Made by a program: the position numbers and the translations under genes | In this document: piece after piece, positions 1 to 64,000 of the stretch | How the letters are laid out: each line of letters starts with the position of its first letter | How positions within the stretch are numbered: the stretch's first letter is position 1 | Source: Rhizobium sp. L1K21 | GTDB lineage: Bacteria; Pseudomonadota; Alphaproteobacteria; Rhizobiales; Rhizobiaceae | Assembly: GCF_024055895.1 (NCBI RefSeq) | Contig: NZ_JAMXLE010000001.1 | Span: 868,001-932,000, forward strand | Direction of reading: 5' to 3' | DNA length: 64,000 nucleotides | Notes under the pieces: generated by a model | Seen by the model: the letters and a program-made list of their open reading frames with translations, nothing else | What the model was told of the DNA's origin: nothing | The model's database searches: none

Positions 1-1
1 A

Positions 2-301
2 AAGCCGTCGCGGATCCGGGTGCTGGAGCAGGGGACTGTATTTTCGGGTCTTTCGAAAGATATCACCGTTGGACGGTATCACTCCATTTTCGCCGATCCT
101 TCGACCCTGCACCCCGATTTCATGATCACGGCAGAAAGCGAAGACGGAACGATCATGGGGATTGAGCATTCCAAAGAGCCGGTTGCCGCCGTTCAGTTCC
201 ATCCCGAATCCATCATGACACTCGGTCAGGACGCCGGCATGCGCATGATTGAAAACGTGGTGGCGCATCTGTCCAAACGGGCGCGCGTGAAAGCGGCTTA
301 A
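2..301 (+). CDS. trpE(G): Anthranilate synthase TrpE(G), C-terminal end (partial)
   Basis: The gene enters from the left edge and ends with TAA at 299-301. The visible residues are the end of a class I glutamine amidotransferase domain. [10 protein letters not shown] is typical of the anthranilate synthase GATase subunit, and QFHPES carries the catalytic His and Glu. The domain delivers ammonia from glutamine to chorismate in the first step of tryptophan synthesis. In Rhizobiales this domain is normally fused behind TrpE, hence the name, but the TrpE half lies outside the window so the fusion cannot be confirmed. A strong terminator follows 23 bases downstream. Confidence 0.88.
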
Positions 302-323
302 GCGCATTCAAACTATGCTGAGT

Positions 324-358
324 GGGCAGCGGTGCCGTTCAACACCGCTGCCCTTTTT
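324..358 (+). terminator. Rho-independent terminator after trpE(G)
   Basis: GGGCAGCGGTG (324-334) pairs perfectly with CACCGCTGCCC (343-353) around an 8-base loop, and five T follow. It ends trpE(G). The convergent YcnI gene stops at 361, but there is no matching A-run on the other side, so it looks one-directional. Confidence 0.9.
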
Positions 359-360
359 GA

Positions 361-894
361 TCAATGATGATGATGCGCCGGCTCTGTCACCATCAGCAAG
401 GGAGCGGGATGTTTTAGCGCGTGCGGATCCTCTCCATCCTTGGCGATTTCATTCCATTCAAGTTTTTCATCTCCGCATGTTTGGGTGACGATGAAGGGCA
501 GGGCCGTTCCGGCTTCAATGCCTGTGACTTTCCCTTGCATGGTAAATACATCGTAGAAGTCGTCCGGCAGGCTGCCGTCCTTCCAGATGATTTCCACAGG
601 TCCCGATTTTACCTCAGTACCGTGATTTTCGTAGGTCTTTTGATAGTCGCCCTTGATGATCTCCAAAGTCCAGCCTGCCTTTGGCATCGGCTTGGCGAGA
701 ATGAAACCCTCCGGCATTTTCACTGAAACCGCGTTGGTATCCTTGCCGTCGCAGCCATGCGGGATTTGCACTTGCGCCACGAAATAGCTTTCAGCAGCTG
801 CTTCGCGTGTGACCAATGTTGAGTGGGCGAGAGCCTGTGTGGATGAAATCGCGGCAAGGCCAAGGGTGATCGTCATCAATTTGTTGAAGTTCAT
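361..894 (-). CDS. YcnI-family (DUF1775) exported copper-type protein
   Basis: A 177-residue protein with a signal peptide (residues 1-23, ending AQALA-type cleavage), so the mature chain would start with His. In characterised YcnI/DUF1775 proteins an N-terminal histidine helps bind Cu(II). HGCDG and the following beta-rich stretch fit the DUF1775 fold. The chain ends in EPAHHHH, an additional probable metal-binding tail. It lies 75 bases downstream of a DUF2946 gene on the same strand, and the two are probably co-transcribed for periplasmic copper handling. The family assignment is firm; a copper role is inferred from relatives. Confidence 0.82.
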   Translation of the reverse strand: MNFNKLMTITLGLAAISSTQALAHSTLVTREAAAESYFVAQVQIPHGCDGKDTNAVSVKMPEGFILAKPMPKAGWTLEIIKGDYQKTYENHGTEVKSGPVEIIWKDGSLPDDFYDVFTMQGKVTGIEAGTALPFIVTQTCGDEKLEWNEIAKDGEDPHALKHPAPLLMVTEPAHHHH

Positions 895-969
895 CGCATT
901 TCTCCAAGGCGCACGGGTTCTTTGACAGCCGTGGCCAAAAATCTGTTGAAGTTTGATTTGTTTCGAGAT

Positions 970-1326
970 TCAGCCGATGAACGGTGGCGCACGGGACCGC
1001 GGCCTTGCTATCGCGGTCTTCTGCTCAGGTCCTTCGTACTTCCGGGAAAGCAGGCGTTTCCCGGCAATAGTAGATGGAAGGTATGTCTCGTAGTTGCAAT
1101 TTTGACTGAACAGAGAGTGGGAAAGTGTGCAGAATTCACAAGGATGCGACTGGTGTTCCGGCGCGCCGGGTTCCTGCCCTTGTGCACAAAGCGACGCAAA
1201 GCTTCCATCTGGAAGTTGATAGGCGACGTCATAATTGCCGGCGTGAACAAGCGGTGGCCTGTACGTGAAGCCAGCAAGCATCAGCGCAACAATAAACAGA
1301 AGTCTTATGACATGACCCCGGCGCAT
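970..1326 (-). CDS. DUF2946-like exported protein
   Basis: A 118-residue protein with an N-terminal hydrophobic segment (about residues 7-20) that could be a signal peptide or membrane anchor. Central cysteines and histidines, notably HPCEFC, match the H-x-C-x-x-C motif of DUF2946 proteins, which commonly sit next to copper import and chaperone genes. It starts with ATG and is followed by the YcnI gene on the same strand. The exact function of the family is unknown. A competing ORF covers the opposite strand, but this one has the export signal, the motif and a consistent neighbour. Confidence 0.65.
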   Translation of the reverse strand: MRRGHVIRLLFIVALMLAGFTYRPPLVHAGNYDVAYQLPDGSFASLCAQGQEPGAPEHQSHPCEFCTLSHSLFSQNCNYETYLPSTIAGKRLLSRKYEGPEQKTAIARPRSRAPPFIG

Positions 1327-1451
1327 GAAATGCCGTCATTCCTTTAAAAGTTTACCGTCGCAGTTAGCTTATTTATCTGCCATTAACAACTGGCATTTTG
1401 CCCCGTCTCGCACTTGCCAATCAGTCACCTGCAATGGGACGAAATCTGCCT

Positions 1452-2753
1452 TCAAAACCGCACCGGGCGCAGCGGCTCCACGTCAATCAGCGTTTGTTGT
1501 CCCGCGATATTCTGCGCGACGAGATAGCCGGTCAGAGCACCCAGCGTCAGGCCGATATGGCCGTGGCCGAATGCGTAGGTCACATTGGGTGATTTGGGCG
1601 AGGGGCCGATGACGGGCAGCGAGTCCGGCATGGAGGGACGAAAACCCATCCACTCGTCGGTTGCGGTTCCCACATTGGGGAGCAATTTGGGTGTCGCATT
1701 GCGCAGCATGGCGGTGCGTTTGGGATTGAGCGGCCTTTTGAGCCCGCCGAATTCAACGGTGCCGACGGTGCGAATGCCATTCTGCATCGGCACCATGTAA
1801 AATCCGTGTTCAGGGTAGCAGACGGGCCGGTTCAGAAGATCGCGACCTTCCGGGAAAAGGACGTGATAGCCGCGTTCGGTGTCAAGCAGGACCTTGTCGC
1901 CCAACTGCGCACAAAACCGCTTGGAATGCGCACCGGCGGCGATAACAATATGACCGGCCTCGACGGGATCGCCGCTTGTGTGAACTTTGCCGCCGGTTTC
2001 GTTGGCCTCAACGTTCAGGGCTTCCTGCCTGACGAATGTGCCGCCTGCCGCCTCGAAGGCGCGGGCAAGCGCTTGGGCGAGTTGCAGCGGGCTCCAAAGA
2101 TTGAACGAGTCCCTGTAAAGCGCGCCGCGCTCATAAACCGGGGCAAGATTGGGCTCCAGGTCGCGGATTTCATCGCGGCTGACCTCATCGATCGCCACGC
2201 CATATTTGGCGCGCAGCCGGTCGTTTTGCTCGGCAGAGCGGTAATCGGCTTCGCTCTTGTAGAGATAAAGGCAGCCGTTTTCGCGGCGCAGATGCATGCT
2301 TTCGGATTGCTGCATCAGCGGCAACCAGGCAGCATCGGCATGATAGAGCATCTGGCCCAATACGGAGGAAATACGTTCGACCTCTTTTGTTCGGCTGGCA
2401 GAGAGAAACGCGATCAGCCAAGGAGCCAATTGCGGCAGATAGCGCCAGATGATCGAGAGTGGTGCGTCTGCGCGCAGGAGCATGCGGGGGACATCCCAGA
2501 CAATGCCCGGCGTTCCAACCGGCAGCACCGCGTGGGCTGCAATCGTGCAGGCGTTCCCATAGGAGCAGGCGTTGCGATAGGACACGTTGCCGGTCGGCGG
2601 CTCAGGATCGATGATCGTCACTTTGTGACCTGCACGCTGCAGCCAGAGGGCCGAGCATAGTCCCACGAAGCCTGCGCCGATGACGGCAATGGTCTGTCGC
2701 TGGTTTTCCGCAAGCGGAGCGATTTCGAGAGGGGTTTGGTTCAATGCAGTCAT
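1452..2753 (-). CDS. FAD-dependent D-amino-acid dehydrogenase-type oxidoreductase
   Basis: About 433 residues from ATG 2753. The frame stays open to a TTG at 2885, but the first 44 residues there lack family similarity. Near the N-terminus is a Rossmann fold for FAD with VIGAGFVG and an acidic strand end (TIIDPE). The C-terminus has FGHGHIGLTLG, the usual DadA-family FAD-contact segment. DadA enzymes oxidise D-amino acids to 2-oxo acids and pass electrons to the respiratory chain. No alanine racemase or Lrp-type regulator adjoins, so the substrate is open; hydroxyproline-type amino acids are also possible for this family. Confidence 0.78.
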   Translation of the reverse strand: MTALNQTPLEIAPLAENQRQTIAVIGAGFVGLCSALWLQRAGHKVTIIDPEPPTGNVSYRNACSYGNACTIAAHAVLPVGTPGIVWDVPRMLLRADAPLSIIWRYLPQLAPWLIAFLSASRTKEVERISSVLGQMLYHADAAWLPLMQQSESMHLRRENGCLYLYKSEADYRSAEQNDRLRAKYGVAIDEVSRDEIRDLEPNLAPVYERGALYRDSFNLWSPLQLAQALARAFEAAGGTFVRQEALNVEANETGGKVHTSGDPVEAGHIVIAAGAHSKRFCAQLGDKVLLDTERGYHVLFPEGRDLLNRPVCYPEHGFYMVPMQNGIRTVGTVEFGGLKRPLNPKRTAMLRNATPKLLPNVGTATDEWMGFRPSMPDSLPVIGPSPKSPNVTYAFGHGHIGLTLGALTGYLVAQNIAGQQTLIDVEPLRPVRF

Positions 2754-2951
2754 TGGGCAGTCACCGAGGCAGTCATGCAGGTCTCGAAGGCTTTCAATGG
2801 GGTTGGCCTTTGGCCAAGCACTATATGATTTGGGGTGGTTGTTCCACGACAATTCATCGGCAAAGCTTCCGGTGTATTTTTTCAAACATGCCTTGCCCTC
2901 GTCATAGGTCGGGTCTATCCCACGCTGAGATTTGAACGGGGACCGGCAACG

Positions 2952-3851
2952 ATGCCGACTTTTTCGCCAATCGTGCGGCGCTTAGCATTCTGGACCATTC
3001 CGGTCGCTTTCGGCGTCATGGGGCTGAAGGCGCTTGCCTGGTATGTGACGGGTTCGGTGGCGCTACTTTCGGATGCGCTGGAATCAACCGTCAACGTGAT
3101 TGCGGCCATCGTCGCCTATGCCGCAATTCGATATTCGCAGAAGCCCGCCGACCACGACCATCAGTTCGGACACTATAAGGCTGAATATCTTTCGGCGGTC
3201 ATCGAGGGCGTGATGATTGTCGTGGCCGCGCTGTTGATTGTTCGCCAGGCCAGTGCTGATCTCCTGGCGCCCGAACTGCCGCAGGCGCCGGTGCTCGGTC
3301 TTTCGATCAATCTTGCCGCAGCGGCCATCAATGCCATTTGGGCATGGGCTTTGATCAGGGCCGGCAAGGCAAACCATTCTCCGGCGCTGACTGCGGACGG
3401 TCGTCATATTCTCTCCGACGTTGTCACATCGGGTGGGGTCCTTGTTGGTTTGTTGCTGGTTTTGGCGACCGGCTATGCCATTCTCGATCCGATCATGGCG
3501 CTGATTGTTGCCGTAAACATTCTCTTCCAGGGCTGGAAAGTCATTTCGCATTCGCTGGATGGTTTGATGGACCGGGCGGTGACGCCGGAAGAGGAAACCG
3601 ATATCAAACAGGCAATCGCCGACCACGCGACGGGTTCTATCGGGGTGCATGATTTGAGAACGCGTCGTGCGGGGCCAGCCGTCTTTATCGATTTCCACCT
3701 CGTTGTGCCGAAGAACATGGCTGTCGGCGATGCACATGCGATTTGTGACCGGCTTGAAGACGCGATCCATGCCATCATTTCCGGTGCCAGCATCGCAATT
3801 CATGTTGAACCGGAAGGTGAAAAGGCGCATGGCAGGCGCGTCAAAATCTGA
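2952..3851 (+). CDS. Cation diffusion facilitator (CDF) metal exporter
   Basis: A 299-residue membrane protein with about six transmembrane segments. LLSDALEST in helix 2, GHYKAEY after it, and HILSD (the H-x3-D metal pair) in helix 5 are CDF hallmarks. The cytoplasmic C-terminal domain ends in an IHVEP motif with a His typical of the dimer domain. CDF proteins exchange Zn, Fe, Mn or Co for protons; the metal cannot be read from the sequence. The start is ATG 2952, because upstream in-frame codons from 2835 overlap the dadA promoter region. It lies 14 bases upstream of queF, which is probably co-transcribed. Confidence 0.88.
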
Positions 3852-3865
3852 ACGGAGAGACGCAC

Positions 3866-4330
3866 ATGTCCAAGACCGATGTTTCCGGGCTGACGCAGCT
3901 TGGTGCGAATACACAGGCGCCAACGTCGCCTGAGGAAGCCGTGCTTGAGCGCGTTCCCAACAGCAATGCGGGAACCCAGTATGTCACGCGGTTTACGGCA
4001 CCTGAATTTACCTCGCTTTGCCCGATGACAGGGCAGCCGGATTTCGCCCATATCGTTATCGATTATGTGCCGGGTGAATGGCTGGTGGAATCCAAGTCTC
4101 TGAAGCTCTTTCTGTTTTCCTTCCGCAACCATGGGGCCTTTCACGAGGATTGCTCGGTCTATATCGCCAAGCGGCTGGTTGCGCTTCTTGACCCTGAATG
4201 GTTGAGGATCGGTGCCTACTGGTATCCGCGCGGGGGCATTCCGATTGATGTGTTCTGGCAGACCGGCGCGCCGCCGGAAGGTTTGTGGCTGCCGGATCAG
4301 GGCGTGCCGACCTATCGAGGCCGGGGATAA
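3866..4330 (+). CDS. queF: NADPH-dependent 7-cyano-7-deazaguanine reductase QueF
   Basis: A 154-residue protein of the short, single-domain QueF type. The catalytic Cys lies in [13 protein letters not shown] and the acidic partner just after it; the NADPH-binding ESKSLKLF-type motif and HEDC follow. It reduces preQ0 to preQ1 in queuosine tRNA modification. It follows the CDF gene closely and ends at a bidirectional terminator. No preQ1 riboswitch was recognised upstream, which fits co-transcription with the preceding gene. Confidence 0.93.
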
Positions 4331-4331
4331 C

Positions 4332-4363
4332 AAAAAAGGCGGACTGCAAAGCCCGCCTTTTTT
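4332..4363. terminator. Bidirectional terminator between queF and the HupE gene
   Basis: AAAAAAGGCGG pairs with CCGCCTTTTTT, with A-run and T-run on opposite sides. It serves queF on the plus strand and the convergent HupE/UreJ gene on the minus strand. Confidence 0.85.
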
Positions 4364-4382
4364 CAATGCGTGTTTTGATGGT

Positions 4383-4949
4383 TCAGCCGAGCATCAAAGC
4401 AAGGCCGGCAACTGCGGTGCCTGCGCCGAGGAAGCGGGCGACGTTTTCGTAGCGGCCAAGCGCAACACCAAGACCCACGCCGGCAGCGTGCAGGAGGATT
4501 GTTGCTGCGACAAAGCCAAGGCCAAACTGCATGGCACCGGCAGCACCGAGCTCAGAACCGTGCGCATAGCCGTGGAAGAGGGCAAAAACGGCAACCACTG
4601 CGGCAGAGGCACCCAATGGGAAACGCACAGCCATGGCCACCAGCAGGCCCAGCGCGACGATGGAGGCCATGATCGCGGGTTCGACAAAAGGAAGTGCAAC
4701 GCCGTAAAGTGCCAGTGCGAAGCCGACGGCCATCGTTGTGACAAATGCCGCTGGAACCGCGATCTTCGCTTTGCCGCCGATCATAGCCGCCCAAAGGCCG
4801 ACCGACACCATAGCCAGAATGTGGTCAAGGCCTGTGAAGGGGTGGGAGAGACCAGCCATGAAAGAACCATGCTCGGCAGGGTTCAGGTGGGCGAAGGCCG
4901 GTGTTGCGGCTGCAAAGGCGATGGTGGAAAGCGAAATTTTCTTGAACAT
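4383..4949 (-). CDS. HupE/UreJ family nickel/cobalt transporter
   Basis: A 188-residue protein with a signal peptide followed by about six transmembrane helices. The mature region begins HLNPAEHGSFMAGLSHPFTGLDHI, covering the HPFxGxDH motif of the family, and a later FHGYAHGSE carries the second His cluster. The family imports Ni or Co for hydrogenase, urease or cobalamin enzymes. ATG 4949 is chosen because GAGGG lies just upstream; an earlier in-frame start is weaker. No hydrogenase or urease genes are nearby, so this is a stand-alone copy and the metal is not defined. Confidence 0.87.
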   Translation of the reverse strand: MFKKISLSTIAFAAATPAFAHLNPAEHGSFMAGLSHPFTGLDHILAMVSVGLWAAMIGGKAKIAVPAAFVTTMAVGFALALYGVALPFVEPAIMASIVALGLLVAMAVRFPLGASAAVVAVFALFHGYAHGSELGAAGAMQFGLGFVAATILLHAAGVGLGVALGRYENVARFLGAGTAVAGLALMLG

Positions 4950-5169
4950 TATGTCCCTCTTTCTGGTCAACAAGGCACCCCGGATTGGGTCGTGCCGATT
5001 CCGATTGAATATCCTTCAATGTTAGGAGAAGTTCGGACGCGCTGTCCATTGAAATTTTGACGTGCATAGTTCCAATTGCGACTGCACAGACTTTTTTGTC
5101 CGAACGGAACGGACGTGCCGATCAAAAGTTACCATGAAAATGATGCTGTTCAATCAGGAGTGAGAAAAG

Positions 5170-5721
5170 ATGGAAAACGTGAAAGTCGCTGTTCTTGTCG
5201 GTAGCCTGCGCGAGGGTTCGCTGAACCGTAAGCTCGCTAAAGCGCTGGAGCGGGTGGCACCCGAGAATCTGGCCTTTTCCTTTGTGGAAATCGGCGATCT
5301 GCCGTTTTACAATTCCGATCTTGAAGATGAAGCGCCTGCAGCCTGGAAGGATTTCCGTTCTTCCATCACCGCCTGCGATGCGGTCCTCTTCGTTACGCCG
5401 GAATATAACCGCTCGCTGCCAGCGTCGCTGAAAAATGCGCTCGATGTCGGCTCGCGGCCGATGGGTTCGAGTGTCTGGAACGGGAAGCCGGGTGCGGTGG
5501 TTACCGGCTCACCCGGTGCGATAGGCGGCTTTGGTGCGAACCATCATCTTCGCCAGTCGCTGGTTTTCCTCAATGTGCCGGCCATGGCGCAGCCTGAGGC
5601 TTATATTGGTGGTCTTGGTAATCTGTTCGATGACAGCGGAAACGTGACCAACGAGAACACAAAGACGTTTCTCGAAACGTTCATGAAGGCGTTTGCGGCA
5701 TGGATCGACAAGCATCGTTAG
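5170..5721 (+). CDS. NADPH-dependent FMN reductase (quinone/azo/chromate-reductase type)
   Basis: A 183-residue flavodoxin-fold protein. GSLREGSLNRKLA is the FMN phosphate-binding loop and TPEYNRSLPASLKNALD is the conserved segment of the NADPH_dep_FMN_red family (ChrR, YieF). Such enzymes reduce quinones, azo dyes or chromate with NAD(P)H using FMN and protect against redox cycling. An AGGAG ribosome binding site precedes the ATG. It stands alone between the divergent HupE gene and the ClpP gene. Confidence 0.85.
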   Translation: MENVKVAVLVGSLREGSLNRKLAKALERVAPENLAFSFVEIGDLPFYNSDLEDEAPAAWKDFRSSITACDAVLFVTPEYNRSLPASLKNALDVGSRPMGSSVWNGKPGAVVTGSPGAIGGFGANHHLRQSLVFLNVPAMAQPEAYIGGLGNLFDDSGNVTNENTKTFLETFMKAFAAWIDKHR

Positions 5722-5873
5722 GCACATGCCTTTCTAAAGATCAGGTATGAATTGAGGCTCAGCCGCAGGCGGGCCGGGCATTCCGGCCCTGTCCATTTTA
5801 GCGCCCTTTTAAGCCTGTCTTAAATGTTGCATTGTTTTCTCATCCGAGTCGCCTTATCTCAAGGAGAATTCGA

Positions 5874-6485
5874 ATGGAATATTCTGGAGTTTGCGGAATG
5901 CGCATGGAAGAAGACGACGAGAAGACGAAAGAAGCGCCGTTGGGCAAGGATGCGGAGGCAGCACTTTTCAAGTCGCGCTCCATCTTCATCTATGGTGGCA
6001 TTACGCAGGAACTGGCCAACAAGGTTTGCGCGCAGCTTGTGGCACTGGCCGCTGCTGGTGACGAAGACATCCGCATCTTTGTGAATTCTCCTGGCGGTCA
6101 TGTGGAATCGGGTGATTCCATCCATGACATGATCAAGTTCATCAAGCCGAAGGTCTGGATGATCGGCACGGGCTGGGTCGCTTCCGCCGGTGCGTTGATT
6201 TACGTCTCGGTCCCCAAGGAGCGCCGTGTTTGCCTGGCCAATACCCGCTTCCTGCTGCACCAACCCTCCGGTGGTACGCGCGGCATGGCATCCGATATCG
6301 AGATTCAGGCCCGCGAGATCATCAAGATGAACGAGCGCCTGAACAAGATTTTCTCCGAGGCCACCGGCCAGCCGGTTGAGAAAATCGCCAAGGACACCGA
6401 CCGCGACTACTGGCTCTCTGCCGAAGACGCCAAGGAATATGGTCTCGTTTCGAAGATCATCACCTCGCAGGACGAAATCGGCTGA
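5874..6485 (+). CDS. ClpP-family serine protease (ClpP paralogue)
   Basis: A 203-residue ClpP-like protein. The catalytic triad can be placed: Ser in VASAGALIY, His in FLLHQPSGG and Asp in [17 protein letters not shown], so it should be active. [11 protein letters not shown] forms the substrate-side strand. The start ATG 5874 follows AAGGAG. The N-terminus lacks a standard ClpP propeptide and is unusually acidic ([12 protein letters not shown]). No clpX or tig lies next to it, so it is an extra copy rather than the main clpP. In the cytoplasm it would need a Clp ATPase partner, and which one is unknown. Confidence 0.86.
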
Positions 6486-6511
6486 TTTACAGCCGCTGCC
6501 GTCGACTTTTG

Positions 6512-6543
6512 AAGGCCCGCCCGGTTCACCCGGCGGGCCTTTC
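6512..6543 (+). terminator. Terminator after the ClpP paralogue
   Basis: AAGGCCCGCC pairs with GGCGGGCCTT around a short loop that is itself GC-rich. The T-tract is short (TTTCGATTTTC), but the position 27 bases after the stop codon fits. Confidence 0.75.
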
Positions 6544-6590
6544 GATTTTCATCGCACCGGCTGGATTTGAGATGCAACAATCGCTATGCA

Positions 6591-6609
6591 AAATTGCTTG
6601 AGGCAATTT
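6591..6609 (+). promoter_or_regulatory. Inverted repeat upstream of the BenE-like gene
   Basis: AAATTGC (6591-6597) and GCAATTT (6603-6609) form a 7-base inverted repeat with a 5-base gap, 17 bases before the BenE start codon. Its size and place suit a regulator site or a small hairpin near the ribosome binding site. No regulator gene is adjacent, so function is only a suggestion. Confidence 0.3.
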
Positions 6610-6626
6610 GGAATTTTAAAAGGCAT

Positions 6627-7805
6627 ATGTTCAAAGATATTTCCGCGCAGTCTTTCTTCATGGGCATTCTGGTGGCTTTCGCCGGTTTTGCGAGTTCTTT
6701 TGCTGTCGTCCTGCAGGGGCTTGAAGGGGTTGGCGCAACGCCTGCACAGGCGGCATCAGGTCTGGCCGCGCTTTCCATTGCCATGGGGCTATGCGGGATC
6801 GTGCTGTCGCTCTGGTCCAAAATGCCGATTTCGGTTGCCTGGTCGACGCCGGGAGCTGCACTACTGGCCGGCACGGGTGTCGTCGAAGGTGGCTTTTCAG
6901 CAGCGGTCGGGGCATTCCTGATATCATCGGCATTGATTGTTGCAGCCGGTCTATTCAGACCGTTCGGGCGGGCCGTGGCCTCCATTCCGCCGTCGCTCTC
7001 CAATGCCATGCTGGCGGGCATCGTGCTGCCGCTTTGCCTGGCTCCCGTGACTGCAGTCGGCATTGATCCTCTGGGCGGTATCCTGATTTTTGCAGCCTGG
7101 GCGGTTGTCGGTGTCTTCAAGCGCCTCTGGGCGCTACCTGCAGCTCTGGCCGTCTTTGTCGGTCTCACTGCCTACCATCTGAATGGCTCGTTTGATCCCT
7201 CGAGCATGCCGGGGCTAGGGGCAGGGCTGGTCTTTGTCTCACCCGAATTTAATCTGCAGGCCCTGATTTCCATCGCACTGCCGCTCTTCATCGTCACCAT
7301 GGCGTCTCAGAATATTCCTGGTGTGGCTGTCTTGAAGGTCAATGGTTATGAGCCGGCTCCGGGACCGCTTTTTGCCAGTACAGGTGTTTTCTCGCTGCTT
7401 TCGGCGCCGTTCGGCGGGTTGGCCGTCAATCTGGCCGCAATCACGGCGGCCATGTGTGCGGGGGCGGATGCGCATCCCGATACGACAAAACGCTATTGGG
7501 CGGCGGCCTTTGGCGGGCTTTTCTATATCCTCTTCGGATTGGCAACTGGCGTGATCACCTGGTTTGTCTCGCTTTCTGATCCTGTCTATATCAAGGCCGT
7601 GGCAGGTCTTGCGTTGATTGGCGCGCTGACGGGGGCCGCAACGGCGGCCTTCAGCGATCCGCGCACACGCGAGGCGGCGGGCGTTACCTTTCTGGTCACA
7701 GCCTCCGGGCTCTCGTTCGGTGGGGTGTCGGGCGCATTCTGGGGCCTCATTGCCGGTGGCGCGGTGCTGGCGATGAATGCCGTTTTTCGCAAGGACTTGC
7801 CATAA
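6627..7805 (+). CDS. BenE-family transporter (benzoate/H+ symporter type)
   Basis: A 392-residue inner-membrane protein with about 11-12 hydrophobic helices. PISVAWSTPGAALL, ASIPPSLSNAMLAG and GLAVNLAAITAAMCAGADAHPD are the conserved stretches of BenE transporters. The family takes up benzoate with protons, but many chromosomal homologues have no tested substrate. ATG 6627 is the first codon of the conserved N-terminus (MFKDIS). No benzoate-degradation genes are nearby, so another substrate is possible. The gene ends 28 bases before the leuA leader peptide. Confidence 0.85.
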   Translation: MFKDISAQSFFMGILVAFAGFASSFAVVLQGLEGVGATPAQAASGLAALSIAMGLCGIVLSLWSKMPISVAWSTPGAALLAGTGVVEGGFSAAVGAFLISSALIVAAGLFRPFGRAVASIPPSLSNAMLAGIVLPLCLAPVTAVGIDPLGGILIFAAWAVVGVFKRLWALPAALAVFVGLTAYHLNGSFDPSSMPGLGAGLVFVSPEFNLQALISIALPLFIVTMASQNIPGVAVLKVNGYEPAPGPLFASTGVFSLLSAPFGGLAVNLAAITAAMCAGADAHPDTTKRYWAAAFGGLFYILFGLATGVITWFVSLSDPVYIKAVAGLALIGALTGAATAAFSDPRTREAAGVTFLVTASGLSFGGVSGAFWGLIAGGAVLAMNAVFRKDLP

Positions 7806-7832
7806 TCCAAATGCCGGGCTATACGGCTTGCC

Positions 7833-7955
7833 ATGAAGACACGGTTCGAAAAACAGACGACGACGATTTCGCGGGAGCGCAATGCTTCCGGTATCATCGC
7901 GCGCACCGTAAACTCGCTTCTTCTCCTCGGCCTTACACGCGGTTGCCGGGTCTGA
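7833..7955 (+). CDS. Candidate leucine leader peptide of leuA
   Basis: A 40-codon ORF between the transporter gene and leuA that ends with SLLLLGLTRGCRV. Codons 29-32 and 34 are leucine (CTT CTT CTC CTC GGC CTT, 7917-7934), and the stop TGA (7953-7955) sits immediately before a strong hairpin. A run of codons for the end product just before an RNA hairpin is the mark of ribosome-mediated attenuation, a mechanism known for leucine genes in proteobacteria. The ribosome binding site before ATG 7833 is weak, so the peptide may start at a later codon. The leucine run is the reliable part. Confidence 0.72.
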   Translation: MKTRFEKQTTTISRERNASGIIARTVNSLLLLGLTRGCRV

Positions 7956-8005
7956 GGAAAGAGCGCCCGGCGGCCGAAAACCGCCTGAGGCAAAAGCGCT
8001 CTTTC
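7945..8005 (+). promoter_or_regulatory. Attenuator RNA structures before leuA
   Basis: Two mutually exclusive stems are visible. GAAAGAGCGC (7957-7966) pairs perfectly with GCGCTCTTTC (7996-8005) and encloses GGCGG/CCGCC (7969-7973 with 7981-7985). Alternatively GCCGGG (7945-7950) pairs with CCCGGC (7966-7971), which breaks into the first. Ribosome position on the Leu codons would decide between them. There is no clean T-run after the long stem, so which state terminates transcription cannot be settled by eye. Confidence 0.65.
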
Positions 8006-8114
8006 AAAATCACCCTATAACTTGAATTTCAGGCGTAAAGATTGCGCCGATGTGTGTCGCCAAAGCTTCTTTGATGGGCTAAAAGCGCGGCACAAGGGAA
8101 GAGACGAGACGACA

Positions 8115-9812
8115 ATGATCAAGCAAGTTTATCATCCGCAAAACGGCATGCCGGCTGCCGGCGTGAAATATCAGGCCTATCCGCAGGTGGGTTTGAGCGA
8201 CCGCACATGGCCTTCGAAACAGATTGAAAAGCCGCCGATCTGGTGCTCGGTCGATCTGCGTGATGGCAATCAGGCTCTCATCAATCCGATGGGGCATGAT
8301 CGCAAGGCACGCATGTTTCAGTTGCTGCTCGACATGGGTTTCAAGGAAATCGAGATCGGCTTTCCTTCAGCCTCTCAGACCGACTTCGATTTTGCCCGCT
8401 GGTGCATCGAAGAAGGCGGCGTACCCGATGATGTGTCCTTGCAGGTGCTGGTTCAGTGCCGCCCGGAACTGATCACCCGCACTTTCGAGTCGCTGGAAGG
8501 CGCCAACAAGCCGATTGTGCATTTCTACAATTCCACCTCGGAATTGCAGCGCCGCGTGGTGTTTGGCAAGGACGTGCAGGGCATCAAGCAGATTGCCGTT
8601 GATGCCGCCAAGATGATCCGCGACATGGCGGAGAAGGCGGGCGGTGGTTACCGGTTCGAATATTCGCCGGAAAGCTTTACCGGCACGGAACTGGATGTTG
8701 CGCTGGAAATCTCCAATGCGGTGATTGAAGTGATGCAGCCGACGGCGGACAACAAGCTGATCCTGAACCTGCCGGCGACGGTGGAAATGTCCACACCGAA
8801 CATCTATGCCGACCAGATCGAGTGGATGTGCCGCAACATCGAAAACCGCGAAAATGTGATCGTGTCCCTGCATCCGCACAATGACCGGGGGACCGGCATT
8901 GCGGCAACCGAGATGGGCTTGCTGGCTGGTGCTGATCGTGTGGAAGGAACGCTGTTCGGCAATGGCGAGCGGACCGGCAACGTGGATATCGTCACTCTGG
9001 CGCTGAACATGTTCACCCAAGGGGTCGATCCGAAGCTCGATTGCTCCGACATCGAGCGCATCAAGGCGGTCTATGAATATTCCAACGAATTGAAGATCCC
9101 CGAGCGTCATCCCTATGTGGGTGAGCTGGTTTACACAGCCTTTTCCGGCTCGCACCAGGACGCCATCAACAAGGGCATGAAGGCGATCAAGACGGCCAAC
9201 AAGCCGCTCTGGGAAGTGCCTTACCTGCCGATTGATCCGCAGGATGTGGGACGCACGTATGAGGCGATTATCCGCATCAACTCGCAGTCGGGCAAGGGCG
9301 GCATCGCCTACATCATGGCCGAGGATTACGGGATCAACCTGCCACGCAAATTGCAGGTGGAGTTCCGCGAAGAGATTCAGCGCATTACCGACGAAGAGGG
9401 CGTGGAGCTTCCGCCGAAGCGCATCTATGAACGTTTCATGGAGCGCTATGTAGAGCAGCCTGGCGCGCGCCTGAAGTTCCTTGACCACCATTCCCACACC
9501 GACCCGAATCGTCCGGGCTATCGCATCGTTGCCGCTGAAATCATCGACAATGGCGAGAAGAAGCGGATCGAGGGCAAGGGTTCCGGTCCCGTGGCAGGGT
9601 TTGTTGATGCACTGTCGAAATATCTGGGCATTGATCTGAGTGTGAACGATTATTCCGAACACTCGTTGCAGCATGGTTCGGATGCTTCCGCCATCTGCTA
9701 TATGGAAATCGATGCAGCGGGCAAGACGGTCCATGGTGTTGGGATCAACGCCAATATCGTGGCGGCATCCCTTGAGGCGATCGTTTCCGCAGCGAACCTG
9801 ATTGGCCGCTGA
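8115..9812 (+). CDS. leuA: 2-Isopropylmalate synthase LeuA (class II)
   Basis: A 565-residue enzyme that condenses acetyl-CoA with 2-oxoisovalerate, the first committed step of leucine synthesis in the cytoplasm. The DRE-TIM barrel begins at SVDLRDGNQAL, with the metal ligands completed by SLHPHNDRGTG. After the barrel comes the C-terminal regulatory domain (about residues 430-565) for leucine feedback. Length and sequence match the long LeuA type (about 560 residues). ATG 8115 is chosen as the start of the conserved MIKQVYHP region; in-frame codons from 8022 lie within the leader RNA. Expression is probably attenuated by the upstream leucine-rich leader, in addition to allosteric inhibition. 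Confidence 0.95.
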   Translation: MIKQVYHPQNGMPAAGVKYQAYPQVGLSDRTWPSKQIEKPPIWCSVDLRDGNQALINPMGHDRKARMFQLLLDMGFKEIEIGFPSASQTDFDFARWCIEEGGVPDDVSLQVLVQCRPELITRTFESLEGANKPIVHFYNSTSELQRRVVFGKDVQGIKQIAVDAAKMIRDMAEKAGGGYRFEYSPESFTGTELDVALEISNAVIEVMQPTADNKLILNLPATVEMSTPNIYADQIEWMCRNIENRENVIVSLHPHNDRGTGIAATEMGLLAGADRVEGTLFGNGERTGNVDIVTLALNMFTQGVDPKLDCSDIERIKAVYEYSNELKIPERHPYVGELVYTAFSGSHQDAINKGMKAIKTANKPLWEVPYLPIDPQDVGRTYEAIIRINSQSGKGGIAYIMAEDYGINLPRKLQVEFREEIQRITDEEGVELPPKRIYERFMERYVEQPGARLKFLDHHSHTDPNRPGYRIVAAEIIDNGEKKRIEGKGSGPVAGFVDALSKYLGIDLSVNDYSEHSLQHGSDASAICYMEIDAAGKTVHGVGINANIVAASLEAIVSAANLIGR

Positions 9813-9841
9813 TTGCTCGCAACAGCGATTTGACCTTGTAG

Positions 9842-9869
9842 AAAAGGGCGTCTTTGCGGCGCCCTTTTT
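9842..9869 (+). terminator. Terminator after leuA
   Basis: AAAAGGGCG pairs with CGCCCTTTTT around a 9-10 base loop, 29 bases after the leuA stop, with a good T-tract. Confidence 0.85.
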
Positions 9870-9955
9870 GATTCCATCGCGGGTCGTTTGCTTTAAATGT
9901 TGCCGGTCAATGGTTAGCCTGCACGCTCTAGATGTGATTCTTCCATGAGGTTGCC

Positions 9956-10387
9956 ATGCGTCAGCGCGTTATTCTGTGCCCCCTGATCCAAAACCAGGGT
10001 GCTTATCTGCTTTGCAAAATGCCTTCAGACCGCGGGGTATTCCCGGGGCAATGGGCATTGTCGGGTGGTGGGCAGGAGCCTGATGAGACGATTGAAGAGG
10101 GGCTTCGGCGCGAAATTCGTGAAGAGCTGGGCGAGGCGCTCGTTATTGAGAAAGTCGAGCCGTGGACGTTCCGGGATGAGCGCCGGGTAAAGACTTATGC
10201 CGATGGCACGACGGAAGAGATCTATATGATCTATCTGATTTTCGACTGCCATGCGGGCAATCGCGATGTAAAGATCAATGACGAGTTTGAAGACTTTGCC
10301 TGGGTGTTGCCAGAGGATTTGGGTTCGTATGATCTGAACGAGGCAACCCGGTTTACGCTTGTCCAGAAGGGGCTTTTGCAAGGGTAG
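9956..10387 (+). CDS. nudI: Nudix hydrolase NudI (nucleoside triphosphatase)
   Basis: A 143-residue protein with a full Nudix box ([18 protein letters not shown] then REELGE) giving the REUxEExG metal site. The N-terminus ([20 protein letters not shown]), [11 protein letters not shown] and [16 protein letters not shown] closely resemble E. coli NudI as I recall it, over the entire length. NudI hydrolyses (deoxy)nucleoside triphosphates, preferring pyrimidine dNTPs. It is monocistronic, after the leuA terminator. The similarity to the enterobacterial protein is higher than expected between these classes and may reflect transfer. Confidence 0.87.
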
Positions 10388-10479
10388 TGGACTGCCGTTG
10401 CGCGCTTGCGTTTTCCGTTGTCGGGGCGTTTCGTCTTTGGCATAGTGACACAATCCATCTTCAACCGCCGGGGATATTG

Positions 10480-11199
10480 ATGGCTATCGAAAGTGATTTT
10501 TGCCGCGCAGCCCTGTTTGCGGCTTTCTTTTTCTGTGCCGGGTCCGTTTTCGCGGACCCTTCGTTTGATTGCGCGAAAGCAAATGCCCCGGAGGAGAAGG
10601 CGATTTGCGGCGACGATGTTCTTTCCGAACTCGATGTAATGGTGTCGAAAGCCTATGAGGGTTTCGAGGCCTATCATCAGCCGAAGAAGGACGTCGCACG
10701 GGCCCTGTTGCAGGACCGGGCAAAATGTGGAGCGGACAAGGCTTGCCTTGCCTCCGTGCTTGCCTATTCACTTTCCACATTCGGGGCGCAATCATCGTCC
10801 TGGCCGCAGGACTATGCCCGTGCGCTTGTTGGGCGCAAGGCAGGGCAATTTGCCGCGCAGGAACCTTCTGAAAGCGACGAACTGCCAAGCGTGCCAGCCC
10901 AGTGCGTGATGTCCCATGTGACGGAGGTGATGACGCGATTTGGCGAGCCTTTGAGCTACGACAATTCAGAATCCGGCACCGTCTTCCAGTTCGCCAACGG
11001 GCTCTACCAGGTTTCCTATGATCGCGAGTGGCCGATGAACGAGGTGAAGGCGGGGCATAAGGTGGTTCTCTGCCTGACGCAAATTCCCCATGATTGCCCG
11101 GATGGCGATAATCGCGGTTATTTCTATTATGGGCTGGATACCGAGACACACGGCAGCTGGATCATGCCGGATTCGCAGCATATGTGCGGCGGTGCCTGA
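10480..11199 (+). CDS. Exported protein with LprI-like N-terminal domain
   Basis: A 239-residue protein with a signal peptide (residues 1-24, ending VFA-D). The first mature domain has FDCAKANAPEEKAIC and a later KCGADKAC, the four-cysteine pattern of the LprI/DUF1311 domain, found in periplasmic lysozyme inhibitors and many exported proteins of unknown function. Residues from about 130 are unlike any family I recognise; they contain three further Cys that may pair. ATG 10480 is chosen because it begins the signal peptide. A periplasmic location is well supported; lysozyme inhibition is only one option. Confidence 0.68.
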   Translation: MAIESDFCRAALFAAFFFCAGSVFADPSFDCAKANAPEEKAICGDDVLSELDVMVSKAYEGFEAYHQPKKDVARALLQDRAKCGADKACLASVLAYSLSTFGAQSSSWPQDYARALVGRKAGQFAAQEPSESDELPSVPAQCVMSHVTEVMTRFGEPLSYDNSESGTVFQFANGLYQVSYDREWPMNEVKAGHKVVLCLTQIPHDCPDGDNRGYFYYGLDTETHGSWIMPDSQHMCGGA

Positions 11200-11345
11200 G
11201 GCTTGAACCCTCGACCCTCGTCAACACCGTTCACGAAAATGTCAGGAGCGATCCGTTTGCTCCAGGCCTGCGTAGTCCCCAAATAGATTATGTGCGGGGT
11301 TCTTGCACGAGCCCCTCCGATGACATCAAAAACATGGAGAGGAAC

Positions 11346-12116
11346 ATGCAGCTTACACGACGTGGAACTTTGAAACTCGGCGCAGCCGGGCTGATCGGCC
11401 TGCAGGCATCCATCATCATGCCGTTTGCAGCACGCGCCGCAGGCGGCGACACCTATGCGGTGGAGGGCGGCGAGGTCGTCGTTCACCCGGTGCAGCACGC
11501 CTCATTTGTGATGGAGACCCCGTCGATGGTGATCTACAACGATCCGGTTGGTGGCGCAGCACTCTATGAAAACATGCCGAAGCCTGACCTCGTTCTCATC
11601 ACCCACGAACATAGCGACCACTACAATGTCGAGACGCTGAATGCCATCGTCGGCGAGAACACCAAGCTGGTGACCAACCCAGCTGTCTACGACATGCTGC
11701 CCGAGGACTTGAAGGCGAAGGCGACCGCGATCGCCAATGGTGAAAGCGCGACGGTGAAGGGCATGAGCATCGATGCAATTGCGGCCTACAACACCACCGA
11801 GGAGCGCCTGCAGTATCACCCCAAGGGGCGCGATAATGGCTATATCCTGACCATTGGTGGCAAACGCTTCTATATTGCCGGCGATACGGAAGACACTGCG
11901 GAAATGCGGGCGCTGGAAGATATCTATGTTGCCTTCGTGCCGATGAACCTGCCTTACACAATGGATGTGGAGCAGGCGAGCGCGGGTGTTGCGGCGTTCG
12001 CACCGGAATATGTTTACCCCTATCACTACAAGGGCAGCGACATTGATGCCTTTGCCAAGATGGTGACCGACGCTGGTGTCGAAACCAACGTGGTGAAAGG
12101 CCCGTGGTACGGCTGA
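11346..12116 (+). CDS. Tat-exported metallo-beta-lactamase-fold hydrolase
   Basis: A 256-residue protein of the UlaG-like metallo-hydrolase group. The N-terminus LTRRGTLKLGAAGLIG is a twin-arginine signal, so it is exported folded. LITHEHSDHYN gives the HxHxDH metal motif, YIAGDTEDT the bridging Asp, and YPYHYKG a late His ligand. The natural substrate is unknown. ATG 11346 is chosen over ATG 11334 because GGAGAGG lies just before it. The gene is free-standing; a hairpin of CCGCCGGT/ACCGGCGG (12146-12170) follows but lacks a T-tract. Confidence 0.82.
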   Translation: MQLTRRGTLKLGAAGLIGLQASIIMPFAARAAGGDTYAVEGGEVVVHPVQHASFVMETPSMVIYNDPVGGAALYENMPKPDLVLITHEHSDHYNVETLNAIVGENTKLVTNPAVYDMLPEDLKAKATAIANGESATVKGMSIDAIAAYNTTEERLQYHPKGRDNGYILTIGGKRFYIAGDTEDTAEMRALEDIYVAFVPMNLPYTMDVEQASAGVAAFAPEYVYPYHYKGSDIDAFAKMVTDAGVETNVVKGPWYG

Positions 12117-12470
12117 ACGGTTGGTTTTGCCCCATGAATTCGGCTCCGCCGGTTGCTAAATGACCGGCGGGCGCTTAAATTGTTTATACCGATCATCGAT
12201 TTGTTCCATCGTTTCGAGCCGCCTTGGCTTTGATGGAGCTTGTTCAGGAGCAGACATACCTGCTCTTTCCGGGGCATCTTGCTTCGGCTCGGCGTTTGAA
12301 ACGCCTTTCGATCCTCAGCTTTGAGTGATTTTGCGCGATGAACGGTCAGAGGCGTTTTACCGTTCGTTGCGGCGGTTGCGTATGCGTGTGACTTGGCCGT
12401 TTGGCTGGCCGATCATTGCGTGGTGATTTTAACCGAAGTGGAGCGAAAGCTCCCCTGAAAGGAGAGAAAT
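12117..12470 (+). other. Long intergenic leader region before rpsU
   Basis: This 354-base stretch has no convincing ORF. It holds a hairpin after the metallo-hydrolase gene (12146-12170), a perfect palindrome GGCGTTTGAAACGCC (12290-12304), a GAACGGT/ACCGTTC pair about 40-60 bases further on, and the hairpins over the rpsU ribosome binding site. It may carry a structured rpsU 5' UTR; no known RNA family was recognised. Confidence 0.4.
12440..12466 (+). promoter_or_regulatory. Alternative hairpins over the rpsU ribosome binding site
   Basis: GGAGC (12440-12444) pairs with GCTCC (12449-12453) across a GAAA tetraloop. The same CTCCCCT (12450-12456) can instead pair with AGGAGAG (12460-12466), which is the Shine-Dalgarno sequence before the TTG start at 12471, with one mismatch. 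The two foldings exclude each other, so they could act as a translational on/off switch. Confidence 0.45.
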
Positions 12471-12698
12471 TTGCAGATTTATGTGCGAGACAACAATGTG
12501 GAAAAGGCAATCCGGACACTGAAGAAGAAAATGCAGCGTGAAGGGCTTTATCGCGAGATGAAGGCACGCAAGGCTTATGAAAAGCCTTCCGAAAAGCGCG
12601 CGCGTCAGAAGAATGAAGCCATTCGCCGCCGCCGCAAGGCAGAGCGCAAGATGTTGCAGCGCGAAGGCTTGCTACCGCGCAAGGGTGGCCGCCGCTAG
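12471..12698 (+). CDS. rpsU: 30S ribosomal protein S21
   Basis: A 75-residue, strongly basic protein. [22 protein letters not shown] and [20 protein letters not shown] are standard bS21 segments, and the length is normal for alphaproteobacteria. S21 joins the small subunit late and helps mRNA binding near the anti-Shine-Dalgarno region. The start codon is TTG at 12471: the family N-terminus MQI/MQV begins exactly there, with GGAGAG four bases upstream, and no ATG fits. The gene has its own terminator and a 354-base upstream gap. A possible switch hairpin covers its ribosome binding site. Confidence 0.94.
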
Positions 12699-12727
12699 AG
12701 CCGGGGCCGCATGAGGAACGATCAATG

Positions 12728-12750
12728 GGGCGCGGTTCAGCGCCCTTTTT
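12728..12750 (+). terminator. Terminator after rpsU
   Basis: GGGCGC pairs with GCGCCC across GGTTCA, and five T follow. The hairpin overlaps the last codons of the convergent IMPACT-domain gene, which ends at 12737. Confidence 0.85.
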
Positions 12751-13096
12751 GATTCTCATCAAGGTAGATGCGCACCGCATTCTGGACATGACGGAAACGG
12801 TCGCCCCCCAGATGTTTGCCGCCATACCAGCGCGTTACCACAACGATATGATTTTCAAGCTTTTCCCGCTCCAGCATCTTCAGGATAATCATGCCTGCAC
12901 CGCTCTCGCCGTCGTCATTCTTGATCTGGCCTTCTGAGCAGATCAACGCCCAGGTGTTGTGGGTCGCCTTGGCGAATTTCTTTGTCTTTTTCAGTTCCTC
13001 AAGGAAGACTTTTGCCGCCTCGGCAGAGTTGCAAGGGCCGCCGGACACGGCATATTTCGATCCACGGTCGGAAATGATGTTTTCGAGCGTCAGCAT
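12737..13096 (-). CDS. IMPACT/YigZ-family domain protein (short form)
   Basis: A 119-residue protein that is little more than the IMPACT (UPF0029) N-terminal domain. HNTWALICSEGQIKNDDGESGAGMII, then VVVTRWYGGKHLGGDRF, match the DDGEP...VVVTRYFGG signature of YigZ and IMPACT proteins. Bacterial YigZ normally has about 200 residues and a second ferredoxin-like domain; that domain is absent here. YigZ-type proteins have been linked to translation, but the bacterial role is unclear. ATG 13096 lacks a good ribosome binding site. Its end overlaps the rpsU terminator. Confidence 0.76.
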   Translation of the reverse strand: MLTLENIISDRGSKYAVSGGPCNSAEAAKVFLEELKKTKKFAKATHNTWALICSEGQIKNDDGESGAGMIILKMLEREKLENHIVVVTRWYGGKHLGGDRFRHVQNAVRIYLDENQKGR

Positions 13097-13170
13097 GGTG
13101 GAAGCGAATAAGCCCTCTCGTGCTGCCGATCAAGGTCTGCCATAGTTGGGGCAAACAAGGGGGGATTTTG

Positions 13171-13941
13171 ATGCGGCTTTATGCGGAGTTGTTCGGGGAC
13201 CACACGGCACAGACACCGATGGTTTTGATCCATGGGTTTGGGGGAAGTGCTGCGGCTTGGAATTCGGTGCGCAGCTTTTTGCCGGCCACCATGCCGCTGA
13301 TTGTCTATGACCTTCCGGGGCATCGTCATTCCGTGAATGCGGAAGGATCAGGTGGGGCAGGGCGCATGGCAAAGGCGCTTCTGGCCGATCTCGATGCGCG
13401 TGGAATAGGCCAGTTTCATCTTGCCGGCCATTCCATGGGCGGCGCGGTTGCGACGCTGATTGCATTGCGGGCCGGCGATAGGGTGGGTTCCCTAACCCTT
13501 TTTGCGCCGGGGGGAATGGGACCGGAAATCGATGCTGCCGGGCTGAAGGCCTTCGCACGGGCTGAGACGGCAGAGGCCATTCGTGCTGAAATGCAGACGA
13601 TGGTCGCCAATGGTTTCCATGTACCTGAAGAGCTCATCAATTCGATTGTCGCGGAGCGTCAGCAGGTGGGTGCGAAAGAGGCTCTGCTTTCCGTTTATGC
13701 GGCGATGTTCGCTTCGGAAGGCGCGGCGGAACAAGGCGCGATCCCGCGCGATATGCTGGCAAGCATTACCAAGCCCGCGGCGGTCTATTGGGGCGATCTG
13801 GACCCCACGCTTCCGGTGAGCCAGATGGCGCGTATGCCTGAAAACTTCGAAAAAACGACCATTTCCGGTGTGGGGCATATGTTGCTCGATGAGTGCCCGG
13901 AGCGGGTGGCCCATGCGCTGATTTCGGCGTTCGGACGGTAG
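13171..13941 (+). CDS. Alpha/beta hydrolase
   Basis: A 256-residue alpha/beta-hydrolase fold protein. LIHGFGGSAAAW forms the oxyanion-hole loop, GHSMGGAVA carries the nucleophile Ser, DLDPTLPV has the likely catalytic Asp and GVGHMLLDE the His. The overall pattern resembles the hydrolase domain found at the end of acetoin dehydrogenase E2, but no lipoyl domain is present. The substrate is unknown. ATG 13171 follows AAGGGGGG. The gene ends 22 bases from the convergent anti-sigma gene. Confidence 0.85.
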   Translation: MRLYAELFGDHTAQTPMVLIHGFGGSAAAWNSVRSFLPATMPLIVYDLPGHRHSVNAEGSGGAGRMAKALLADLDARGIGQFHLAGHSMGGAVATLIALRAGDRVGSLTLFAPGGMGPEIDAAGLKAFARAETAEAIRAEMQTMVANGFHVPEELINSIVAERQQVGAKEALLSVYAAMFASEGAAEQGAIPRDMLASITKPAAVYWGDLDPTLPVSQMARMPENFEKTTISGVGHMLLDECPERVAHALISAFGR

Positions 13942-13963
13942 TGTTTTGCATCCTCAACGTTGA

Positions 13964-14239
13964 TCAGACGTCTTGTGTCAGTTTGGCAGCAATACCTTGC
14001 CCACGCCGGATAGCGCGGGCGAAGGTCAGCGGAACCGGTTCCTTCAACAAGGCCGCAAACAGCAGATTTCCCAATGCACTCCCGCTACGCAGGCTATCCA
14101 GCGCGCACTGCAGCGCCGGTTCCTTTTGTAGGCGCAGAGAGAGCCGGCGGGCCAAGGGCTCCGGCAGCTCCTCGTCAAGATAGGCAGATAGTTGGACGTT
14201 TACGGGGAGCTGGTCAAACATGTCAGCGTTCGTTTTCAA
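13964..14239 (-). CDS. Small anti-sigma-like protein paired with an ECF sigma factor
   Basis: A 91-residue protein. The opening QLSAYLDEELPEPLARRL and the following EPALQCALDSLR and LLKEPVP segments resemble the cytoplasmic start of many membrane anti-sigma factors. It stops before any membrane span, and no HxxxCxxC zinc motif is present. The preceding sigma gene ends one base away, so the two are translated together. The start is TTG 14239 or ATG 14221; neither has a strong ribosome binding site. A soluble anti-sigma factor is the simplest reading. A truncated remnant is the alternative. Confidence 0.62.
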   Translation of the reverse strand: MKTNADMFDQLPVNVQLSAYLDEELPEPLARRLSLRLQKEPALQCALDSLRSGSALGNLLFAALLKEPVPLTFARAIRRGQGIAAKLTQDV

Positions 14240-14240
14240 A

Positions 14241-14759
14241 TCATGCCCTTTTCTTCATGGGTTGTCCGACCATCTCAGCAAGGCGCAGACGGGCGGTGGA
14301 GAGGCGGCTCATGACGGTGCCGATCGGAATTCCCAGGATATCGGCGGCCTCGCGATAGCTGTGTCCTTCGACGTTGACGAGGAGGAATACGGAAGCGAGC
14401 CCTTCCGGCATCGACTGGATCATCTCCTTGACCTGCGCAATATAGATCGCGTCCTCGCCTGATGGGCTGACATTGAGCTCGTCCTGCTCGGAGAAATCCA
14501 CGTTGCCCTTGCCGAGCCGGACCTTGCGCTTCCGCACCTCGTCGATCCACATGTTGCGCATCATGGTGTAAACCCAGCTTTCAAATCCTGCCTGCGGCGG
14601 GCGCAGGTGCGCCTTTGTGATCGTCTTCTCGCATGCTTCCTGCACCAGATCGTCAGCATCGTTGGCATTGCGTGTCAACGTGATGGCAAATCGGCGCATG
14701 CGCGGTAGAAAACGAACCAGCTCCGCACTTTCGTTGCGGCTAACGCTTGCTTCAAACAT
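14241..14759 (-). CDS. ECF-family RNA polymerase sigma factor
   Basis: A 172-residue sigma-70-type factor with only regions 2 and 4. FAITLTRNANDADDLVQEACEKTI and FESWVYTMMRNMWIDEVRKRK are region 2, and EGHSYREAADILGIPIGTVMSRLSTARLRLAE is the region 4 helix-turn-helix. ATG 14759 follows GGGGAAG; the ORF stays open further upstream but that part is promoter. It is followed by a small anti-sigma-like gene, and a GGAAAC-N17-CGTC element upstream suggests it transcribes its own operon. The neighbours do not include nepR or phyR, so it is probably not the main general stress factor. Confidence 0.9.
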   Translation of the reverse strand: MFEASVSRNESAELVRFLPRMRRFAITLTRNANDADDLVQEACEKTITKAHLRPPQAGFESWVYTMMRNMWIDEVRKRKVRLGKGNVDFSEQDELNVSPSGEDAIYIAQVKEMIQSMPEGLASVFLLVNVEGHSYREAADILGIPIGTVMSRLSTARLRLAEMVGQPMKKRA

Positions 14760-14800
14760 TTCACTTCCCCGGTAATACGTTCCTATTGGCGCCTTTATTC

Positions 14801-14827
14801 GACGTTTTGCAGCTGGCCGCTGTTTCC
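14801..14827 (-). promoter_or_regulatory. Candidate autoregulated ECF promoter
   Basis: Read on the minus strand, GGAAAC (14827-14822) and CGTC (14804-14801) are 17 bases apart, the spacing and bases seen in many alphaproteobacterial ECF promoters (GGAAC and CGTT). It lies 42 bases before the sigma start codon. Confidence 0.5.
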
Positions 14828-14863
14828 GGGGGAACAGGGGCGGACTAACCATTCCGAAAGCCA

Positions 14864-14892
14864 TTGACATTTAATCAATCGATTGATTAAAT
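14864..14892 (+). promoter_or_regulatory. Promoter with perfect TetR-type operator
   Basis: TTGACA (14864-14869) and TTAAAT (14887-14892) are 17 bases apart. Between and over the -10 lies a perfect 22-base palindrome at 14870-14891 with half-site TTTAATCAATC. A dimer bound here would block RNA polymerase, so the TetR-family gene that follows should repress itself and the efflux operon. Confidence 0.83.
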
Positions 14893-14920
14893 TGATGTGA
14901 ATTACAGGCGAGGCAAAAAA

Positions 14921-15577
14921 GTGAATATCGAGAAACCGATTTCAGGTGCGGAAATCACACGAAAGGCACTGGTCGAAGCGGCCCTCAGGCTGTTTGGGGA
15001 AAAGGGCTATGAGGCGGTCTCCACACGCGAGATTGCGGATCATGCGGCAGCCAATATTGGGTCGATTGCCTATCATTTCGGCGGCAAGCCCGGATTGCGG
15101 CTTGCCTGTGCGGATTATGTCATGGGGCGGATACGCTCCTTCATCGGCCCGGCCTTTGCCGGTCCGTTGCCGAAACTGTCACCGGCTGAGGCCGTATCCG
15201 TGCTGGAATGGCAAGTGGAGCAATTCGGCCGGTTTGTTGCCACTTCAGGCGAAGCCAAGCTGCTTGCAACGTTCATATTGCGTGAGGTCATGCAGCCGGG
15301 GGAGGTCTTCCAGACCGTCTACAGCCAGCTTTTCAAGCCGGTTCATGAGCGGATGTGCGAGATTTTTGCAATGGCGACCGGCCAGGATGCGGAGGCGGAA
15401 GAGGTGCGTCTGGCCACCTTCTGCATGCTTGGGCAAACCATCTACTTCCGTATCGGCAGGCCCGCGATCATGCAGCGCATGAACTGGGAAGACATACGTG
15501 AAGAGGAAGCTGACAAGATTGTCGCCGTGTTGAAAACGAACCTGCGCGGGCTGATTGCAGCCTACAAGAAGGACTAG
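14921..15577 (+). CDS. TetR-family regulator, CecR-like (DUF1956 C-terminal domain)
   Basis: A 218-residue regulator. Residues about 10-60 hold the TetR helix-turn-helix (TREIADHAAANIGSIAYHFGGK). The C-terminal part, with FILREVMQPGEVF and FCMLGQTIYFRIGRPAIMQRM, matches the CecR/DUF1956 ligand domain. CecR of E. coli controls the ybhG-ybhFSR efflux genes, and the same gene types follow here. GTG 14921, with AGGCGAGG before it, is preferred over GTG 14897, which would lie at the transcription start. A perfect palindrome in the promoter is the likely binding site. Confidence 0.88.
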   Translation: MNIEKPISGAEITRKALVEAALRLFGEKGYEAVSTREIADHAAANIGSIAYHFGGKPGLRLACADYVMGRIRSFIGPAFAGPLPKLSPAEAVSVLEWQVEQFGRFVATSGEAKLLATFILREVMQPGEVFQTVYSQLFKPVHERMCEIFAMATGQDAEAEEVRLATFCMLGQTIYFRIGRPAIMQRMNWEDIREEEADKIVAVLKTNLRGLIAAYKKD

Positions 15578-15580
15578 GCC

Positions 15581-16540
15581 ATGTTTGAAGGCTTGCTTTG
15601 CGCCATACCGATTGTCAGCTCGCTTTTGAGTGCCTGTGCGCCGGACAAGCCGCTGGCGACGGGCTATGTGGAAGGCGAATATGTGCGCCTTGCGCCCATT
15701 GATCAGGCGCGCATCGAGACGCTGAAAGTGAAGCGTGGAGACCGCGTAGCCGCTGGCAGCCTGGTGGCGGAACTGGAAAGCGAAGATGCGGTCTATTCCG
15801 TCAATCAGGCAACGGCGGCGCTTGGGCAGGCCAGGTCTCAACTGGCCAACCTGCAGGTGGGATCGCGACCGGAAGAGGTGGCGGTCATCCAGGCCAATCT
15901 GGCATCGGCGATTGCCCAGTCGGAGGAGGCGCAGCGCACGCTGAAGCGCACGGCAGACCTGCTCAAACGCGGCATTGCCGCTCAATCGGACTATGACAAG
16001 GCGCAGACCGCCGCCGAACTCGCCAATGCTTCGGTGCAGCAGATGCAGGCCAATCTTGCCGTGTCGCAATTGCCGGCGCGCAAACAGCAGATCGAGGCCG
16101 CAAAAGAGGCGGTGAAACAGGCCGAGGCATCTTTGGAACTGGCGCAGTTCCGGCTGCAGCGCCGTTCGCTCAAGGCACCGGCAGATGGTGTGGTCGACGA
16201 TGTGATCCGCCGTGTCGGCGAGCTTTCGGGGCCGTCGCAGCCGGTGGTCTCCATTTTGCCGGATGGTGCGGTGAAGCTGCGCATTTATGTGCCTGAGAAA
16301 TATCTCGCCTCCATCGCTTATGGAAAGGTTCTGGCGGTGCATTGCGATGGCTGTTCGGGCAAAGACAAGGCGCGCATCACCTATATTTCCGACGGTCCGG
16401 AGTTTACCCCGCCGGTGATTTATTCGCTCGATAACCGGCAGAAGCTCGTTTATCTCGTCGAGGCGCGGCCGGAGCCTGGCAGTGCGGCGTTGAAGCCCGG
16501 TCAGATTGTCGATGTGGCACTGGAAGGTGCTGATCCATGA
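15581..16540 (+). CDS. HlyD-family periplasmic adaptor lipoprotein (YbhG-like)
   Basis: A 319-residue membrane-fusion protein. LLSACAPDK is a lipobox, so it is likely a lipoprotein of the inner-membrane outer face. After a short barrel domain come long alpha-helical hairpin segments (about residues 70-190, alanine/glutamine-rich coiled coil). The lipoyl half-motif LKAPADGVVDDVIRRVGE follows, then a beta-barrel region. It would connect the ABC exporter behind it with an outer-membrane channel. The start is 4 bases after the regulator stop, and its stop overlaps the next start (ATGA). Confidence 0.88.
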   Translation: MFEGLLCAIPIVSSLLSACAPDKPLATGYVEGEYVRLAPIDQARIETLKVKRGDRVAAGSLVAELESEDAVYSVNQATAALGQARSQLANLQVGSRPEEVAVIQANLASAIAQSEEAQRTLKRTADLLKRGIAAQSDYDKAQTAAELANASVQQMQANLAVSQLPARKQQIEAAKEAVKQAEASLELAQFRLQRRSLKAPADGVVDDVIRRVGELSGPSQPVVSILPDGAVKLRIYVPEKYLASIAYGKVLAVHCDGCSGKDKARITYISDGPEFTPPVIYSLDNRQKLVYLVEARPEPGSAALKPGQIVDVALEGADP

Positions 16541-17457
16541 CCAATGCGATTGAGGTCAGCGGGCTCACCAAGCGCTTCGGCGAGAAGACTGTTGTCAATG
16601 ATGTCAGCATGTCAGTGGCCGAGGGTGAAATTGCCGGCTTTCTCGGGCCGAACGGTTCGGGCAAGACCACCACGATCCGCATGATGTGCGGTCTGCTGAC
16701 GCCGGATGAGGGCGAGGGGCAGGTACTCGGTTTCGATCTGCGCAAGGATGGTCTGAAGATCAAGCGCGAGGTGGGCTACATGACCCAGCGTTTTTCCTTT
16801 TACGAAGATCTGTCCATTGAAGAAAATCTCATGTTTGTCGCGCGGCTTTATGAGCTGAAACCTGCGGCGCAGAATGTTCGCGATACGCTTGAGGATCTGG
16901 GGCTGACGGCGCGGCGCAAGCAGATGGCCGGTACGCTTTCGGGCGGCTGGAAACAGCGGCTGGCGCTGGCTGCCTGCATCATGCACAAGCCGAAACTGCT
17001 TTTGCTGGATGAGCCGACGGCTGGCGTGGACCCGAAGGCTCGGCGCGAATTCTGGGATGAGATCCACCAGCGCGCGGCCGACGGCCTGACGGTGCTGGTT
17101 TCCACCCATTACATGGACGAAGCCGAACGCTGTCACCGCATCAACTACATTTCCTATGGTCGCCTGCTGGCCAGCGGCACTGTGGAAGAGGTGGTTTCCA
17201 ATGCCGGCCTTACGACCTTTGTTGTTCATGGCAAGAACATTGCCGGACTGGCTGAAGAGTTGAGGGGTAGAGAAGGCATTTCACAGGTGGCGCCCTTCGG
17301 CGCAACGCTGCATGTGGTCGGCGAGGATCGCGCGGCGCTTGAAACCGCACTTGCCGATATTCGCAACCGACCCGGCGTTGAGGTCAACAGGGGGCAGACC
17401 AGTCTCGAAGATGTCTTTATCGAGTTTATGGCGCACTCCACGGACAATATGTTATGA
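16537..17457 (+). CDS. ABC exporter ATPase subunit (YbhF-like, single domain)
   Basis: A 306-residue ATPase with Walker A (GPNGSGKTTT), signature LSGGWKQRLALAA, Walker B (LLLLDEPTAGVDP) and the switch His (STHYMDE). The signature reads LSGGW rather than LSGGQ, a variation that is common in YbhF/CcmA-type ATPases. E. coli YbhF is a duplicated ATPase of about 580 residues; this protein is only one half and would act as a dimer. It overlaps the gene before and after by ATGA, which couples their translation. It powers export of cationic drugs or similar compounds. Confidence 0.9.
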   Translation: MTNAIEVSGLTKRFGEKTVVNDVSMSVAEGEIAGFLGPNGSGKTTTIRMMCGLLTPDEGEGQVLGFDLRKDGLKIKREVGYMTQRFSFYEDLSIEENLMFVARLYELKPAAQNVRDTLEDLGLTARRKQMAGTLSGGWKQRLALAACIMHKPKLLLLDEPTAGVDPKARREFWDEIHQRAADGLTVLVSTHYMDEAERCHRINYISYGRLLASGTVEEVVSNAGLTTFVVHGKNIAGLAEELRGREGISQVAPFGATLHVVGEDRAALETALADIRNRPGVEVNRGQTSLEDVFIEFMAHSTDNML

Positions 17458-18590
17458 GCGGCTTTTTCTCCTTCCAGCGGCTCGGGGCTCTGCTTGCCAA
17501 GGAATTCATCCAGATGCGGCGCGACCGCATCACCTTTGGCATGATGCTGGGCGTGCCGTTGATGCAGCTTCTGCTTTTTGGTTTTGCAATCAATAGCGAC
17601 CCCAAGGACCTGCCTGCCGTTCTGGTCTCCACCAAGCCTGACCATTATGTTCGCGCCATGGTGTCGGCGCTGGAACTGACGGGCTATTACCGTTTCATCA
17701 AGGTTGGCGCTTCTGCGGAAGAGGCAGAGCAGATGATTGCGGAAGGAACGGTGTCCTTCGTCGTCACCATTCCCTCCGATTTTGCCGCCCGTGTTGATCG
17801 CGGTGATCGGCCGCAGCTTCTCATCGAGGCGGACGCAACTGATCCGTCGGTTGCTTCAGGCGCCATTTCAACGCTCTCAACAGTCACTGCGCAGGCGCTT
17901 CTGCGCGAGCAGGGGCTGGAGGCTCAAGCGCAGCAATCGGCTGAAAATCAGATCGAGGTGGTGGTGCACAAGCGCTATAATCCGGAAGGCGTGACGCAAT
18001 ACAACATCGTTCCGGGGCTTCTGGGTGTCATTCTGCAGATGACCATGATGATGATGACATCGATGGCGCTGACGCGGGAGATTGAGCGCGGCACGATGGA
18101 GAACCTGCTTGCCATGCCGGCAAATCCGGCGGAAATCATGCTCGGAAAGGTCATGCCCTTCATGGCGGTGGGCGCTATGCAGGTGGTTGTGGTACTCGTC
18201 GCCGCCAAGCTCCTGTTCGGTGTTCCCTTTGTCGGCTCCATGACGCTTCTGCTGGCGGCAATCCTGGTTTTCGTGCTGGCGCTGGTTCTTCTGGGCTATG
18301 TATTTTCCACCGCCGCCAGAAACCAGATGCAGGCCATGCAGCTGACCTTCTTCTTCTTCCTGCCGTCGATCCTGCTGTCGGGTTTCATGTTCCCTTATCG
18401 CGGCATGCCGGAATGGGCGCAGATGCTGGGTGAGATTTTTCCGCTCACGCATTTCCTGCGTGTCATTCGCGCCGTCATGCTGAAAGGTGCAGACTGGAAT
18501 GCGGTTTCGTTTGAAATCCACGTGCTCATCGGCTTTATCGCGGTCTATGTTCTGATTGCGCTCACACGCTTCCGCAGAACGCTTGATTAG
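17454..18590 (+). CDS. ABC exporter permease (YbhS/YbhR-like, ABC2 type)
   Basis: A 378-residue ABC2 membrane permease. One transmembrane helix near residue 30 is followed by a large periplasmic domain (about 50-175), then five or six helices. LTREIERGTMENLLAMPANPAEIMLGK is the conserved cytoplasmic coupling segment, and FPLTHFLRVIRAVMLKG the C-terminal one. E. coli has two permeases (YbhS and YbhR) in this operon; only one is present here, so a homodimer is expected. It ends 6 bases from a convergent gene with no clear terminator between. Confidence 0.89.
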   Translation: MSGFFSFQRLGALLAKEFIQMRRDRITFGMMLGVPLMQLLLFGFAINSDPKDLPAVLVSTKPDHYVRAMVSALELTGYYRFIKVGASAEEAEQMIAEGTVSFVVTIPSDFAARVDRGDRPQLLIEADATDPSVASGAISTLSTVTAQALLREQGLEAQAQQSAENQIEVVVHKRYNPEGVTQYNIVPGLLGVILQMTMMMMTSMALTREIERGTMENLLAMPANPAEIMLGKVMPFMAVGAMQVVVVLVAAKLLFGVPFVGSMTLLLAAILVFVLALVLLGYVFSTAARNQMQAMQLTFFFFLPSILLSGFMFPYRGMPEWAQMLGEIFPLTHFLRVIRAVMLKGADWNAVSFEIHVLIGFIAVYVLIALTRFRRTLD

Positions 18591-18596
18591 AAGGGG

Positions 18597-19490
18597 TTAG
18601 AGCTTGTCGCTCTGCGCGAGGATGAAGGCTCCATCGTCGCCCTCCATGGCGAAGCGCTCGCGGGTGAGTTGCCAATTGCCTGCCTCGCCAGAGATGGAAA
18701 AGAGATTATAGCCTGCCGGCGGTTTCCGTCCGCCCTGACCTTGCGATGCCGATGCGATGCCAACGACAGGAACAGGCCCATCGCGTCCTTCCAGATGGTA
18801 GACTGTGTTGAGATGGGTATGGCCGTGCAGCACCAGCTCTGCACCGACCTCCCTCAACATCTTTCCAAAACGGCGAATGCCGGTCATGCGCTTGTAGTTT
18901 GAGGCTGCACCGCGAACGGGGGGGTGATGGATCAGCACGACGCGGAACAGGCCGCGTTCGCCTGCTTCCTTCAGCAGTTGTCTTGTGCGTTCTGCCTGGT
19001 TTGGGCCGAAGGTGCCGTTTGCCGAGAAGGGCGGCGTGGCATGCGCCGTCGAACAACCGATCAGGGCAACGGGGCCGCGTACCCTCAGGTAGGGAAATTG
19101 GGGTGTTTCGGAAAGTGGAGCGCCGTCGGCGGTCAGAAACGGCCTCCAGGCCTTTAAAGATCGGCTTAACGCGCGCGGCACGTAAGCATCATGGTTGCCC
19201 GGCACCACCGAAATTTCCTGTGGGTCGCCGAGGTTTTCGAGCCACATCTGGGCCTTATCGATTTCCGTGCGCGCCGCGAGGTTGACTAAGTCACCCGTAA
19301 TTGCCAAATGGTCCGGCGCTTGGGCGCGTATATGCTCGATCAGCCGCGTTAACGTATCGCCGAAAAGGTGTTTCTTGCGATTGCGCTGCCAATTGACATA
19401 GCCGGTAATTCGCTTGGACATGAGCTCGCGCATGGTAATGGCTGGCAGCGGTCCGAGGTGGACATCAGAGATGTGGGCAAGTTTGAACAT
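18597..19490 (-). CDS. Metallophosphoesterase (calcineurin-like)
   Basis: A 297-residue phosphoesterase. HISDVHLG, TGDLVN, VPGNHD, HHPP and LHGHTHLN are the five metal-binding motifs in the right order, so a di-metal centre should form. Such enzymes cleave phosphodiesters; cyclic nucleotide phosphodiesterases of the CpdA type look alike, but substrates vary widely. No signal peptide is seen, so it acts in the cytoplasm. It is convergent to the ABC permease and divergent from a Nudix gene 39 bases away. Confidence 0.87.
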   Translation of the reverse strand: MFKLAHISDVHLGPLPAITMRELMSKRITGYVNWQRNRKKHLFGDTLTRLIEHIRAQAPDHLAITGDLVNLAARTEIDKAQMWLENLGDPQEISVVPGNHDAYVPRALSRSLKAWRPFLTADGAPLSETPQFPYLRVRGPVALIGCSTAHATPPFSANGTFGPNQAERTRQLLKEAGERGLFRVVLIHHPPVRGAASNYKRMTGIRRFGKMLREVGAELVLHGHTHLNTVYHLEGRDGPVPVVGIASASQGQGGRKPPAGYNLFSISGEAGNWQLTRERFAMEGDDGAFILAQSDKL

Positions 19491-19529
19491 AGGCGGGTTT
19501 TATCCGCGCGTTTTTAGGTGAGCAAGACA

Positions 19530-20021
19530 ATGAGTGAAGAAAACGCCCCGGAAGTCAGCAGCAAATGGATGCTCTTTCTGGCCAGGATCCTGCATATATG
19601 GTTTTTGCTCAGCCGCGGAATGACGCTCGGCGTGCGCGCTGCCTGTTTTGATGGGCAAGGCCGCGTCTTTCTGGTCAAGCACGGCTATATGCCAGGCTGG
19701 TATCTTCCCGGTGGCGGTGTTGAATGGGGTGAAACCATGCTGACAGCGCTTGCCAAGGAAATTCGCGAAGAGGGCAACCTTGTTCTCACCGAACCGGCGC
19801 AATCCTTCGGGCTTTATCTGAACCGCAACGTGACACCGCGCGACCATGTGCAGCTTTATGTCTGCCGCAATGTCGAGCAGACGGCTCCGCGTGAGCCGGA
19901 CAAGGAAATCATCGAGTGTGGCTTCTTCGAAATCGGCAATCTGCCGGAAGATACCACACCGGCCACCCGCCGCCGTCTTGCCGAGATCATGGGCGAGGCC
20001 CCGATCTCGGAAGAGTGGTAA
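19530..20021 (+). CDS. Nudix hydrolase with degenerate Nudix box
   Basis: A 163-residue Nudix protein. PGWYLPGGGVEWGE starts the box. The second half reads KEIREEGNL where the consensus is REUxEExGU, so the first Arg is Lys and the Gly is Asn, while the metal-binding glutamates are kept. An N-terminal hydrophobic stretch (about residues 13-30, WMLFLARILHIWFLL) could touch the membrane. Activity is likely but the substrate is unknown. ATG 19530 begins the family match. The convergent GST-type gene stops 6 bases after this one. Confidence 0.8.
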   Translation: MSEENAPEVSSKWMLFLARILHIWFLLSRGMTLGVRAACFDGQGRVFLVKHGYMPGWYLPGGGVEWGETMLTALAKEIREEGNLVLTEPAQSFGLYLNRNVTPRDHVQLYVCRNVEQTAPREPDKEIIECGFFEIGNLPEDTTPATRRRLAEIMGEAPISEEW

Positions 20022-20027
20022 GACGGT

Positions 20028-21005
20028 CTAAAGGTTGTCCCGCCCGTGCGGGGCTTCAAGGTCCTGGGCAGGCCCGACGGGCACGATTGCGGTCGGGTTG
20101 ATCATCGTGTGGCTTGCATAATAGTGCGACTTGATGTGGTGGAAATTCACCGTCTCTTTCACGCCCGGCCACTGGTAAAGCTCGCGCATATAGGCTGAGA
20201 GGTTCGGATAGTCGGCAATGCGGCGGATGTTGCATTTGAAATGGCCGACATAGACCGGGTCGAAGCGGATGAGCGTCGTAAAGAGCCGCCAGTCGGCCTC
20301 CGTCAAACGGTCGCCCATCAGATAGCGGTTCGAAGACAGCCGTTCTTCCAGCATGTCGAGTGTTTCAAACAGCGGGAAGACGTTTTCCCCATAGGCTTCC
20401 TGCGTGGTGGCAAAGCCGCTCTTGTAGACGCCGTTGTTGACCGTGTCGTAGACGCGCGCGTTGATTTCTTCGATACCGTCGCGCAGGTCCTCAGGGTAGA
20501 AATCCTGCTCATCCCCGGTCAGATCGTTGAAGGCGGAGTTGAACATGCGGATGATTTCGGCGGATTCGTTCGAGACAATCGTGTTCTGCTTCTTGTCCCA
20601 CAGAACCGGCACGGTCACGCGGCCCGAATAATCCGGTTTGGCGCGGGTATAAAGCTGCCAGAGATAATCCAGACCATAGAGCGCATCGCCGGTTGCGCCA
20701 TCGCGCTTCTTGAACTCCCAGCCGTTCTCGCGCATCAGATAATCGACAACCGAAACGGATATGATGTCTTCGAGCTTCTTCAGCTTGCGGAAAATGAGCG
20801 TGCGGTGCGCCCAGGGGCAGGCCAGGGACACATAGAGGTGATAGCGTCCTGCTTCTGCCTTGAAGCCACCGTCGCCAGTCGGCCCCGGTGAACCATCTGC
20901 CGTCACGAAGTTACGGAATGCGCTTTCGGAGCGCTTGAACTTCCCTTCGTTTTCCTTCGTGTCGTACCAGACATCCTTCCAGATGCCATCAACCAGCTTA
21001 CCCAT
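20028..21005 (-). CDS. Glutathionyl-hydroquinone reductase (YqjG/PcpF type)
   Basis: A 325-residue glutathione S-transferase of the Xi class. SLACPWAHRTLIF contains the catalytic Cys of the CPWA motif, which takes glutathione off glutathionyl-hydroquinones. The extended N-terminus (about 60 residues) and the C-terminal helical domain with DRLTEADWRLFTTLIRFDPVYVGHFKCN fit the class. It recycles quinones trapped by glutathione and works in the cytoplasm. ATG 21005 is preferred to a start 11 codons upstream because AAGGAG precedes it. Confidence 0.92.
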   Translation of the reverse strand: MGKLVDGIWKDVWYDTKENEGKFKRSESAFRNFVTADGSPGPTGDGGFKAEAGRYHLYVSLACPWAHRTLIFRKLKKLEDIISVSVVDYLMRENGWEFKKRDGATGDALYGLDYLWQLYTRAKPDYSGRVTVPVLWDKKQNTIVSNESAEIIRMFNSAFNDLTGDEQDFYPEDLRDGIEEINARVYDTVNNGVYKSGFATTQEAYGENVFPLFETLDMLEERLSSNRYLMGDRLTEADWRLFTTLIRFDPVYVGHFKCNIRRIADYPNLSAYMRELYQWPGVKETVNFHHIKSHYYASHTMINPTAIVPVGPAQDLEAPHGRDNL

Positions 21006-21241
21006 TATCAATCTCCTTTCGTATGGAGATAGTGGCAAGGAATCAGAAAATGAACCGTAAATGCGTTGAACGGTCCGTTTTGCTATTGGCGACGCTCAAA
21101 AATACTGCTATCGGCGTTCCTACTTTTTGGGGAATGTGCATCCGATGTTTGCGAACAACCTGCGACGACGCTGAAGATCTTTTTGAAAACGCGCATTTGC
21201 GCGACCGGTCTTTTATGCAGTTTATCGCGGTTTGAACATCC

Positions 21242-21742
21242 ATGAAAAAGCACGACGTCCTCTTCCTGACCGAAGACGCCACCCACGACGACATTATCGA
21301 AATCATCAATGACGAAGCGTTCGGCCCAGGCCGGTTCGCCAAGGCTGCCCAGCGCATCCGTGAGCAGGGGCCGCATGACCGCGCGCTGTCCTTCGTGGCA
21401 ACCGACAATGGTGCCGTTATCGCATCTGTGCGCATGACGCCGGTGCTGGCGGGCAGTGTGAACGGCCATCTCCTTGGCCCGCTCGCCGTGCGCCCCTCCC
21501 ACAAGAACCTCGGCATTGGTCGCGAGCTTGTCCGCATCGCGGTGGAAGGCGCGCGCAAAAAAGGCTCCGAAGGCGTCATCCTCGTCGGCGACCCACCCTA
21601 TTACGGCCCGCTCGGTTTCGAAAAGGTGGCCTATAATGCACTGGAATTTCCCGGCCCGGTCGATCCGGCACGCGTGCTTGTGGTGCCGATGGCGGATGAT
21701 ACGCATGCGCGGCTGAAAGGTGTGATTGGCTGGCGGGGGTGA
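21242..21742 (+). CDS. GNAT-family N-acetyltransferase (YhbS-like)
   Basis: A 166-residue acetyltransferase. LGPLAVRPSHKNLGIGRELVRIAVEGA contains the acetyl-CoA pyrophosphate loop (motif A, Q/RxxGxG/A variant N-L-G-I-G), and VILVGDPPYYGPLGFEKV is the typical YhbS-group ending with the P-Y-Y-x-x-x-G-F segment. The acceptor substrate is unknown. It stands alone, divergent from the glutathionyl-hydroquinone reductase gene across 236 bases in which no clear promoter could be set, and is followed by a hairpin that may be its terminator. Confidence 0.86.
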   Translation: MKKHDVLFLTEDATHDDIIEIINDEAFGPGRFAKAAQRIREQGPHDRALSFVATDNGAVIASVRMTPVLAGSVNGHLLGPLAVRPSHKNLGIGRELVRIAVEGARKKGSEGVILVGDPPYYGPLGFEKVAYNALEFPGPVDPARVLVVPMADDTHARLKGVIGWRG

Positions 21743-21860
21743 GGGGCACGAGGCTGCGGGGAGGGTCGGTTTGCGCTGTGATCAGCGATATGGATATGGC
21801 CTCAGGGCTCCTCGCCGCGTCGGGTGTGCAAGAACCGTGCGAATATCATCGTGCCCGTTC

Positions 21861-21916
21861 AAAGTTCCTGTCCTTCGTTGGTTTTTCATGCGCATCGACG
21901 GACAGGAATTTATTTC
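21861..21916 (+). terminator. Possible terminator between the GNAT gene and arsH
   Basis: TTCCTGTCC (21865-21873) pairs with GGACAGGAA (21900-21908) across a 26-base loop, followed by TTTATTTC. The flanking AAA and TTT extend the pairing. The long loop lowers confidence. Confidence 0.5.
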
Positions 21917-21929
21917 AGGTGTTGGTCAT

Positions 21930-22637
21930 TCAAACCGACTGCAAACTCACCCGCTTCTCAAGCCTGGCTGCTTCTTCCTTCCGCTCGCTGTATCGGTCGG
22001 TGAGATAGGCGGCGCAATCACGGGTCAGCAGGGTGAACTTCATTAGCTCCTCGCAGACGTCAACGACACGGTCGTAATAAGACGAGGGCTTCATCCGCCC
22101 ATTCGCGTCGAATTCCTGCCATGCCTTGGCAACGCTGCTCTGGTTCGGAATTGTGATCATACGCATCCAGCGCCCGAGTAGGCGGAGCGCGTTGACGGCG
22201 TTGAAGCTCTGTGATCCGCCTGAAACCTGCATGACCGCGAGCGTCTTTCCCTGTGTTGGGCGGATTGCGCCGATGGACAACGGAATCCAGTCGATCTGTG
22301 CCTTCATGATACCCGTAATCTGGCCATGCCGCTCGGGACTGACCCAGACCTGCCCTTCAGACCATTCAGACAGTTGCCGCAGTTCTTGAACCTTTGGATG
22401 TTCTACCGGCGCATCATCGGGCAGTGGCAGCCCGGATGGGTCGAAGAAGCGGACTTCTGCTCCGAGTTCGGTCAGCAACCGGCCTGCTTCTTCGGCCAAA
22501 AGGCGGCTGTAGGAGACCTGCCGCAGTGAGCCATAGAGGATCATAATTCGCGGTGGATGGCTCGAAAAGGCAGGACGCAGGGCGTCAAGATCAGGCTTTG
22601 CGAGATGTTGCGGCTCGGCGGCGGGAAAATCAGCCAA
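21930..22637 (-). CDS. arsH: Arsenical resistance protein ArsH (NADPH:FMN oxidoreductase)
   Basis: A 235-residue flavoprotein of the ArsH group. [21 protein letters not shown] is the FMN-binding loop and [22 protein letters not shown] is characteristic of ArsH. It oxidises trivalent organoarsenicals with NADPH/FMN and is the last gene of the ars operon. The frame opens at GTG 22655, but a strong AAGGAGG sits between that codon and TTG 22637, eight bases before the latter, so TTG is the likely start. It overlaps the end of the preceding arsC by eight bases. Confidence 0.93.
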
Positions 22638-23055
22638 TACGTTTGCCTCCTTCACCCAAGATGGCCTCTCCGTCCTCCTTGACGAATGGTGCCTTGAAAG
22701 CGTCTGCGGGCAGAATGTCGAGGACCACTTCGGACGGGCGCGATAGGCGCGTTCCCATCGCAGTGACGACGAAAGGCCGGTTGATCAGGATCGGCTCGGC
22801 CAACATGGCATCAAGAAGCGCATCGTCAGATAGGGCCGGATTATCAAGCCCCAGTTCGGTGTAGGGCGTACCCTTCTGACGAATGGCTTCGCGGACTGTC
22901 AGACCCGCATCTGCAATCATGCTGACCAGTTTTTCGCGGCTCGGTGGTGTGTTTAAGTATTCGATAACAGTGGGTTCGATGCCCGCATGCCGGATAAGCT
23001 CGAGCGTGTTGCGCGACGTCCCGCAGGCTGGATTGTGGTAGATCGTGACGTCCAT
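22630..23055 (-). CDS. arsC: Arsenate reductase, glutaredoxin-coupled type
   Basis: A 141-residue ArsC of the Spx/ArsC fold. [15 protein letters not shown] has the catalytic Cys, and [22 protein letters not shown] carries the arginines that bind arsenate. It reduces arsenate to arsenite using glutathione and glutaredoxin. It starts 3 bases after the acr3 stop. A second arsenate reductase of another fold is in the same operon, so the cell can draw electrons from both glutaredoxin and thioredoxin. Confidence 0.94.
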
Positions 23056-23057
23056 GA

Positions 23058-24119
23058 TCAGGATTCCTTGACCGCAGTGGTATTGCGGGCCACAGCGGGG
23101 GCGCTTTCGTACCACCCTTTGGAGTGGTTCACGATCCAGACAACCGAGAGCATCACGGGAACCTCGATGAGAACGCCAACTACAGTCGCAAGCGCTGCGC
23201 CGGAGTTGAAGCCGAACAGGCTGATAGCGGCTGCCACGGCGAGTTCAAAGAAGTTCGAGGCACCGATCAGCGCAGAGGGTCCCGCGACACAATGCTGCTC
23301 GCCCGACCAGCGGTTCAAAAGGTAGGCAAGCCCGGAGTTGAAATAAACCTGGATGAGGATGGGAACAGCAAGCAACGCGATGACGCCGGGCTGAGCAATG
23401 ATCTGTTCTCCCTGGAAGCCGAACAAAAGAATGAGGGTTGCAAGCAGGGCAACAAGGGACAGAGGCTGCAATCTGCCAAGCAGGCTTTCGAGCCGGGTCG
23501 TCGAACCGTTCGTTATAAGCGCGCGGCGGATAAGCTGGGAAACGATCACTGGGATGACGATGTAGAGCACAACCGACAGAATGAGCGTGTTCCACGGGAC
23601 GGTGATCGCGGAAAGGCCGAGCAGCAGAGCAACAATGGGTGCAAAAGCGACGACCATGATTGAATCGTTGAGTGCTACCTGGCTCAATGTGAAATGTGGT
23701 TCACCCTTTGTGAGGTTGGACCAGACGAAGACCATCGCCGTACAGGGCGCGGCTGCCAGGATGATCAGTCCGGCGATGTAGCTGTCGATCTGTGTTTCCG
23801 GCAGCAGGGGGCGAAACAGCCAACCGATGAACAGCCAGCCGAGCAGAGCCATCGAAAACGGCTTGACGGCCCAATTGACCAGCAAGGTCACGCCGATGCC
23901 GCGCCAATGTCTTCCCACCTCGGATAGTGCTGCAAAATCGATCTTCAGCAGCATCGGAATGACCATCAGCCAAATCAGAACGGCGACGGGCAGATTGACC
24001 TGCTCGACTTCCATAGAGCCGACTGCATGGAAAAGGCCGGGGAATGCGTGACCGAGCGCGATACCGGCAACAATGCATAGAGCTACCCAGACTGTGAGAT
24101 AGCGTTCAAATGTGGACAT
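23058..24119 (-). CDS. acr3: Arsenite efflux transporter Acr3
   Basis: A 353-residue inner-membrane carrier with about ten helices. ILAAAPCTAMVFVWSNL holds the essential Cys of Acr3 proteins, and FNSGLAYLLNR and SALIGASNFFELAVA are conserved blocks. It expels arsenite using the proton gradient and is unrelated to the ArsB of enterobacteria. It lies between the two arsenate reductases, two bases after the first and two before the second, so it is well placed for translational coupling. Confidence 0.95.
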   Translation of the reverse strand: MSTFERYLTVWVALCIVAGIALGHAFPGLFHAVGSMEVEQVNLPVAVLIWLMVIPMLLKIDFAALSEVGRHWRGIGVTLLVNWAVKPFSMALLGWLFIGWLFRPLLPETQIDSYIAGLIILAAAPCTAMVFVWSNLTKGEPHFTLSQVALNDSIMVVAFAPIVALLLGLSAITVPWNTLILSVVLYIVIPVIVSQLIRRALITNGSTTRLESLLGRLQPLSLVALLATLILLFGFQGEQIIAQPGVIALLAVPILIQVYFNSGLAYLLNRWSGEQHCVAGPSALIGASNFFELAVAAAISLFGFNSGAALATVVGVLIEVPVMLSVVWIVNHSKGWYESAPAVARNTTAVKES

Positions 24120-24121
24120 GC

Positions 24122-24649
24122 TCAGGCGACCTTTCCGTCGGGATTGGTTGAACCTTCCATGGTGCCAATCTGTTTAAGCTTCGTCTCAAGCGCCATCTTG
24201 TCGATTGATGCGAGAGGCAGGTTGGTGAATGCGACGATGCGGTTCTTCAAATAGCGTGCAGCTTCTGCAAAGGCTCGTTCCTGTTCGAAAGCTGTACCTT
24301 CCACAGCCGCGGGGTCCTCGACACCCCAATGGGCAGTCATCGGATGGCCGATCCATAAAGGGCAAGTCTCACCGGCGGCATTGTCGCAGACCGTGAAAAC
24401 GAAGTCGAACTCCGGAGCGCCGGGTTCGGCGAATTCGTCCCAGCTCTTTGATCGGAAACCCTCATGCGGATAACCGAGCGCGGAAAGCGTCTTCAGCGAA
24501 AGCGGATGGACTTCACCCTTGGGGTGACTTCCTGCAGAATAGGCATTGAAATGCCCTCCGCCTTCCTTTTGCAGTATGGATTCGGCCAGAATGGAACGGG
24601 CAGAATTGCCCGTGCAAAGAAACAGAACATTATAAACTTTGTCGGACAT
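24122..24649 (-). CDS. arsC: Arsenate reductase, thioredoxin-coupled (low-MW phosphatase fold)
   Basis: A 175-residue protein of the low-molecular-weight tyrosine phosphatase fold. LFLCTGNSARSILAESIL has the CX5R loop, and VCDNAAGETCPLW supplies the two later cysteines needed for the disulphide cascade to thioredoxin. In this fold arsenate reductases hold Cys-Cys pairs exactly like these. The C-terminus is longer than in the S. aureus enzyme. ATG 24649 begins the family match; the open frame continues upstream into the arsR tail. Confidence 0.92.
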   Translation of the reverse strand: MSDKVYNVLFLCTGNSARSILAESILQKEGGGHFNAYSAGSHPKGEVHPLSLKTLSALGYPHEGFRSKSWDEFAEPGAPEFDFVFTVCDNAAGETCPLWIGHPMTAHWGVEDPAAVEGTAFEQERAFAEAARYLKNRIVAFTNLPLASIDKMALETKLKQIGTMEGSTNPDGKVA

Positions 24650-24666
24650 GACGGTGTTCTCTCTGG

Positions 24667-25029
24667 TTAGGCATCTACCTGCGGTCGTGTGTTTGGTGGA
24701 CAACAGGGGCTGAGCTCATCAATGAGCGGGGCGCAGAGACTTGCGTTGCCGCCACAGCAGTCCTTGAGAAGGTACAGAGTGACGTCTCGCAGCACATCAA
24801 GGTCAGCGCGATAGATAATCGATCTGCTATGGCGCTCGCCTTTAACCAAGCCTGCTTGCGACAGGGTGGAAAGATGCGCCGACATCGTGTTCGACGGCAC
24901 GCCGATCAAACGCGCGAGCTCTCCGGCGGCTATCCCATCGGGTTCGTTAGATACCAACAGCCGAAAGGTCTCGAGCCTTGTCGCCTGCGCAAGAGCGGCC
25001 AGTGCCGCGATAGTTTTTGTATTATCCAT
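24667..25029 (-). CDS. arsR: ArsR arsenite-responsive repressor with C-terminal cysteines
   Basis: A 120-residue winged-helix repressor. LAQATRLETFRLLV and VPSNTMSAHLSTLSQAGLV form the DNA-binding domain. The usual VCDLC sensor of helix 3 is absent. Cysteines sit at 91, 92 and 99 (CC-x6-C) and 109-110, like the C-terminal As(III) site of the Acidithiobacillus ferrooxidans type (C95, C96, C102). Arsenite binding would free the operator and switch on the five-gene operon. The start ATG has no Shine-Dalgarno sequence, and its promoter predicts a transcript beginning at or next to the ATG. Confidence 0.92.
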   Translation of the reverse strand: MDNTKTIAALAALAQATRLETFRLLVSNEPDGIAAGELARLIGVPSNTMSAHLSTLSQAGLVKGERHSRSIIYRADLDVLRDVTLYLLKDCCGGNASLCAPLIDELSPCCPPNTRPQVDA

Positions 25030-25063
25030 ATATCCAGAATAATGGAAATTAGTTTGTTGTCAA
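25030..25063 (-). promoter_or_regulatory. arsR promoter and probable ArsR operator
   Basis: On the minus strand TTGACA (25063-25058) and TATTCT (25041-25036) are 16 bases apart, and the arsR ATG begins 6 bases after the -10. TCCA/TGGA and CCAT/ATGG inverted repeats (25026-25046) overlap the -10 and the start codon, a sensible place for ArsR to bind. Confidence 0.62.
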
Positions 25064-25123
25064 TGTCGGGTCGCTCCGATCTGCGAAAGAACATGTATGC
25101 GGCCGTGGCGCGCATCCTGGCGT

Positions 25124-26113
25124 TCATGATCGGAGAGCTGCCGCGCGCATTTCCTCGATGCCTTGCTCCCAAGTGACCACTGGAGTGTATCCCAGTTCGT
25201 TTTGGGCGCGGCGGTCGGACATGGTGAAGTCGTAGCCGACCAGTCGCAGCATCTGGCGCGTCAGCGGCGGCTCCCCCCTGAGGCGGAAGGTGCGCCACGC
25301 CGCTTCCATGATGGTCGCCATGAACCACGCGACACCGAGGGGGGCAGATCTGTCGCCCGGATCAACGCCTTGTGTGGCAAGCAAGGTGCCCATCACCTCC
25401 CGCAGGCTTCGGTCCTGACCGTCGGTGACGAAATAGGCGCGGCCACCGGTGGTAGAGTTTTCAGCCGCAAGCACTGCGGCATGGCACACGTTCTCGACAT
25501 GCGCGGTGGACATCAGACTTTTGCCGCCGCCCGGCCACCTGAACCTCCCGGCATTCACATTGTGGATTGTCTCGCGGATCATGGGCATGCCGGCACCCCA
25601 GATCATGGGGGGAAGAATGATCGCCGTGCGCATGCCCGCAGGGTCGTCGGCTTCGATCAGAAGCTGCTGCGCGCGCCCCTTGCTGGCAATGTAAGGCGCC
25701 CAATGGGGGAAAGAGAGCGGTGCGTCTTCGGTAACGTCGCGCATGGATTTTCCCGGCCCCATGACAACGGCACCCGCGCCGATCTGAATGAAGCGTTTGA
25801 CCCCTTGTGCCTTTGCGGCCTTCAGAACATTGCGTGTTCCGTCGACATTCGCCCGCTCGAAGGCTTCTGCCGTCCCCCACAGCTTGAACATGGCGGCTGC
25901 GTGGAACACCACTTCAGCATCACCGATCCCGCGTGACAGCGCATCCACGCTGTCGAGGTCGCCCAGTACCGGCACGGCACCCAATGCTTGCAGTTTCGCC
26001 GCATCACCAGGTGATCGGTGCAAGGCGCGCACCTGCCAGCCTCTGTTCACGAGCATCTTGATCAGTCGGCCACCGAGAAAGCCGGTGCCACCTGTTACGA
26101 AGGCCTTGGTCAT
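25124..26113 (-). CDS. NAD(P)-dependent epimerase/reductase of the extended SDR family
   Basis: A 329-residue extended short-chain dehydrogenase. TGGTGFLGGRLI binds the cofactor, VVFHAAAMFKLWG is the central strand, and YIASKGRAQ supplies the YxxxK pair. The sequence is closest to the dihydroflavonol reductase/3-beta-hydroxysteroid dehydrogenase-like group, whose bacterial substrates are mostly unknown. A TetR gene is divergently placed across a palindromic operator, so the enzyme is probably induced by its substrate or a related toxic compound. AAAAGG precedes the ATG. Confidence 0.85.
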   Translation of the reverse strand: MTKAFVTGGTGFLGGRLIKMLVNRGWQVRALHRSPGDAAKLQALGAVPVLGDLDSVDALSRGIGDAEVVFHAAAMFKLWGTAEAFERANVDGTRNVLKAAKAQGVKRFIQIGAGAVVMGPGKSMRDVTEDAPLSFPHWAPYIASKGRAQQLLIEADDPAGMRTAIILPPMIWGAGMPMIRETIHNVNAGRFRWPGGGKSLMSTAHVENVCHAAVLAAENSTTGGRAYFVTDGQDRSLREVMGTLLATQGVDPGDRSAPLGVAWFMATIMEAAWRTFRLRGEPPLTRQMLRLVGYDFTMSDRRAQNELGYTPVVTWEQGIEEMRAAALRS

Positions 26114-26140
26114 TTTGCTACCTTTTAGTCTGATCTCAGT

Positions 26141-26174
26141 AACAAGTTACAAAATACGTATATTGTAACTTGTT
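26141..26174. promoter_or_regulatory. 34-base operator between divergent SDR and TetR genes
   Basis: AACAAGTTACAA (26141-26152) and TTGTAACTTGTT (26163-26174) are exact inverted repeats around ATACGTAT; only one base pair of the 34 does not match. The SDR promoter (TTGTCA 26179-26174, TATTTT 26156-26151, 17-base spacer) runs through it, and the TetR promoter (TTGACA 26173-26178, TATTTT 26196-26201) begins at its edge. One bound site could control both genes. Confidence 0.82.
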
Positions 26175-26207
26175 GACAAGGGGTGGCGGCGTGCGTATTT
26201 TCCGCCC

Positions 26208-26834
26208 ATGCCGGAAAAGCAAAATCTCATCTCGCCTGCGACGATCCTTGAAGCCGCGACTGCCCTTGTCCGCAGGCTGGGCGAAGGCAAGACGAATATG
26301 GTGGATATCGGCAGAGCGCTCGGGGTCAGCCATGCTGCGCTCTATCGGTTCTTTCCTTCCAAGGCCGCGGTTATGGACGCCATCGTTCAGGAAGCCATGG
26401 ATGAAGAAGAGGAACTTGCCCGTAGGTGGTTGGAGGCGGATGGCACCGCGGCCGAACGTCTGCTGCAAATGGTGCTCGACATTCATCATCGCAAGCGTGC
26501 GCGGTTCTCAGGCGACAGGGAGATCCATGAACTTTTTCGGCGCATTCTGGTCGAGCGCCAGGACATGATCGTCGCTTATGCGCAGCGCATGACCCGGCTG
26601 ATCGAGAAGCTGATCGCCCAGGGTGTTGAGCGGGGAGAGTGGCACGTGAATGACGTTTCCATAGCGGCAGCCGTGGTGCGCGACGCTGTCACGGTCTTCG
26701 TTCATCCCCAACTGCTTGCGCAGGCCATTGAGATGAACGCGCCTGTTGAGCCTCAGCTACGCGCCACGGTGGCAACCTTAACACGAGCCTTCGAGGCCGG
26801 CGTTGACTATGGCCTGCATCCCTCTGCGGATTAG
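26208..26834 (+). CDS. TetR-family transcriptional regulator
   Basis: A 208-residue regulator. GKTNMVDIGRALGVSHAALYRFFPSKAAVMDAI is the N-terminal helix-turn-helix, and the C-terminal part is an alpha-helical ligand domain with the YbjK/TetR_C-like pattern. It lies divergent from the SDR gene over a long palindrome and probably represses both genes. No Shine-Dalgarno sequence precedes ATG 26208, and the promoter found would start transcription at about the ATG, so the mRNA may be leaderless. Confidence 0.86.
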   Translation: MPEKQNLISPATILEAATALVRRLGEGKTNMVDIGRALGVSHAALYRFFPSKAAVMDAIVQEAMDEEEELARRWLEADGTAAERLLQMVLDIHHRKRARFSGDREIHELFRRILVERQDMIVAYAQRMTRLIEKLIAQGVERGEWHVNDVSIAAAVVRDAVTVFVHPQLLAQAIEMNAPVEPQLRATVATLTRAFEAGVDYGLHPSAD

Positions 26835-26847
26835 GCGGTCCAGTGCC

Positions 26848-28917
26848 TTATCGCCCCTCACGCCACCACATCGCGCTGACCGCCATCAAAAGCGCCGCCA
26901 ATCCCAAAAGCCCCGTAAACAGCGGCAGCGTATTGATGCCCTTCAGGACCGTTTCGTCGGTGAGGCGGAAGACCATGCGGTTGCCGCTGTCGATGCGGAC
27001 CTGGCCGCGGACGGGAAGGATTTGCGGCAGTTTGATACCGTCACCGTCGGCCAGCCTCTGGACGATGCCGTGGGAGGCACTGGCGATGTTTTGGAGTGTT
27101 TCGGTCGTCGAGACTTCGGCCTTGAATTCCGGTGCATCCACAGCGCCCAGGTGAAGCAGTGTGGTCAGGTCGCCGTTTTGAATGTGCAGGAGGCCGGTTT
27201 CTTCGGCCGTGAAGCGGCCCCGGTAGAGGCCGGGCTCTTCACGGGTCAGCGGCACCTGCACACTCTCGCCCGAGGGCAGTTTCACTGTTGCGGGCTCGGC
27301 AGAGTCGGCGAGCGTCTGGCGGGTGATTTCGACCGTCAGCCCTTGTGATGTGGCGGTCAGCGCCTCTTCTTCAAGCTCCGGTTCTTTCATCAACCAATGG
27401 GCGATGCGCCGGTAAAGCGCCACATGCGGGCCGCCTTCATTGTAGCCGCGTTCCCAGAGCCAGCCCTGATCGGATAACAGCATGGCCACGCGGCCTTCGC
27501 CCTCGTGGTTCAGCACCAGAAGCGGGTCTTCGTTGGCACCCACCATCACCGTTTCGCCTGATGGCCGGTTCACATCGACGGTGCGGAACCAACGGTCCCA
27601 GGCGGGTGGTTCGCTGTCGGCCCCGCGCAGTCCCCGTGTGACGGGATGCTTGCGGCCAATATCGGAGAGGCGGGGATAATAGGGTTCATTGTCCACGTTG
27701 CCGGTTGGCAGCGCGGGCAGAATGTCGGCAAGCGGCGTGTCGGCGATCGTGTGGGTGCTGGCATATTCGGGGCCTGCGGCGACTAAAAGCGCGCCGCCAT
27801 TGCGCACATATTCGCCGATATAGTCATAATAGAGGATCGGCAGAACACCGCGGTGCTGATAGCGGTCGAAAATGATCAGGTCGAAATCGTTGATCTTGTC
27901 GACAAACAGTTCGCGCGTCGGAAAGGCAATCAGCGACAGTTCGTTGATCGGCGTGCCATCCTGTTTTTCCGGCGGGCGCAGAATGGTGAAATGCACGAGG
28001 TCGACGGAGGTGTCGGATTTTAAAAGATTGCGCCAGGCGCGCTCACCCATATGCGGTGCGCCCGATACGAGCAGAACGCGCAGGTTCTGGCGTATGCCGT
28101 CAATGACGTGAACGGCGGTGTTGTTGGTGGCGGTCACTTCGCCCGGCAGTGCGGCGACCTGCAGTTCGAGAACGTTTTCGCCGCCCTTGTCGAGGGTGAA
28201 CTGCATGGTCTGCTCGCGTCCGGGGACAGCGCGCACCTTGCCGAATTCCTCGCCGTTCAGCCGCACGGTCACCAGCGCTTCACCGCCGGGGCTCTTGCCA
28301 TCATCAACCACGCGGAAGGTCAGTTCCTGGGGTTCTTTCACGAGGCCGAAGCGCGGCGCTTTGACCACCTCGACGCGACGGTCGAACTCGTCTTCACGCC
28401 CGGTAATCAGCGCGTGAACCGGTGCGTTGAAGCCCAGCTGGTCGATATTGTCTGGAATATCGTGCACCTGACCGTCCGTCACCAGAACAGCACCGCCAAT
28501 GCGGGTGGGCGGCAGGTCGGAAAGTGCGGATGTGAGGGCGGTGAAAAGCTGTGTAGAGGGCGAATTGTTATCGCTCTTGTTGCGCACCTCGATCACGCGC
28601 GGCTCAATGCCGGAGAGTTTTGAAAGGCGCTCCTGCAAGGCTGTTACGGCCATATCCGTCTGCGCCTGCCGCTCAGGCAGTTGCTGGCTCTGGCTCTTGT
28701 CCACCACGATGGCGACAATGGATGAGAGCGGATCGCGGATTTCGGAAACAAAAGAGGGGTTGCAGATGGCCAGCAGCAGAAGCACCAATGCGGTGGCGCG
28801 CAGCCATGCGCCGCGCAGACGTGCCCGCAAGCCGATTGCAATCAGAACGGCGGCAACGAAAGCACCGGCTGCAATTACAGGCCATGGCAAAAGCGGCGCA
28901 AAGCTGATCGAACTCAT
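26848..28917 (-). CDS. Membrane protein with glutamine-amidotransferase-like/VWA-like regions
   Basis: A 689-residue protein, last in the MoxR-type operon. Two transmembrane helices at the N-terminus (about residues 10-50) precede a VWA-like strand pattern (IVAIVVDKSQSQQ near 66). A class I glutamine-amidotransferase-like fold around 280-460 (LRVLLVSGAPHMGERAW, RNGGALLVAAGPEY, GEGRVAMLLSDQGWLWERG) follows, and a C-terminal helix anchors it. The nucleophile Cys of a true amidotransferase is not visible, so the fold is probably structural. It overlaps the DUF4159 gene by ATGA. The large periplasmic part suggests an envelope role. Confidence 0.76.
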   Translation of the reverse strand: MSSISFAPLLPWPVIAAGAFVAAVLIAIGLRARLRGAWLRATALVLLLLAICNPSFVSEIRDPLSSIVAIVVDKSQSQQLPERQAQTDMAVTALQERLSKLSGIEPRVIEVRNKSDNNSPSTQLFTALTSALSDLPPTRIGGAVLVTDGQVHDIPDNIDQLGFNAPVHALITGREDEFDRRVEVVKAPRFGLVKEPQELTFRVVDDGKSPGGEALVTVRLNGEEFGKVRAVPGREQTMQFTLDKGGENVLELQVAALPGEVTATNNTAVHVIDGIRQNLRVLLVSGAPHMGERAWRNLLKSDTSVDLVHFTILRPPEKQDGTPINELSLIAFPTRELFVDKINDFDLIIFDRYQHRGVLPILYYDYIGEYVRNGGALLVAAGPEYASTHTIADTPLADILPALPTGNVDNEPYYPRLSDIGRKHPVTRGLRGADSEPPAWDRWFRTVDVNRPSGETVMVGANEDPLLVLNHEGEGRVAMLLSDQGWLWERGYNEGGPHVALYRRIAHWLMKEPELEEEALTATSQGLTVEITRQTLADSAEPATVKLPSGESVQVPLTREEPGLYRGRFTAEETGLLHIQNGDLTTLLHLGAVDAPEFKAEVSTTETLQNIASASHGIVQRLADGDGIKLPQILPVRGQVRIDSGNRMVFRLTDETVLKGINTLPLFTGLLGLAALLMAVSAMWWREGR

Positions 28918-31685
28918 TGGCCGAGCCTTTCGAGAAGGGCAGGCACATGCACCTGATCGCTCTTATAATTGCCGGTTAGCATATACATGATGATGTTCAC
29001 GCCGGTGCGGTAGGCCATTTCGCGTTGGTTTCCGTCCGAGGCAGACATCGGCAGCAGCGGATAGCCCTGATCATCCACCGCCCAGGCACCGGCAAAATCG
29101 TTGCCCGTTATGAGGATCGAGGACACGCCATCGGCCTGGCGTGCGCCGCTAGGGGAGGCGTCGCCGGCAGCTTCAACCCATAGCGGGCTACCCGTATAGC
29201 GGCCCGGAAAGTCCTGCAAAAGGTAAAAGGATTTTGTCAGCACATGGTCGGCAGGCACGGGCTCAAGCGGCGGGATATCCAGATTGGAGAGAATGTCCTG
29301 AAGCCGTCTGCCATTTGCGCCCGTGGTGCCGTCAAGAACGGCATATTGGTCGCGGGTGTCAAAGATCACCGTGCCGCCCGAGCGCATATAGGCACCGATG
29401 CGGCTGATGGCCTCCGGCGAGGGCACGGGCGCGGTGGAGGTTACGGGCCAGTAGATGAACGGGTAAAACACGAGATCGTCCGTCTCGGGGTTCACGCCGA
29501 TCGGTTCACCCGGTTCGAGTGCGGTGCGATAGCTGATGAATTCGGACAGCCCCTGCAAACCCGCATGCGAAACATCGTCCACTGTGTTTTCGCCGGTCAG
29601 CACATAGGCGAAATGGGTCTCATCGACCGCGGCCATGATCTTTTCGTCGCCCGGCATGCGATCATCGGCGCGGGCATCATGGAAAGCGCTCATGCCGAAC
29701 ATGATGGCCAAAACAACTGCCGCGCTCGTGGAGATCGACCGGCGGGGACGCGGGATCGCATCATTGGTCACCAGGACTGCGATACTGTCTGCAATCAAGA
29801 GCAGGAATGCGGCGATCAGCAGATAGCTGCGCAGCGAAACCTGATCGGAGCCGGTAAAGCCCATCTGCCTGAGGGCGGGAAGCCCTGTGAGATCGAGCGG
29901 CTTCAGTTCTGCCCCCGCGCTGAAGAGGTTGAGCGCGCGGAAGCCGTCTTCGGACCCATAAAGGCCGGGCGGGTTGTCGATGCTGACGCTGGTTTGCGTG
30001 ATATCGCCGCCCGGCAGCGCCTTGGCTGCGCCTGTCTGTGTTGTGAGCTGACCGTTTGCATCGAGAAGGCGATAAGGGGGCAGGGCGCCCTGCTGCTGAG
30101 TTGCGCCGCCGGTGGAGGATGAGAGCTGCACCAGCCGGCGCAGCATTTCAACGAAACTGCCCGAAAGTGTCAGGTTCGACCATGTGGCTTCCGCACTTGT
30201 GTGGAAGAGAATGATATTGCCCGAACCCACCTTCTTGCCGGTCACAAACGGTGTTCCGTCAGCAAGGCTTGCCCATGTGTTCTGCTCAAGATCGGGTGAG
30301 GGTTCAGCAAGAACCTGACGGTTGATCAATACGTCCTTGGGCGTTGGCAAACCGAAGAAAGGGCTTGTGCGGGTGAACGGGGCGAGCGGCTGCGGCTCGC
30401 TCCAAGACATGGCACCTGAGAGTGTGCGCTCGCCCTGGCGCAGGCGAATGGGAACGAGCGGGTCATCCGTCGGTGCGGAGGCCAGGCGCGGACCGGCAAA
30501 GCGTATGAGCGTGCCGCCATTTTCAATCCAGTTCTCCAGTGGCGGATAGGCTTCGTCCGGCAGGCGACCGATGTCGGCCATCACGATCACGGAGGGCTTT
30601 TCTTCAATCAGGCGCGGGATGACCTTGAGGAAATCACTGCCGTCCGGCTCGCTGATATCGGCATAGGGCGAAAGGGCCACGCGGATGTAATAAAGTGGCG
30701 ACAGAAGCGGCTGGGCGAGATCGCGTGCCTCGCCGCTCAGGAGGCCGACACGTCTGCGCTTGAAGGCGTCGTCCAGAAGGTATGTGGTTGCCGCACTCGG
30801 TTCGGCGCGCAGGACAACGCGGGCAAAGTCGTTGCGCAACTCGAAGGGGGCTTCAATGCTGCCGGTCGTCTCCGTCGATCCGGCGCCAAAGCTGAGTGTG
30901 CCGGAGGCAATCACACGACCTTTTGTGTCCAGCGCATCGGCCTGAAATGTCTGCGCCTCGGCAGAAGAAAGCCGGGCAGCGTTGATTTCGATACTGTTTG
31001 CCGTGTTGCGGACCGATGTCAGAGCAACCGTGCTTGCTGCATCGCCTTCGATCAGGAGCGTATCCTGCGGCTTCAGCGCTGCAATGGCTTCACCAACACC
31101 CTCATCCTGTGCCGCGACACCGGAACTGACGAATGCAAAGGTGCCCGGCTCAGTGCCGCCAAGCGCCTCACTGATGGCCTTGATGGCGGTTTCGCGTTTT
31201 GCCGGTAGCGGCTGCGGTCTTGCTGCGTCGAGCTTTTCGATTGCTGCGCGGGCATCGCCTGCGGTCGCATCGTTTTGTGCGTTGGCGGTGAAGGCTACGG
31301 ACACGGGGATGTCCTTGTCCTCAGCCTCGGCGACCAGAGCCTTTGCGGTTTCGATCCTCTGTTCCCATTCCGGTGCTGAGGCCCAGTCATTGTCGACGAG
31401 CAAAACAAGCGGGCCGGTGGACGACAGCGTGCTTTCGTTTGGATTGAGCACCGGGCCGGCCATGGCCAGAATGGCCAGCGTGGCCAAGAGCATGCGCAGC
31501 AAGGTCAACCACCATGGGCTGGTGGCGGGCGTTTCCTCAGGCTTCAACACGCCTGAGAGAATGGCAAGCGGCGGGAAAACCTCGCGGCGCGGTCGCGGTG
31601 GCGTCAACCGAAGCAAAAGCCAGATCGCCGGAATGGCAATGAGGGCGACCAGAAGCCAGGGGGCCGTGAATGCAAAAGCCCCCAT
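28914..31685 (-). CDS. BatA-type membrane protein with C-terminal DUF4159 domain
   Basis: A 923-residue protein. It opens with FTAPWLLVALIAIPAIWLLLRL and PPRPRREVFPPLAIL, the BatA/DUF1550 N-terminal anchor, followed by a second helix around residue 65 and a VWA-like region (LVLLVDNDWASAPEW). Near residues 650-680 another transmembrane helix precedes a DUF4159 domain (FAYVLTGENTVDDVSHAGLQGLSEFIS, YPFIYWP). ATG 31685 overlaps the DUF58 stop (TGATG); a GTG just before it is also possible. Function is unknown, but it is conserved with MoxR and DUF58 partners. Confidence 0.8.
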   Translation of the reverse strand: MGAFAFTAPWLLVALIAIPAIWLLLRLTPPRPRREVFPPLAILSGVLKPEETPATSPWWLTLLRMLLATLAILAMAGPVLNPNESTLSSTGPLVLLVDNDWASAPEWEQRIETAKALVAEAEDKDIPVSVAFTANAQNDATAGDARAAIEKLDAARPQPLPAKRETAIKAISEALGGTEPGTFAFVSSGVAAQDEGVGEAIAALKPQDTLLIEGDAASTVALTSVRNTANSIEINAARLSSAEAQTFQADALDTKGRVIASGTLSFGAGSTETTGSIEAPFELRNDFARVVLRAEPSAATTYLLDDAFKRRRVGLLSGEARDLAQPLLSPLYYIRVALSPYADISEPDGSDFLKVIPRLIEEKPSVIVMADIGRLPDEAYPPLENWIENGGTLIRFAGPRLASAPTDDPLVPIRLRQGERTLSGAMSWSEPQPLAPFTRTSPFFGLPTPKDVLINRQVLAEPSPDLEQNTWASLADGTPFVTGKKVGSGNIILFHTSAEATWSNLTLSGSFVEMLRRLVQLSSSTGGATQQQGALPPYRLLDANGQLTTQTGAAKALPGGDITQTSVSIDNPPGLYGSEDGFRALNLFSAGAELKPLDLTGLPALRQMGFTGSDQVSLRSYLLIAAFLLLIADSIAVLVTNDAIPRPRRSISTSAAVVLAIMFGMSAFHDARADDRMPGDEKIMAAVDETHFAYVLTGENTVDDVSHAGLQGLSEFISYRTALEPGEPIGVNPETDDLVFYPFIYWPVTSTAPVPSPEAISRIGAYMRSGGTVIFDTRDQYAVLDGTTGANGRRLQDILSNLDIPPLEPVPADHVLTKSFYLLQDFPGRYTGSPLWVEAAGDASPSGARQADGVSSILITGNDFAGAWAVDDQGYPLLPMSASDGNQREMAYRTGVNIIMYMLTGNYKSDQVHVPALLERLGQ

Positions 31686-32599
31686 CACGCCCCACCTGAC
31701 GCTTCGCCGGGACGGCCGGAAAGATACATGTGAATCTTGACCAGCGCTTCGGAGGCCAGTCTTCCGGTGGAATGTGGCGTGAAGGTCCAGCCAAGCTGGC
31801 GCAGGCCTTCGCCCAGGCTCTCACGGCGTGCAAAATAGGCGGTGCGATAATCGTCCCGCAATGTTTCGGCGCGTCCCGCGGTGATTCTTACGCCGGTTTC
31901 GGGGTCGGAGAACTCGGTTCTGCCGGAATAGGGAAAATCTTCCTCCGCGGGGTCTGCCACTTCGATCACATGGCCGCGAAAACCGCGTCTTGCCAGCGGC
32001 CTAATGCGGTTCATGATCGTTTCGGCGGGATCGAGAAAATCACCGATCAGAACGATATCGCTGCGCGAGCGGATCATGGATGTGTCGGGCAAACCGCCGG
32101 TTTGATCGGAATGCAGAAGTGCGACAGCCAGCCGTTCGGAGGCGTTGCGTGCCGCCACCGGCTCCATAACACCCGGGCAGCCGATGCGCTCGCCGGACCT
32201 TGCCAGGATCTCGGCCAACGCCAGCATGAGCACCAAGGCCCGGCTCTCTTTCGAGACCTGCCCGAGCGAGGACTTGTACATCATGGACGGCGACATGTCG
32301 GCCCAGAGCCAGATCGTGTGGGCGGCTTCCCATTCCTGATCGCGCACATAGGTGTGATCATCACGGGCAGAGCGCCGCCAGTCGATGCGGGCGAGATTTT
32401 CACCCTGCGCATAGGGGCGGAACTGCCAGAAATTTTCACCAATCCCGCGTTTGCGGCGGCCGTGCCAGCCGCTGATCACCGTATTGGCGACGCGTTGTGC
32501 TTCGACAAGGCAGTCGGGGATGAGGGCGGCGCGCGCCTGCGCCCGGGCCAGCGCTTCGCTGCCCGCAACCGGTTCAACGCTTTGTCCGATTGCCGCCAT
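31685..32599 (-). CDS. DUF58 domain protein, partner of MoxR
   Basis: A 304-residue protein. GWHGRRKRGIGENFWQFRPYAQGENLARIDWRRSAR is the signature of DUF58 proteins, which adopt a degenerate VWA fold (DMSPSM near residue 100 is the metal-site relic). In many bacteria DUF58 sits beside a MoxR ATPase, and the pair is thought to act as a chaperone that inserts metals or matures other proteins. It is 11 bases after moxR and overlaps the following DUF4159 gene, so all four genes form one operon. Confidence 0.9.
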   Translation of the reverse strand: MAAIGQSVEPVAGSEALARAQARAALIPDCLVEAQRVANTVISGWHGRRKRGIGENFWQFRPYAQGENLARIDWRRSARDDHTYVRDQEWEAAHTIWLWADMSPSMMYKSSLGQVSKESRALVLMLALAEILARSGERIGCPGVMEPVAARNASERLAVALLHSDQTGGLPDTSMIRSRSDIVLIGDFLDPAETIMNRIRPLARRGFRGHVIEVADPAEEDFPYSGRTEFSDPETGVRITAGRAETLRDDYRTAYFARRESLGEGLRQLGWTFTPHSTGRLASEALVKIHMYLSGRPGEASGGA

Positions 32600-32610
32600 C
32601 CAATAACGTC

Positions 32611-33615
32611 CTATTGTTCTGTGAGGCCGGCAATGACCTGTTTGACACTCATACCCTCGGCACGGGCTGCGAAGGTGAGCGCCATGCGGTGTTGCAGCAC
32701 GGCTTCGGCACTTGCCATTACATCGTCCACGGAAGGGGCGAGCCTGCCTTCGTAAAGCGCGCGAGCGCGGGTCACCAGCATCAAGGCCTGACCGGCGCGG
32801 GGGCCGGGACCCCAGGCCACATTCTTGTCGGTCATCTCATTGCCGTGACCGGGACGGGCTGACCGCACGAGATCAAGAATGGCGTCCACCACCTTCTCGC
32901 TCACCGGCATCTGGCGGATGAGCCTTTGAATTTCCATGAGCCTTTCGGTGGTGATGACAGGCTCAGCGGTGCGTTCCGAAACGCCAGTGGTTTCGAGAAG
33001 GATCTGCCGCTCGGCTTCGAGTTCCGGATAGGGAACATCGATTTGCAAAAGGAAGCGGTCGAGCTGGGCTTCGGGGAGCGGATAGGTGCCTTCCTGTTCC
33101 AGCGGGTTCTGTGTGGCCAGAACGTGGAAGGGTTGGGGCAGGTCGTTGCGCTGGCCGGCAACGGTCACGTGATATTCCTGCATGGCCTGCAAGAGTGCCG
33201 ACTGGGTGCGCGGTGAGGCGCGGTTGATTTCGTCGGCCATCAGAAGCTGCGTGAAAATCGGTCCGCGGATAAAGCGGAAAGACCGACGGCCTTCAGCATC
33301 CTGATCCATGACTTCAGAGCCCAGAATATCGGGCGGCATCAGATCGGGGGTAAACTGGACGCGGCGGGAATCAAGCCCGAGAACGGTTCCAAGCGTTGTC
33401 ACCAGCTTGGTCTTGGCCAGCCCCGGCACGCCCACCAGCAGTGCGTGGCCGCTGGAAAGGATGGCCAGAAGTGCCTGTTCCACCACCGCTTCCTGGCCGT
33501 AGATCACCTTGCCGATCTCAGCCTTGATGGTGGCGATATCCACAAGCGCTTTTTCCGCTTCAGCAACGATTGCTGCTTCGTCCATGGCATCCTCGAAACT
33601 GGCTGGTGCGCTCAT
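32611..33615 (-). CDS. MoxR-family AAA+ ATPase
   Basis: A 334-residue AAA+ ATPase. GVPGLAKTKLVTTLG is the MoxR-type Walker A, LLMADEINRASPRTQSALLQAMQE the Walker B with sensor region, and VLATQNPLEQEGTYPLPEAQLDRFL contains sensor 1 and the arginine-finger stretch. It is the first gene of the four-gene operon (AAGGAGG before the ATG) and likely powers conformational change in the VWA-like partners made downstream. It is divergent from the DUF1285/cca operon. Confidence 0.92.
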   Translation of the reverse strand: MSAPASFEDAMDEAAIVAEAEKALVDIATIKAEIGKVIYGQEAVVEQALLAILSSGHALLVGVPGLAKTKLVTTLGTVLGLDSRRVQFTPDLMPPDILGSEVMDQDAEGRRSFRFIRGPIFTQLLMADEINRASPRTQSALLQAMQEYHVTVAGQRNDLPQPFHVLATQNPLEQEGTYPLPEAQLDRFLLQIDVPYPELEAERQILLETTGVSERTAEPVITTERLMEIQRLIRQMPVSEKVVDAILDLVRSARPGHGNEMTDKNVAWGPGPRAGQALMLVTRARALYEGRLAPSVDDVMASAEAVLQHRMALTFAARAEGMSVKQVIAGLTEQ

Positions 33616-33756
33616 GTTGGCCTCCTTGAAACCGGATTTTGCCGAATCGCGGAGAAACGGTCCCCGCTTGCGTAATGTCAGCTTATTCGCCTGTGACGGG
33701 CTGACAAGCGCTTTTCAAATCACTATTTCATGAATGACTGGAAGAAAGACAAAAGA

Positions 33757-34368
33757 ATGGCAGACGGTAAACTCGATCAGGCTTCGGATGCGGCAGGACT
33801 GGCGGCGATGATATCGCGGGCGGCAAAATCAGGACGTGGCTTGCCGCCTGTGGATAAGTGGGAACCGCCGTTTTGCGGTGATCTCGATATGGAAATCCGG
33901 GCGGACGGAACGTGGTTTTACCTCGGAACACCGATTGGCCGCGAGGCGCTGGTTCGGCTGTTCTCCACCGTCTTGCGCAAGGACGAGGATGGCAAGACCT
34001 ATCTGGTGACCCCTGTGGAAAAGGTGGGAATAAAGGTCGAGGATGCACCATTCCTGGCAGTCGAGATGCGCCGGACCGAGCGTGACGGTCAGCCGCTTTT
34101 GACCTTCCGCACCAATGTGGGCGATCTTGTTGAGGCGGGTCCGGAACATGAACTGCGTTTTGTCATTCATGGCGACAACAACGAGTTAAAGCCATACCTT
34201 CACGTTCGCGGGCGGCTGGAGGCGCTTGTTTCACGGGCTGTCATGTACGATCTGGTGGAATTGGGCGAGACTGTTGTCATTGATGGCGTTGAGATGTTCT
34301 GCGTGCGCTCCGGCGGTGCAACATTCCCGATCATGCCAATGGCCGAGCTGGAATCGCTGAGCGAATGA
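33757..34368 (+). CDS. DUF1285 protein
   Basis: A 203-residue protein with the DUF1285 pattern: PPVDKWEPPFCGDLDMEIRADGTWFYLGTPIGREALVRLFSTVLR, then VGIKVEDAPFLAVEM. Structures of the family show a two-domain fold with no known ligand or activity. ATG 33757 is preferred because relatives begin here; ATG 33730 is also in frame. It is the first gene of a divergent operon with a Nudix gene and cca, an order I recall as common in Rhizobiales. The stop overlaps the Nudix gene start (ATGA). Confidence 0.84.
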   Translation: MADGKLDQASDAAGLAAMISRAAKSGRGLPPVDKWEPPFCGDLDMEIRADGTWFYLGTPIGREALVRLFSTVLRKDEDGKTYLVTPVEKVGIKVEDAPFLAVEMRRTERDGQPLLTFRTNVGDLVEAGPEHELRFVIHGDNNELKPYLHVRGRLEALVSRAVMYDLVELGETVVIDGVEMFCVRSGGATFPIMPMAELESLSE

Positions 34369-35000
34369 CGCGTGAACGGTTCAGTATCGAGGAGTTCAAG
34401 CGGCGGGCGCTTAAGCAGGTGGGCGAGCCGGACCATCTCGATTGGGAAGATCATGCCGATGTTTTGCTCAATCCGGGACTTGCCGAGACGTTGACGCAAG
34501 TTCATCTGCGCGACGCAGCAGTGTTGATACCGGTGATTGATGATGACGGTGATCCGCGCGTTATTTTTACCCGGCGCACGTCCAATCTGCGTAAACATTC
34601 AGGGCAGGTGGCTTTCCCTGGTGGCGCAGTTGATGCGGGCGATGTGTCGGTTGAGTCAGCGGCCCTTCGCGAGGCGGAAGAAGAAATCGGACTGGCGCCT
34701 GAATATGTCGATGTGATTGCGCGGCTGCCAGACTATTCCACAATGACAGGTTTCAAGATCGCCCCGGTCATTGCCTCCGTGCGCCCCGGCTTTGTGATTG
34801 AGCCGAACCCGGACGAGGTGGATTACGTGTTCGAGGTCCCGCTGGCTTTCTTGATGAATGAGGGTAACCATCGTCTCGAGAGCCGCGTCTGGGAAGGACG
34901 CGAGCGCTATTATTATTCCATGACTTATGGTGAGCATTACATTTGGGGTGTGACGGCCGGAATTCTGCGCACACTCTACGAAAGGCTATACGGATGGTGA
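34365..35000 (+). CDS. CoA pyrophosphatase (Nudix, NudL/UPF0035 type)
   Basis: A 211-residue Nudix hydrolase. The UPF0035 signature is visible: FTRRTSNLRKHSGQVAFPGGAVDAGD followed by ALREAEEEIGL, which carries the metal-binding Glu residues. YFSTMTGFKI-type LPDYSTMTGFKIAPV follows as in CoA-cleaving Nudix enzymes. It hydrolyses CoA and its derivatives to 4'-phosphopantetheine and 3',5'-ADP. It overlaps DUF1285 at its start and the cca start codon at its end (ATGGTGA), so the three genes are translationally coupled. Confidence 0.88.
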   Translation: MTRERFSIEEFKRRALKQVGEPDHLDWEDHADVLLNPGLAETLTQVHLRDAAVLIPVIDDDGDPRVIFTRRTSNLRKHSGQVAFPGGAVDAGDVSVESAALREAEEEIGLAPEYVDVIARLPDYSTMTGFKIAPVIASVRPGFVIEPNPDEVDYVFEVPLAFLMNEGNHRLESRVWEGRERYYYSMTYGEHYIWGVTAGILRTLYERLYGW

Positions 35001-36256
35001 GTGTCGCTCAGGAAGACTGGTTCAACGAACCGCGGCTGAAGCGGGTGATGGACCTCCTCAACGGTGATGGTGGCGAGGCGCGCGTGGCGGGCGGTGCGGT
35101 GCGAAACGCGCTGATGGGCCTGCCGATCTCTGACGTTGATATTGCAACGACACTGCTTCCCCAGGATGTGGTGGCGCGGGCTGAAGATGCCGGTCTAAAG
35201 GCTGTGCCAACCGGAATAGAACATGGCACCGTGACGCTGGTGGTGGAAGGCCGTGGCTTTGAGGTGACGACCCTGCGGCGTGACGTGGAGACCTTTGGGC
35301 GCCATGCCGAGGTGGCTTTCGGTACGGACTGGAGGCAAGATGCCGAGCGTCGCGATCTGACGATGAACGCCCTCTATGCGGACGCGGAAGGCCAGGTGAT
35401 CGACCTTGTCGATGGCATTGCCGATGTCGAAACCCGCACAGTGCGCTTCATCGGTGAGGCTGAAGATCGTATTCGCGAAGATTATCTGCGGATTCTCCGC
35501 TTCTTTCGCTTCTTCGCTCATTACGGGTCCGGCAGGCCCGATGCCAGCGCCCTGAAGGCGATTGCACGCACGAAAGAGGGTATTTCCAAACTCTCGGCGG
35601 AGCGCGTGTGGCAGGAGCTCAAAAAACTTCTGGCCGCTGAGGATCCTGGTCGGGCGCTCTTGTGGATGCGCACGACCGGTGTTTTGACGCTGGTTCTGCC
35701 GGAAAGCGAAAAATGGGGGATCGACGAGGTGCCTGCGCTGGTGGACGCGGGCAGAGCCTTTGGCTGGAAGCCTGATCCGCTGTTTCGGCTGGCCGGCATG
35801 GTGCCGCCGGACAGCGCGCGGTTGAGCGCCATGGCCGAACGGTTGCGCATGTCGAAGGCCGAGGCGGGCTTCTTCGAGCGCTGGGCCGCAGCGCCGGAGA
35901 TTGCCGATGATCTTGCCGGGACAGCGCTTGACCGGATGCTTTACCGGTATGGTCCCGACGGCATTCTGACCCGGCTTCGCATCAAGCTTGCTATTGCGCG
36001 CGCCAAGAGTGGTGGCGATATCGATATGACGGCAAAGGTTGCGCGGCTGAGTGAACTTGTGCGGCGGGCTGAAAACTGGTCTCGACCGCAATTTCCCATC
36101 AGCGGTGCCGATATGATTGCGCTTGGCGTTACACCGGGTCCGCAGATCGGAGAGATACTGGGCAAGGTCGAAGATGCCTGGGTCGAGCGTAATTTCTCCG
36201 GCGATCGGGATATGCTGCTTGAGCGCGCCAAAGCGCTGTTGGCTAAGCCGGATTAA
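34994..36256 (+). CDS. cca: CCA tRNA nucleotidyltransferase
   Basis: A 420-residue enzyme that adds or repairs the 3' CCA of tRNAs. RVAGGAVRNALMGLPISDVDIATTLLP has the GG and DxD metal site, RRDLTMNALYADAEGQVIDLVDGIADV the second motif, and RIREDYLRILRFFRFFAHYG the RNA-binding part (class II). The C-terminal region is helical with no HD domain motif visible, as in other rhizobial enzymes. ATG 34994 lies inside the stop region of the CoA pyrophosphatase gene. The gene is essential in bacteria with tRNA genes that lack CCA. Confidence 0.93.
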   Translation: MVSVAQEDWFNEPRLKRVMDLLNGDGGEARVAGGAVRNALMGLPISDVDIATTLLPQDVVARAEDAGLKAVPTGIEHGTVTLVVEGRGFEVTTLRRDVETFGRHAEVAFGTDWRQDAERRDLTMNALYADAEGQVIDLVDGIADVETRTVRFIGEAEDRIREDYLRILRFFRFFAHYGSGRPDASALKAIARTKEGISKLSAERVWQELKKLLAAEDPGRALLWMRTTGVLTLVLPESEKWGIDEVPALVDAGRAFGWKPDPLFRLAGMVPPDSARLSAMAERLRMSKAEAGFFERWAAAPEIADDLAGTALDRMLYRYGPDGILTRLRIKLAIARAKSGGDIDMTAKVARLSELVRRAENWSRPQFPISGADMIALGVTPGPQIGEILGKVEDAWVERNFSGDRDMLLERAKALLAKPD

Positions 36257-36276
36257 CGTCCGGCCATAACCGAACC

Positions 36277-37545
36277 TCAGTCTGCTGCTGAAAGCGGTGT
36301 GCCGCGCGAGATCTTGCGGCTTACACGATCATCAGCAAGGCCGATGCGTTTCTCGCCATCTTTTTCGACAATCTTGTGAAGGCGCTGGGCGGGTGAGAAG
36401 ACCACCAGCTTGTCACGTCCACTTTCCTTGGCGATATAGAGCGCGCAGTCGGCTGCGGCAACCAGCAGGTCGAAACCATTGCCTGCCTTTTCAACTGTGG
36501 CCATGCCGATGCTGACTGTCAGCTTGATTTCCACGTTATGAAACTGAATGCTTCTGGCAGCAACGTGCTGGCGCAATAGTTCGAGTGTCTGTTCTGCCTG
36601 ATCGGCAGACTGCGGCAGATAGATGCCGAATTCTTCACCGCCCAATCGTCCGAACAAGGCAGATGGCGGCAGCTTTTCACTTACCAAGTGCGCAAATTTT
36701 ATCAGCGCGTGGTCGCCGGCCTGGTGACCATATTGGTCATTGATCAGTTTGAAGTGATCGACATCGATGATGGCAAGTGCAGCACTGTCATTGGCGTCTT
36801 CCAGCAGGCGTTCGGTGTCTTTTACGAAGGCCCGGCGATTGGATATGCCTGTCAGCGCGTCGGTTTCGGATGCAATGCGATGCTGTTCTTCTGAACGATC
36901 CTTGATGAGAATGACGCAGGAGATCGCAACGAAGACGGTGTGGATGAACGACTCCAGCATGAAGAGCTTCCACAACGCGTTGTTGATATGCGTAACCACG
37001 CTAGGTGAGGGGTTGGTGAGGGCAAAAACGACCTGAGCGAAAATGACAACGACGTGGGCAACAAGAAATACCAATAGCGGAAACGCCATGGGGAGGCGGC
37101 GGTTGAGCGGATTGCCATAAAGTGTATAGGCCGACAACAATGTTATCGCACCCGTGATCCCGCCATGCAGCGCGATTTGCAGATATGTATCATGGCGTAG
37201 CTGCGGCCAGAGCAAATAGATTGCCAGCCAAACTGTCGGTGTCAGCCAAATAGGCCATTTCGGCACCGCTTGATTGCTGAACGCACGAAAGCCGGCCCAA
37301 AAAAGCATGTAGGCCGAGAATGATATAACGGAGTGCGTGGCGGCTAAAAGGACGATATGCTCCGGAAAGATCGAGCGCACGGACACGACGAGCGGAGCGA
37401 TGGCACCGAGCAGAAAGCACAAAAACCAATAGCCAGCAGCGCTCTCCCGACGGTCGTTTAATGCGACAACGCCCATTGCAACGCTGGCCGTGACCATCGA
37501 AATAAACGCACAAATGAAAATTGTCGGTATGCTGATCAGCGCCAC
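36277..37545 (-). CDS. Membrane diguanylate cyclase (GGDEF)
   Basis: A 422-residue protein. The first 205 residues hold about seven hydrophobic helices, probably a sensor, and residues about 228-400 a GGDEF domain: DALTGISNRRAF, IIDVDHFKLINDQYGHQAGD and the active-site motif GRLGGEEF. The product is cyclic di-GMP. No RxxD inhibitory site precedes the active site (PPSA stands there), so product inhibition at the I-site is unlikely. Start is GTG 37545 with GGGGAG six bases upstream, but that ribosome binding site is inside a hairpin. No EAL domain is present. Confidence 0.92.
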   Translation of the reverse strand: MALISIPTIFICAFISMVTASVAMGVVALNDRRESAAGYWFLCFLLGAIAPLVVSVRSIFPEHIVLLAATHSVISFSAYMLFWAGFRAFSNQAVPKWPIWLTPTVWLAIYLLWPQLRHDTYLQIALHGGITGAITLLSAYTLYGNPLNRRLPMAFPLLVFLVAHVVVIFAQVVFALTNPSPSVVTHINNALWKLFMLESFIHTVFVAISCVILIKDRSEEQHRIASETDALTGISNRRAFVKDTERLLEDANDSAALAIIDVDHFKLINDQYGHQAGDHALIKFAHLVSEKLPPSALFGRLGGEEFGIYLPQSADQAEQTLELLRQHVAARSIQFHNVEIKLTVSIGMATVEKAGNGFDLLVAAADCALYIAKESGRDKLVVFSPAQRLHKIVEKDGEKRIGLADDRVSRKISRGTPLSAAD

Positions 37546-37550
37546 TTAAC

Positions 37551-37574
37551 GCTCCCCTTTTCAACGAGGGGAGC
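37551..37574 (-). promoter_or_regulatory. Hairpin hiding the diguanylate cyclase ribosome binding site
   Basis: On the minus strand GCTCCCC (37574-37568) pairs perfectly with GGGGAGC (37557-37551) across a 10-base loop. The second arm is the Shine-Dalgarno sequence for GTG 37545. There is no T-tract, so it is not a terminator for the upstream DUF1059 gene. Confidence 0.6.
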
Positions 37575-37643
37575 CTAGGTGCAAAGCTTAAATATACTGA
37601 TAACGCGGAGGCAGATAACAGGCGCAATCTGCCAACTGTCAAT

Positions 37644-37829
37644 TTAAGCCGCTTTGGACGTGTCTCTGATCCGGGCTTTGATCTCTTCGACCATATTTTC
37701 GCGGATATATGTCTCGCCGTGGGTGTGACGCAGGTGTTCCACCGCGCGGCGAACCACTTCGGCACTATCGTCTGCGCGGGTGTGCCAGTCACACCCGGGG
37801 ACCAGGCTACCACATTCAAAGGTTTTCAT
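37644..37829 (-). CDS. DUF1059 small protein
   Basis: A 61-residue protein. MKTFECGSLVPGCDWHTRADDSAEVVRRAVEH begins with the DUF1059 pattern: a Cys-rich start resembling a zinc ribbon (C6, C13, H16) and a helix with HLRHTHGE. The first Cys pair and the His pair could bind zinc. GGAGGAAACG precedes the ATG closely. Its function is unknown. It lies upstream of the diguanylate cyclase gene on the same strand, 98 bases away, and could be co-transcribed with it. Confidence 0.8.
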   Translation of the reverse strand: MKTFECGSLVPGCDWHTRADDSAEVVRRAVEHLRHTHGETYIRENMVEEIKARIRDTSKAA

Positions 37830-37950
37830 CGTTTCCTCCTTTCGCCGGCATGCGTTTTGTCACGCAGTGCAATTTCCATGGGGAGGACGCCGCCGTTCTT
37901 GTCGCGCATCTCGGCGATTGAACGGAGGCGTGCATGTTTAATCCCGCCTG

Positions 37951-38166
37951 CTAGTGCGTTTCGCGCAGGTGTTCCGGCATTGCCCATGAATTGTAGGCGT
38001 CGCTGGATGCCGGCCCGTGGTTTACCGTATCCGAAGGCTTATCTTCGAGCTGGATCACCTTTGTCCATTCGGTATTCTTGAAACGCTTGGACGGAATGCG
38101 ATTGACATCTGACGCCGCCGAACCGGGGGCATCTTGCTTGTATGCAGGATTACGAAACTCAGTCAT
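37951..38166 (-). CDS. Small conserved-looking hypothetical protein
   Basis: A 71-residue hydrophilic protein that I cannot place in a family. It has no signal peptide, membrane segment or cysteine, and is rich in Ser, Asn, Pro and charged residues, so it may be partly disordered. The start ATG 38166 follows GGAGGATAGAAGC, a very strong ribosome binding site, which is the main support that it is a real gene. It lies between the DUF1059 gene and hemF on the same strand. Confidence 0.62.
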   Translation of the reverse strand: MTEFRNPAYKQDAPGSAASDVNRIPSKRFKNTEWTKVIQLEDKPSDTVNHGPASSDAYNSWAMPEHLRETH

Positions 38167-38272
38167 GCTTCTATCCTCCTCCAATGATGTAAAAAGAGGA
38201 TAACACGAATTGTGCACTTGGGAATCCCAAAATCCCAAGATCACAAAATTGCCCCATTTGGATCAGGCCCGC

Positions 38273-39187
38273 TCAGGGCCAACGCACGACCGGCGGCATG
38301 GACGACAGAATGGATTCGACATTCCCGCCTGTTTTCAGGCCGAAGATCGTTCCGCGGTCGTAAAGCAGGTTGAACTCGACATAGCGTCCGCGGCGGATCA
38401 GCTGTTCGTTGCGATCCTCCTCGCTCCAGGGATTGTTGAAGTTGGTGCGCACGATCTTCGGATAAACGAGTGCGAAGGTGCGCCCGACATCCTGTGTGAA
38501 GGCAAAATCGGCATTCCAGCCGCCCGCTTCACCTTCAGAATGCAGCCAGTCATAGAAAATGCCGCCGATGCCGCGTGCTTCATTGCGGTGGGGCAGGAAA
38601 AAATACTGGTCGCACCATTCTTTCAGCCGCTCATAATCGGCAACGTGAGCGTGGCGGTTGCAGGCAATCTGCATGGCGCGGTGAAAGAGGCGGCTGTCGG
38701 GATCATCCTGCGTGCGGCGGCGATTAAGAACCGGCGTCAGGTCAGCGCCGCCGCCAAACCAGCGGGAGGTCGTCACCACCATGCGGGTGTTCATATGCAC
38801 CGCAGGCACATTGGGGTTGACCGGATGGGCAATCAGCGAAATGCCCGAGGCCCAGAAACGCGGGTCTTCCTTGGCGCCTGGCATCTGGGCGCGGAAATCG
38901 TCTGAAAACTCGCCATAGACGGTCGAGGTGTGCACGCCGACTTTTTCAAAAACGCGGCCCTCCATCATCGACATGCGTCCGCCGCCGCCTTTTCCCTCGT
39001 CTCGCTGCCAGTCTTTGGCGGTGAAACGCCCGGCGGGAAAATCGGACAGCGGGCCTGTCAACTCATCTTCGAGCTTTTCAAATTCCGCGCAGATATGGTC
39101 GCGCAGGCTTTCAAACCAGGCTTTCGCTGCAGCTTTCTTGTCTTCGATATCGGATGGAAGCCCCTTCGGCAGGTCCGGCCGTTCCAT
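38273..39187 (-). CDS. hemF: Coproporphyrinogen III oxidase, aerobic (HemF)
   Basis: A 304-residue enzyme that uses oxygen to decarboxylate coproporphyrinogen III to protoporphyrinogen IX in haem synthesis. [52 protein letters not shown] and [19 protein letters not shown] are the conserved blocks with the catalytic Asp/Arg and substrate-binding His residues. C-terminal [31 protein letters not shown] is complete. It is in the cytoplasm as a dimer. No FNR box was identified in the 185-base upstream gap. Confidence 0.95.
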
Positions 39188-39372
39188 GTATTGCCCCGTT
39201 CAATTCGCATATTTTTGGCGATGCGCCCTCATCGCGTTCATACTCCTGCTCTAGAACATGTGACGGGTAAAGAAAACCACGTGATTTCAGGGTGCGCGCA
39301 AATGTTGCGACTTATTGACTCTTTTCCTGCCAGGTCCCATGTTTTTCAGGCATCGAACGTCGGGCAAAAGTG

Positions 39373-39633
39373 ATGGCGCGTATTCCAAGGCCACCCAATC
39401 TGGATGGATTGAAGCAGCAGATCGCCAGGCATCGGCAGCAAAATGCCGGGCGGCGCGATGGGCAGTTCGTGCGTGAAACCTTCTGTTTGCCGCGCGAGGC
39501 AGCGCGCGTGAAAGCGCGTGAATGGTTCGATGCCTTTCCCAAAGCCGCCTATTGGACAACCGTGGAAAGCTGGCGGCAGACCGACACCGGCGATATCGAA
39601 TTCACCATGCGACGGCTTCCGACAGCCGATTAG
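39373..39633 (+). CDS. Small conserved hypothetical protein
   Basis: An 86-residue basic protein beginning ARIPRPPNLDGLKQQIARHRQQ. I recognise the pattern (RxVKAREWFDAFPKAAYWTTVESWRQ) as a recurring rhizobial hypothetical, but no domain name is known to me. Arginine- and lysine-rich helices suggest nucleic-acid or phosphate contact, which is only a guess. ATG 39373 follows a GTG three bases earlier. Its stop overlaps the convergent panE stop by three bases. Confidence 0.65.
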   Translation: MARIPRPPNLDGLKQQIARHRQQNAGRRDGQFVRETFCLPREAARVKAREWFDAFPKAAYWTTVESWRQTDTGDIEFTMRRLPTAD

Positions 39634-40640
39634 AATTTTCCGCTTCTGATTACCGCAGACATTTCCTTTGCGGACCACGTTCTCCGTCCGCCTGCTTCGG
39701 CTTCCTTGACCATGCGCACGATGGCGGTGTTGACCGGGCAGGCGATGTTGTGGCGGGACGCTACATCAACGACAGCGCCGTTCAAATAGTCGATCTCGGT
39801 TTTGCGATTGGCGGCAAAATCGCTCGACATGGAGGAGCGTGCGTCGCGCGTCACGCCCAGCATGCGCAGGCCGAGCGTGTTGAAAATGACATTTGGTGTG
39901 CTGAGGAAGGCGGGAAGAGAACGCGGTGGAAGAGGCGTGAACTGTACAGGTTCTATCCCTTCCGCATCCATCACCGCAAAGGCCTCGCGCTGTGCGGCCA
40001 CCAGAATTTTGCGCCATTGCCGGTTGGAAAATTCGGCGTGAATGGTTTCGCCTGAAAGCGCATTGAGCGCATTGTTCAGATTGAGCAACAGCTTGCTCCA
40101 CAAGACTGCGCGCATGTTGCCGTGAAACCGGACGTCGAATTCGGTTCTGCTCAACGGTTCCAGAAAGTGCTTGAGTTTTGGATGATCGGCAAGGATCACC
40201 TTGCCATTCATTGTCTTCTTCCATTGGGCCGGACCAGTCTTGATCACATTGAACGGCGTCATGCCCTCCACAACGTCGAAACCCGGCAGCCAGGCGCGGA
40301 GCCTCTCGGCATTTCCAACGCCATTCTGCAGGGCAACGATCAGGCTGCCCGGTTTGGCATTGGCCCTGATTTCATCGGCTGCGGTTTCGTTGCCGGTTGC
40401 CTTCACCGCAAGAAAAATGATCTCGCTTTCGCGCAGGATATCCGGCGTCGTGCCATAGGTGATTTTTTCTGCGGAAATGTGCCGATTGCCAAAAGGGCCA
40501 GTGATCGTGCCGCCATGCTCTTTCAGTTCCGTGCCTGTGTTCGGTCGACCGAGAAAGGCAATGTCGAGATTTTCCGACAGCCATGAGAGCCCGTTGAAAC
40601 AACCGATTGCTCCGGCTCCGAATATCACCGCACGCGCCAT
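39630..40640 (-). CDS. panE: 2-Dehydropantoate 2-reductase
   Basis: A 336-residue NADPH-dependent reductase of the ketopantoate reductase fold. FGAGAIGCF is the nucleotide-binding loop, VKATGNE and LQNGVGN are the next conserved segments, LWSKLLLNLNNALNALSG has the catalytic Lys and Asn, and KTEIDYLNGAVV the C-terminal Glu/Asp region. It makes pantoate for coenzyme A. Members of this superfamily can also reduce other 2-oxo acids, so the pathway is a good but not certain assignment. It is transcribed away from the flagellin gene. Confidence 0.82.
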   Translation of the reverse strand: MARAVIFGAGAIGCFNGLSWLSENLDIAFLGRPNTGTELKEHGGTITGPFGNRHISAEKITYGTTPDILRESEIIFLAVKATGNETAADEIRANAKPGSLIVALQNGVGNAERLRAWLPGFDVVEGMTPFNVIKTGPAQWKKTMNGKVILADHPKLKHFLEPLSRTEFDVRFHGNMRAVLWSKLLLNLNNALNALSGETIHAEFSNRQWRKILVAAQREAFAVMDAEGIEPVQFTPLPPRSLPAFLSTPNVIFNTLGLRMLGVTRDARSSMSSDFAANRKTEIDYLNGAVVDVASRHNIACPVNTAIVRMVKEAEAGGRRTWSAKEMSAVIRSGKF

Positions 40641-40848
40641 ACCATTTTCTCCTCGAAACGCTTTTCACGAAAAATGCAGCATTGTTAAACTTTTAGCAAT
40701 CTTTTCAAACGCCGCGAAAGACATTGCTGTCATTGTGGCATGTGGAGCAGTCTGCTTGGCGTCTATCAACCGCCGGCAGCGGCATGATGCCGATCTGTCT
40801 TGGCCGGAGAGCCGGCATGCAATGGAAATCAAACGGAGAATACCCACT

Positions 40849-41805
40849 ATGTCCGGTATCTCGATTAATGCCACTGCTGCATCAGCTGTCGCCCTTCTCA
40901 CGGGCTCGACCTCGGCGCTGGAAAGAACAAACAAGGTGGTTGCCTCCGGTAAAGAGGTCAACGCCGCCCAGGATAATGCCGCCTATTGGTCGATTGCCAA
41001 ATCGATGTCGTCGAACAGCACCTCCATGAGCGCGGCAATGGATGCTTCGGGCCTTGCGCAGGCCACAGCCGATACGGCAGCACTTGGCATGGAGCAGGCG
41101 ACCAATCTGGTTTCTGATATTCGCAACAAGCTGATCCTGGCGAAATCCGTCAGCGGAACGCAGCGCGATGCGGTGAATGCGGAAATTTCGCAGCTGAAAG
41201 AACAGCTTTCATCGGTTTCTGAATCGACGAGCTTTTCCGGCCAGAACTGGCTTTCAACGGGCGCAGCCGAAAAGCCGGGTACAACCTCGCTGGTTGCAGG
41301 CGTCTCGGCCAATGAAGACAGCTCGATCAACGTCGAAACGCTGGATTTCGATACCAATACCACCAATCTCGTCGCCAAGGGTGACGCAGCCGACGGCCTT
41401 CTGACCAAGTCCTATACCGGCACGACGCCAGCGGGCAACGCCTATGATTACAAGCTGCTTGATGCAGGCTCCACCACGCCATCGTCAGGTCAGGAAATTT
41501 CGGTTTCCGCCAACACGACCAATGATGAGCTGGACGGCATGATTTCGGCCATGGACGGTATGCTGAGTTCCATGACGGATGCCGGTGCAAAACTGGGCGC
41601 CACGCAAAGCCGCATCACCATGAATACCGATTTCATGCAGCGCATGCAGGATGTGACCGACCGCAGCGTCGCGCGCCTGGTGGATGCCAATATGGAAGAG
41701 CAGGCGGTGAACATGGCTGCACAAAAAGTGCAGGTGCAGCTCCAGACCACAGCCCTCAACATCGCCAACCAGCAGCCGCAAAACATGCTCATGCTGTTTG
41801 CCTGA
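40849..41805 (+). CDS. Flagellin
   Basis: A 318-residue flagellin. The N-terminal D0/D1 region (SGISINATAASAVALLTGS, then ASGKEVNAAQDNAAYWSIAKSM) and the C-terminal one (RITMNTDFMQRMQDVTDRSVARLVDANMEEQAVNMAAQ) match rhizobial flagellins; the central part is short and variable. The length is that of rhizobial Fla proteins. No export, hook or regulatory flagellar genes are near, so this copy is isolated. AACGGAG precedes the ATG. Methionine and threonine-rich sequence and lack of Cys are as expected. The promoter could not be set; a strong terminator follows. Confidence 0.92.
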   Translation: MSGISINATAASAVALLTGSTSALERTNKVVASGKEVNAAQDNAAYWSIAKSMSSNSTSMSAAMDASGLAQATADTAALGMEQATNLVSDIRNKLILAKSVSGTQRDAVNAEISQLKEQLSSVSESTSFSGQNWLSTGAAEKPGTTSLVAGVSANEDSSINVETLDFDTNTTNLVAKGDAADGLLTKSYTGTTPAGNAYDYKLLDAGSTTPSSGQEISVSANTTNDELDGMISAMDGMLSSMTDAGAKLGATQSRITMNTDFMQRMQDVTDRSVARLVDANMEEQAVNMAAQKVQVQLQTTALNIANQQPQNMLMLFA

Positions 41806-41840
41806 TCGGGCGGAGGCTATGCATTTCGGTTCAGCATCTA

Positions 41841-41878
41841 GGGGAAGCCTGCATTCAGCAGCGCTTCCCCGTTTTATT
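41841..41878 (+). terminator. Terminator after the flagellin gene
   Basis: GGGGAAGC (41841-41848) pairs with GCTTCCCC (41863-41870), followed by GTTTTATTT. The position is 36 bases after the stop codon. Confidence 0.82.
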
Positions 41879-42011
41879 TGGTTGGTCAAACACGGGCCGC
41901 TTGCATTCCCTAGTCAAAAATACGTTTGGTTGAACATTGAATCGTGCAAAATTGGCATTTCGTGTCTGACGAAGACAATCGGTTTCAGCAGCAGTCCAAA
42001 GGTGATCCGAC

Positions 42012-42704
42012 TTGAAGTCACTGCGTTTTACGGCCCGCATCATCTCGATTTTTCTGATTACAATTTTTCTTTCCGGCTGCGGCCAGGATTGGTCATGGCA
42101 CCAAAAGCTGACGGTCAGTGTGGAAACACCTGAGGGGTTGAAAGAGGGGAGCGCTGTCTCAGAGATCGAAGTCTCGCTTCTGTCGGAAAATGTCGGGCTT
42201 GGTGACTTCAGGGGAAGTTCGTCAAGTTCACTGAAGGGAGAGGCCGTCGTCGTTGACCTTGGGGGCGGCCGTTACCTGTTTGCCCTGTTGAAGGGGTATG
42301 GCCATGAGACTGCGCTGCACGCATTTGCCGACGCCGGTTTCGTGCCTCAACCGAAAGGGCGTGAGGCGCTTGAAAAAATCTATGGTGCCTTCGAAACACT
42401 GCACGCGACGACAGAGCTTTCCTCTGATCGCTATCCGCTTCTGGTGACCTTTGACGACATTGATGACCCGGCGAGCGTGAAGCGTGTCGATCCCAATGAT
42501 TTCGCCGCCACATTCGGTCTCGGCTATCACCTTCAATCCATCACGTTATCCATCACAGATGAGCCGGTGACCAAGGGCAAGGTGGAAGCGGTGTTGAGAT
42601 GGTTGGGCCTCCAAAGCGGCAGAATAAAGCCAACTTACAAGAAATTTGCAGATGAACTGGCAGTTGAAGAAACCCTGTACGCAATAGATTTTAAGACGAG
42701 GTGA
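42012..42704 (+). CDS. Lipoprotein of unknown function
   Basis: A 230-residue protein with a lipoprotein signal: hydrophobic residues 9-20 and lipobox LSGC, so Cys21 or Cys23 would be lipidated. The start is TTG 42012 with AAAGGTG before it. The remaining protein is mainly beta-strand with some acidic patches and no family I can name. It is 6 bases upstream of a truncated lipase-like gene, a layout seen for immunity lipoproteins next to phospholipase effectors, so an immunity role is possible. That is an inference from order alone. Local AT content is higher than in the neighbours. Confidence 0.68.
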   Translation: MKSLRFTARIISIFLITIFLSGCGQDWSWHQKLTVSVETPEGLKEGSAVSEIEVSLLSENVGLGDFRGSSSSSLKGEAVVVDLGGGRYLFALLKGYGHETALHAFADAGFVPQPKGREALEKIYGAFETLHATTELSSDRYPLLVTFDDIDDPASVKRVDPNDFAATFGLGYHLQSITLSITDEPVTKGKVEAVLRWLGLQSGRIKPTYKKFADELAVEETLYAIDFKTR

Positions 42705-42710
42705 CTGGCA

Positions 42711-43079
42711 ATGTCTATTTCCCCCGAATTGATGATGGCGATCCTGTCGATGGATTCCTATAATAGAGGATACAACGCTGGCATTGAAGACGAGGTACTC
42801 GACGGCGCAGGCACCGCTGACGGGCTTGGCGAAGCGGGGATTATTGGGAATGCTAGAATTCTGGCCCGACCAAATAACATTGATGTAGCCGACTGGAAAG
42901 GAGCGGGCTTCTACGCGGTCGCCTATGCCTGGAACGGCCAAACAATAATCTCATATCGGGGGACGGATAATCCTACCCTGGAGCTCAGCAGAACCAATGA
43001 CATCTTGTCGGGCTGGACGACAGGTGCCGGGTATATGGGCTCGGGAACGCAGGCGGAATATGCCTTCGCTTTCCGTTAA
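42711..43079 (+). pseudogene. Truncated lipase-like protein (N-terminal fragment)
   Basis: A 122-codon ORF. ILSMDSYNRGYNAGI, then GFYAVAYAWNGQTIISYRGTDNPTLELS, are the start of a class 3 lipase/phospholipase-like family whose complete members carry the GxSxG nucleophile later. Here the frame stops after QAEYAFAFR, before any GxSxG, and no continuation was found in the other frames before trmL. It is therefore a remnant or a short derivative. The ATG follows the lipoprotein stop by 6 bases. Family assignment is from recalled similarity. Confidence 0.6.
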
Positions 43080-43115
43080 CAGCTTACCGGTTAGTCGATT
43101 TGGGTCGGCAAGCCT

Positions 43116-43577
43116 TCAGGCAAAACCTGTCTGCCGCAGCGCTTCCCCTGAGATCATGGCGGCGGATAATGCCACGTTGATAGAGCGTTGGCCTTCTGCC
43201 ATGGGGATCAGGATGCGGGCGTCGGTTCCGTTGTGGACGTGATCGGGGACGCCTGCGCTTTCGCGTCCGAAGAGCAGGATATCATCGTCTCTGAATTCAA
43301 AATCCGTATAGGGCACGGCTGCCTTGGTGCTGGCAAGTACCAGTCTGCGGCCGGTTTGCTTGCGCCATGTCTCGAAGTGCTCGAAATTGATGTGGCGGGT
43401 CATGGTGACTGAGGCGATATAGTCCATGCCGGCGCGGCGCAGGTTCTTGTCGGAGAGAATGAAGCCTGCCGGTTCGATGATTTCAACCGATAGGCCCATG
43501 CAGGCGGCAAAGCGCAGGATGGTTCCCGTATTGCCCGGAATATCAGGCTGGTAGAGTGCGATTTTTAAATTCGGCAT
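43116..43577 (-). CDS. trmL: tRNA (cytidine(34)-2'-O)-methyltransferase TrmL
   Basis: A 153-residue SPOUT-class methyltransferase. IALYQPDIPGNTGTILRFAACMG opens the family, LLFGRESAGVPDHVH supplies the first knot strand and ILIPMAEGQRSINVALSAAMISGEALRQ the SAM-binding knot. It methylates the 2'-O of C34/U34 in leucine tRNAs. ATG 43577 begins the family match; the longer open frame upstream has no similarity. In related bacteria, as I recall, this gene is close to petABC, as here with the ABC exporters between. Confidence 0.93.
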   Translation of the reverse strand: MPNLKIALYQPDIPGNTGTILRFAACMGLSVEIIEPAGFILSDKNLRRAGMDYIASVTMTRHINFEHFETWRKQTGRRLVLASTKAAVPYTDFEFRDDDILLFGRESAGVPDHVHNGTDARILIPMAEGQRSINVALSAAMISGEALRQTGFA

Positions 43578-43730
43578 GAGGCGCAGCGCTATCGCAAATG
43601 TTGCCGGGGGGCAACAAGCTTTGCAATGCGAGCGGGCGGGATGCACAATTTGCGCGCCATGTGGGTGGTCAAATCTCAAAGACTCGGCTAGCTTGCCGCC
43701 ATCTTTAAAACCCGCAAGCAGGAGGCGATC

Positions 43731-43787
43731 ATGGCAGAACCGATGATTTGGTGCATTCGCCCCACTGTGCTGAGGCTGCTTGATTAG
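43731..43787 (+). CDS. 18-codon ORF (candidate leader peptide) before the exporter cluster
   Basis: A short ORF, MAEPMIWCIRPTVLRLLD, with an ideal ribosome binding site GGAGG six bases before its ATG. It lies 127 bases before the first exporter gene, on the same strand, with a weak hairpin and T-run between them. A good ribosome binding site before such a short ORF suggests that it is translated and may control the exporters or produce a small peptide. The sequence contains single Trp and Cys residues but no amino-acid run, so a nutrient attenuator is less obvious. Nothing else is known. Confidence 0.5.
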   Translation: MAEPMIWCIRPTVLRLLD

Positions 43788-43836
43788 CGGGTTCTTCTCT
43801 ATCTGAAATCGTTATCGGGCTGCGGGCTTTTCCCAA

Positions 43837-43859
43837 GGGCGTTTTTGCGCGCCCCTTTT
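43837..43859 (+). terminator. Weak terminator-like hairpin before the first ABC exporter
   Basis: GGGCG (43837-43841) pairs with CGCCC (43850-43854) over an 8-base loop, then CTTTT. It lies between the 18-codon ORF and the exporter start, so it could be an attenuator of the cluster. Confidence 0.38.
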
Positions 43860-43914
43860 CGCAGCTTTTCAATACTTACATCTCCCCTCCATGGGATTTT
43901 CAAAGGAGACCGCC

Positions 43915-45765
43915 ATGTTTGGCTGGTTTGAAAGACGCCTCAATCCGTATCCTGCAAAGGAACCCGGCCAGCCGCCGGCGACATTCTTTGCGTTTTGTCT
44001 GCATTATTCGCGCGAGGCGCTGCCCTGGCTTCTTCTCATGGCGGTGCTGACAGCGGCGATCAGTGTTGGCGAAGTCGCGCTTTACAGCTTCCTTGGCCAT
44101 GTCGTCGATTGGCTCAGTGCGGCCAATCGCGAGACCTTTGTGGCCGATGAAGGCTGGAAGCTTGTCGGCATGGGGGCCTTCATATTGGTCGGTCTGCCGC
44201 TGATCGTTCTGGCGCAATCGCTGGTCATGCATCAGGTGCTGCTCGGCAATTACCCGATGATTGCCCGCTGGCAGATGCACCGCTATCTGCTGCGCCAGAG
44301 TGTGAGCTTTTTCTCCAACGAATTTGCCGGGCGCGTTGCCACCAAGGTGATGCAGACCTCGCTGGCGGTGCGTGAAGTGGCGATGAAGATGCTCGACGTG
44401 ATGGTTTATGTCGGCGTCTATTTCGTCTCGGTTTTTGCGCTTGTCGGTTCGGCGGATTGGCGGCTTGTGGCACCGCTGGTGCTTTGGCTGGTGGTTTATG
44501 TCTCGCTGCTTTTCTATTTCGTTCCGCGTCTGCGGCGGATCTCAGAGGAGCAGGCCGATGCGCGCTCCATGATGACGGGCCGGATTGTCGATAGCTACAC
44601 CAACATCTCAACGGTGAAGCTGTTTTCGCATGCAAGCCGTGAGGAAAGCTACGCCCGCGAGAGCATGAATGCGTTTCTGAAACCCGTTCACGGGCAGATG
44701 CGTCTCGTCACCATGCTGTTCTTCTGCGTTTACCTGAACAACGGTATTGCGCTGGCTTTCATCATGGGGCTTTCCATCTGGTTCTGGTTGTCTGGCACGA
44801 TTGCTGTCGGCACGGTGGCCATTGCTGCGGCCGTGGTCATGCGTCTGCAGGGCATGTCGCAGTGGATCATGTGGGAAGTGTCGGCGCTGTTTGAAAATAT
44901 CGGCACGGTCTATGATGGCATGAACATGCTGTCCAGGCCGCGTGAGGTTAATGATGCGGCCAATGCAGCGCCCATCGGGCCGACCAAAGGCGACATCAAG
45001 TTCGAGAACATCCGCTTTCATTATGGCAAGGAAGGCGGCGTGATCGACAACCTGTCGCTGGAGGTCAAGCCGGGTGAAAAGCTCGGTCTTGTTGGCCGTT
45101 CGGGTGCGGGCAAGACCACGATCATGAACCTCTTGTTGCGGTTTTACGATCTGGAGGCGGGTGCGATCCGCATCGACGGGAAGGATATCTCGACCTTCAC
45201 CCAGGACAGTCTTCGCAGCCAGATCGGCGTGGTGACGCAGGATACCTCTCTGCTGCATCGCTCCATTCGCGACAATATCGCTTATGGCCGTCCGGATGCG
45301 AGCGATGAGGAGATCATTGCAGCGGCAAAACGCGCCAATGCCTGGGATTTCATTCAGAACCTCACCGACCAGAAGGGCCGGATTGGGCTTGATGCCCATG
45401 TGGGCGAGCGTGGGGTGAAGCTTTCCGGTGGTCAGCGCCAGCGTATTGCCATTGCGCGGGTGTTCCTGAAGGATGCGCCGATCCTCATTCTGGATGAGGC
45501 AACCTCCGCGCTCGATTCCGAAGTCGAGGCGGCCATTCAGGAAAACCTGTTTGCACTGATGGAGGGCAAGACGGTGATTGCCATTGCCCACCGCCTCTCG
45601 ACGCTCACCGGCATGGATCGCCTCGTGGTGCTGGACAAGGGCCGCATTGCCGAAATGGGCAAGCACGACGATCTCGTTGCCCAAAACGGGCTTTATGCAT
45701 CGCTTTGGGCGCGCCAGTCTGGCGGGTTCATTGATGCGCAGCTTGAGGAACAGGCGGCGGAATAG
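43915..45765 (+). CDS. Half-size ABC exporter 1 (MsbA-like)
   Basis: A 616-residue half-transporter: six transmembrane helices (about residues 30-320), then an ATPase domain. Walker A is GRSGAGKTT, signature LSGGQRQRIAIAR, Walker B ILILDEATSALDSE and the H-loop IAIAHRLS, so it should be active. Two copies, or a pair with one of the next two, would make the full exporter. Substrate is not predictable; lipids, peptides or drugs are usual. ATG 43915 follows AAAGGAG. It is the first of three consecutive exporters. Confidence 0.92.
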   Translation: MFGWFERRLNPYPAKEPGQPPATFFAFCLHYSREALPWLLLMAVLTAAISVGEVALYSFLGHVVDWLSAANRETFVADEGWKLVGMGAFILVGLPLIVLAQSLVMHQVLLGNYPMIARWQMHRYLLRQSVSFFSNEFAGRVATKVMQTSLAVREVAMKMLDVMVYVGVYFVSVFALVGSADWRLVAPLVLWLVVYVSLLFYFVPRLRRISEEQADARSMMTGRIVDSYTNISTVKLFSHASREESYARESMNAFLKPVHGQMRLVTMLFFCVYLNNGIALAFIMGLSIWFWLSGTIAVGTVAIAAAVVMRLQGMSQWIMWEVSALFENIGTVYDGMNMLSRPREVNDAANAAPIGPTKGDIKFENIRFHYGKEGGVIDNLSLEVKPGEKLGLVGRSGAGKTTIMNLLLRFYDLEAGAIRIDGKDISTFTQDSLRSQIGVVTQDTSLLHRSIRDNIAYGRPDASDEEIIAAAKRANAWDFIQNLTDQKGRIGLDAHVGERGVKLSGGQRQRIAIARVFLKDAPILILDEATSALDSEVEAAIQENLFALMEGKTVIAIAHRLSTLTGMDRLVVLDKGRIAEMGKHDDLVAQNGLYASLWARQSGGFIDAQLEEQAAE

Positions 45766-45817
45766 TCTTTCGATTGCTGCCAGATTTTGGCGGCTATTGG
45801 ATTTTAGAAGGTCATGC

Positions 45818-45853
45818 GGCGGAGGGTGCAGCCTGCATCTTCCGCCTCTTTTT
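45818..45853 (+). terminator. Terminator-like hairpin between exporters 1 and 2
   Basis: GGCGGA (45818-45823) pairs with TCCGCC (45841-45846), with an inner TGCA/TGCA pairing, and TCTTTTT follows. It falls between two exporter genes on the same strand and could end or weaken transcription into the second. Confidence 0.65.
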
Positions 45854-45873
45854 GCTGAATTGCGGGTGCATTC

Positions 45874-47742
45874 ATGTCGTTTGCAGATTTCATATTTCGC
45901 CCTTTTGAGGGACTTGTGAAGCCGCTCGACATGCCAGTTGAGCCGCTTCCCGCCAGCGGACCGGTGGCGGTTCTCTTGCATTTCATGAAACGCTTTCGCG
46001 GCGTTCTGATCCTGATCGCCATTTTGAGCATTGTTATGGAATGCATCAACCTGTCGACAGTGTGGGGGCTTTCCTTCCTTATCGACGGTATTGCCAGTGG
46101 CAGTGTCGACGTTTTCCTGGGCATGCACTGGCCGACGCTGGTAACGCTCGGTGTCTTGATCTTTCCGGTTGGTCCGGCGCTTGGTTTTGTCAATCGAACG
46201 GTGGTCTCGCAGTCCCTTGGTGTTGCATTGCCTGCCGCCATTCTCTGGCAGGGGCACAAGGCGGTTGAACGTCAGGATATCGCGTTTTTCCACGAGCTTT
46301 TTGCAGGGCAGGTGGCGAGCCGTATTTCGCAGGTCACCAATGCGGTGCAGAGCCAGCTATCGCTTGCCTTTCAGGACATGCCGCATTTCGTCGTGCAGTT
46401 TTTCGGCTCGCTCATCCTTTTGGCGGCCCTGTCATGGCCGCTTGCCATGCCGGTTCTGGTCTGGACCGTGCTGAACGGTATTCTCACCTGGCGCGTTGTG
46501 CCGCTTTATGCCAGCCGCTCGGGACGCGTTGCGCGCTCGTCTAGCCTTGTCGTTGGCGCGATGACGGATATTTACAGCAATATTCAGATGGTCAAGCAGT
46601 TTGCCGCTGAAGACAGCGAGGCCGGTCAGATCCGCAAGGCCATCGGCACCTCGATTGAAAGCCAGCATCAGGAGCGGCGTGTGTTCATCTCGTCGAACAT
46701 GATTCTGATTGCCTTGAATGCGCTGCTTTATCTGGCGACATTTGTGGTCGGCATTTTCGGGTTGCGCGGCGGCTTCGTCTCCATTGGCGAATTTGTGGCC
46801 GCTGTGGCCGCCGTACAGCGACTTGCGGCCAATGGTCAGGCCTTCCAGAGCATGGGACAACAGATCTTCCGCACCATTGGCACGTTGAGAGACGCTATGC
46901 CGGTGCTGACCACGCCGCCGACCATTCTGGACGCACCGAAGGCGGGAACGCTGACGGTGGAACGCGGCGAAATCCGTTTTGACAACATCACCTTCGCCTA
47001 TCGCGCTGGGCAGCCGGTGGTCGATCAGCTTTCGCTCACCATCAAACCGGGCGAAAAGGTTGGGCTCGTCGGTGTTTCCGGCGCGGGCAAATCGACACTG
47101 GTGTCGCTGCTCCTGCGCTTTTTCGACCTGCAGTCGGGGCAAATTCTCATCGACGGACAAAGCGTCAGCTCTGTCACTCAATCCTCCCTGCGCGACAATA
47201 TCGGGGTTATTGCGCAGGATGTCTCGCTGTTGCACCGCTCGGTGGGCGACAATATTCGCTATGGTCGGCCTGATGCGAGCGAGGACGAGGTGCGTGCTGC
47301 CGCCAGGATGGCCAATGCCGACGAGTTCATTTCCGGCCTTGCCGATAGCGAAGGGCGCAAGGGATATGAGGCCTATGTCGGCGAACGCGGGGTGAAACTT
47401 TCCGGCGGTCAGCGCCAGCGTGTGGCCATTGCGCGGGTGCTCTTGAAGGATGCGCCGATCCTCATTCTCGATGAGGCGACATCTGCGCTGGATTCAGAGG
47501 CCGAGGCGGTTATCCAGGCAAATCTGACGAAGCTCATGGAAAAGAAAACAGTGCTGGCAATTGCCCATCGGCTTTCGACCATTGCCGCGCTTGATCGTTT
47601 GGTCGTTATGGATAAGGGCCGTATTGTGGAAATGGGAACGCACGACGAATTGGTCGCCAAGGGTGGGCTTTATGCGGCACTCTGGGCGCGCCAGTCTGGT
47701 GGATTCATCGCCGCACAATTTGATGATGCGGCTGCAGAGTAG
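45874..47742 (+). CDS. Half-size ABC exporter 2 (MsbA-like)
   Basis: A 622-residue half-transporter, closely related to its two neighbours. Six helices are followed by the ATPase: GVSGAGKSTL, LSGGQRQRVAIAR, ILILDEATSALDSEAE and IAHRLSTIAALDRL. The N-terminal 25 residues (MSFADFIFRPFEGLVKPLDMPVEP) differ from those of exporter 1. No strong ribosome binding site precedes ATG 45874 (GCGGGTG only). The terminator-like hairpin before it suggests separate or reduced expression relative to exporter 1. Confidence 0.91.
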   Translation: MSFADFIFRPFEGLVKPLDMPVEPLPASGPVAVLLHFMKRFRGVLILIAILSIVMECINLSTVWGLSFLIDGIASGSVDVFLGMHWPTLVTLGVLIFPVGPALGFVNRTVVSQSLGVALPAAILWQGHKAVERQDIAFFHELFAGQVASRISQVTNAVQSQLSLAFQDMPHFVVQFFGSLILLAALSWPLAMPVLVWTVLNGILTWRVVPLYASRSGRVARSSSLVVGAMTDIYSNIQMVKQFAAEDSEAGQIRKAIGTSIESQHQERRVFISSNMILIALNALLYLATFVVGIFGLRGGFVSIGEFVAAVAAVQRLAANGQAFQSMGQQIFRTIGTLRDAMPVLTTPPTILDAPKAGTLTVERGEIRFDNITFAYRAGQPVVDQLSLTIKPGEKVGLVGVSGAGKSTLVSLLLRFFDLQSGQILIDGQSVSSVTQSSLRDNIGVIAQDVSLLHRSVGDNIRYGRPDASEDEVRAAARMANADEFISGLADSEGRKGYEAYVGERGVKLSGGQRQRVAIARVLLKDAPILILDEATSALDSEAEAVIQANLTKLMEKKTVLAIAHRLSTIAALDRLVVMDKGRIVEMGTHDELVAKGGLYAALWARQSGGFIAAQFDDAAAE

Positions 47743-47820
47743 GTCCGTCGCCGGGCAGGCTTTCGATCCGCTGCAAAACGGTAACTTGCGCGCAGCGGCA
47801 ATTCACCTATACACGAGGCC

Positions 47821-49692
47821 ATGTTCATCAAGCCTCTTGTTCGCCTCTTTGAAAACTGGATAGACCCTTACGAACCGCGTGGCGATATTCGCCCGCCAAG
47901 CGATGTCATCGGGTTTGTGTGGTTCTATATCCGGCAGGCCAAGGGGCCGTTTGTGGCCATGCTGATCCTCGGCGGACTGGTTGGCTTGCTTGAAGCCTCT
48001 CTTTTCTGGTTTGTCGGACAACTCGTCGATATTTTCGACACGCTGCCGACGGGGGCAGGGTGGAGCGAACTTCTCTCCGCTCATGGTTCCGCGCTTTTCG
48101 GTATGCTGGCTGTTGTGCTTGTCGGGCGCTTTATGGTGACGTCGCTCGGCGCGCTGGTGGAAGAGCAGACGGTGGTTGCGCGCTTTTTCAATATGGTGCG
48201 CTGGCAGTCCTATCTGCATGTGTCGCGCCAGCCGCTCAGCTTTTTCCAGAACGATTTTGCAGGCCGCATCGTCTCCAAGGTTCTCAATGCTGGGCAGGCC
48301 TCGGGCGATCTTGTCATCTCGGTGCTGCAGGTTGCCTGGTTCATCGTCATCTACACCGTTTCGACCATGGTGCTGGTAGCGCAGCTTGATTGGCGGCTTT
48401 CCTGTCTTGTGGCGCTGTGGGTGGTCCTTTTCGGTTTCACGGCGCGCTTCTTCGTGCCGCGGGTGCGAAAATATGCGCGCGACACAGCCGAAGCCAGTTC
48501 CATGCTGAACGGGCGGGTGGTGGATGCCTTTTCCAATATCCAGACGCTCAAGCTTTTCGGGCGCAGCGAAGACCATGACCAGCATATCCGCGATGGGTTT
48601 GCGCGATTTGAAAAGGCGATTTTTCCCTTTACCCGGGTGCTGACTGCGGTGCGCGCCACGCTGGCGTTGCTTTCCGGCATCATGATTTCCGCCTTCGGCG
48701 TGCTTTCGATCCATCTTTGGCTGCAGGGGGAGGTGACGGCTGGTGGTGTTGCCTTCACGCTCGGCCTCGTTCTGCGCCTCAACATGCTGCTGGGGCGACT
48801 GATGACGCAGCTCAACGCGATGATGCGCAATTTCGGCACGATCCAGAATTCCGCCGAACTGATCTCGCGTCCAATCAGCCTTCTCGACAAGCCGAATGCG
48901 ACTGCGTTGAAAATGACCGAACCGACGATCCGTTTCGAGCATATCCGGTTTCACTACGGTAAGGGCAGTGGTGTCATAGACGATCTGTCTTTTGAAATCT
49001 GCGCCGGTGAAAAGATCGGGATTGTCGGGCGATCGGGTGCCGGCAAATCCACGCTGGTGAACCTTCTGTTGCGGTTTTACGATCTGGAAGGCGGGCGCAT
49101 TACCATTGGCGGACAGAATATTGCCGATGTGACACAGGAATCGCTGCGCGGGCAGATCGGCATGGTCATGCAGGATACGGCCCTGCTGCATCGCTCGATC
49201 CGCGACAATATCCTGATCGGCAGACCGGATGCGAGCGAAGCCGAGCTGATTGATGCCTGCCGGCGGGCCGAAGCGCTGGAATTCATCGAAACACTGAAAG
49301 ACCAGCGCGGGCGTGAACGTTTCGACGCCCATGTGGGCGAGCGCGGGGTGAAGCTTTCCGGTGGGCAGCGCCAGCGCGTGGCGATTGCGCGGGTGATGCT
49401 GAAAAACGCGCCCATTCTGGTTCTGGATGAGGCCACGTCTGCACTTGATTCCGAAGTCGAGGCGGCCATCCAGTCCAATCTCTACAGGCTCATGGAAGGC
49501 AAGACCGTGCTGGCGATCGCGCACCGGCTTTCCACCATTGCCGCGCTCGACCGCCTGATCGTTATGGACAAAGGGGCGATCGTTGAAATGGGAACCCATG
49601 ACGAACTTTTGAGCCGGGAGGGGCTTTATGCCGAACTTTGGGCGCGGCAATCCGGCGGTTTCATCGCCGGTGAACCGGCTGAGAGCGTCTGA
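47821..49692 (+). CDS. Half-size ABC exporter 3 (MsbA-like)
   Basis: A 623-residue half-transporter with the same architecture. Walker A GRSGAGKSTL, signature LSGGQRQRVAIAR, Walker B ILVLDEATSALDSE and IAHRLSTIAALDRL are intact. The N-terminus FIKPLVRLFENWIDPYEPRGDIRPPSDVIGF resembles the starts found in rhizobial exporters of this group. The three tandem genes probably came from duplications. They end 6 bases from a convergent gene with no clear terminator. Confidence 0.91.
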   Translation: MFIKPLVRLFENWIDPYEPRGDIRPPSDVIGFVWFYIRQAKGPFVAMLILGGLVGLLEASLFWFVGQLVDIFDTLPTGAGWSELLSAHGSALFGMLAVVLVGRFMVTSLGALVEEQTVVARFFNMVRWQSYLHVSRQPLSFFQNDFAGRIVSKVLNAGQASGDLVISVLQVAWFIVIYTVSTMVLVAQLDWRLSCLVALWVVLFGFTARFFVPRVRKYARDTAEASSMLNGRVVDAFSNIQTLKLFGRSEDHDQHIRDGFARFEKAIFPFTRVLTAVRATLALLSGIMISAFGVLSIHLWLQGEVTAGGVAFTLGLVLRLNMLLGRLMTQLNAMMRNFGTIQNSAELISRPISLLDKPNATALKMTEPTIRFEHIRFHYGKGSGVIDDLSFEICAGEKIGIVGRSGAGKSTLVNLLLRFYDLEGGRITIGGQNIADVTQESLRGQIGMVMQDTALLHRSIRDNILIGRPDASEAELIDACRRAEALEFIETLKDQRGRERFDAHVGERGVKLSGGQRQRVAIARVMLKNAPILVLDEATSALDSEVEAAIQSNLYRLMEGKTVLAIAHRLSTIAALDRLIVMDKGAIVEMGTHDELLSREGLYAELWARQSGGFIAGEPAESV

Positions 49693-49698
49693 GTCGCC

Positions 49699-50625
49699 TC
49701 AATTCTGCGTCAGGGCAATCGTCGCGCGCAGGCCGTAATGGTTGGAACCGTAGTTGTCGTCAAGCGGGACAAGCGAGGTGACCTCAAGAGGTTCGCGGGC
49801 AAAAACATGATCGATGCCGATCCCGAAGCGGTCGAGTTCCACCGGCCAAGTGGCAGGCTCGCCATGGAAGGTGTTCAACCCGCTATGCTTCACGAAACGC
49901 GTCATATCCGGTGCCAGAATTGAAGAGTTGAAGTCCCCGGCCAAGACCAGCGGTCCTTTCAGCCGGGAAAGTCGCCTGCCCAGAACACTGAGTTCTTCGG
50001 TGTGATAGTCGTCAAAGTAGGGTTTTGTCAGGTGTGCGGCCACAAGCGTCAGCCGCTTTCCGTCGATTTCGAGTTCGGCGCGGGCAAAACGGTGCCGGCG
50101 CAAGTCGCTCAGATTATCGACACGTGTGTTTTCCAGCGGATATCGCGACAAAATCATCAGGTCGCAGGTGTCTGTGCCTTCGCCACATCCCAGCCGGTAG
50201 GGGAATCGCTCGGAAAGACGGTCCAGATAGGGGGCCAGCGGGCCGGATTCGAGGATGACGGCGGCATCAATATCGGCGCTTTCCAACAAAGCCGCAATTT
50301 CTGCAGCGCCTTCGGTGTTGTCGCCGAGGACGTTGAACTCGAGCAGGTGAAATTCCGGCGTGCCGGCTGCGATATCGGGTGAAGGTTGGAAATAGCCTTT
50401 CAGATAAAGCGAATGAACTCCCAGCCCGATGGCGGCAATGAAAAGCGGGATGGCAAGTCCGGGGCGCTTCCGTGCAATGAGAAATGGCACGCAGACGAGC
50501 GCCACCAAAATGCTGATATGCGTTTGAAAACTATAGATAAAGGAGAACAGCCAGAAACCGGTAACGTAGCGCAGCGCGGAAAAGAACAGCAAAATTGCTG
50601 CAGAATGCAAAATGAATGTCGCCAT
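49699..50625 (-). CDS. Membrane-anchored endonuclease/exonuclease/phosphatase-family protein
   Basis: A 308-residue protein. Two or three hydrophobic helices (residues about 2-70) precede an EEP fold: LLEFNVLGDNTEG holds the first Asn, DIDAAVILESGP the metal Glu, VAAHLTKPYFDDY the His, LAGDFNSSILAP the Asp-x-Asn pair and GSNHYGLRATI the last His. All catalytic residues of the family are present. The domain would face the periplasm if the three helices end outside; a phosphodiesterase or lipid-phosphatase role is possible. ATG 50625 begins the hydrophobic region. Confidence 0.85.
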   Translation of the reverse strand: MATFILHSAAILLFFSALRYVTGFWLFSFIYSFQTHISILVALVCVPFLIARKRPGLAIPLFIAAIGLGVHSLYLKGYFQPSPDIAAGTPEFHLLEFNVLGDNTEGAAEIAALLESADIDAAVILESGPLAPYLDRLSERFPYRLGCGEGTDTCDLMILSRYPLENTRVDNLSDLRRHRFARAELEIDGKRLTLVAAHLTKPYFDDYHTEELSVLGRRLSRLKGPLVLAGDFNSSILAPDMTRFVKHSGLNTFHGEPATWPVELDRFGIGIDHVFAREPLEVTSLVPLDDNYGSNHYGLRATIALTQN

Positions 50626-50950
50626 GGATGCTGAAATTTCGAGAAAACCAGATGAAACCTGCAATGACCGGACAATGCAGCCAAATGATGTCCGGAAGCA
50701 AGGCAATAATGGCGCTTTTCCGCCCTTGAGGCAACGCATGGCAGCCAATGTTAACCTGTGTAGAAATAAAGCGAATTGCAAAATTCCCGCGACATTGTGC
50801 CTCCTCGGTCTTGCCAAGGCTGGACATAATTTGCGATCAAGCATAGAACGCGCCGGATTGGAGGGGAATCTGTGGCCGTATTGCGGCTGCAAATGACCAA
50901 TTCATCGGGCCCTAGACTTTAGAACTTCCTGTGCAGGGGATGATTGAGCT
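50626..50950 (+). other. Upstream region of petA
   Basis: This 325-base stretch lies between the divergent membrane EEP gene and petA and should carry both promoters. I see no ORF with a good ribosome binding site, no clear -35/-10 pair for petA and no inverted repeat worth naming. Confidence 0.4.
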
Positions 50951-51529
50951 GTGAGCGAACACGAGACCACAAGCGAAGCGAGCGGCGAGCCTACTCGTCG
51001 CGACTTTCTTTACCTGACGACCGGCATGGCAGGCGCGGTAGGCGCCGTTGCTGCTGCATGGCCGTTTATCGATCAGATGCGCCCGGATGCTTCGACGCTG
51101 GCGCTGGCTTCCATTGAAGTCGATGTTTCGGCTCTGGAGCCGGGCATGTCCTTGACCGTCAAATGGCGCGGCAAGCCGGTTTTCATCCGCAACCGTACCG
51201 ACAAGGAAGTCGAGGAAGCCAACGGCGTTCCGATGGACGAGTTGAAGGATCCGATTGCGCGTAACGCAAACCTTCCTGCCGATGCGCCCGCAACCGGCGT
51301 TGACCGTTCAGCCGGCGAGGGCAAGGTAAACTGGATCGTGATGATCGGATCGTGCACCCATCTGGGCTGCATTCCGCTTGGTCAGGCCGGTGAATATGGT
51401 GGCTGGTTCTGTCCGTGCCACGGCTCCGTCTATGACACCGCCGGCCGCATCCGCAAGGGTCCGGCACCGGAGAACCTCCACATGCCGGAGTTCTCTTTTG
51501 TCAACGACACGACGATCAAGATCGGTTGA
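50951..51529 (+). CDS. petA: Ubiquinol-cytochrome c reductase Rieske iron-sulphur subunit
   Basis: A 192-residue Rieske protein. [13 protein letters not shown] is a Tat-type signal that stays as the membrane anchor. SCTHLGC and [10 protein letters not shown] bind the 2Fe-2S cluster through two Cys and two His. It takes electrons from ubiquinol and passes them to cytochrome c1. Start is GTG 50951. It is the first gene of the petABC operon, with short gaps of 14 and 25 bases to the next genes. Confidence 0.96.
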
Positions 51530-51543
51530 GGGGATAACTGATT

Positions 51544-52800
51544 ATGAGTGGTGGACATTCTTCCTACGAACCAAAAACCGGTATTGAAAAATGGGTTGAC
51601 GCGCGCCTTCCGCTGCCGCGTATGGTCTATGACAGCTTTGTCGCTTACCCGGTTCCGCGTAACCTGAATTACGCATATACATTCGGCGCAATGCTCTCGG
51701 TCATGCTGGTTGTCCAGATCCTGACCGGTGTCGTTCTGGCGATGCATTATACCGACCACATCGATATGGCTTTCAATTCCGTTGAAGGCATCATGCGTGA
51801 TGTGAACCATGGCTGGCTGTTGCGCTACATGCATGCCAACGGCGCGTCATTCTTCTTTATCGCAGTTTATCTGCATATTGCCCGCGGCCTCTATTACGGC
51901 TCTTACAAGGCGCCGCGCGAAATCCTCTGGATTTTGGGCGTTGTCATCTACCTTCTGATGATGGCGACCGGCTTTATGGGCTATGTTCTTCCCTGGGGTC
52001 AGATGTCCTTCTGGGGCGCGACGGTTATCACCGGCTTCTTCTCGGCCTTCCCATGGGTGGGCGAGTGGATCCAGAACTTCCTGCTGGGCGGCTTCGCCGT
52101 TGGAAACCCGACGCTGAACCGCTTCTTCTCGCTTCATTATCTGCTGCCGTTCATGATTGCAGGCGTCGTTATCCTGCACGTATGGGCGCTGCACGTCACG
52201 GGCCAGACCAACCCGACCGGCGTTGAAGTGAAGTCCAAGACCGATACGGTTCCCTTCACGCCTTATGCGACGCTGAAGGATGCTCTCGGTCTGAGCGTGT
52301 TCCTGCTGGTGTTCGCATGGTTCATCTTCTACATGCCGAACTATCTGGGCCACCCGGACAACTATATCGAAGCCAACCCGCTGAAGACGCCGGCGCACAT
52401 TGTTCCTGAATGGTACTACCTGCCGTTCTACGCGATGCTGCGTGCGATCACCTTCAACATCGGCCCGATCGACTCCAAGCTTGGCGGCGTTCTGGTGATG
52501 TTCGGTTCGATCATCATCCTGTTCTTCCTGCCCTGGCTCGATACGTCAAAGGTTCGCTCTGCGGTTTATCGTCCGTGGTACAAGCTGTTCTTCTGGCTCT
52601 TTGTGGCCAATGCCATCATGCTTGGCTGGCTCGGCTCACAGCCGGCAGAAGGCACCTACACGCTGATGGCACAGCTTGGTACGGCCTACTACTTCGGCTT
52701 CTTCATCATCATCATGCCGTTGCTCGGTCTTTTCGAGACCCCGAAGCGCATTCCGAATTCGATTACGGAAGCGGTTCTGGAAAAGAGCGGCAAAGCCTGA
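51544..52800 (+). CDS. petB: Cytochrome b of the bc1 complex
   Basis: A 418-residue membrane protein with eight or so helices. Four haem-ligand His residues are visible, in [24 protein letters not shown] and [23 protein letters not shown], and [13 protein letters not shown] is the Qo-site PEWY motif. It is a full-length, unsplit cytochrome b, as in proteobacteria. It forms the core of complex III and carries the quinol oxidation and reduction sites. Confidence 0.97.
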
Positions 52801-52825
52801 TTTGAGCGGCGAAAGGATAAAAACG

Positions 52826-53734
52826 ATGAAAAAGCTTGTAACGAGCATTGTCTTTGCCGCAGCCGTGACCAGTTTCGGTCTGGCCCAGGCAGCAGAAGAA
52901 GGCGGCGAGGCGCATGGCCTCGCAGCTGAAGTCACCCACGCGATTGCAAACAGCCACTTTCCGGTTTTAAAGCCGAAGGAAATGGATTGGTCCTTTGCCG
53001 GTCCCTTTGGTCACTATGACAAGGCCCAGCTTCAGCGTGGTCTCAAGGTCTACACGGAAGTGTGCTCGGCCTGTCACTCCATGAACCTGGTTGCTTTCCG
53101 TACGCTGGAAGATCTGGGCTATTCAGAGGCGCAGGTGAAGGCATTCGCGGCCAATTACGAAGTTGAAGATGGCCCGAACGGCGACGGTGACATGTTCACC
53201 CGCAAGGCTGTTCCTTCTGACCATTTCCCGTCACCGTTCGCGAACCCGGAAGCGGCTGCAGCGTCCAATGGCGGTGCGGCTCCGCCGGACATGTCCCTGC
53301 TGGCCAAGGCCCGTGGTGTCACCCGTGGTTTTCCGACCTTCGTCTTCGATATCTTCACGCAGTATCAGGAAGGTGGTCCGGACTATATTCACGCACTCCT
53401 GACCGGCTACCAGGATCCTCCGGAAGGTATCAAGAACATCGACGGTTCGGATTGGGAACTGCCGGAAGGCACCCACTTCAATCCTTACTTTGCCGGTTCT
53501 CCGTCGCTTGCCATGGCACCGCCGATTTCCGACGATCAGGTGACCTATGATGACGGTTCGCCGCAGACGGTGGATCAGTATTCCCAGGACGTAGCTGCTT
53601 TCCTCATGTGGGCTGCAGAGCCGCATCTCGAAGAGCGCAAGCACACTGGCTTTATGGTCATGGTATTCCTGGCGATCTTCACCGCGTTGATCTATCTGAC
53701 GAAGAAGTCGGTTTACGCCAACAAGGAACATTGA
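52826..53734 (+). CDS. petC: Cytochrome c1
   Basis: A 302-residue protein with an N-terminal signal peptide (residues 1-22), the haem site CSACH at about residue 72 and the axial Met in LAMAPPIS. A C-terminal helix (GFMVMVFLAIFTALIYLTKKSVY) anchors it in the inner membrane. In some rhizobia cytochrome b and c1 are fused as FbcH; here they are separate. ATG 52826 follows AAAGGA. A strong terminator ends the operon 25 bases later. Confidence 0.96.
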   Translation: MKKLVTSIVFAAAVTSFGLAQAAEEGGEAHGLAAEVTHAIANSHFPVLKPKEMDWSFAGPFGHYDKAQLQRGLKVYTEVCSACHSMNLVAFRTLEDLGYSEAQVKAFAANYEVEDGPNGDGDMFTRKAVPSDHFPSPFANPEAAAASNGGAAPPDMSLLAKARGVTRGFPTFVFDIFTQYQEGGPDYIHALLTGYQDPPEGIKNIDGSDWELPEGTHFNPYFAGSPSLAMAPPISDDQVTYDDGSPQTVDQYSQDVAAFLMWAAEPHLEERKHTGFMVMVFLAIFTALIYLTKKSVYANKEH

Positions 53735-53760
53735 TCCTTTCAGGCAATCATAGTTGCAGA

Positions 53761-53786
53761 GGGCGGCTCATCGGGCCGCCCTTTTT
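53761..53786 (+). terminator. Terminator after petABC
   Basis: GGGCGGC (53761-53767) pairs with GCCGCCC (53775-53781), and TTTTT follows. The convergent AraC-family gene ends at 53786, inside the T-tract. Confidence 0.9.
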
Positions 53787-54676
53787 CATTCCACGTCCTG
53801 GCGAAATGTGCTGGGTGTCACGCCGGTTTCGCGGCGGAAGAAGCGGGTGAAATAGGCTGGATCGCGAAAGCCGAGTTCATAGGCCACTTCCGCCGATGTG
53901 GCCGAGGTGTATGTGAGCAGGCGCTGGGCCTCGAGCACCACGCGGGCATGTATGATTTCCTGTGCCGGTTTTCCCGCCACGGACTTGCAAAGCCGATTGA
54001 GCCGCGCAGCGCTCATGGCCATTTTATCGGCATAGTCCTGCACCGTCAGATGGCTGCGGTAGTGATCTTCCACCAGTTTAAGAAAGTCCGAGAAGCGCTC
54101 CCGTGCCGGTCCTCTGCGTCCCGCTGCATTTTCGGTCATCGCCACCTGCCGCGCGACCGTCAGCAGGATCGACCGCAGCAGCCAGTCGAGCATTGAACTG
54201 CGACCGGGCATGGCCTGGCTGAATTCCTGCAGCATGCCGACGAACAGATTCTCGGCGAATGCGGCGGTCTGTGGGCTGCCATGAAATTCGACACTCTTTG
54301 GTTCGCTGAGAAGTGGCTCGATCAACGGGCGGGACCGGATGAAGCGGGCGTCGAGAAGCAATGTGTCTGCTGCTGTCAGCACGTAGCCCACAGTTTCGGG
54401 TTGGAATGCAAAGCTGTGAACGGCACCGGGTGGTATCGTGATGGCGCATGGCCCTTTGATTTTGGAGGCTTTTCCCTCCATGCGCATCGCTACGCCGCCG
54501 CTGGCGATGTAAATGATCTGGAACATTCTGTTATGAGCATGGGTGGAGATGCGCCATTCGTAGAGCCGGGAGCGGCTCTTGATGTCTTCAATGTGGATAA
54601 ATTCCGGATCCTGGATGGAGCCCTCTTCCTCGCCGAAGAGAGCGTAGATCGTGACGCCAATGCCCCTTCCTTCCAT
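53786..54676 (-). CDS. AraC-family regulator with cupin-like N-terminal domain
   Basis: A 296-residue regulator. The first half is a cupin-like sensor (THAHNRMFQIIYIASGGVAMRMEG, ITIPPGAVHSFAF), and the last 100 residues are the two helix-turn-helix AraC DNA-binding domain (LTVQDYADKMAMSAARLNRL, TSAEVAYELGFRDPAYFTRFFRRETGVTPS). The layout resembles PobR-type activators of aromatic catabolism. ATG 54676 follows GGAGGAG; the ORF remains open further upstream. It is divergent from the FAD reductase gene, which may be its target. Confidence 0.86.
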   Translation of the reverse strand: MEGRGIGVTIYALFGEEEGSIQDPEFIHIEDIKSRSRLYEWRISTHAHNRMFQIIYIASGGVAMRMEGKASKIKGPCAITIPPGAVHSFAFQPETVGYVLTAADTLLLDARFIRSRPLIEPLLSEPKSVEFHGSPQTAAFAENLFVGMLQEFSQAMPGRSSMLDWLLRSILLTVARQVAMTENAAGRRGPARERFSDFLKLVEDHYRSHLTVQDYADKMAMSAARLNRLCKSVAGKPAQEIIHARVVLEAQRLLTYTSATSAEVAYELGFRDPAYFTRFFRRETGVTPSTFRQDVE

Positions 54677-54902
54677 CGTCTCCTCCATGTGAACGAAAAG
54701 TGCAATCCTGCATGCCAAAACCGGCAGTCTTGTTTCATAGCATGAAGGATTTGTGCAGTCATTGATTTGGGCCAAGCTACCCCTTATCGGAGCATCGGTA
54801 TTGCTTATGCACAAGGGAGGCCAAAGCTTGACGGTCTTTCATTCTGCTGCAACAACGTTGCGCGTGTGGGTTTTCGGCAGCCAGTTATGAGCAGGTAATT
54901 TT

Positions 54903-56135
54903 ATGACGAGTGAAATGCGATCTGACGTTTTGATTATCGGGGCAGGGCAGGCAGCGCTGGAATGTGCAGCAAGCCTTCGCAAGAACGGTTATGAGGGCAC
55001 GATCACCCTGATCGGCGAGGAAGTGCACCCGCCCTACCAACGTCCGCCGTTATCGAAAGCCTATCTGCTGGGTGAAATGGATGCTGCACGGCTGGAACTG
55101 CGCGGGCGCGACTTCTACACAAACGGCGCAATTACGTTGTTGACCGGGCGTCAGGCGGTGGCGATCGACCGCACGGCGAAAACCGTGAAGGATGATCAAG
55201 GCACGGTTTATCACTATGGCGATCTTGTGCTGGCAACGGGCGCGCGGGTCCGCAAATTGCCGGTTCCGGGCGCGGACCTTGCTGGCGTCTTTTACCTGCG
55301 CACGCTGACCGATATCGATCTGATCGGTCCGTCGCTCGCCCAGGCGCAGAATGTTGCGGTGATCGGGGCCGGGTTTATCGGACTGGAATTTGCCGCTGTT
55401 GCCCGCAAGCAGGGCAAGAACGTCACCATTATCGAAGCCGCCGACCGGGTGATGGGGCGTGCCGTCACTGAGGACATCTCGCGCTATTTTGAAGGTCTCC
55501 ACCGCAAGCACGGTTCAACCGTGCTGACGGGCACGGGTGTGAGCGGGCTTGTCGGGCAGAATGACAAACTTCAAGGCGTGACACTTGCCAATGGCGAGGT
55601 GATTGCGACTGATCTTGCATTGGTCGGTATCGGCGTGATTGCCAATTGTGAGCTGGCGGTTGAGGCAGGGCTTGATTGCGGCAATGGCATTGTTGTCGAC
55701 GAGCATGGGCTGACAAGTGATCCGCATATCTATGCCGCCGGCGACTGCGTTCTTTATCATCATCCCTTTGCCGGCGAGCCGGTGCGGCTGGAATCGGTGC
55801 AGAACGCAATCGATCAGGCCAAGAGCGTTGCCGCCGCCATCAGCGGTACGCCACAGCCTTATCATGCCGTGCCGTGGTTCTGGTCCGATCAGTTTGATAT
55901 CAAGCTGCAGATTGCGGGTCTAAGCACCGGCACGGATACGCATGTGGTGCGCGGCAATGTGGATGAAGATAAGTTCTCCATTTTCCATTTCCGCAACGGT
56001 GACCTGCGTGCCGTGGACAGCATCAACAGCGCCGGTGATCATATGGTTGCGCGACGTCTTCTGGCATCGGGCAAGCCGATCACCCCGGAACAGGCAGGCG
56101 ATCCCAATCTCGTTCTCAAGACGCTCCTGGTATAA
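54903..56135 (+). CDS. FAD-dependent ferredoxin reductase (putidaredoxin reductase type)
   Basis: A 410-residue flavoprotein with two nucleotide-binding folds: IIGAGQAALECA for FAD, VIGAGFIGLEFA for NADH, and YAAGDCVLYHH near the FAD. GPSYQRPPLSK-type PPYQRPPLSKAYL is typical of rhodocoxin and putidaredoxin reductases, which feed ferredoxins of cytochrome P450 and Rieske oxygenase systems. No ferredoxin, P450 or oxygenase gene is nearby, so the electron acceptor is missing from this window. The likely regulator is the divergent AraC gene. Confidence 0.89.
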   Translation: MTSEMRSDVLIIGAGQAALECAASLRKNGYEGTITLIGEEVHPPYQRPPLSKAYLLGEMDAARLELRGRDFYTNGAITLLTGRQAVAIDRTAKTVKDDQGTVYHYGDLVLATGARVRKLPVPGADLAGVFYLRTLTDIDLIGPSLAQAQNVAVIGAGFIGLEFAAVARKQGKNVTIIEAADRVMGRAVTEDISRYFEGLHRKHGSTVLTGTGVSGLVGQNDKLQGVTLANGEVIATDLALVGIGVIANCELAVEAGLDCGNGIVVDEHGLTSDPHIYAAGDCVLYHHPFAGEPVRLESVQNAIDQAKSVAAAISGTPQPYHAVPWFWSDQFDIKLQIAGLSTGTDTHVVRGNVDEDKFSIFHFRNGDLRAVDSINSAGDHMVARRLLASGKPITPEQAGDPNLVLKTLLV

Positions 56136-56218
56136 GGTTTCCGGAACCGGCGCACCTCGCGCCTTTCCATCCTTCATAACTTGCTCTAAGAGATTCTCGA
56201 CCTTTTGAGGGAAGACGC

Positions 56219-56764
56219 ATGACGACGACACTGCAACAGGAACTTATTGCCGCAATCCGCAATATTCCGGATTATCCCAAGCCCGGCATCATGTTTCGCG
56301 ATATCACCACTTTGCTGGGAAACCCGCGTGCGTTTCGCCGCTCCGTCGATGAGCTGGTGCATCCCTATGCCGGTACAAAGATCGACAAGGTCGCCGGCAT
56401 GGAGGCGCGAGGCTTCATCCTCGGCGGTGCCGTCGCGCACCAGCTTTCCTCGGGCTTTGTGCCGATCCGCAAGAAGGGCAAGCTGCCGCATGAGACGGTG
56501 CGGATCGCCTACAGCCTGGAATATGGCGTGGATGAGATGGAAGTGCACAAAGACGCCATCCAGCCCGGCGAGAAGGTTATTCTGGTCGATGACCTGATTG
56601 CGACCGGCGGAACCGCTGAAGGTGCCGTGAAGCTCTTGCAGCAGATCGGTGCCGATATCGTCGCAGCCTGCTTCATCATCGACCTGCCGGAGCTGGGTGG
56701 TCGCAAGAAGCTGGAAGCGCTGGGTGTTGATGTGCGCGCGCTTGTTGAATTCGAAGGGCATTGA
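56219..56764 (+). CDS. apt: Adenine phosphoribosyltransferase
   Basis: A 181-residue phosphoribosyltransferase. [18 protein letters not shown] starts the family, [15 protein letters not shown] is the second motif, and [21 protein letters not shown] is the PRPP-binding loop. It salvages adenine to AMP in the cytoplasm. GAGGGAAG precedes the ATG. In relatives, as I recall, apt follows petABC directly; here the AraC gene and the FAD reductase lie between, which looks like an insertion. Confidence 0.95.
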
Positions 56765-56769
56765 TCCGC

Positions 56770-57849
56770 ATGGCTGCTGAACTTCGCGAGGTTCTCAAAA
56801 AGGCGTCAGACACAGGTCTGGTCGCGCCCGACAAGATCGAACCGCTTTCGGTCTATCTGGATCAACAGGGCGTTGGCTTCGTTTCCGCCTCCGCGCCGGC
56901 CTATGATGCTGATTTCGTCAATCCGGATGAGGAGAGCGAGATGCCGCGCTTCATCCGCGGTTACCACGATGTGTTGATCACTATTGGTGTTCTCGTCACG
57001 CTTGTCGCCATTGCTGGCCTTTGGTCATTTTATGCCATGCTGGCCGCCGTGATTGTTCTCTCGGAGATTTTTGTAAAACGGCAGCGACTTGCCCTGCCGT
57101 CCTTCGTGCTGGCCGTTGCCTGCCTGATTGCCGGCACCTTGTGCGTGGTTGCGGTGGTGGATTCCATCGATTCCGGTTTGATGGATGACATAAAGGCGTC
57201 TTCACCGGAATGGATCAACATTATATCCAGTGCCGTCGTTTTTGTACTGATCGGCCTCTATTATTGGCGCTATCGCGTTCCGGTCGCCTTTGCCGGGCTG
57301 CTGATTGCCGGCGTTGCCGCTATACTGGGAACGCTTGGCCTGCTTCTCTTTCCGCACAATGTCGAAAACGCGATGTATTTCGTGCTTTTGACGAGTGGCG
57401 TCGTTTTGACTGTTGCCGCCATCGTTCTGGATATTTCGGACCCGGTGCGGGTAACCCGCCGTTCCGACATTGCCTTCTGGCTTTACCTGGTGGCGGTGCC
57501 GGCAATCCTGAAGACGGTTTTCGATGCTTTGAACCCGGGTGCAGGCACGGCCAATGCTGTGGCCATGGTGGTTGCCGTCGCGCTGATGATGCTGCTTGGT
57601 CTTGTTCTTGATCGCCGTGCTTTCGTGACGGCGGGTCTCGTCTATCTGGGATATGCGTTCAGCACGCTGCTGCAGCAGGGTGGCGGCAACTGGTTTGCGA
57701 ACCTCGAAGGCGATGCGCGTTTCATGTCCATGCTGCTTGCGGTCGGCATCGTGGTTCTGGGCTTTGGCCTTGGCTGGCGTCTGTGGCGCCGGCTCATTAT
57801 CACGCATTTTCCTGATCGGGTGCTCGCCCGCCTGCCGCAAATCCGCTGA
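56770..57849 (+). CDS. Multi-spanning membrane protein, DUF2157-like
   Basis: A 359-residue protein. An N-terminal soluble stretch (about 1-75) is followed by some nine or ten hydrophobic helices. LREVLKKASDTGLVAPDKIEPLSVYLDQ resembles the helical cap of DUF2157 proteins, and the remaining helices are small-residue-rich. No enzymatic motif is visible. ATG 56770 is chosen; TTG 56761 overlaps the apt stop. It is in the apt operon by position, with 5 bases between the genes. Function unknown. Confidence 0.68.
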   Translation: MAAELREVLKKASDTGLVAPDKIEPLSVYLDQQGVGFVSASAPAYDADFVNPDEESEMPRFIRGYHDVLITIGVLVTLVAIAGLWSFYAMLAAVIVLSEIFVKRQRLALPSFVLAVACLIAGTLCVVAVVDSIDSGLMDDIKASSPEWINIISSAVVFVLIGLYYWRYRVPVAFAGLLIAGVAAILGTLGLLLFPHNVENAMYFVLLTSGVVLTVAAIVLDISDPVRVTRRSDIAFWLYLVAVPAILKTVFDALNPGAGTANAVAMVVAVALMMLLGLVLDRRAFVTAGLVYLGYAFSTLLQQGGGNWFANLEGDARFMSMLLAVGIVVLGFGLGWRLWRRLIITHFPDRVLARLPQIR

Positions 57850-57859
57850 CTGGCCGCAA

Positions 57860-58336
57860 TCAGCCCAGCAACGCCACAATATCTTTCTCAATCGCCTCCG
57901 GCTTGGTCGGCGGGCCATAGCGTTGGACGGGTTTGCCGTCGCGGTCGATGAGAAATTTGGTGAAGTTCCATTTGATTTTCTGCGATCCGAGAAGACCGGG
58001 CAAAGCTTTCTTCAGATATTGATAGAGCGGGTGGGCTTCAGGTCCGTTCACGTCGATCTTTTCGAACAGCGGAAAGGTCACGTTGAAACGCAGATCACAG
58101 AAATCCTTGATCTCCGCACTGTCGCCCTTTTCCTGCTCGCCGAACTGGTTGCAGGGAAAAGCCAGAACAACGAGGTCGTCCTTGTATTTTTCATAAAGCG
58201 TTTCGAGACCCGCATATTGGGGCGTAAAACCGCAGGCGCTGGCCGTGTTGACGATCAGCATGATCTTGCCCCTGAACTCTGCAAGTTTGCGAGGCTTGCC
58301 GGAAATATCCACGGCTTCAAAATCGTATATGGACAT
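57860..58336 (-). CDS. Glutathione peroxidase (Cys type)
   Basis: A 158-residue protein. NTASACGFTPQYAGLE contains the catalytic Cys in place of selenocysteine, FPCNQFGEQE the Gln and a second Cys, and WNFTKFLID the catalytic Trp. It reduces hydrogen peroxide and lipid hydroperoxides with glutathione or thioredoxin in the cytoplasm (no signal peptide). The gene stands 12 bases after the second MaoC gene's end on the same strand, and may belong to that operon. Confidence 0.93.
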   Translation of the reverse strand: MSIYDFEAVDISGKPRKLAEFRGKIMLIVNTASACGFTPQYAGLETLYEKYKDDLVVLAFPCNQFGEQEKGDSAEIKDFCDLRFNVTFPLFEKIDVNGPEAHPLYQYLKKALPGLLGSQKIKWNFTKFLIDRDGKPVQRYGPPTKPEAIEKDIVALLG

Positions 58337-58347
58337 GGGGAACCTGC

Positions 58348-58815
58348 CTATTTGAATTCGACGACGCGCGGGATAAAGGAAATCACCTTTTCACCGCGCT
58401 GATTGACGCCCTCACAGAGTATCTCGTTGATGACACGATCTTCCCGCGCAGGTGCATCTGTCTGGCTCAGAAACGTGTTGCTGTAGGTGACAGTGTCGCC
58501 GGCATAAACGGGCTTCAGCCATTTCAGGTCACGGAATCCCATGGCCGGACCCATTTTGGGCGGGGCCTTGCCGGCAGCTGCCAGTTTTGCAAATTCGGCA
58601 AAGAGAAATTTCAAGTTGACCTGCATCCAGGCGCTGCAAACATGCCAGCCGGAAGCGCATAGACCGCCTAGGACGGACTCCTTGGCGCGCTCCGGGTCTG
58701 TGTGAAAATATTGCGGGTCGAATTTCCGGGCGAAACGCACGATGTCGGCTTCACTGAATGTGTAGCTGCCGATGACGACAGGCTCGCCGACCGGTGTCAT
58801 ATCCTTCATCATCAT
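58348..58815 (-). CDS. MaoC-family hydratase (second of a pair)
   Basis: A 155-residue hot-dog-fold protein. FARKFDPQYFHTDPERAKESVLGGLCASGWHVCSAWM contains the Asp-x4-5-His catalytic pair of MaoC hydratases and the overhanging segment. It would hydrate an enoyl-CoA thioester, but the substrate is unknown. ATG 58815 overlaps the stop of the preceding MaoC gene (ATGA), so both are made together; heterodimers of two such proteins are known in fatty acid pathways. Confidence 0.82.
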   Translation of the reverse strand: MMMKDMTPVGEPVVIGSYTFSEADIVRFARKFDPQYFHTDPERAKESVLGGLCASGWHVCSAWMQVNLKFLFAEFAKLAAAGKAPPKMGPAMGFRDLKWLKPVYAGDTVTYSNTFLSQTDAPAREDRVINEILCEGVNQRGEKVISFIPRVVEFK

Positions 58816-59279
58816 TGTGGCAGTCCTCCGTTGCGCATACGAACCATGAGAGAGCATTCCAGCCGCATGACCGTCTGATTGCGATCATTGGTGATTTTCT
58901 GCTCAATGCCCAACATGCCGATACCTGGGCGGGACTTGAGTTCGCGCGTGGACTTGATTTCGGTGGTCAGGCGAATCGTGTCGCCGGCCAGAAGCGGGCG
59001 TCGCCACTCGACGATGTCGATGCCGGGGGAACCTTCACCGGCTGCTCTGGAAAGGATGCTGTCGAAGAAAAGCGACATGCTCAGCGAGCAGATATGCCAA
59101 CCGGATGCGGAGAGGCCACCGAGAATACTGGCCTTGCCGGCGGCTTCGTCGAGATGCATCGGCTGGGGGTCAAATTCGCTTGCAAATTCAATGATCTCGT
59201 CAGCTGTAACGGTCCGTTCATCTGACTCGAAAATAGCACCTGGTGCGAAGTCCTCGTACATGAGTTGCGCGTCTGGCAT
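58812..59279 (-). CDS. MaoC-family hydratase (first of a pair)
   Basis: A 155-residue hot-dog-fold protein with FASEFDPQPMHLDEAAGKASILGGLSASGWHICSL, carrying the D...H pair of the hydratase site. It is similar in size and motif to the following MaoC protein, so the two are likely paralogues. The start ATG 59279 follows AGGAACG; earlier in-frame codons to 59351 lack similarity. It is the upstream gene of the pair and may also precede the glutathione peroxidase gene in the same operon. Confidence 0.82.
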   Translation of the reverse strand: MPDAQLMYEDFAPGAIFESDERTVTADEIIEFASEFDPQPMHLDEAAGKASILGGLSASGWHICSLSMSLFFDSILSRAAGEGSPGIDIVEWRRPLLAGDTIRLTTEIKSTRELKSRPGIGMLGIEQKITNDRNQTVMRLECSLMVRMRNGGLPQ

Positions 59280-59459
59280 GTATCGTTCCTGTGTTTGAAA
59301 TCGCGTCGGAATGGAGCGCTCGACAGTGGACGCATTTGCAGGAAAGTTCAACCGTGAACATATCGAACAAAAAGCTTTACAGTTTTGTGAACAGAGTGTG
59401 AAATCAAATGCGTCATTCGGCTATGGAAATCACATTCGCGCATAACTATCTAGCTGCCA

Positions 59460-59465
59460 TATAAT
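59460..59465 (+). promoter_or_regulatory. Possible -10 box of the DUF2892 gene
   Basis: A perfect TATAAT lies 23 bases upstream of the DUF2892 start. No good -35 was found at 16-18 bases, although TTCGCG lies 19 bases upstream. It may need an activator, or be chance. Confidence 0.3.
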
Positions 59466-59487
59466 ATATGACACAAGGATTGGCATT

Positions 59488-59724
59488 ATGTTCAATTTGA
59501 ATCTGGGTACCAGTGACCGCGCGCTGCGTGCCGCAATCGGTCTTTCAATGCTGGTCGTTTTCCTGACCTTGCCGGCTGGCGGCTGGCAGGCAAAAGTTGC
59601 GCTTGCGGCTGGTATTTTCGCGCTGGCGACAAGCGTGATTTCAATGTGCCCCTTCTACGCGCTGTTTGGTATTTCCACCTGCAAGCGCCGTGCAAAAGAC
59701 AAGTCGACCACTCTGCCGGAATAA
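59488..59724 (+). CDS. DUF2892 small membrane protein
   Basis: A 78-residue protein with two hydrophobic helices, about residues 13-31 and 36-58. DRALRAAIGL at the start and CPFYALFGISTC at the end are typical of DUF2892 (YgaP_TM-like) proteins, small inner-membrane proteins often found beside rhodanese or sulphide genes. No such gene is next to it. AAGGA precedes the ATG. Function is not known. Confidence 0.85.
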   Translation: MFNLNLGTSDRALRAAIGLSMLVVFLTLPAGGWQAKVALAAGIFALATSVISMCPFYALFGISTCKRRAKDKSTTLPE

Positions 59725-59779
59725 GACAATCCGTTGCGGTTTGCAGGGTGACGACCATTCTGCAGGACATTGAGACAGA

Positions 59780-59817
59780 AAAAGGCCGGGCGGGATTTGC
59801 GGACCGCCCGGCCTTTT
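59780..59817. terminator. Bidirectional terminator between DUF2892 and uppP
   Basis: A perfect 14-base stem, AAAAGGCCGGGCGG (59780-59793) with CCGCCCGGCCTTTT (59804-59817). Both genes end towards it. Confidence 0.93.
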
Positions 59818-59827
59818 ATATCAACGG

Positions 59828-60625
59828 TCAGCTGACCCAGCCAAGATAGAACATGGCAAAGAGTGCCGCGCCGAAAATGATGCGGTAGACGGCGAAGACC
59901 GTGAAGCGGTGGACCTGAATATAACCCAAGAGCCATTTGACCGCGACGAAGGCGGTGATGGTCGAGGCAATGAAGGCAATCGCCAGCGAGGTCAGATCCT
60001 CATTGGCCAGACCGCCCGCCCTGAAAGACTTCAAAAGCTCGTAGCCGCTGGCTGCATACATGGTGGGAATGCCGACGAGGAAGGCAAACTCGGTTGCTGC
60101 AACCCGGCTTCCGGTGCCGAAGAGCAGGGCGGCGAAGATGGTCGCAGCCGAACGCGAGGTGCCAGGGAAGACGGCGGCGACAATTTGCGCCAGGCCGACC
60201 ACGATCGCCACCGTCCAGGTGATTTCGCTGCTGGGTTTGGCACGTGCGGCCATGCGCTCGGCAAAGATAATCCAGAAACCGCCGATGATCAGCGCCCAGG
60301 CAATGGGGATGACGCTGTCAGGCAGTGTGAAGCCAAGCTTGGTGATGACAAAGCCGAGAACCGCTGTGATGAGAAATGAGACGGCAAGCTTGGCGGCATA
60401 TTTGAAATTCTGCGGATCGCGGAGGCCGGTGGCAAGTGCCCAGATGCGTTTCCAGTAAATGACTGTCACGGCAAGGATGGCACCGGCCTGGATGACGATG
60501 TTGAACATGTCCGATCTCTGCCCAAGCCACTGCTCGGCGATGATCAGGTGGCCGGTCGACGAAATCGGCAGAAATTCCGTAATGCCTTCGATAATACCTA
60601 AAAGAATAGCGTTCAAATATTCCAT
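59828..60625 (-). CDS. uppP: Undecaprenyl-diphosphatase UppP (BacA)
   Basis: A 265-residue inner-membrane protein with about eight helices. EGITEFLPISSTGHLI is the catalytic (E/Q)XXXE-type loop with its Ser/Thr residues, and PGTSRSAATI is the second family motif with the Arg that binds diphosphate. It recycles the lipid carrier for peptidoglycan and other glycans and gives bacitracin resistance when overproduced. No partner gene is in its operon. It ends at a strong bidirectional terminator. Confidence 0.95.
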   Translation of the reverse strand: MEYLNAILLGIIEGITEFLPISSTGHLIIAEQWLGQRSDMFNIVIQAGAILAVTVIYWKRIWALATGLRDPQNFKYAAKLAVSFLITAVLGFVITKLGFTLPDSVIPIAWALIIGGFWIIFAERMAARAKPSSEITWTVAIVVGLAQIVAAVFPGTSRSAATIFAALLFGTGSRVAATEFAFLVGIPTMYAASGYELLKSFRAGGLANEDLTSLAIAFIASTITAFVAVKWLLGYIQVHRFTVFAVYRIIFGAALFAMFYLGWVS

Positions 60626-60830
60626 GCAGTGCTCTTTCCCAAATTATGCTTTGGCGAACCAAAGGCAAAGGCTGCTGAATTCATCCGTTCGAAAACCCCG
60701 GTGCGGCGCGAATAACGCTTTGTGGGCAGAATCGCAGCCGCAATGATCAATAGCAGGCCATCTGTCATTTGTTCAGATGCGCGCGCGAAATTGCCGGCCT
60801 GCGATGCCGATGTTTGAAAAGAAGGTAAAT

Positions 60831-60866
60831 GCCGCGCCGCCTGTCAGACTGACATAGGCGCGCGGC
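60831..60866 (-). terminator. Probable terminator after ychF
   Basis: GCCGCGCCGCCT pairs with AGGCGCGCGGC (one bulge), with an inner GTCA/TGAC. On the minus strand the stem is followed by ATTTACCTTCTTTTC, a loose T-rich tract 29-50 bases after the ychF stop. Confidence 0.6.
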
Positions 60867-60894
60867 ACGGGCTTTGGCTGATGTCTTGGGAAAG

Positions 60895-61998
60895 TCAGGT
60901 GTTGAAGCGGAAGTGGATGACATCGCCGTCATGAACCACGTATTCCTTGCCTTCGTCACGCGCCTTGCCGGCATCCTTTGCACCCACTTCCCCGCCATAG
61001 GCGATGTAGTCGTCATAGGCGATGGTGTTGGCGCGGATGAAGCCGCGTTCGAAATCCGTGTGGATGACGCCTGCGGCCTGTGGCGCCTTGGTGCCGCGGA
61101 CGACCGTCCACGCACGCGTTTCCTTCGGGCCAACCGTGAAATAGGTGATCAGGTCGAGCAGCTTATAGCCGGCGCGGATCAGACGGTCGAGACCGGCTTC
61201 TTCAAGACCGAGTGCGGAGAGGAATTCGGTTGCCTCCTCATCGGGGAGCTGCGCGACTTCTGCCTCGATTGCAGCAGAAATGACAACAGACTCAGCGCCT
61301 TGCTCTTCTGCCATCTTCGCAACGGCTTCAGATTTGGAATTGCCGTTGGCAGCATCTTCTTCGGCTACGTTGCAGACATAAAGAACCGGCTTGGAGGTCA
61401 GAAGGTTCAGACCGCGCAGGACTTTCAGGTCTTCAGCGGCAATGTCCTTGAGAAGATGACGGACCGGTTTGCCTTCCTGCAACAGCTTCAGCGCTGCTTC
61501 CATCATGGGAAGAACAAGGACGGCCTCCTTGTCCTTGCCGGTGGCGCGCTTGCGGGTCTGGTCCACACGGCGTTCCAGGCTTTCCAGATCGGCAAGCATC
61601 AGCTCGGTTTCAATCGTCTCGGCATCGGCGACCGGGTCGATCTTGCCTTCCACATGGGTGATGTCGTCGTCTTCAAAGCAGCGCAGCACATGAACGATGG
61701 CGTCTACTTCGCGGATATTGGCGAGGAACTGGTTGCCGAGACCTTCGCCCTTGGAGGCTCCGCGCACCAGGCCGGCAATGTCTACAAAGGAAATGCGGGT
61801 CGGGATGATTTCCTTCGACTTGGCCGCATCCGCCAGTTTGCGCATGCGCGCATCGGGCACGGCCACTTCGCCGGTATTCGGCTCGATTGTGCAGAAGGGA
61901 TAGTTGGCGGCCTGCGCTGCAGCCGTGCGTGTCAACGCGTTGAAGAGTGTGGACTTGCCAACATTGGGAAGTCCGACGATACCACATTTAAAGCCCAT
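60895..61998 (-). CDS. ychF: Redox-regulated ATPase YchF (Obg-family, TGS domain)
   Basis: A 367-residue P-loop protein. [14 protein letters not shown] is the G1 motif, ADARMRKLA-type region and [20 protein letters not shown] the G3 motif, and the NLTSKP region of G4 departs from NKxD, which gives YchF its ATP preference. A coiled-coil insert (about 130-200) and a C-terminal TGS domain ([14 protein letters not shown]) complete it. It binds ribosomes and affects stress and antioxidant responses. The length is normal for the family. Confidence 0.95.
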
Positions 61999-62091
61999 GG
62001 TTTTTGAAAACCCGCTGTTTCTTGAATTTGTCTGGAGTGGCTATGCGGCAAGAGGCCGTCAAAGGTCAAGGGGCAGAGGGGCATGTTTGGT

Positions 62092-62120
62092 TTGGAGGTC
62101 GCGGCCGATGCGTGTATAAT
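62092..62120 (+). promoter_or_regulatory. Promoter of clpS
   Basis: TTGGAG (62092-62097) and TATAAT (62115-62120) are separated by exactly 17 bases. The predicted start near 62127 leaves a 56-base leader before clpS. Confidence 0.65.
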
Positions 62121-62182
62121 CGTGTGATACCGACAGATTTACATGAATTCAGCCGCAAATACCTTTGTGTGGGAGCCTTTTC

Positions 62183-62494
62183 ATGGCCAAGCCAGACACG
62201 ATCATCAAACCGAACACCGTCACCAAGCCAAAGATCGAGAAGCCGAAGCTTTACAAGGTGATCCTGATCAACGACGACTACACGCCGCGTGAGTTTGTTG
62301 TGCTGATCCTGAACTACGTCTTCCGCATGGGCGAAAGTGCTGCCAATCATGTGATGCTGACGGCCCATATGAAAGGGTCCTGCGTGGTTGCCGTCTACAC
62401 GCGCGATATTGCGGAAACCAAGGCGAGCGAAGCGATCGACATGGCCAAGGAAAGCGGTTTCCCGCTGATGTTCGAGACAGAGCCGGAAGAATAG
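62183..62494 (+). CDS. clpS: ClpS family adaptor (ClpS2-like)
   Basis: A 103-residue adaptor of the ClpAP protease. KLYKVILINDDYTPREFVVLIL is the core that binds N-degrons (Asn/Asp and the following hydrophobic residues), and GSCVVAVYTRDIAETKASEAIDMAKESGFPL the remaining fold with the conserved hydrophobic pocket residues. It lacks the longer N-terminal part of the classical ClpS and is not followed by clpA, both features of the second rhizobial ClpS (ClpS2). The start ATG 62183 follows GGGAG. A repeat copy begins 10 bases after its stop codon. Confidence 0.9.
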   Translation: MAKPDTIIKPNTVTKPKIEKPKLYKVILINDDYTPREFVVLILNYVFRMGESAANHVMLTAHMKGSCVVAVYTRDIAETKASEAIDMAKESGFPLMFETEPEE

Positions 62495-62504
62495 GTCCTG
62501 ACCC

Positions 62505-62531
62505 TAGAGCTTCGGGCGATAATATTCAGCC
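62505..62531 (+). repeat. Solo copy of a 27-33 base repeat at the end of pth
   Basis: The sequence from TAGAGC (62505) through TCGGGCGATAATATT to CAGCC matches the left end of the large element at 63241 with few differences, in the same orientation. It covers the pth stop codon (62526-62528). It is one of three copies of the same end in the window. Confidence 0.72.
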
Positions 62532-63224
62532 CTTGCCGAACATCTTCTTCAGCATTTCGGCCATGGGGCCGGTTTCGGGAATATTCGGCTTGGCGTTGCG
62601 GGCCTGATGAATATGCGACTTCGGCTTTGCGGCCGGCTTTGGCTCAGGCTTTTTCTTGTGGTCTGCAGGACCTGCAAGCTTGTTCATGAACTTTGAGCCA
62701 TCACCTTCCAGAAGCAGGCCCACATTCAACGCAATGTCGTCCAGCAACGGATCGAGCCAGGCTTGATCCGCCTTCGAGAAATCACCCAGCACGTGGTTGT
62801 GCACCAGTTCTTTGGCACCCGGATGTCCGATGCCGAGGCGCAGGCGTTTGTAGTCCTTGCCGCAATGCGCATCGAGCGACTTCAGGCCGTTATGTCCGCC
62901 ATGGCCGCCACCTGTCTTGATGCGCACTTTGCCGGGCGGCAAATCCAGCTCGTCGTGGATGGCAATGATGTCTGCCGGCGAGAGCTTGTAAAAGCGCATG
63001 GCCTCACCAACGGCTTCTCCGGAGAGGTTCATGAAGGTGTCCGGCTTCATCAGCAGCACTTTCTCGCCGTCGACTTCGCCTTCTGCGATTTCCGCCTTGA
63101 ACTTTCGCGACCAACTTCCAAACGGTCCCTTGCGGTGGATCGCATCGACGGCCATGAAGCCGATATTGTGGCGGTTGCCAGCGTATTTTGCGCCCGGATT
63201 GCCGAGCCCTGCAATAATCTTCAT
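62526..63224 (-). CDS. pth: Peptidyl-tRNA hydrolase Pth
   Basis: A 232-residue enzyme that frees tRNAs trapped in peptidyl-tRNA. [24 protein letters not shown] contains the catalytic His, [11 protein letters not shown] the substrate-binding Asn, and [26 protein letters not shown] the Asp and the glycine-rich loop. Residues after about 190 form a Pro/Lys-rich tail ([14 protein letters not shown]...) ending in MLKKMFGKG, longer than the E. coli enzyme (194 residues). The stop codon lies inside a repeat copy, so this tail may owe its end to the insertion. It is essential. Confidence 0.95.
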
Positions 63225-63240
63225 CTGCTTCTGACCGTTT

Positions 63241-63512
63241 TAGAGTATCGGGCGATAATATTGAGCCATTCTGTTGGCCCAAACCGGTTCGTTCCACGAG
63301 GAGAAGGGTGCAGGCTGTAGCCATAGCTACAGTCAAACCCTTCGACGCTGTGGCGGGCCGGTTTCGGCCAACCCGTCGGGCGGCACGAATTTCCGCCATC
63401 ATCGTCGGCCTTCACCTCGACTGTACCTAAGGGTACAGCCTTCGGTAAAGTCCTCGATCCTGACGGAAATTCCTTGCCGCAGAATGGCTCAATATTATCG
63501 CTCGATGCTCTA
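63241..63512. repeat. 272-bp nested palindromic element (MITE-like)
   Basis: Terminal inverted repeats of 33 bases (63241-63273 and 63480-63512, two mismatches; both begin TAGAG) flank two internal long hairpins. Hairpin 1 uses TTGGCCCAAACCGG (63274-63287) against 63358-63371 with one mismatch and closes over CTGTAGC/GCTACAG (63315-63321, 63326-63332). Hairpin 2 uses CGGCACGAATTTCCG (63381-63395) against 63464-63479 with one base changed, over CTGTACC/GGTACAG (63421-63427, 63432-63438). There is no ORF inside. TA lies at both outer ends, as left by IS630/mariner-type insertion. Confidence 0.82.
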
Positions 63513-63581
63513 GACCGCGTTTATCGCCGAAAAGCAGCAATACCACCGCGTCTGTCAAGTCGTCAGGCAGTATTGAGGCTG

Positions 63582-64000
63582 TTAAAAGTTATCGTGTGAG
63601 AAGCCGTATTTGTCGAAAATAGCGGCCTTGGTACCGTTTGCCGTTATCCTGTCGAGGCTTGCCTGCATTTTGGCAATGACGTCATCGGACATGTCCTTGT
63701 TGCAAGCGACACTGTTGATGACTTTGGTCAAGACCAGCATCGGTTCGATGGGAATGCCTGCAGCCTGTTTTTCTTTCAACATGGCATCGGCCATTGGCAT
63801 GAGGTCAATACGGCCCTTGATGAGTTTGTTGAGCGTCAAATCGATTTCCGATGTGATATCCAAACGTTCGAAGCCCTTGCTCTTCAACACATCGACCGTG
63901 TAGTCGCCAAGCTGTGAGCCGACCAGGTATTGAGTGGCTTCCTCTATGGTTTCGGCGTGGACGTCGCTGCCTGTCCATTTCGTCAGATAATTTCTGGCCG
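63582..64000 (-). CDS. Periplasmic solute-binding protein of an ABC transporter, C-terminal part
   Basis: The 3' 139 codons of a gene that continues past the right edge. ATQYLVGSQLGDYTVDVLKSKGF, then LIKGRIDLMPMADAMLKEKQ, resemble the second lobe of extracellular solute-binding family 3 proteins (amino-acid type). The signal peptide and first lobe are not in the window. The residues are normal, so it is a whole gene cut by the window edge rather than a pseudogene. The ligand cannot be named. It ends 69 bases from the palindromic element. Confidence 0.75.
   Translation of the reverse strand, partial: ARNYLTKWTGSDVHAETIEEATQYLVGSQLGDYTVDVLKSKGFERLDITSEIDLTLNKLIKGRIDLMPMADAMLKEKQAAGIPIEPMLVLTKVINSVACNKDMSDDVIAKMQASLDRITANGTKAAIFDKYGFSHDNF

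Follow-up and report, generated by a model that had tools for sequence, protein, structure and literature searches.

The leuA gene of Rhizobium sp. L1K21 is preceded by a short leucine-rich ORF and by RNA helices that can pair in two conserved, alternative ways. We give a probability of about 0.6 to the reading that this region is a leucine leader of the type described before leuA in Actinobacteria as the LEU element, in which a translating ribosome would sense the leucine supply. The stretch of DNA analyzed here (the window) is 64,000 nt long and comprises positions 868,001 to 932,000 of the forward strand of contig NZ_JAMXLE010000001.1 (assembly GCF_024055895.1). Coordinates below are window positions, and all features are on its + strand. 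By its translation and family match, the gene at 8115–9812 is leuA, encoding a 2-isopropylmalate synthase of the TIGR00970 type.

The leader ORF and its promoter

The leader ORF (7833–7955; 40 codons and the stop codon TGA) is recognized by its translation, by family comparison and by the strict ORF test given below. Its product is MKTRFEKQTTTISRERNASGIIARTVNSLLLLGLTRGCRV, ending NSLLLLGLTRGCRV, and its stop codon is 159 nt from the leuA start. Codons 29–34 (7917–7934) encode L L L L G L, which is the set of five leucines in six positions that an earlier sequence-only reading had found in a 40-codon ORF here; sequence, family comparison and codon bias all point to this as the regulatory leucine run. 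A LeuA match is present in 193 of the 199 genomes of the GTDB family Rhizobiaceae (the six without one, G005, G044, G076, G091, G093 and G168, are all 1.2–2.0 Mb), and our family sample consists of the 150 leuA loci that could be placed from the LeuA list, the other 43 LeuA-positive genomes lying outside it. A short ORF with a leucine-rich end precedes leuA in all 150, its stop codon 126–253 nt upstream of the leuA match. A stricter test (at least four Leu within six of the last 14 codons, and a stop 90–260 nt upstream of the leuA match) is passed at 146 of the 150 loci in the sense direction, at one in the antisense direction and at 0, 0 and 0 of 150 in three shuffles; the leucine run is thus conserved among relatives, a check that the sequence-only reading had proposed. 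An independent search with a core pattern found the leader in 50 of the 199 family genomes, once in each; since the pattern was built on leaders of the RGCRV kind, it misses those of the GDRR type. The commonest endings, GDRRAR, GDRRVR, RGCRVL and RGCRVR, account for 104 of the 150 leaders and are, as judged from the alignments, differing peptides that encode one helix arm.

There are usually four to six leucine codons near the leader end, and 63% of these codons are the rare CTT, compared with 3% in the leuA genes of 30 loci. The length of the leader and its N-terminus vary across the family while the leucine run and the CTT bias persist. NCBIfam gave no match for the three leaders tested, and the idea that the leader is a named protein family was rejected on these grounds. 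We consider it very likely that the leader ORF senses leucine.

A predicted −35 box, CTTGCC (7796–7801; the family consensus is the same), and a predicted −10 box, CTATAC (7819–7824; assigned from the family consensus), are 17 nt apart in the window, and the latter ends 8 nt upstream of the leader ATG. The family consensus has CTTGCC and, past a spacer, TATAAG, followed after mostly 7–10 nt by the ATG, with C at position −1 in 88%; where there are several ATGs (78 loci) the leader start was picked partly by means of the −10 box, and the 72 single-start loci give the same promoter motif. A scan for E. coli-type promoters found no match for the leader promoter. The leader transcript is predicted to start at or adjoining the leader AUG. 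Because the promoter adjoins the ATG and Shine-Dalgarno-like motifs are few there (14 of 150 loci), the leader ORF is probably translated leaderless, and S. meliloti trpL is reported to be leaderless as well (PMC10117765). The sequence-only reading had named a transcription start downstream of 8005 as evidence against it; none was found and the conserved promoter lies before the ORF, though an extra start nearer to leuA is possible. Mean promoter-like scores are 7.62 between S2b (the last helix arm, below) and leuA, 8.53 before the leader and 6.68 in shuffles of the upstream stretch, these stretches being of unequal length. The interval between S2b and leuA (8020–8114 in the window) carries a weak promoter-like signal in the family average.

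Alternative structures of the leader RNA

One base past the leader stop codon begins a perfect 10-bp stem (7957–7966 with 7996–8005); the sequence-only reading had the stem right and its distance from the stop codon wrong, at two bases. We call the base of this hairpin S2. Its 5′ arm, S2a (7957–7964), is identified by pairing and compensating changes, and its 3′ arm, S2b (strand 4; 7998–8005), which has no U-tract after it, by pairing. The other helix, S1, has 12 bp including three G-U pairs and joins S1a (strand 2; 7940–7951; pairing and compensating changes) to S1b (strand 3; 7965–7976; pairing and the linker test below). S1b is also a potential partner of the linker L3 (7977–7997; linker test), in which CCGCC (7981–7985) pairs with GGCGG (7969–7973) to give an extended hairpin. 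S1 clashes with the upper part of that hairpin and, of the ten pairs in the base stem, with no more than the last two, so the competition between two stems that had been claimed holds for the upper hairpin and these two pairs and not for the base of the hairpin, which stays free.

The minimum-energy fold of the window leader includes S1. The folding energy of this leader alone is unremarkable (z −1.12, with 27 of 200 shuffles equally stable), and the case for the structures therefore rests on comparative evidence. Our alignment A2 holds 95 of the 109 non-redundant family leaders (14 divergent ones were set aside, and the other 41 of the 150 are near-copies). On it 98.9% of the S1 cells are paired and 34 are double-changed, where shuffled alignments give 12.8; for the six-pair core of S2 the paired share is 99.1%, and when a seventh, poorly kept pair is counted in, S2 has 12 double-changed cells (1.9 when shuffled). 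Jointly the two helices are paired in 99.0% of cells and have 45 double-changed cells, against 13.7 for shuffled and 0–6 for slid controls, the latter pairing in 29.5–50.9% of cells. Thirty-one of these 45 cells are one A-U to G-C swap, which is taken to mark one clade, so the number of independent compensating events is smaller than that of double-changed cells. Compensating changes, which the earlier reading had also suggested looking for, are thus found in S1 and in S2, both of which pair in about 99% of cells. Covariation is absent from a 1:2 pause helix (CTCGGC:GCCGGG), which had been considered as well and was ruled out on this account.

Pairing of L3 with S1b has an energy of −13.7 kcal/mol, compared with −9.5 kcal/mol for shuffled linkers (149 loci), and all five shuffled linkers are weaker in 66% of loci. 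By this comparison the linker is under selection to pair with S1b, and the aligned leaders have two conserved states, S1 and the extended hairpin, with S2 fitting both. Because S1 leaves the hairpin base free, S1 and S2 can, by their predicted pairing, form together as an H-type pseudoknot. The loops of this predicted pseudoknot are ordinary (L1 median 6, L2 zero in 126 loci, L3 median 20), and at 146 of the 150 family loci its score is higher than that of 95% of shuffles. The adjoining positions of S2a and S1b suit a plain hairpin as much as a pseudoknot, which counts against the LEU reading. An AGGAG past the leader stop was considered as a start site and ruled out by eye, there being no conserved start codon downstream.

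These two states suggest how a LEU-type leader could work here. One fold would consist of S1 (7940–7951 with 7965–7976), which with S2 makes the pseudoknot, and the other would be the extended hairpin, made of S2 with a further hairpin above it in which S1b takes part. At low levels of charged Leu-tRNA the ribosome would stall on the leucine run and leave S1a uncovered; S1 and the pseudoknot would then form and leuA would be expressed. When leucine is plentiful, the ribosome would be at the stop codon, where it would cover S1a and S2a, and the extended hairpin would form.

Two rival explanations give the leader ORF or its RNA another role. The fold is compact and strongly conserved, as might be expected if the pseudoknot were the binding site of a regulatory protein and the leader ORF secondary; the discoverers of the LEU element proposed this for Actinobacteria, and their proposal, together with the results on S. 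coelicolor mutants that PMC1262725 relates, lends it some weight. We consider it improbable for the rhizobial leader, in which the leucine run and the bias toward the rare CTT codon outlast changes of length and N-terminus. The leader might instead yield a small RNA or peptide that acts in trans, as the S. meliloti trp attenuator does with rnTrpL and peTrpL (PMC10117765, PMC7298713). This precedent notwithstanding, the leuA leader has no terminator that would give such an RNA a defined 3′ end, and the C-terminal residues of the peptide track the S1a arm (GDRRAR or RGCRV, with S1 kept) while its N-terminus varies, so we regard a trans-acting product as very improbable.

The missing terminator and the output

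The sequence that follows the 10-bp stem in the window is AAAATCACCC, which has no T-run. At least five T occur in the 8 nt after the stem in two of the 150 leuA leaders, and T in these 8 nt averages 1.61, against 1.15 in downstream sequence, although the stem finder at times chose a different helix (as in L086, L146, L152 and L170). For that reason the count of T-runs before leuA is the better measure of a U-tract: a run of at least five T is present in nine of the 150 leuA leaders, whereas 24 of 30 trp leaders from the same family have one (a control set in which one ORF, that of L315, looks wrong). TTTT or longer occurs in a minority of leuA leaders. The sequence-only reading had remarked that the final T-run of a terminator is missing, and this holds for the window and for nearly all of the family's leuA leaders. 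Since the trp leaders mostly have a U-tract, its absence is a trait of the leuA leader and not of Rhizobiaceae.

In the genome from which the window comes, the trpE leader (L182) encodes MIKTLNIANWWWAR and the ilvI leader (L188) the branched-chain MKNLFVLIVVGQRMGRMV; in both cases a hairpin and then seven T come after the leader. The trpE locus is just upstream of the window, and its leader spans −195 to −150 relative to the trpE match; the ilvI leader is at −185 to −128 of its match. These attenuators resemble the leuA leader in having codons for the end product in a leader ORF, competing helices and a leaderless-looking start, but differ from it in ending with a hairpin and U-tract. The enteric leu leader (Leu_leader in Rfam) likewise places a leader with leucine codons before leuA, but it has no Rfam match to the rhizobial element, and the latter is without a U-tract. 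The Rfam covariance models gave no match at gathering score in the whole window or in eight related loci, and none even up to E 10 when run against the rhizobial leuA leader family.

Could this nevertheless be classical transcription attenuation, with S1 as antiterminator and the extended hairpin as a terminator that lacks the U-tract? The regulatory codons of the leader peptide and the competition between two structures are what such an attenuator would have, and the minority of leaders with TTTT or longer agrees with it. The rarity of longer T-runs relative to the trp leaders, the seven T that the trpE and ilvI hairpins of the same genome carry and the base stem S2 that S1 leaves free all speak against it, and we consider it quite unlikely. 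The layout of ribosome-mediated attenuation attributed to this region by the sequence-only reading therefore survives in its leader ORF, its two conserved alternative structures, its rare leucine codons and its conserved promoter, and fails in its transcription terminator. That reading also allowed that the mechanism might differ from the enteric case, an opinion that the absent U-tract, the free hairpin base and a layout nearer to that of the actinobacterial LEU element reinforce. On the comparisons made here the rhizobial leuA leader is not a classical enteric attenuator, and the LEU layout fits it better.

The output of the leader is probably something other than an intrinsic terminator, termination without a U-tract being less likely. 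The leuA ribosome site (8094–8109) is purine-rich, and its sequence and duplex tests make it a possible, weak partner of the leucine run, with a perfect match of 5 bp in the window. A ribosome stalled on the pyrimidine-rich leucine run would occupy it, and the run could otherwise pair with this site. A translational output through access to the leuA ribosome site, as has been proposed for actinobacterial LEU elements, would follow from such pairing, and we favor it tentatively, at somewhat less than even odds. In the family loci the duplex of leucine run and ribosome site has an energy of −13.55 kcal/mol, compared with −11.75 for shuffled and −12.70 kcal/mol for species-swapped partners. The excess over shuffles is −1.69 for leuA and −0.54 for 44 other genes, all taken from the window alone, 30% of which reach the leuA mean; set against the control genes, the leuA site ranks in the best 10% at 48% of 60 loci. 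The same test shows little in Actinobacteria (own −11.8, swapped −11.3 and shuffled −11.0 in 76 loci). The spacer from hairpin to leuA varies across the rhizobial family, which counts against a LEU-type base stem. Strand 4 (CTCCTT) was also considered as an anti-Shine-Dalgarno sequence for leuA and rejected: it would be freed under starvation, which is the wrong sign, and it has no excess complementarity.

A ribosome parked on the leucine run would relieve pairing at the ribosome site and Rho action alike, and both outputs therefore have the right sign. In Rho-dependent attenuation Rho would load on C-rich, G-poor RNA, in the leucine run and after S2b, and stop transcription before leuA when leucine is plentiful, and a stalled ribosome would mask the loading site. 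The composition agrees with this on average (C 0.42 and G 0.11 in the leucine run, and C 0.34 and G 0.12 at +45 to +60 past the stop codon, means of 150 loci), and over the 45 nt that follow S2b, 81% of 146 loci have more C than G. In the window this stretch has 10 C and 8 G, however, and the C-richness of the leucine run also follows from its CTT and CTC codons. An S. meliloti leader with a uORF and no intrinsic terminator, that of a DUF1127 gene, has been attributed to Rho (PMC12218461). It is like the leuA leader in that a uORF exerts control without an intrinsic terminator, but it responds to tetracycline, and the parts of that report available to us mention neither a run of amino-acid codons nor a conserved pseudoknot. 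Rho alone leaves the two conserved alternative helices unexplained, and we think it an unlikely alternative to control at the ribosome site.

Relation to the actinobacterial LEU element

The LEU element was described before actinobacterial leuA by Seliverstov et al. in 2005 (PMC1262725) as a leader ORF with a leucine run, a pseudoknot and an alternative hairpin, with a base stem formed by the leucine run and the leuA Shine-Dalgarno box. A terminator and other parts of an attenuator were reported missing from it and leader mutants of S. coelicolor were at odds with classical attenuation, so that how it works was left open at the time (PMC1262725). The leuA leader of S. lividans (leuL1) is reported to be leaderless and without a typical terminator (PMC8079986), and leuA leaders are also reported in C. 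glutamicum (PMC4046766) and C. diphtheriae (PMC5784534). Our actinobacterial sample consists of 80 leuA loci, 75 of which have a leucine-rich short ORF by a loose test. All 76 loci selected for the pseudoknot test score above shuffles, and the parts stand in the order found in the rhizobial leader, namely leucine run, S1a, stop codon, S2a, S1b and S2b. On alignment A4 (40 of 51 non-redundant actinobacterial leaders) S1 and S2 together are paired in 99.9% of cells. The rhizobial leader thus shares with the LEU element the downstream gene, the leucine-run ORF, a stop codon between S1a and S2a, a predicted H-type pseudoknot with an alternative hairpin, the lack of a terminator and, as predicted in one case and reported for S. 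lividans in the other, a leaderless start. It differs in the sequences of S1 and S2, in its longer leader ORF, in the longer and variable spacer to leuA and in the weaker base stem, and the LeuA proteins of the two groups do not group together. We consider a LEU-like architecture of the rhizobial leader likely.

A covariance model of the rhizobial leader was run on the window together with 69 further leuA loci, of which 39 are actinobacterial. In these 39 it gave five weak matches at the LEU position (the best with E 0.047) and four elsewhere, and it matched the leader of L196, from an alphaproteobacterium of another family, with E 0.0022. In a sample of 289 genomes of the class, which gives no frequency for the element, the model finds the window at 85.8 bits and the leuA leader of another family, in G701, at 48.6 bits; this leader ends ILLLGLIGARRA, and by eye its S2 is in the corresponding place but differs in sequence. 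A match in G735 was taken as false, as it lies inside an open frame that by eye looks OmpA-type. By pseudoknot score L196 (G451) and L202 (G419) look LEU-like, and most of the other 28 proteobacterial loci are not clearly so. LEU-like leuA leaders outside Rhizobiaceae were thus seen at L303 (G701), L196 (G451) and L202 (G419). Leaders guessed to be sphingomonad-like or Pseudomonas-like were rejected as LEU elements, having leucine-rich ORFs without a clear LEU pseudoknot. Other alphaproteobacterial leuA leaders (L194, L195, L197, L203, L204, L207, L210 and L212) end in RP and have a stem of CCCTTAGGC:GCCTAAGGG, or nearly so, that spans the stop codon, with no evident U-tract. In the non-alpha proteobacteria L215, L217, L219 and L220 conserved short ORFs like LILLRQHACLRLVSPRLRG precede leuA, and the pseudoknot signal is absent in the three of these that were tested (L215, L217 and L220).

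In a tree of LeuA proteins Rhizobiaceae form one group and Actinobacteria another, each at 100/100 and not joined. This tree does not support the idea, considered here, that leuA and its leader were acquired together from Actinobacteria. The TIGR00970 cut-off is passed by 92 of 299 genomes of the phylum sample and by none of 25 genomes that belong to the same order but not to Rhizobiaceae. The likeness of the two leaders may come from shared descent or be convergence, the latter as judged from a layout that is common to both without clear sequence similarity and from LeuA proteins that do not group.

Our searches of the open literature listed no account of a leuA leader in Rhizobiaceae, although Vitreschak 2004 and Lopatovskaya 2010 may list one. 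The word leuA is absent from the main texts of the papers on Ribo-seq and start sites in S. meliloti. Rho-independent terminators were a requirement of the survey by Naville and Gautheret (PMC2965389); among leader peptides Corbino et al. mention one for ilvB and, in the text available, none for leu (PMC1273637); and the available text of the reinitiation paper of Zverkov and colleagues has nothing on leu (PMC4833913).

Rhizobiaceae, a few other Proteobacteria and Actinobacteria might all have one leucine-sensor architecture, with a leaderless ORF of leucine codons, an H-type pseudoknot whose first loop holds the stop codon, and a stalled ribosome that switches between pseudoknot and hairpin and frees the leuA ribosome site; in this full form the idea is doubtful. 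If true, it would describe a translational attenuator without a terminator that is very old or has evolved more than once. Amino-acid leaders of such a kind can escape searches that demand a terminator with a U-tract. The same layout in Rhizobiaceae would provide a second lineage in which the working of the LEU element may be tested, with a large and diverse alignment and with models such as S. meliloti.
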